Source of the DNA: an uncultured Veillonella sp.
GTDB lineage: Bacteria > Bacillota > Negativicutes > Veillonellales > Veillonellaceae
Length of the DNA: 10,199 nt
Direction: 5' to 3'
NCBI GenBank assembly: GCA_959608595.1
Contig: CAUHTB010000011.1
Location: 1-10,199 of the forward strand
The position numbers and the translations under genes were made by a program. Positions within the stretch are counted from its first letter, which is position 1; each line of letters opens with the position of its first letter. The notes beneath the pieces are model-generated. The model ran no database searches. It saw nothing but the letters and a program-made list of their open reading frames with translations, and was not told where the DNA came from. Below are positions 1 through 10,199 of this stretch, in pieces.

Positions 1-543
1 GGCTCTGTCGCTGTGGCGAAAGATGATTTAGTATTCAATACATCTTATACATACAACCGTGAAGGTACCCTCGTAGGTGAATATTCCAAAATGCACGGCT
101 TTAGCCCCGCTAAAGAAGACAAATACTTTGCTAGCGGCACTCATACTACACATTTCGAGCTAGACGGAATACCTTGCAGTACTGTCATCTGTTATGATAT
201 CCGTTTTCCTGAGCTCGTAAGAATGGCTGCATTGCCAGGCACAGAATTATTATTTGTGCCTGCTCAATGGCCTACGATGCGTTTACGTCATTGGCAAGTA
301 CTCAATGAAGTACGAGCCATAGAAAACCAACTCTTCGTCTGTGCCGTAAACGGCTGTGGTACAGTAGGTCGCGTTCAAAGTACAGGTCACTCTGCCGTCT
401 ATGATCCATGGGGTACCACCCTACTCGAAATGGACACTAACGAAGGCATTGCTTCCATAGACATCGACCTCGCTGTAGTCGAAGACATTCGTAACAAAAT
501 TAATATCTTTAGAGATCGCAAACCTGAACTCTACAACCTATAA
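1..543 (+). CDS. Carbon-nitrogen hydrolase, omega-amidase/Nit2-YafV type (5' truncated)
   Basis: This is a nitrilase-superfamily hydrolase that probably cleaves the amide of omega-amido acids such as alpha-ketoglutaramate in the cytoplasm. The frame is open from base 1, so the gene begins upstream. A GTG at 13 is internal: the residues before it (GSVAV) continue the family's strand ahead of the NTSY motif. The nitrilase triad is Glu-Lys-Cys. The Lys lies in EYSKMHGF (codon 88-90) and the nucleophilic Cys in VICYDIRFPEL (codon 190-192); the Glu must lie in the missing N-terminal part. WP..R..HW..L...RAIENQ and the C-terminal RKPELY are typical of the Nit2/YafV branch. The gene ends at TAA 541-543, followed at once by a terminator. 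The family assignment is secure. The exact substrate is inferred, because other branch members act on different amides. Confidence 0.9.
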   Translation, partial: GSVAVAKDDLVFNTSYTYNREGTLVGEYSKMHGFSPAKEDKYFASGTHTTHFELDGIPCSTVICYDIRFPELVRMAALPGTELLFVPAQWPTMRLRHWQVLNEVRAIENQLFVCAVNGCGTVGRVQSTGHSAVYDPWGTTLLEMDTNEGIASIDIDLAVVEDIRNKINIFRDRKPELYNL

Positions 544-559
544 CAAAAAATACATTATG

Positions 560-640
560 AAGGCACATTGTTTTAACTACCATCTTAAATAATACATATA
601 TAGATGGTCTGCGCATAAAACAATGTGCCTTTTATTTTTA
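560..640 (+). terminator. Nested hairpin terminator, possibly bidirectional
   Basis: A perfect 16-bp stem (560-575 with 616-631) encloses a second 7-bp stem (579-585 with 602-608). It is followed by a T-rich run, TTTATTTTTA, ending at 640. It lies between the convergent amidase gene and the toxin-antitoxin operon. On the other strand the stem is followed by a T-run (complement of the A-run 545-550), so it may stop both transcripts. Confidence 0.85.
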
Positions 641-697
641 TTGAGCTGTATGTAAGAAATAGATGACTCTAGTTTGTTCTGGATTAACGGCCATACT

Positions 698-910
698 TTA
701 AAACTCAATAAGTTTCCACATATCCTCTGGAACTTGTTCTAGAGCCTTATTCTTTGCCATAGCTTCTTTTAGAATATCAATCGTATCTTGTACTTCTTGT
801 TTATCCTTTGTATTTGGATCGTGAAGAACGACACGGTCCAAGGAGTCTGGTCCAAATTGTTTTAAATATTCTTTTTCCACTTGATTAAGTTCACGACGTA
901 AGTATTTCAT
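698..910 (-). CDS. Unrecognised 70-aa protein, third gene of a toxin-antitoxin operon
   Basis: I do not recognise this small, charged protein. It has no signal peptide or membrane segment. It is rich in Lys, Glu, Asp and Gln, and the pattern from about residue 40 (QEVQDTIDILKEAMAKNKAL) suggests helix. It starts ten bases after the toxin's stop codon. Its ribosome site, AGAGGA, overlaps that stop, so it is probably co-transcribed and translationally coupled to the toxin. No terminator is visible between the two genes. The nearest one downstream is the nested hairpin at 560-631. Position alone suggests an accessory role such as a chaperone, a second regulator or a passenger gene, and no motif decides among these. 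The ATG at 910 is the only start with a well-placed ribosome site. Confidence 0.7.
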   Translation of the reverse strand: MKYLRRELNQVEKEYLKQFGPDSLDRVVLHDPNTKDKQEVQDTIDILKEAMAKNKALEQVPEDMWKLIEF

Positions 911-920
911 AGTATATCCT

Positions 921-1187
921 CTATTTGTAAATATCTTTTCGGTGCCCCACTTCTAAGGCTAAAATAACACATCTACCGTCATTAATATCAGCTATCACTC
1001 TATAATTACCAATGCGATAACGCCAAAGCCCGGTCTTATTAGCTGTCAATGATTTTCCTGAATATCTAGGATTTTCTACATTATCTACGTTCTTGATAAG
1101 CCAATTAAAGAGATAACGTTGTGTTGATTTATCGAGCTTAGAAAATTGCTTGTCAAATCGTTTAGAGAACTCAAGTTTATAAGCCAT
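921..1187 (-). CDS. RelE/ParE-superfamily type II toxin
   Basis: This is an 88-aa toxin of the RelE/ParE fold, probably a ribosome-associated mRNA endonuclease that is neutralised by the antitoxin encoded just upstream. Family signatures seen are N-terminal KLEFSKRFDKQF, then GLWRYRIGNYRVI (residues 53-65) with Arg56/Arg58, and C-terminal LEVGHRKDIYK with His82, Arg83 and Tyr87, which correspond to the usual active-site region. The chosen start is ATG at 1187. A GTG in the same frame at 1196 would add three residues but is less likely. The ATG start overlaps the antitoxin gene by 11 bases (antitoxin stop 1177-1179), which is typical of coupled TA pairs. RelE (mRNA cleavage) is favoured over ParE (gyrase) by the GNYRVI and GHRKDIYK pattern, but this is not certain. 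Confidence 0.88.
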   Translation of the reverse strand: MAYKLEFSKRFDKQFSKLDKSTQRYLFNWLIKNVDNVENPRYSGKSLTANKTGLWRYRIGNYRVIADINDGRCVILALEVGHRKDIYK

Positions 1188-1398
1188 ATTTTGCACGCAT
1201 TTCCGCCACAGAATAAGTAACTGGATCTTGCTTATATTCTGCTAATGCTTTTTGACCTACCTTAAGATCAAATTCATCTTCAATCTTTTCTAGTAAAGCC
1301 TTCTTAAAGAGAGTAGAAAGTGTTTCATCCATAAACTCGGCATATGTTTTAAATAACTCTTCTTCTTGTTCATTTAAACGGACTGAAATATTTGCCAT
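1177..1398 (-). CDS. RelB-like (DUF6290-type) ribbon-helix-helix antitoxin
   Basis: This 73-aa antitoxin binds and blocks the neighbouring toxin and, with it, probably represses its own promoter. The N-terminus NISVRLNEQEEEL is a ribbon-helix-helix DNA-binding strand plus first helix. The middle, KKALLEKIEDEFDLK, is typical of RelB/DUF6290 antitoxins. The C-terminal tail (TYSVAEMRAKYGL) is the part that usually wraps the toxin. The start is ATG 1398, because AAGGAGG lies 8 bases upstream on the minus strand. An in-frame GTG at 1407 lies inside that ribosome site and is rejected. The promoter overlaps a perfect inverted repeat directly upstream, which is consistent with autoregulation. Confidence 0.88.
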   Translation of the reverse strand: MANISVRLNEQEEELFKTYAEFMDETLSTLFKKALLEKIEDEFDLKVGQKALAEYKQDPVTYSVAEMRAKYGL

Positions 1399-1406
1399 AT
1401 AAAGCA

Positions 1407-1441
1407 CCTCCTTATGTAATACATTGTATTACATAAGGAGG
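1407..1441 (-). promoter_or_regulatory. Perfect 17-bp inverted repeat: likely TA operator overlapping -10 and ribosome site
   Basis: The arms 1407-1423 and 1425-1441 are exact reverse complements around one central base (1424). The symmetry is 35 bp, far longer than expected by chance. Each arm ends in the AAGGAGG/CCTCCTT sequence, so the gene-proximal arm also supplies the antitoxin's Shine-Dalgarno. A candidate promoter reads TAGACT (1446-1451), 17-bp spacer, TACAAT (1423-1428), placing the -10 box at the centre of symmetry. This is what an RHH antitoxin autorepression site would look like. The binding itself is inferred. Confidence 0.75.
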
Positions 1442-1568
1442 TTTTAGTCTATTCCTTAAACTCACAAACAGCTGCATTTTAATAAAATTTTATATTTAAA
1501 AAATTAGAGAATAAAAATGATTTATGGATACATAATACTATAGATTTAATTACGCAAATTAGGCATAC

Positions 1569-1700
1569 AAAAAAGGCACACCACCCTTCTCTCGTCTCTC
1601 AGCGGCATGCCTTTTTATGTATATAGTTACTCTCGAACTATATCGTATGTCAGTCTGGCTAACTCTCTCTAAATCCCTTTAACGACACGCCAGTATGTCA
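1569..1700 (-). ncRNA. Putative small regulatory RNA (~130 nt), divergent from the antiporter gene
   Basis: No protein frame fits this stretch, yet it has all the parts of a stand-alone RNA gene on the minus strand. It has a near-consensus promoter just upstream (1706-1734), an 8-bp hairpin (1636-1643 with 1621-1628, 7-base loop), and a final hairpin. The last stem, about 16 pairs including GU wobbles, runs from 1616 to about 1601 and from about 1586 to 1570, and ends in six Ts (1569-1574). The predicted 5' end is about 1698-1701. GAGAG occurs four times: in the AG-rich linker (1663-1670), in the first hairpin loop (1630-1634) and twice in the terminator loop (1596-1600, 1589-1593). TGACATAC occurs twice in the 5' half. 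I do not recognise a known RNA class: it lacks the SRP, tmRNA, RNase P and T-box cores. It could instead be a leader for the TA operon, but that operon has its own promoter and the terminator intervenes. Confidence 0.6.
1570..1616 (-). terminator. Intrinsic terminator of the putative small RNA
   Basis: The arms AAAAAGGCA and TGCCTTTTT (minus-strand sense) pair exactly for 9 bp. The stem extends through GU wobbles and two more GC pairs to about 16 pairs, with a 14-base AG-rich loop. It is followed by a run of six Ts on the minus strand (1569-1574). The plus strand also carries five Ts (1612-1616) as part of the stem. Confidence 0.75.
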
Positions 1701-1705
1701 CCTTT

Positions 1706-1734
1706 AATATACAATTATAAAATAACTTTGTCAA
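1706..1734 (-). promoter_or_regulatory. Strong promoter of the putative small RNA
   Basis: On the minus strand this reads TTGACA (1729-1734, a perfect -35), a 17-bp spacer, and TATATT (1706-1711, 5 of 6 to the -10 consensus). It is the closest match to a sigma-70-type promoter in the window. The only thing it reads into before a terminator is the non-coding stretch 1569-1700. Confidence 0.75.
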
Positions 1735-1776
1735 TATTTTATAAAAATTTTATCTTTTTTATTTGCCAATAAATAC

Positions 1777-1805
1777 TTGCAAAAGATTTATATAAATTGT
1801 AATAT
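1777..1805 (+). promoter_or_regulatory. Candidate promoter of the antiporter gene
   Basis: TTGCAA (1777-1782), a 17-bp spacer and TAATAT (1800-1805) lie upstream of the antiporter gene. They give a leader of about 115 bases before the start codon. The -35 box is 42 bp from the -35 of the divergent small-RNA promoter, so one regulator could control both. A 7-bp inverted repeat (1839-1845 with 1870-1876) lies in the leader; no function can be assigned to it. The surrounding DNA is very AT-rich, so other -10 placements are possible. Confidence 0.55.
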
Positions 1806-1900
1806 TAATAAATTTTATGACATCAACGCTTAATTTACTACCATTAATCATTTACATAAATCGTCTATAAATGGTATTATTAGCAGTGCACTAGAATTTG

Positions 1901-1925
1901 GTTATTATGAAAGAAAGGTAATAAC
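1901..1925 (+). promoter_or_regulatory. Hairpin presenting the Shine-Dalgarno of the antiporter gene in its loop
   Basis: GTTATTA (1901-1907) and TAATAAC (1919-1925) are exact reverse complements. The 11-base loop (1908-1918) is TGAAAGAAAGG and contains the ribosome site. The start codon follows one base later. The stem is AT-rich and weak, so it may be incidental. Confidence 0.4.
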
Positions 1926-1926
1926 T

Positions 1927-3300
1927 ATGTTTTCATTTCTACAACCAAAAGAGGCAAAACCATCGGTTCCACAGAATATGATTATGAATTTATATTACAA
2001 ATATAGATTTCAATCTCTAGCCGGTATATTTATTGGTTACGCTGCGTACTATATCGTTCGTAACAACTTTGCCTTATCAACTCATTTTTTATCAGATATC
2101 TTACACATGAGCAAAACGGAAATCGGTTTGCTATCTAGTGGTATGCTTATCGCCTACGGTCTAAGTAAAGGCTTCATGAGTAGTCTTGCTGACAAAGCTA
2201 GCCCTGCAAAATTTATGGCTTTCGGTCTTATTTGCTGTGCAATAATCAATATTTTTATGAGCTTTGCCGACAGCCTCGCTTTCTTCTTAGTATTAGTAGT
2301 TCTTAATGGTTTCTTCCAAGGCTTTGGTGTAGGCCCATCCTTCATCACACTTGCTAAATGGTATCCAAAACAAGAACGTGGTCGCTTCGGGGCAATTTGG
2401 AATATCTCCCATAATCTTGGTGGCGGTATCGTAGCACCAATCGTAGCTGCTGCGTTATACTTCACCACTACTGATCACTGGCAATTAGGCAGCTATGGTA
2501 TTCCTGCAATTATTGCGATTGTAGTAGCTATTATTATTTGCTTCTTGATTAAAGAAAGTCCAGAACGAGAAGGCTTACCACCAACTAGTGAAATCATTGC
2601 CGATACAGCTCATAAAGCACATAGAAGTGCAGAAGCACCTCACCTAAGCACAAGACAAATTTTTGTACAATATGTATTAAAAAATAAAAATGCTTGGTAT
2701 GTGTCTCTAGTTGATACATTCGTTTACATGATTCGTTTCGGTATGCTTACATGGTTGCCTATTTACTTATTACAAGTAAAAGGCTTCTCTAAAGCAGAAA
2801 TGTCCATCGCATTCTTATTCTTCGAATGGGCAGCCATTCCTTCTACAATTTTTGCAGGTTATATTTCCGATAAATTCTTTAAAGGTTATCGTATGCCACC
2901 AGCAATCATTGCAGTAAGTATTATCTTCTTCTGTATCTTTGGCTATTGGCAAAGTGAATCCCTATTATGGGTTACATTCTTTGCTGCTGTCGTAGGTTGC
3001 TTAATCTACATTCCTCAATTCTTAGCATCTGTACAAACTATGGATATTGTACCTCCATTCGCTGTAGGCTCTGCCGTTGGTCTTCGCGGCTTCATGAGTT
3101 ACATCGTCGGTGCCAACCTTGGTACAACACTATTCGGTGTATTAGCAGATAAATTTGGTTGGAATGCAGGTTTCTACCTCTTATTAGTAGCATGTGTTCT
3201 TTGTGTTACATTCTGTGTACTTGCACATTTTGGAGCAAAAGAATTAGATGCTAAAGAAGCAGAACTTGAACAATTACAACCAGCTGAAGCAAACAGCTAA
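1927..3300 (+). CDS. pgtP: Organophosphate:phosphate antiporter, PgtP/GlpT family
   Basis: This 457-aa, 12-helix inner-membrane transporter of the major facilitator superfamily (OPA family) exchanges a phosphorylated three-carbon compound for inorganic phosphate. Family marks are GYAAYYIVRNNFALS with Arg45, GVGPSFITLAKWYPKQERGR, WNISHNLGGGIVAPIV with His162, and VYMIRFGMLTWLPIYLL with Arg270. Arg45, His162 and Arg270 match the phosphate-binding Arg45, His165 and Arg269 of E. coli GlpT. Recalled Salmonella PgtP (phosphoglycerate) resembles it more closely than GlpT over long stretches, for example FFEWAAIPST and FLASVQTMDIVPPFAVGSAVGLRGFMSYI, so PgtP is preferred. Glycerol-3-phosphate remains possible. 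Residues about 211-243 form the long central cytoplasmic loop. The length is normal. The ribosome site AGAAAGG lies 8 bases before the ATG. No pgtABC-type regulators adjoin it; a putative small RNA is divergent. Confidence 0.9.
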   Translation: MFSFLQPKEAKPSVPQNMIMNLYYKYRFQSLAGIFIGYAAYYIVRNNFALSTHFLSDILHMSKTEIGLLSSGMLIAYGLSKGFMSSLADKASPAKFMAFGLICCAIINIFMSFADSLAFFLVLVVLNGFFQGFGVGPSFITLAKWYPKQERGRFGAIWNISHNLGGGIVAPIVAAALYFTTTDHWQLGSYGIPAIIAIVVAIIICFLIKESPEREGLPPTSEIIADTAHKAHRSAEAPHLSTRQIFVQYVLKNKNAWYVSLVDTFVYMIRFGMLTWLPIYLLQVKGFSKAEMSIAFLFFEWAAIPSTIFAGYISDKFFKGYRMPPAIIAVSIIFFCIFGYWQSESLLWVTFFAAVVGCLIYIPQFLASVQTMDIVPPFAVGSAVGLRGFMSYIVGANLGTTLFGVLADKFGWNAGFYLLLVACVLCVTFCVLAHFGAKELDAKEAELEQLQPAEANS

Positions 3301-3322
3301 CAACTAAATTCTAGAGCAAACC

Positions 3323-3359
3323 AAAAGGTAGCAACATATATTGTTGCTACCTTTTATTT
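3323..3359. terminator. Bidirectional terminator, copy 1 of an identical 37-bp element
   Basis: A 14-bp perfect stem (3323-3336 with 3342-3355) with a 5-base loop TATAT is flanked by T-rich sequence on both strands. It sits between the end of the antiporter gene and the stop codon of the convergent DUF4178-like gene; that stop, 3354-3356, lies inside the element. The same 37 bases occur again at 3963-3999. Confidence 0.88.
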
Positions 3360-3875
3360 ATTCTTAAAGAAATTTGCCAAAAACCAAATAATTGGCCCTA
3401 TGAATCTCACCTTCTTAACAGTATCCATTTTATCTAGAATAGGCTTAGTTATCTCTGCATTGCTTTCAAGCAACACATATTTTTTATCAACATAAACACC
3501 TTTGGAATACTCTGTCATATGAACCCGCTTTTCAATAGTAAGTATATGAGTACCATTATCATCTTCATACTCTTCATAACGAGAGAAAGCACCAATATCT
3601 ATATCCATATCTATATCCCCTCTTGTACCTATTGCCATCTGATAACTTCGATGAACTACGTTCATATCAGATGGTATTACTTTGCCACATAACTTTGTAA
3701 ACTGATATACATCATGTTTTTCATTCCAACTGATCCAAAACTCAGCATTATTCTTATGTTTAACCAACTTATACTTATACCAAATTTTCCTATGAGTATC
3801 AATGTAACGAATTTTGCCTAGGATCGTATATAACTCATTTCGGATACGCAATGTATCACCATAGTTAAATTTCAT
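3354..3875 (-). CDS. DUF4178-like protein with hydrophobic C-terminal tail
   Basis: This 173-aa protein has unknown function. The N-terminal region (GDTLRIRNELYTILGKIRYID...WYKYKLVKHKNNAEFWISWNE) has the pattern of DUF4178 domains: a beta-rich 'vigrirY..W.eyxL....g...WLs' motif. The last 20 residues contain a short hydrophobic stretch (VRFIGPIIWFLANFF) before basic FKNK, so it may be tail-anchored in the membrane. There is no signal peptide. A short acidic repeat, DIDMDIDI (about residues 88-95), is encoded by two copies of a 12-bp unit at 3595-3618. The ribosome site is weak (GAGAGTG, four bases before the ATG). Its own promoter lies at 3921-3949, and the stop codon lies inside the terminator. 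The DUF assignment is by eye and moderate. Confidence 0.72.
   Translation of the reverse strand: MKFNYGDTLRIRNELYTILGKIRYIDTHRKIWYKYKLVKHKNNAEFWISWNEKHDVYQFTKLCGKVIPSDMNVVHRSYQMAIGTRGDIDMDIDIGAFSRYEEYEDDNGTHILTIEKRVHMTEYSKGVYVDKKYVLLESNAEITKPILDKMDTVKKVRFIGPIIWFLANFFKNK
3595..3618. repeat. Tandem 12-bp repeat inside the DUF4178-like gene
   Basis: ATATCTATATCC occurs twice in tandem, which can also be read as four near-identical hexamers. It encodes the Asp/Ile run. Gain or loss of one hexamer or 12-mer would keep the reading frame, so it would vary length and not switch the gene off. Confidence 0.7.
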
Positions 3876-3920
3876 AAAACACTCTCATTCTCAAAACAAT
3901 TTAAATTATTAATTACTATG

Positions 3921-3949
3921 ATTGTACATATAATATGAAATTCTGCCAA
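3921..3949 (-). promoter_or_regulatory. Promoter of the DUF4178-like gene
   Basis: On the minus strand this reads TTGGCA (3944-3949), a 17-bp spacer, and TACAAT (3921-3926). Both boxes match 5 of 6 bases of consensus. The leader before the ATG at 3875 is about 40 bases. Confidence 0.65.
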
Positions 3950-3962
3950 TATGGATATAGTA

Positions 3963-3999
3963 AAAAGGTAGCAACATATATTGTTGCTACCTTTTATTT
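3963..3999 (-). terminator. Terminator of the secreted-protein gene, copy 2 of the 37-bp element
   Basis: All 37 bases are identical to 3323-3359, with the same 14-bp stem and TATAT loop. It lies 6 bases after the stop codon of the 482-residue gene. The flanks of the two copies are not alike apart from AT-richness, so the shared unit is the terminator alone. Confidence 0.88.
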
Positions 4000-4005
4000 T
4001 TACAA

Positions 4006-5454
4006 TCAACCTTGTTGGCAGAAATAAATGATATAGTTACTATCTGGACTGACTGCAGCACCTAAAGAATAGGGATGATTCCAACTGCCACCAAAATCAA
4101 ATACATATAATACATAATTATCAGGTATTTCTACTGAATCTTCATTATATGACAATCTATGCAAATATTGTTGCTGAAGCTTTCGATTTTCTTTTTCAGT
4201 ATAAGTTGGATACACTTTATCTTTGGCACGCTTATTTTCATAATCTTGTTTAGGCTTTAATGCATCTCGCGCATCTTCTATTCGTTTACGAGTTTCAAAA
4301 TATCTCTTATACTTTGCACTTTTGTCTTCATCTGCAATCTGTACCTTATTAAATTCTGCTAGCACTTGATTTTCTAACTCATATATTTCATCTACAAATT
4401 TATCAATTGGATGGTCTTGTCGCTCTTGTATAAATTTACCCATCGGCACAGTTGTATTCTTTACAGTCAGTATCGACCTTGGGATTAATGCAGATAGGGA
4501 ATCTGCATAGTCCATCTTCGAATCAATAAATTGTTTAACATACACATGGGATAAATCAGATTTTAAAATAACCACTTTAGAGTTAGAACGTGCTTCATCA
4601 ATATATGGCTTTAATTGTTCCGGTGTACCTCCAAATGTAAGTTGTACGTAAGCCCTGCCTTGAAAAAAACTTGGATTACTATGCATATGAATATTTTTTG
4701 CAAAACCAGGTATTTTCTTTGGGAAACCAGGAATCATAGGCATCATTTTATAATCTTTGGGATTATTGATAGGATACTCAATTAATTCTATAGGTTTCAA
4801 AAGGCTCTCTAGTGACTCTTTTATTTCCTGTTTAGAGCGAACGGTAAATAAATCATGCCCTTTATTTTGATCTAAATACTCTCGAATTGCCTTTTCATTT
4901 GCTTTATCCCGATCAGCACGCGTCCTATAATCTTTAGTATTAATGGGATTTGTTAGCTTAATCTCTCCTTGACCATTCTTTTTCATATATGGGCTCACGA
5001 TGCGTAAAGGTTTTTCTCGACCACCAATAAAATAACCTTGATTACGTGTTGATTCAGTATTATAGTTTTTAATTTCTTTTAGTGCTTGTTCATCCTTATC
5101 ATTATAAAGTGGATCAAACGTTTTGTATTCACTACCAAAATCAGTTTTTTCTGATATTTTTAATCGCTGAGAAGCGTGCTCCTTCTCCTTCCGTTCTAAT
5201 GTAATTTCATCTTCAATTGAAAGCTTTTTTGGATTTATAGATTTATCCCTTATAACAGCTTTAAAAGCACCAGGAATAATCTCAATAAAATCTAATTTCA
5301 CAGGAGCTTTAGTTTGTACAGGCTGATTTGACTTTGCATTATTTTTCAGTTCAGCACTGGTATTGGGGTTTACTCCGTCCACTGTTGCCGCTAAACTAAA
5401 CTGACTAGATAATGCTAGTGAAAGCAGCATCAATACAAAATATTTTTTATTCAT
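4006..5454 (-). CDS. Secreted protein of unknown function (482 aa)
   Basis: I do not recognise a family. Residues 1-22 are a classical Sec signal peptide (basic MNKK, hydrophobic core, cleavage near SLA-ATVDG), so it is exported to the periplasm or beyond. The mature part is very hydrophilic and Lys/Glu/Asp-rich. A likely helical or coiled-coil stretch runs from about residue 350 to 435, where Glu, Lys, Arg and Leu dominate. A Pro/Gly/Met-rich segment (MMPMIPGFPKKIPGF) lies near the middle. The C-terminal 45 residues turn beta- and aromatic-rich (DNYVLYVFDFGGSWNHPY...YIIYFCQQG), with a Cys four residues from the end. The ribosome site AGGAG precedes the ATG by six bases. A possible extended -10, TGCTATAAC (5488-5496), lies just after the tRNA terminator, so it may have its own promoter or use read-through from the tRNAs. 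Confidence 0.85.
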   Translation of the reverse strand: MNKKYFVLMLLSLALSSQFSLAATVDGVNPNTSAELKNNAKSNQPVQTKAPVKLDFIEIIPGAFKAVIRDKSINPKKLSIEDEITLERKEKEHASQRLKISEKTDFGSEYKTFDPLYNDKDEQALKEIKNYNTESTRNQGYFIGGREKPLRIVSPYMKKNGQGEIKLTNPINTKDYRTRADRDKANEKAIREYLDQNKGHDLFTVRSKQEIKESLESLLKPIELIEYPINNPKDYKMMPMIPGFPKKIPGFAKNIHMHSNPSFFQGRAYVQLTFGGTPEQLKPYIDEARSNSKVVILKSDLSHVYVKQFIDSKMDYADSLSALIPRSILTVKNTTVPMGKFIQERQDHPIDKFVDEIYELENQVLAEFNKVQIADEDKSAKYKRYFETRKRIEDARDALKPKQDYENKRAKDKVYPTYTEKENRKLQQQYLHRLSYNEDSVEIPDNYVLYVFDFGGSWNHPYSLGAAVSPDSNYIIYFCQQG

Positions 5455-5495
5455 TTCTCTCTCCTATATACATCTACAACTTTTAATGTTATAGC

Positions 5496-5526
5496 AAAAA
5501 GGACCTACAGTAAACTGTAGGTCCTT
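5496..5526 (-). terminator. Terminator of the tRNA operon
   Basis: A perfect 12-bp stem (5499-5510 with 5515-5526) with a four-base loop is followed on the minus strand by five Ts (5496-5500, partly in the stem). It lies 7 bases beyond the tRNA-Leu 3' end. Confidence 0.88.
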
Positions 5527-5532
5527 ATATTT

Positions 5533-5618
5533 TGGTGCGGTTGGAGGGACTTGAACCCTCACGAGCGTACGCTCACCACCCCCTCAAGATGGCGTGTCTG
5601 CCATTCCACCACAACCGC
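5533..5618 (-). tRNA. tRNA-Leu, anticodon GAG, CCA encoded
   Basis: An 86-nt class II tRNA. Acceptor GCGGTTG pairs with CAACCGC, followed by A and an encoded CCA. The anticodon stem CCATC/GGTGG encloses loop TTGAGGG, giving anticodon GAG, which reads CUU/CUC. A long variable arm containing GAGCGTACGCTC identifies leucine, and the T arm is GAGGG-TTCAAGT-CCCTC. Confidence 0.96.
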
Positions 5619-5630
5619 ATGGAATACAAA

Positions 5631-5706
<76 letters not shown>

Positions 5707-5727
5707 ACGTTTTTTTGTAAAAAAAAA

Positions 5728-5803
5728 TGGCGACCCCGATCAGATTTGAACTGACGATCTTCGCCGTGACAGGGCGACATGTTAACCGCTACACCACGGG
5801 GCC
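5728..5803 (-). tRNA. tRNA-Asp, anticodon GTC, CCA encoded
   Basis: A 76-nt cloverleaf. Acceptor GGCCCCG pairs with CGGGGTC (one GU), with discriminator G, as expected for aspartate, plus CCA. The anticodon loop CTGTCAC gives anticodon GTC. It is the first gene of the operon. The 21-bp spacer to tRNA-Phe is mostly runs of A and T. Confidence 0.96.
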
Positions 5804-5832
5804 GCGTATCAACTCTCGTTGACTACTCGTAT

Positions 5833-5862
5833 ATATTAACATGAGGTAACCTACTATTGCAA
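5833..5862 (-). promoter_or_regulatory. Promoter of the tRNA operon
   Basis: On the minus strand this reads TTGCAA (5857-5862), an 18-bp spacer and TAATAT (5833-5838). The start would fall about 20 bases upstream of tRNA-Asp. Confidence 0.6.
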
Positions 5863-6177
5863 GTACTTTTTTCTAATTTTTTGATGAATTTTTCTAAAAT
5901 ATGTGAAATTTAGAACTATCTACTAAAAATCGCAAATATTAGCCATTTATTTTCAGTATGCTTGAATATACTTCAAATTATGCCTATAATCATAGAAATT
6001 AAAATCACCATCACCTATAAAACGGATGCTTTTCTGATTTGTGACTTTGTCACGAACCAGCTTAAGGATAATAATAAAATTGGCACCTAAAATTCTACAA
6101 GGGAACTTTAGGTGCCAATTCAAATATAACTATACTAAATTAATTATTATATAGTATTTCTACAGATATGATACTAA
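5863..6177. other. Spacer between the tRNA promoter and the barrel gene
   Basis: No convincing gene is present. The left third is very AT-rich. From 5953 to 6129 the minus strand is open for 58 codons without an ATG (only TTG-type starts) and runs through the terminator. Its later half reads like real protein (KSIRFIGDGDFNFYDYRH) and may be a relic or an interspersed repeat. The plus strand has a 36-codon ATG frame (5980-6090) with no ribosome site, also ending in the terminator. A small hairpin, GTGAC-TTT-GTCAC (6041-6053), has no T-run. Confidence 0.5.
6078..6120 (-). terminator. Terminator downstream of the inverse-autotransporter barrel gene
   Basis: A perfect 14-bp stem (6078-6091 with 6107-6120) with a 15-base loop is followed on the minus strand by TTTTATTATTAT. 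It lies about 60 bases after the barrel gene's stop. Confidence 0.82.
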
Positions 6178-7392
6178 TTATAAATGATCCCAAGGACCGT
6201 CACGCAAGTCTTGTTCCCAGTAATACTCAACCTTCATATCACTGCGTTTAACCTTATCAAACATCTTAGAACGTGCCGAAGTCATCACATTTTCACTATG
6301 TTTACCACCAAAGTACGCATATCTAGACTTACCTAAAGTATACATAACAGATACATAAGGTTCTACAGAACTAATGTTACTTTTACCAATTCCTAAGTCT
6401 ACAGAGATATGAGGCGTCACATTCATTTTAGCGCCTACCTTTAGCCCATGTATGGATTGCCACTTATGTTGGTCAATATAGAACATCTCTGTTGGATGTT
6501 CTCCTGGTGCTTTTGTTTTCCAATGATATCCTTCCACATAACTAGATAGCCAACGAGCATTCTTATAATCACGTGTATACCGTATATCAAAGCCATCCAA
6601 TACATGTTCATAAGAATATCGGGGTGTTCTACGAATACCATCAGGTGGTGTACTAAAGCTATCATGGAAAATTATTGCCCGTGGTACTTGACGCAAAGGT
6701 GTGTTAATGTCATAAGGTCCCACCTTTTTTTCTGATAGTCCATGGTATACATTGACACTAATCTTATTTAGACCAGCTACATATTCTAATCCTGCACTAA
6801 TACGAGAAAATTTATTCTTAAAAGCATAGTCATAGAATACATTGGCACCGACGTAGGCATGCTCATGTGTACTAAGACGACGATAGCCAATACCAGCAGT
6901 ACCGACAACACCAAGAGTATCATGTTCTACTACTTCACCTTTATCAATATAACTTCCTTGACCATCAATTCTTCCAAGATCTGCGTCCGACCCATTCCAA
7001 TATGTAGTAGTGGAAACTTTTTCGCCACCATTACCATCTAAGCGACCTTGTACAAACACCATAGATTTGACATTTTTGCCATATTTTTTTATAGGTTGCA
7101 ATGTTTCTATAAAATACTTTGCGTTCATTTTCTGCTTAGAGTTATGATTCCGGTAATGAAATCGTGAATCATAGCTTAGATTATTATCGGTCATTTGTTT
7201 ATTAGGCATTGCATAATCATGATAAGAATCTTCCTGAGTCCCTTTGAAACCAATACCTATATCCGTACGATCCATCCAGCTTGATTGAACATTTTCCCCA
7301 TTATCCTTATCTGCTGCTAATGCGCATGTAGCAAAGCTACACGTCAATGCCGTGCATACTAAAGATTTGATAATAACCCTTTTACTAACCAT
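6178..7392 (-). CDS. Outer-membrane inverse-autotransporter (intimin/invasin-type) beta barrel without passenger
   Basis: This 404-aa exported protein has a signal peptide at residues 1-27, cleaved near ALA-AD. Residues about 40-362 match the inverse-autotransporter beta domain of intimin and invasin. The key marks are FIETLQP (94-100), MVFVQGRLDG (111-120), GIGYRRL (167-173), VGANVFYDYAFKNKFSRISAGLEY (181-204) and ISVNVYHGLSEKK (211-223). The last barrel-like strand is YVSVMYTLGKSRYAYFG (346-362). A normal family member then continues into a linker and Ig-like repeats that reach the cell surface. Here only about 42 residues remain, ending in DGPWDHL. No LysM domain precedes the barrel. It may be a stand-alone porin-like barrel or a shortened adhesin; no decayed passenger is visible downstream. 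The ribosome site GAGGGG lies 6 bases before the ATG, and a clear promoter lies at 7437-7465. Confidence 0.85.
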   Translation of the reverse strand: MVSKRVIIKSLVCTALTCSFATCALAADKDNGENVQSSWMDRTDIGIGFKGTQEDSYHDYAMPNKQMTDNNLSYDSRFHYRNHNSKQKMNAKYFIETLQPIKKYGKNVKSMVFVQGRLDGNGGEKVSTTTYWNGSDADLGRIDGQGSYIDKGEVVEHDTLGVVGTAGIGYRRLSTHEHAYVGANVFYDYAFKNKFSRISAGLEYVAGLNKISVNVYHGLSEKKVGPYDINTPLRQVPRAIIFHDSFSTPPDGIRRTPRYSYEHVLDGFDIRYTRDYKNARWLSSYVEGYHWKTKAPGEHPTEMFYIDQHKWQSIHGLKVGAKMNVTPHISVDLGIGKSNISSVEPYVSVMYTLGKSRYAYFGGKHSENVMTSARSKMFDKVKRSDMKVEYYWEQDLRDGPWDHL

Positions 7393-7436
7393 AATCTACC
7401 CCTCTTTTATGTGAAAATTTCATGAAAGATACTTTT

Positions 7437-7465
7437 ATTATATATCCTTTAGTCAACTAAAGCAA
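7437..7465 (-). promoter_or_regulatory. Promoter of the barrel gene with a palindromic spacer
   Basis: On the minus strand this reads TTGCTT (7460-7465), a 17-bp spacer and TATAAT (7437-7442, a perfect -10). The region 7447-7462 is an inverted repeat, CTTTAGT-CA-ACTAAAG, filling most of the spacer and touching the -35 box. This is a typical place for a repressor or activator site. Confidence 0.72.
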
Positions 7466-7578
7466 TAATATATCTTATCCACTTTACAGCATATATATTC
7501 TTTATAGTTTATTAGTGCATATATTTGAAAGTTCTATTATTTTAAGTATCACTAATTAATAATTATAGTGAAGGGCCT

Positions 7579-7607
7579 TTGACTATGATAAAATAAATAT
7601 ATATTAT
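7579..7607 (+). promoter_or_regulatory. Promoter of the DUF2939-like gene
   Basis: TTGACT (7579-7584), a 17-bp spacer and TATTAT (7602-7607). The leader to the ATG is about 36 bases and carries a GGAG ribosome site (7640-7643). The rest of 7393-7650 between the divergent genes is AT-rich, with nothing else recognised. Confidence 0.65.
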
Positions 7608-7650
7608 ATAAATAATAAGAATGTAATATAAAATACTTTGGAGCAATACA

Positions 7651-8268
7651 ATGAAATCAAAATCACTTATAACCATCTTAATTATTGCTATTGTTGGTGC
7701 CTTAGCAGCAGCGTGGTATTTCATGTGGTACATTCCCCACACACCAGCTTATACGCTAAAAATTATCCATCAAGCCGTACAAGATAAAGATGCCGATGAA
7801 GCCTTACGTCATATAGATACGAAATCTATTGTAAAAAATATATTAGAACGGGAAGGCAATAAATATATAGATACATCCAATCCATTTGGCAAAGCTACTA
7901 TTGCAGCAGCTAAAACATTTGGTCCATCTTTAATTGAAGATGTGATGCGAAAATATATTGAAGATCCAGATAGCTTTAAATCTCAGCCAACTACAACAGA
8001 CACTAATAATACGGCTCAAAGTGATGACAACATGTCCATGGTCGATCGCCTTGTGGATGGCCGGCTCTTCAAAGCGCATGATGTAGAGGTTAAAAATATC
8101 AAATCTGAAGACGATAGAGATACAGCTACCGTAACAGTAACAATCCAAAACAACAAAAGAAATATGACAAAAGATATACGTGTTTTGATGCGTCACTTAG
8201 GTGATGGCACATGGGTTATTTACGATATTCCAGACATGGAAGACTTATATACAGTGACTCGTAAATAA
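7651..8268 (+). CDS. Membrane-anchored DUF2939-like protein
   Basis: This 205-aa protein has unknown role. A single N-terminal membrane segment (about residues 6-28, LITILIIAIVGALAAAWYFMWYI) after a basic MKSKS end suggests an inner-membrane anchor with the rest outside the cytoplasm. The segment after it, TPAYTLKIIHQAVQDKDADEALRHID, has the DUF2939 pattern: a short helix pair in which an Ala/Asp-rich helix precedes a conserved Asp. A Thr/Asn/Asp-rich linker (about 111-128) separates this from a second domain. The second domain ends in beta-like strands (TATVTVTIQNNKRN, GTWVIYDIPDM). A uncleaved anchor is favoured because no AxA site follows the helix. The ribosome site GGAG lies 7 bases upstream. 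The gene stands alone between its own promoter and a terminator. Confidence 0.75.
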   Translation: MKSKSLITILIIAIVGALAAAWYFMWYIPHTPAYTLKIIHQAVQDKDADEALRHIDTKSIVKNILEREGNKYIDTSNPFGKATIAAAKTFGPSLIEDVMRKYIEDPDSFKSQPTTTDTNNTAQSDDNMSMVDRLVDGRLFKAHDVEVKNIKSEDDRDTATVTVTIQNNKRNMTKDIRVLMRHLGDGTWVIYDIPDMEDLYTVTRK

Positions 8269-8297
8269 AACGTAATCATTAAAACATACAAAACCCC

Positions 8298-8338
8298 AAA
8301 AGGACAGTACATACTGAAATAGTATATACTGTCCTTTT
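8298..8338. terminator. Bidirectional terminator between the DUF2939-like gene and the men cluster
   Basis: An 18-bp stem with one mismatch (8298-8315 with 8321-8338) and a five-base loop GAAAT. The plus strand continues TTTTATCATTTT. It separates two convergent genes. Confidence 0.85.
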
Positions 8339-8361
8339 ATCATTTTATATTACCTATTCTA

Positions 8362-8739
8362 TTATCGATCAAAGTCCACAATAGCTAGTGTTACGGTTAC
8401 TTGGGAAATAAGTCGCTCTGCATCGTCTAGCATATCAAAGCGCCATACATGGGACGTTTTCCCTTTTACTAGTAATGTGCCATGAGCTGTTAAGGCCCCT
8501 TCACATCGTACAGGGCGCAAGTGGTTAGCCGTAATGGATTGACCTACGCCAAATTTATCCGGTCCAATGAGTTCGTTACTCATCATGCCGGAAATGATTT
8601 CAGCAAATGCCAAGGTGGCTCCACCGTTTAAATAGCCTTGAGGCTGTTTGTGGAATTCTCCTAAGTTCATTTTTGCAAAGCATGTAGTATCGCTCGTCAT
8701 ACGAGGTGCTTCAATTTGTAAGGATTCTATTAAATTCAT
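8362..8739 (-). CDS. menI: Hotdog-fold acyl-CoA thioesterase, probable DHNA-CoA thioesterase (MenI)
   Basis: This 125-aa protein is of the PaaI/YbgC-like hotdog family. It probably hydrolyses 1,4-dihydroxy-2-naphthoyl-CoA to free the naphthoate for menaquinone synthesis in the cytoplasm. The core motif FHKQPQGYLNGGATLAFAE matches the family pattern HxQPxGxLHGGAxxxxAE, with the catalytic Glu in LAFAE. The usual His before GG is Asn here. The strand ANHLRPV and the segment KGKTSHVWRFDMLD are also typical. The start chosen is ATG 8739, which overlaps the menC stop as ATGA (four bases). The longer reading from TTG 8760 is unlikely. A GGAG lies 11 bases upstream inside menC. Translational coupling to menC supports the men role. 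Without that context it would be just a PaaI-like thioesterase. Confidence 0.82.
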   Translation of the reverse strand: MNLIESLQIEAPRMTSDTTCFAKMNLGEFHKQPQGYLNGGATLAFAEIISGMMSNELIGPDKFGVGQSITANHLRPVRCEGALTAHGTLLVKGKTSHVWRFDMLDDAERLISQVTVTLAIVDFDR

Positions 8740-9887
8740 AGTGTTCGTTTCTCCACACAATACGCTTTTAGTCTATCATCAAAGACGGTTACACCTAGTC
8801 CATCCCCATCAGGAACGTGCATAACGCCATCCTTAAAGGTTAAATCTGGATAGATAAGATCTCGTTCAAAATATCTATTAGAATCAGATAAATCTCCTGC
8901 CATATAGGAATCACCTAGAGCCGCTAGTTGAGCGTGCATCATTTTAGAAATGCCCGACTCTACCATGCTACCCACCCAATACGGAATATGGCATTCTCTA
9001 CAAAGATTAATAGCGGCCTTCGTTGGTACGAGACCACCCATGCGGCCTACTTTTATGTTGAGTACGTCAATCAGCCCATACTCAATAGCATAGGATAAAT
9101 CGTCATAGCCCAAGATGGACTCATCTAAACAGATAGGCGTTTCAATATGCCAATCATCGTTATTAAGGCGTTCCCACTTCCACTCCTTATAGGATTGAAG
9201 CGTTGTTATAGCAAAAGGCTCTTCTATACAGGCTAGTTTCAAATCATTAAATTGACGGACCTTATCAATATCATCATAAGAATAGCTTTGATTAGCATCG
9301 GCTGCCAAGACTAAATCGGGGTAATGCTTACGTACTAAGGCCGCCCGGTTGTAGCCATCTGTAGGATTCACCTTTAACTTGATGCGCTTACAACCATTCG
9401 CCACATGAGCTTCTACGGCATCTAGCAATTGTTCCATCGGTACATCACCGATAACAACGCCGCTTTCAATGGTATCTTGTAAAGGTCGTCCCATAATATA
9501 GGAAACGGAGTTTACACCTAATCGCTCACAATGAAGATTAACCAATGCATTTTCTAAGCCTGCAATGGCCATAGGCATATGATCTCGATTTAACCAAAAC
9601 TGTAGCTGCCGTACATAGGTCATAAGCGGTTTAGGCCGCATCAAGCGGAGATTAAATATATAATCATCCACCAATTTTTGCCAACACGTATCCACCGTCT
9701 CTGCTGTATAAAAAGGCTCTGTAAAAGCCACGCATTCCCCATAGCCTACATATCCTTGTTGATCCTCGATGCGGATGACGATCGTTTCGCGTTCCTTTAC
9801 CTCACCCTTGGCGGTTTTAAAATTAAACTTCATCGGTAGTTTAAGGCGATATGTAGTTATACTTTTAAAGTTTAAAATATCATTCAT
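8736..9887 (-). CDS. menC: o-Succinylbenzoate synthase
   Basis: This 383-aa enolase-superfamily enzyme dehydrates SHCHC to o-succinylbenzoate, a middle step of menaquinone synthesis in the cytoplasm. The N-terminal capping domain (about 1-130) precedes the barrel. Catalytic marks are in order: KLKVNP with Lys170 and Lys172, the metal ligands Asp197 (LAADAN), Glu222 (CIEEPF) and Asp255 (CLDES), and Lys279 (NIKVGRMGG) as the opposite acid/base. All are present, so it should be active. The related dipeptide epimerases and N-succinylamino acid racemases share these residues, but the adjacent acyl-CoA ligase and thioesterase favour MenC. It starts seven bases after the ligase stop. Its ribosome site TGAGGCG overlaps that stop, so the three genes form one operon. 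Confidence 0.92.
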   Translation of the reverse strand: MNDILNFKSITTYRLKLPMKFNFKTAKGEVKERETIVIRIEDQQGYVGYGECVAFTEPFYTAETVDTCWQKLVDDYIFNLRLMRPKPLMTYVRQLQFWLNRDHMPMAIAGLENALVNLHCERLGVNSVSYIMGRPLQDTIESGVVIGDVPMEQLLDAVEAHVANGCKRIKLKVNPTDGYNRAALVRKHYPDLVLAADANQSYSYDDIDKVRQFNDLKLACIEEPFAITTLQSYKEWKWERLNNDDWHIETPICLDESILGYDDLSYAIEYGLIDVLNIKVGRMGGLVPTKAAINLCRECHIPYWVGSMVESGISKMMHAQLAALGDSYMAGDLSDSNRYFERDLIYPDLTFKDGVMHVPDGDGLGVTVFDDRLKAYCVEKRTL

Positions 9888-9894
9888 AAGCGCC

Positions 9895-10199
9895 TCAATC
9901 TTCTAAATGTAGTTCATTACGCACAATTTTACCTGTGCCATTACGAGGCAATGCAGGTAAAATTTTTACATATTTTGGAATTTTATACTTCGCCAAAGAT
10001 TTAGTCATAAAGGATAAAATCTCATCAGACGTCATGCTTTCACCATCGTGAAAAGCCACAAAGAGTGCTGGTACTTGGCCCCATTTAGGATCAGATACAG
10101 GTACAACAGCACATTCCTTCACTTCTGGCAATGTATAAACTAGGTCCTCTAGCTCCTTAGGATAAACATTTTCACCCCCAGAAATGATGAGATCCTTAC
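9895..10199 (-). CDS. menE: o-Succinylbenzoate-CoA ligase, C-terminal part (N-terminus beyond the window)
   Basis: The frame is open to the right edge of the window, so the visible 100 codons are the C-terminal domain of an adenylate-forming ligase that runs on outside. It starts KDLIISGGENVYPKELEDL, the family's hinge-proximal motif (GGENVYPxEVE). It ends with PRNGTGKIVRNEL, whose Lys (in GTGK) is the conserved adenylation lysine. A TTG at 10131 is internal and not the start. Members of this superfamily activate many acids. The neighbouring menC and thioesterase point to MenE, which makes o-succinylbenzoyl-CoA with ATP and CoA. Confidence 0.85.
   Translation of the reverse strand, partial: KDLIISGGENVYPKELEDLVYTLPEVKECAVVPVSDPKWGQVPALFVAFHDGESMTSDEILSFMTKSLAKYKIPKYVKILPALPRNGTGKIVRNELHLED

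Follow-up and report, generated by a model that had tools for sequence, protein, structure and literature searches.

A candidate lineage-restricted small RNA gene with conserved GAGAG motifs in Veillonella

Veillonella is an abundant commensal of the mouth and gut. We analysed a 10,199-nt stretch of DNA from an uncultured Veillonella species (the window), in which an interval between protein-coding genes carries a short motif, GAGAG, several times on the minus strand. Is this interval a gene, and with what could its product interact? The first-pass annotation had taken it for an unannotated small RNA gene that acts either as an antisense RNA with several seeds or as a sponge for an RNA-binding protein. 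Our best explanation, to which we give a probability of about 0.45, is a new, lineage-restricted, stand-alone small RNA (sRNA) gene of Veillonella whose product would act in trans, by Hfq-independent pairing with few partner RNAs.

The predicted transcription unit and its distribution

The features of the unit are given below by window position. "Copies" are the window sequence and those of six carrier genomes; the window's own genome is not among the 14 genus genomes that were searched.

1734-1706, minus strand: sigma-70-type promoter, TTGACA-17-TATATT, 11 of 12 consensus matches; -35 box kept in all seven copies
1699-1567, minus strand: predicted small RNA of about 133 nt, a conserved alignment; 162 bits in the window with covariance model R1, which was built from seven sequences, the window's own among them
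1699-1684, minus strand: 5' element GACATACTGGCGTGTC, invariant in all seven copies
1669-1663, minus strand: linker GAGAGAG, in which two GAGAG overlap; all seven copies have one or more GAGAG in the linker
1659-1655, minus strand: GCCAG, which may pair with CTGGC at 1693-1689 and is part of the invariant AGCCAGA island
1643-1621, minus strand: predicted A/U-rich hairpin with an invariant 6-bp stem and the loop UUCGAGAGUAA; GAGAG at 1634-1630
1614-1572, minus strand: intrinsic terminator stem of 13 bp (1614-1602 with 1584-1572); both sides changed at three of 13 pairs, with pairing retained
1574-1569, minus strand: terminator run of six T, kept in all seven copies

The -35 box (1734-1729) and the -10 box (1711-1706) had been described as a near-consensus promoter reading leftward, and this held: the site scored highest of ten promoter-like sites in 1200-2100. 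Shuffles of the same region contain a mean of 5.4 such sites, so the promoter site alone is weak evidence. In the two most distant copies the -10 box reads TAAAAT at the same 17-nt spacing, as read from the alignment. The putative start is G1699 (the G of GACATACTGG), and the transcript would end after the T run. The earlier size of about 130 nt is thereby corrected to about 133 nt, and the small RNA-like unit itself stands. The hairpin and the intrinsic terminator with its six-T run were found as described; the 5' element GACATACTGGCGTGTC and its possible partner GCCAG had been missed.

The stretch was also correctly taken as noncoding. It has no open reading frame of at least 60 aa in 1407-1927, and no short frame (at least six codons from ATG, GTG or TTG) is common to all seven copies, on which ground a hidden peptide was rejected. 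A GTG frame of 9-12 codons occurs in five of the seven copies, with changing residues.

A scan of the whole window with Rfam 15 returned three tRNAs only. Between 1440 and 1930, up to E = 5, the single match (1797-1856, a snoRNA model) does not touch the element and falls well short of the gathering score of that model. Membership of a known RNA class was therefore rejected, in agreement with the first reading, at both the gathering and the permissive threshold. Among the matches listed in the literature search, no title describes a Veillonella sRNA of this kind or a trans-acting Veillonella sRNA (preprints and most subscription papers were outside its scope). Novelty is claimed on the basis of Rfam and these listed titles. 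The three tRNA genes lie in tandem on the minus strand (5536-5803), near a 482-aa gene and an inverse-autotransporter-type gene; the latter is 64-93% identical between carriers in full-length matches.

By blastn, the element occurs in six of the 14 genus genomes, once in each at E 0.01 and with 78-99% identity. The carriers are V. infantium (G001), V. sp. T11011-6 (G002), V. rogosae (G004), G008, G010 and G015. Neither blastn nor the covariance model found it in the other eight, and no credible second copy was seen in the carriers. Strong R1 matches in the genus were likewise confined to six of 14 genomes, the many further matches all scoring 36 bits or less; in the family, six of 28 genomes matched at E 0.01. 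At class level, 300 genomes drawn evenly from a larger group were searched under stricter filters; 11 matched at E 0.1, namely the six carriers and five weak matches of 23-32 bits. Eleven weak matches examined as alignments fit the model mainly on the terminator, and none of them keeps the full 5' 16-mer or four GAGAG. In G015, another sRNA-like unit (L083, 1501-1611), A/T-rich and with a strong terminator, scores 35.9 bits with R1 and has no GAGAG.

Plasmids and phages gave no match in a distant blastn search at E 0.01. None of 17 viral stretches with an exact core word matched the model at E 1, and the flanks of the single viral 16-mer match appear unrelated by eye. A mobile-element RNA was rejected on these results. 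The best reading of the distribution is a lineage-restricted RNA family of Veillonella.

Predicted structure and the conserved motifs

The segment 1700-1560 folds at -41.8 kcal/mol (z = -3.63), a value reached by none of 200 shuffles. The terminator loop has 17 nt in the drawn structure and 15 nt in the minimum-energy fold. A terminator scan of the region allows loops of up to 8 nt, so this terminator is missing from its output because its loop is longer.

Alignment of relatives had been proposed as a check on the stems, and it supported the terminator, in which 98.7% of cells are paired and the changes at three pairs preserve pairing. For the whole structure, three of five measures exceeded all 500 shuffles: the covariation score (0.205 versus 0.137), the number of cells changed on both sides (6 versus 2.3) and the share of cells that pair (99.4%). 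The other two were not above shuffles, namely pairs with a both-sided change (3 versus 1.9, reached by 137 of 500) and further pair types (10 versus 10.1, reached by 364 of 500). The alignment holds seven sequences, three of them about 99% alike. Since it is the two most distant copies that account for the both-sided changes, these may represent few events.

The remaining helices are invariant. All nine pairs of the two 5' helices are unchanged in the seven copies, as are the six stem pairs of the A/U-rich hairpin and the 15-mer GATATAGTTCGAGAG (1644-1630); the 3' side of the hairpin loop varies. Because these helices never vary, covariation neither supports nor contradicts them, and on this part of the proposed check the alignment is silent. 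As a model, the 5' element may fold into a hairpin (GACA/UGUC stem) with the loop CUGGC, and this loop may pair with GCCAG to give an H-type pseudoknot; alternatively, the element may be an exposed seed. When the 5' 16-mer is shuffled, about 5% of trials still yield 5 nt that match the island.

The four places given earlier for GAGAG were confirmed. The motif starts at 1669 in the linker, 1634 in the hairpin loop, and 1600 and 1593 in the terminator loop (1600-1596 and 1593-1589), and an overlapping fifth copy starts at 1667. Only 14 of 20,000 dinucleotide shuffles reach four non-overlapping GAGAG. Since 1.6% of shuffles repeat some 5-mer or other four times, repetition taken by itself is only moderately unusual. 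The alignment provides the stronger argument, which is conservation: GAGAG is present at all four places in all seven sequences. The linker around it varies, with insertions and deletions. In the terminator loop, the core GAGAGA-Y-GAGAGA is kept in every copy and the remaining positions vary. In the window sequence, the linker GAGAG is predicted to be partly unpaired and the loop copies largely unpaired.

Overall, the blocks kept in all seven copies are GACATACTGGCGTGTC, AGCCAGA, GATATAGTTCGAGAG, GAGAGA-Y-GAGAGA, a linker GAGAG and the T run, and they persist although background identity falls to 78%. The reading as an unannotated small RNA gene is thus supported by the lack of an Rfam match, the presence in six of 14 genomes, the kept promoter and loop motifs, and the three terminator pair changes.

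Neighbouring genes and cis-acting alternatives

In the window, the RNA lies between a DUF6290/ParE-type toxin-antitoxin pair (minus strand, 1407-921) and a divergent MFS gene (1927-3300) whose protein is 99% identical to an MFS protein of V. infantium. Loci were compared in the region beside a nitrilase gene in 12 genomes and the window; G007 (no nitrilase match) and G011 (nitrilase at 59% identity) were left out. The RNA occupies one syntenic site in the six carriers and the window. The gene before its 5' end is the divergent MFS gene in the window, G002 and G010, pstB of a pstSCAB operon in G001 and G004, with about 90 nt between, and a gene of the 482-aa type in G008 and G015. With upstream neighbours that differ between species, the RNA behaves like an independent gene, and a trans mode of action is probable. 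The pstSCAB operon lies directly upstream of the RNA in V. infantium (L113, 4335-7715) and V. rogosae (L112, 6280-9660); within the stretches compared, the RNA locus of the window and of the four remaining carriers lacks it.

The RNA is absent from the locus in the six non-carrier genomes examined, V. parvula SKV38 among them. This would make it dispensable to the genus, and the short distance to pstB in two species means that pst transcripts could end there, as expected if the element had no function as an RNA and were either a relic promoter with its terminator or the place where an upstream operon ends. We consider this highly improbable, because the modules are invariant and the stem changes both-sided at 78% identity, the promoter is kept and the upstream gene is not constant. 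The carriers do not form one clade in a tree of the nitrilase gene alone, which includes a partial window sequence: the V. parvula group (G003, G012, G013), which has no RNA, falls among them, with support of 0.96 for the larger group and 0.61 within it. Loss in the V. parvula group fits this tree weakly better than recent gain would.

Downstream, the toxin-antitoxin pair is present at six of the seven carrier loci, G008 having the RNA without the pair, and at none of six examined loci without the RNA. RNA and pair may therefore have been gained or lost together, G008 excepted. The next downstream gene differs in two of the seven copies (G008 and G015). In G015, a 288-aa frame (L110, 9128-9991), adhesin-like and by reading of the trimeric autotransporter type, lies between the RNA and the pair; G008 retains only a 25-residue match to it (L108, 11580-11654).

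This arrangement raises the alternative of a cis-acting attenuator, in which the 5' GGCGUGUC would pair with the 5' arm of the terminator and control read-through into the downstream gene, usually the DUF6290/ParE pair. Such pairing (8-9 pairs with at most one mismatch) is possible in all seven copies and is reached by 1.1% of shuffled 5' segments, and the pair is downstream in six copies, in G015 beyond the adhesin-like frame. The alternative helix is nonetheless weaker than the terminator in every copy (weakest in V. rogosae, -4.8 versus -19.2 kcal/mol), the next gene is not constant, and the toxin-antitoxin pair comes with a palindrome and a promoter-like site of its own. Attenuation is quite unlikely on this balance.

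The palindrome at 1406-1442 is perfect, with 17 bp and a 3-nt loop (ACCTCCTTATGTAATACA...), and it overlaps the ribosome-binding region of the DUF6290/ParE-type pair; judged by sequence, it is probably the autoregulatory operator of the pair. A megablast of window positions 1-5000 against a phage collection gave one match only, of 43 bp at 93%, at 1393-1435 (bajarodino virus 18, PQ006180.1).

Possible partners and comparison with known systems

RNA-binding proteins are one class of possible partner. Hfq and CsrA were each found in none of the 14 genus genomes (the window's own not among them), with five and three control genomes positive, respectively. TRAP, which binds spaced GAG or UAG, was likewise found in none of the 14, with one positive control (B. 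subtilis). Distal-face binding of AG repeats by Hfq, titration of CsrA and binding by TRAP were rejected on these counts. The earlier proposal of a protein sponge thereby loses its two best-known candidate partners, Hfq and CsrA, and TRAP as well, and another partner, or one of the KH type (KhpA/KhpB), is possible. All nine genomes searched encode KH proteins that match KhpA (82 aa) and KhpB (265-277 aa) in size; the names follow from Pfam family and size.

A protein-titrating RNA, whose GAGAG repeats bind KhpA/KhpB or an unrecognised protein, would explain why one motif is kept in the linker and two loops of all seven copies while the terminator stem changes. It would also agree with the KH proteins and with the lack of enrichment of terminator-loop complements described below. 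Against it stand the missing Hfq, CsrA and TRAP, the occurrence of Khp-type proteins in three searched genomes without the RNA, and the KhpA literature, which gives no sequence motif in the parts available. To our knowledge, no protein binds GAGAG in such bacteria, which also counts against titration. We regard this reading as doubtful but tenable. A Csr/Rsm-like titration RNA in a genus without detectable CsrA or Hfq, with GAGAG in the linker and both loops as the site of a new (or KhpA/KhpB-type) global regulator, is a more specific and unlikely form of it; if true, it would lead to a new post-transcriptional system in Negativicutes.

Complementary RNAs are the other class. The terminator-loop segment (13-mer, at most two mismatches, both strands, own gene counted, sums over genomes) has 222 complementary sites in the six carriers versus 223 for its reversed control, and 127 versus 104 in three genomes without the RNA. 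Complements of the 5' element (at most three mismatches, own gene counted) number 34 versus 38. As neither exceeds its control, broad antisense action through a GAGAG seed gains no support. The terminator-loop counts in the carriers do not support the proposed multi-seed antisense RNA with CUCUC targets, and the target prediction suggested for the GAGAG seed, made here with that segment, gave no excess over the reversed control.

Twelve of 30 terminator-loop target loci were inspected. Certain sites are shared by different species, in one case including G012, which has no RNA, and some CU-rich matches are, by reading, the opposite strand of ribosome-binding regions. A site GAGAGATGAGAG is conserved in G010, G001 and G012 (L154, L155 and L147, around 1501); it may lie before a short frame, a candidate leader peptide. 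Duplex energies, which ignore internal structure, revealed no clear pairing of the RNA with the leaders of eight neighbouring genes. The leaders of the DUF2939 gene (-21.3 versus -16.0 shuffled, sd 3.1) and of the inverse autotransporter gene (-30.5 versus -24.7 shuffled, sd 3.8) deviate by less than 2 sd and are not counted as signals.

The likeness of GAGAG-type runs to purine-rich ribosome-binding regions, of which some CU-rich matches are the opposite strand, suggests that Shine-Dalgarno-like GAGAG loops could mimic mRNA leaders and titrate an sRNA with a CU-rich seed. Such a sponge would fit an RNA in which several copies are predicted to be accessible. It leaves the invariant 5' 16-mer unexplained, however, and we hold it to be unlikely, though we count it, with protein titration, among the serious rivals.

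We return to the preferred reading, a stand-alone sRNA that pairs with few partners. In its favour are conservation, promoter and terminator sequences, a predicted structure with some compensatory change, and changing neighbours; against it are the eight of 14 genus genomes without the RNA, complements that are not enriched, and the two covariation measures at shuffle level. At the sequence level, the RNA has its own promoter and intrinsic terminator between genes, is noncoding with no frame common to the copies, and is not tied to one neighbour, and together these features indicate a trans-acting sRNA. We infer that the unit is transcribed and that it acts in trans, by base pairing with whatever targets it has.

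In the proposed mechanism, RNA polymerase would start at about 1699 and stop at the terminator (1572-1569), giving a 133-nt RNA whose 3' end would be protected by the terminator hairpin. This hairpin, the upstream hairpin and the 5' fold would display the invariant modules. The contact sites would be the 5' 16-mer or its loop, together with GAGAG in the linker and loops, and the RNA would base-pair with a small number of mRNAs or other sRNAs without Hfq. The 5' element would be the main seed, and the purine-rich GAGAG loops would provide further contacts. Because Hfq and CsrA were found in none of the 14 Veillonella genomes, a conserved sRNA that carries an invariant, repeated motif could be a bait for what replaces such proteins. 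If GAGAG is a protein site, a new regulator would be defined; if it pairs with RNA, multi-site sRNA action without Hfq would be demonstrated.

Known regulatory RNAs resemble the Veillonella RNA in part. CsrB, RsmY and RsmZ are RNAs of short to medium length, each ending in its own terminator, that present one short motif several times in linkers and hairpin loops. Their motif is GGA, and the GGA loops of CsrB and RsmZ RNAs bind CsrA, whereas the Veillonella motif is GAGAG, CsrA was found in none of the 14 genomes, and no Rfam match relates the RNAs. LhrC of Listeria, a Firmicutes relative, also exposes several copies of one short motif and has its own promoter and terminator. In LhrC, CU-rich motifs pair with ribosome-binding sites, whereas the Veillonella motif is purine-rich and itself resembles a ribosome-binding site; Rfam scanning gave no sequence relation to LhrC. 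Hfq-binding sRNAs of Gram-positive bacteria are similar in that purine-alternating stretches resemble the (A-L)n rule given for the Gram-positive Hfq distal-face site in the accessible part of PMC10628458, but Hfq was found in none of the 14 genus genomes, with the five controls positive.

Within Veillonella, the parts consulted of PMC7160235 and PMC8632094 mention riboswitches, a putative antisense RNA and cis motifs (ilvD, potE, gltD), and PMC8632094 states that its own method is not well suited to sRNAs. The ilvD and potE motifs, as given in those parts of PMC8632094, are likewise structured candidates restricted to Veillonella (potE also occurs in environmental samples) with little covariation. 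They are always or almost always found before one gene, ilvD or potE, whereas the Veillonella GAGAG RNA has its own terminator and differing neighbours.
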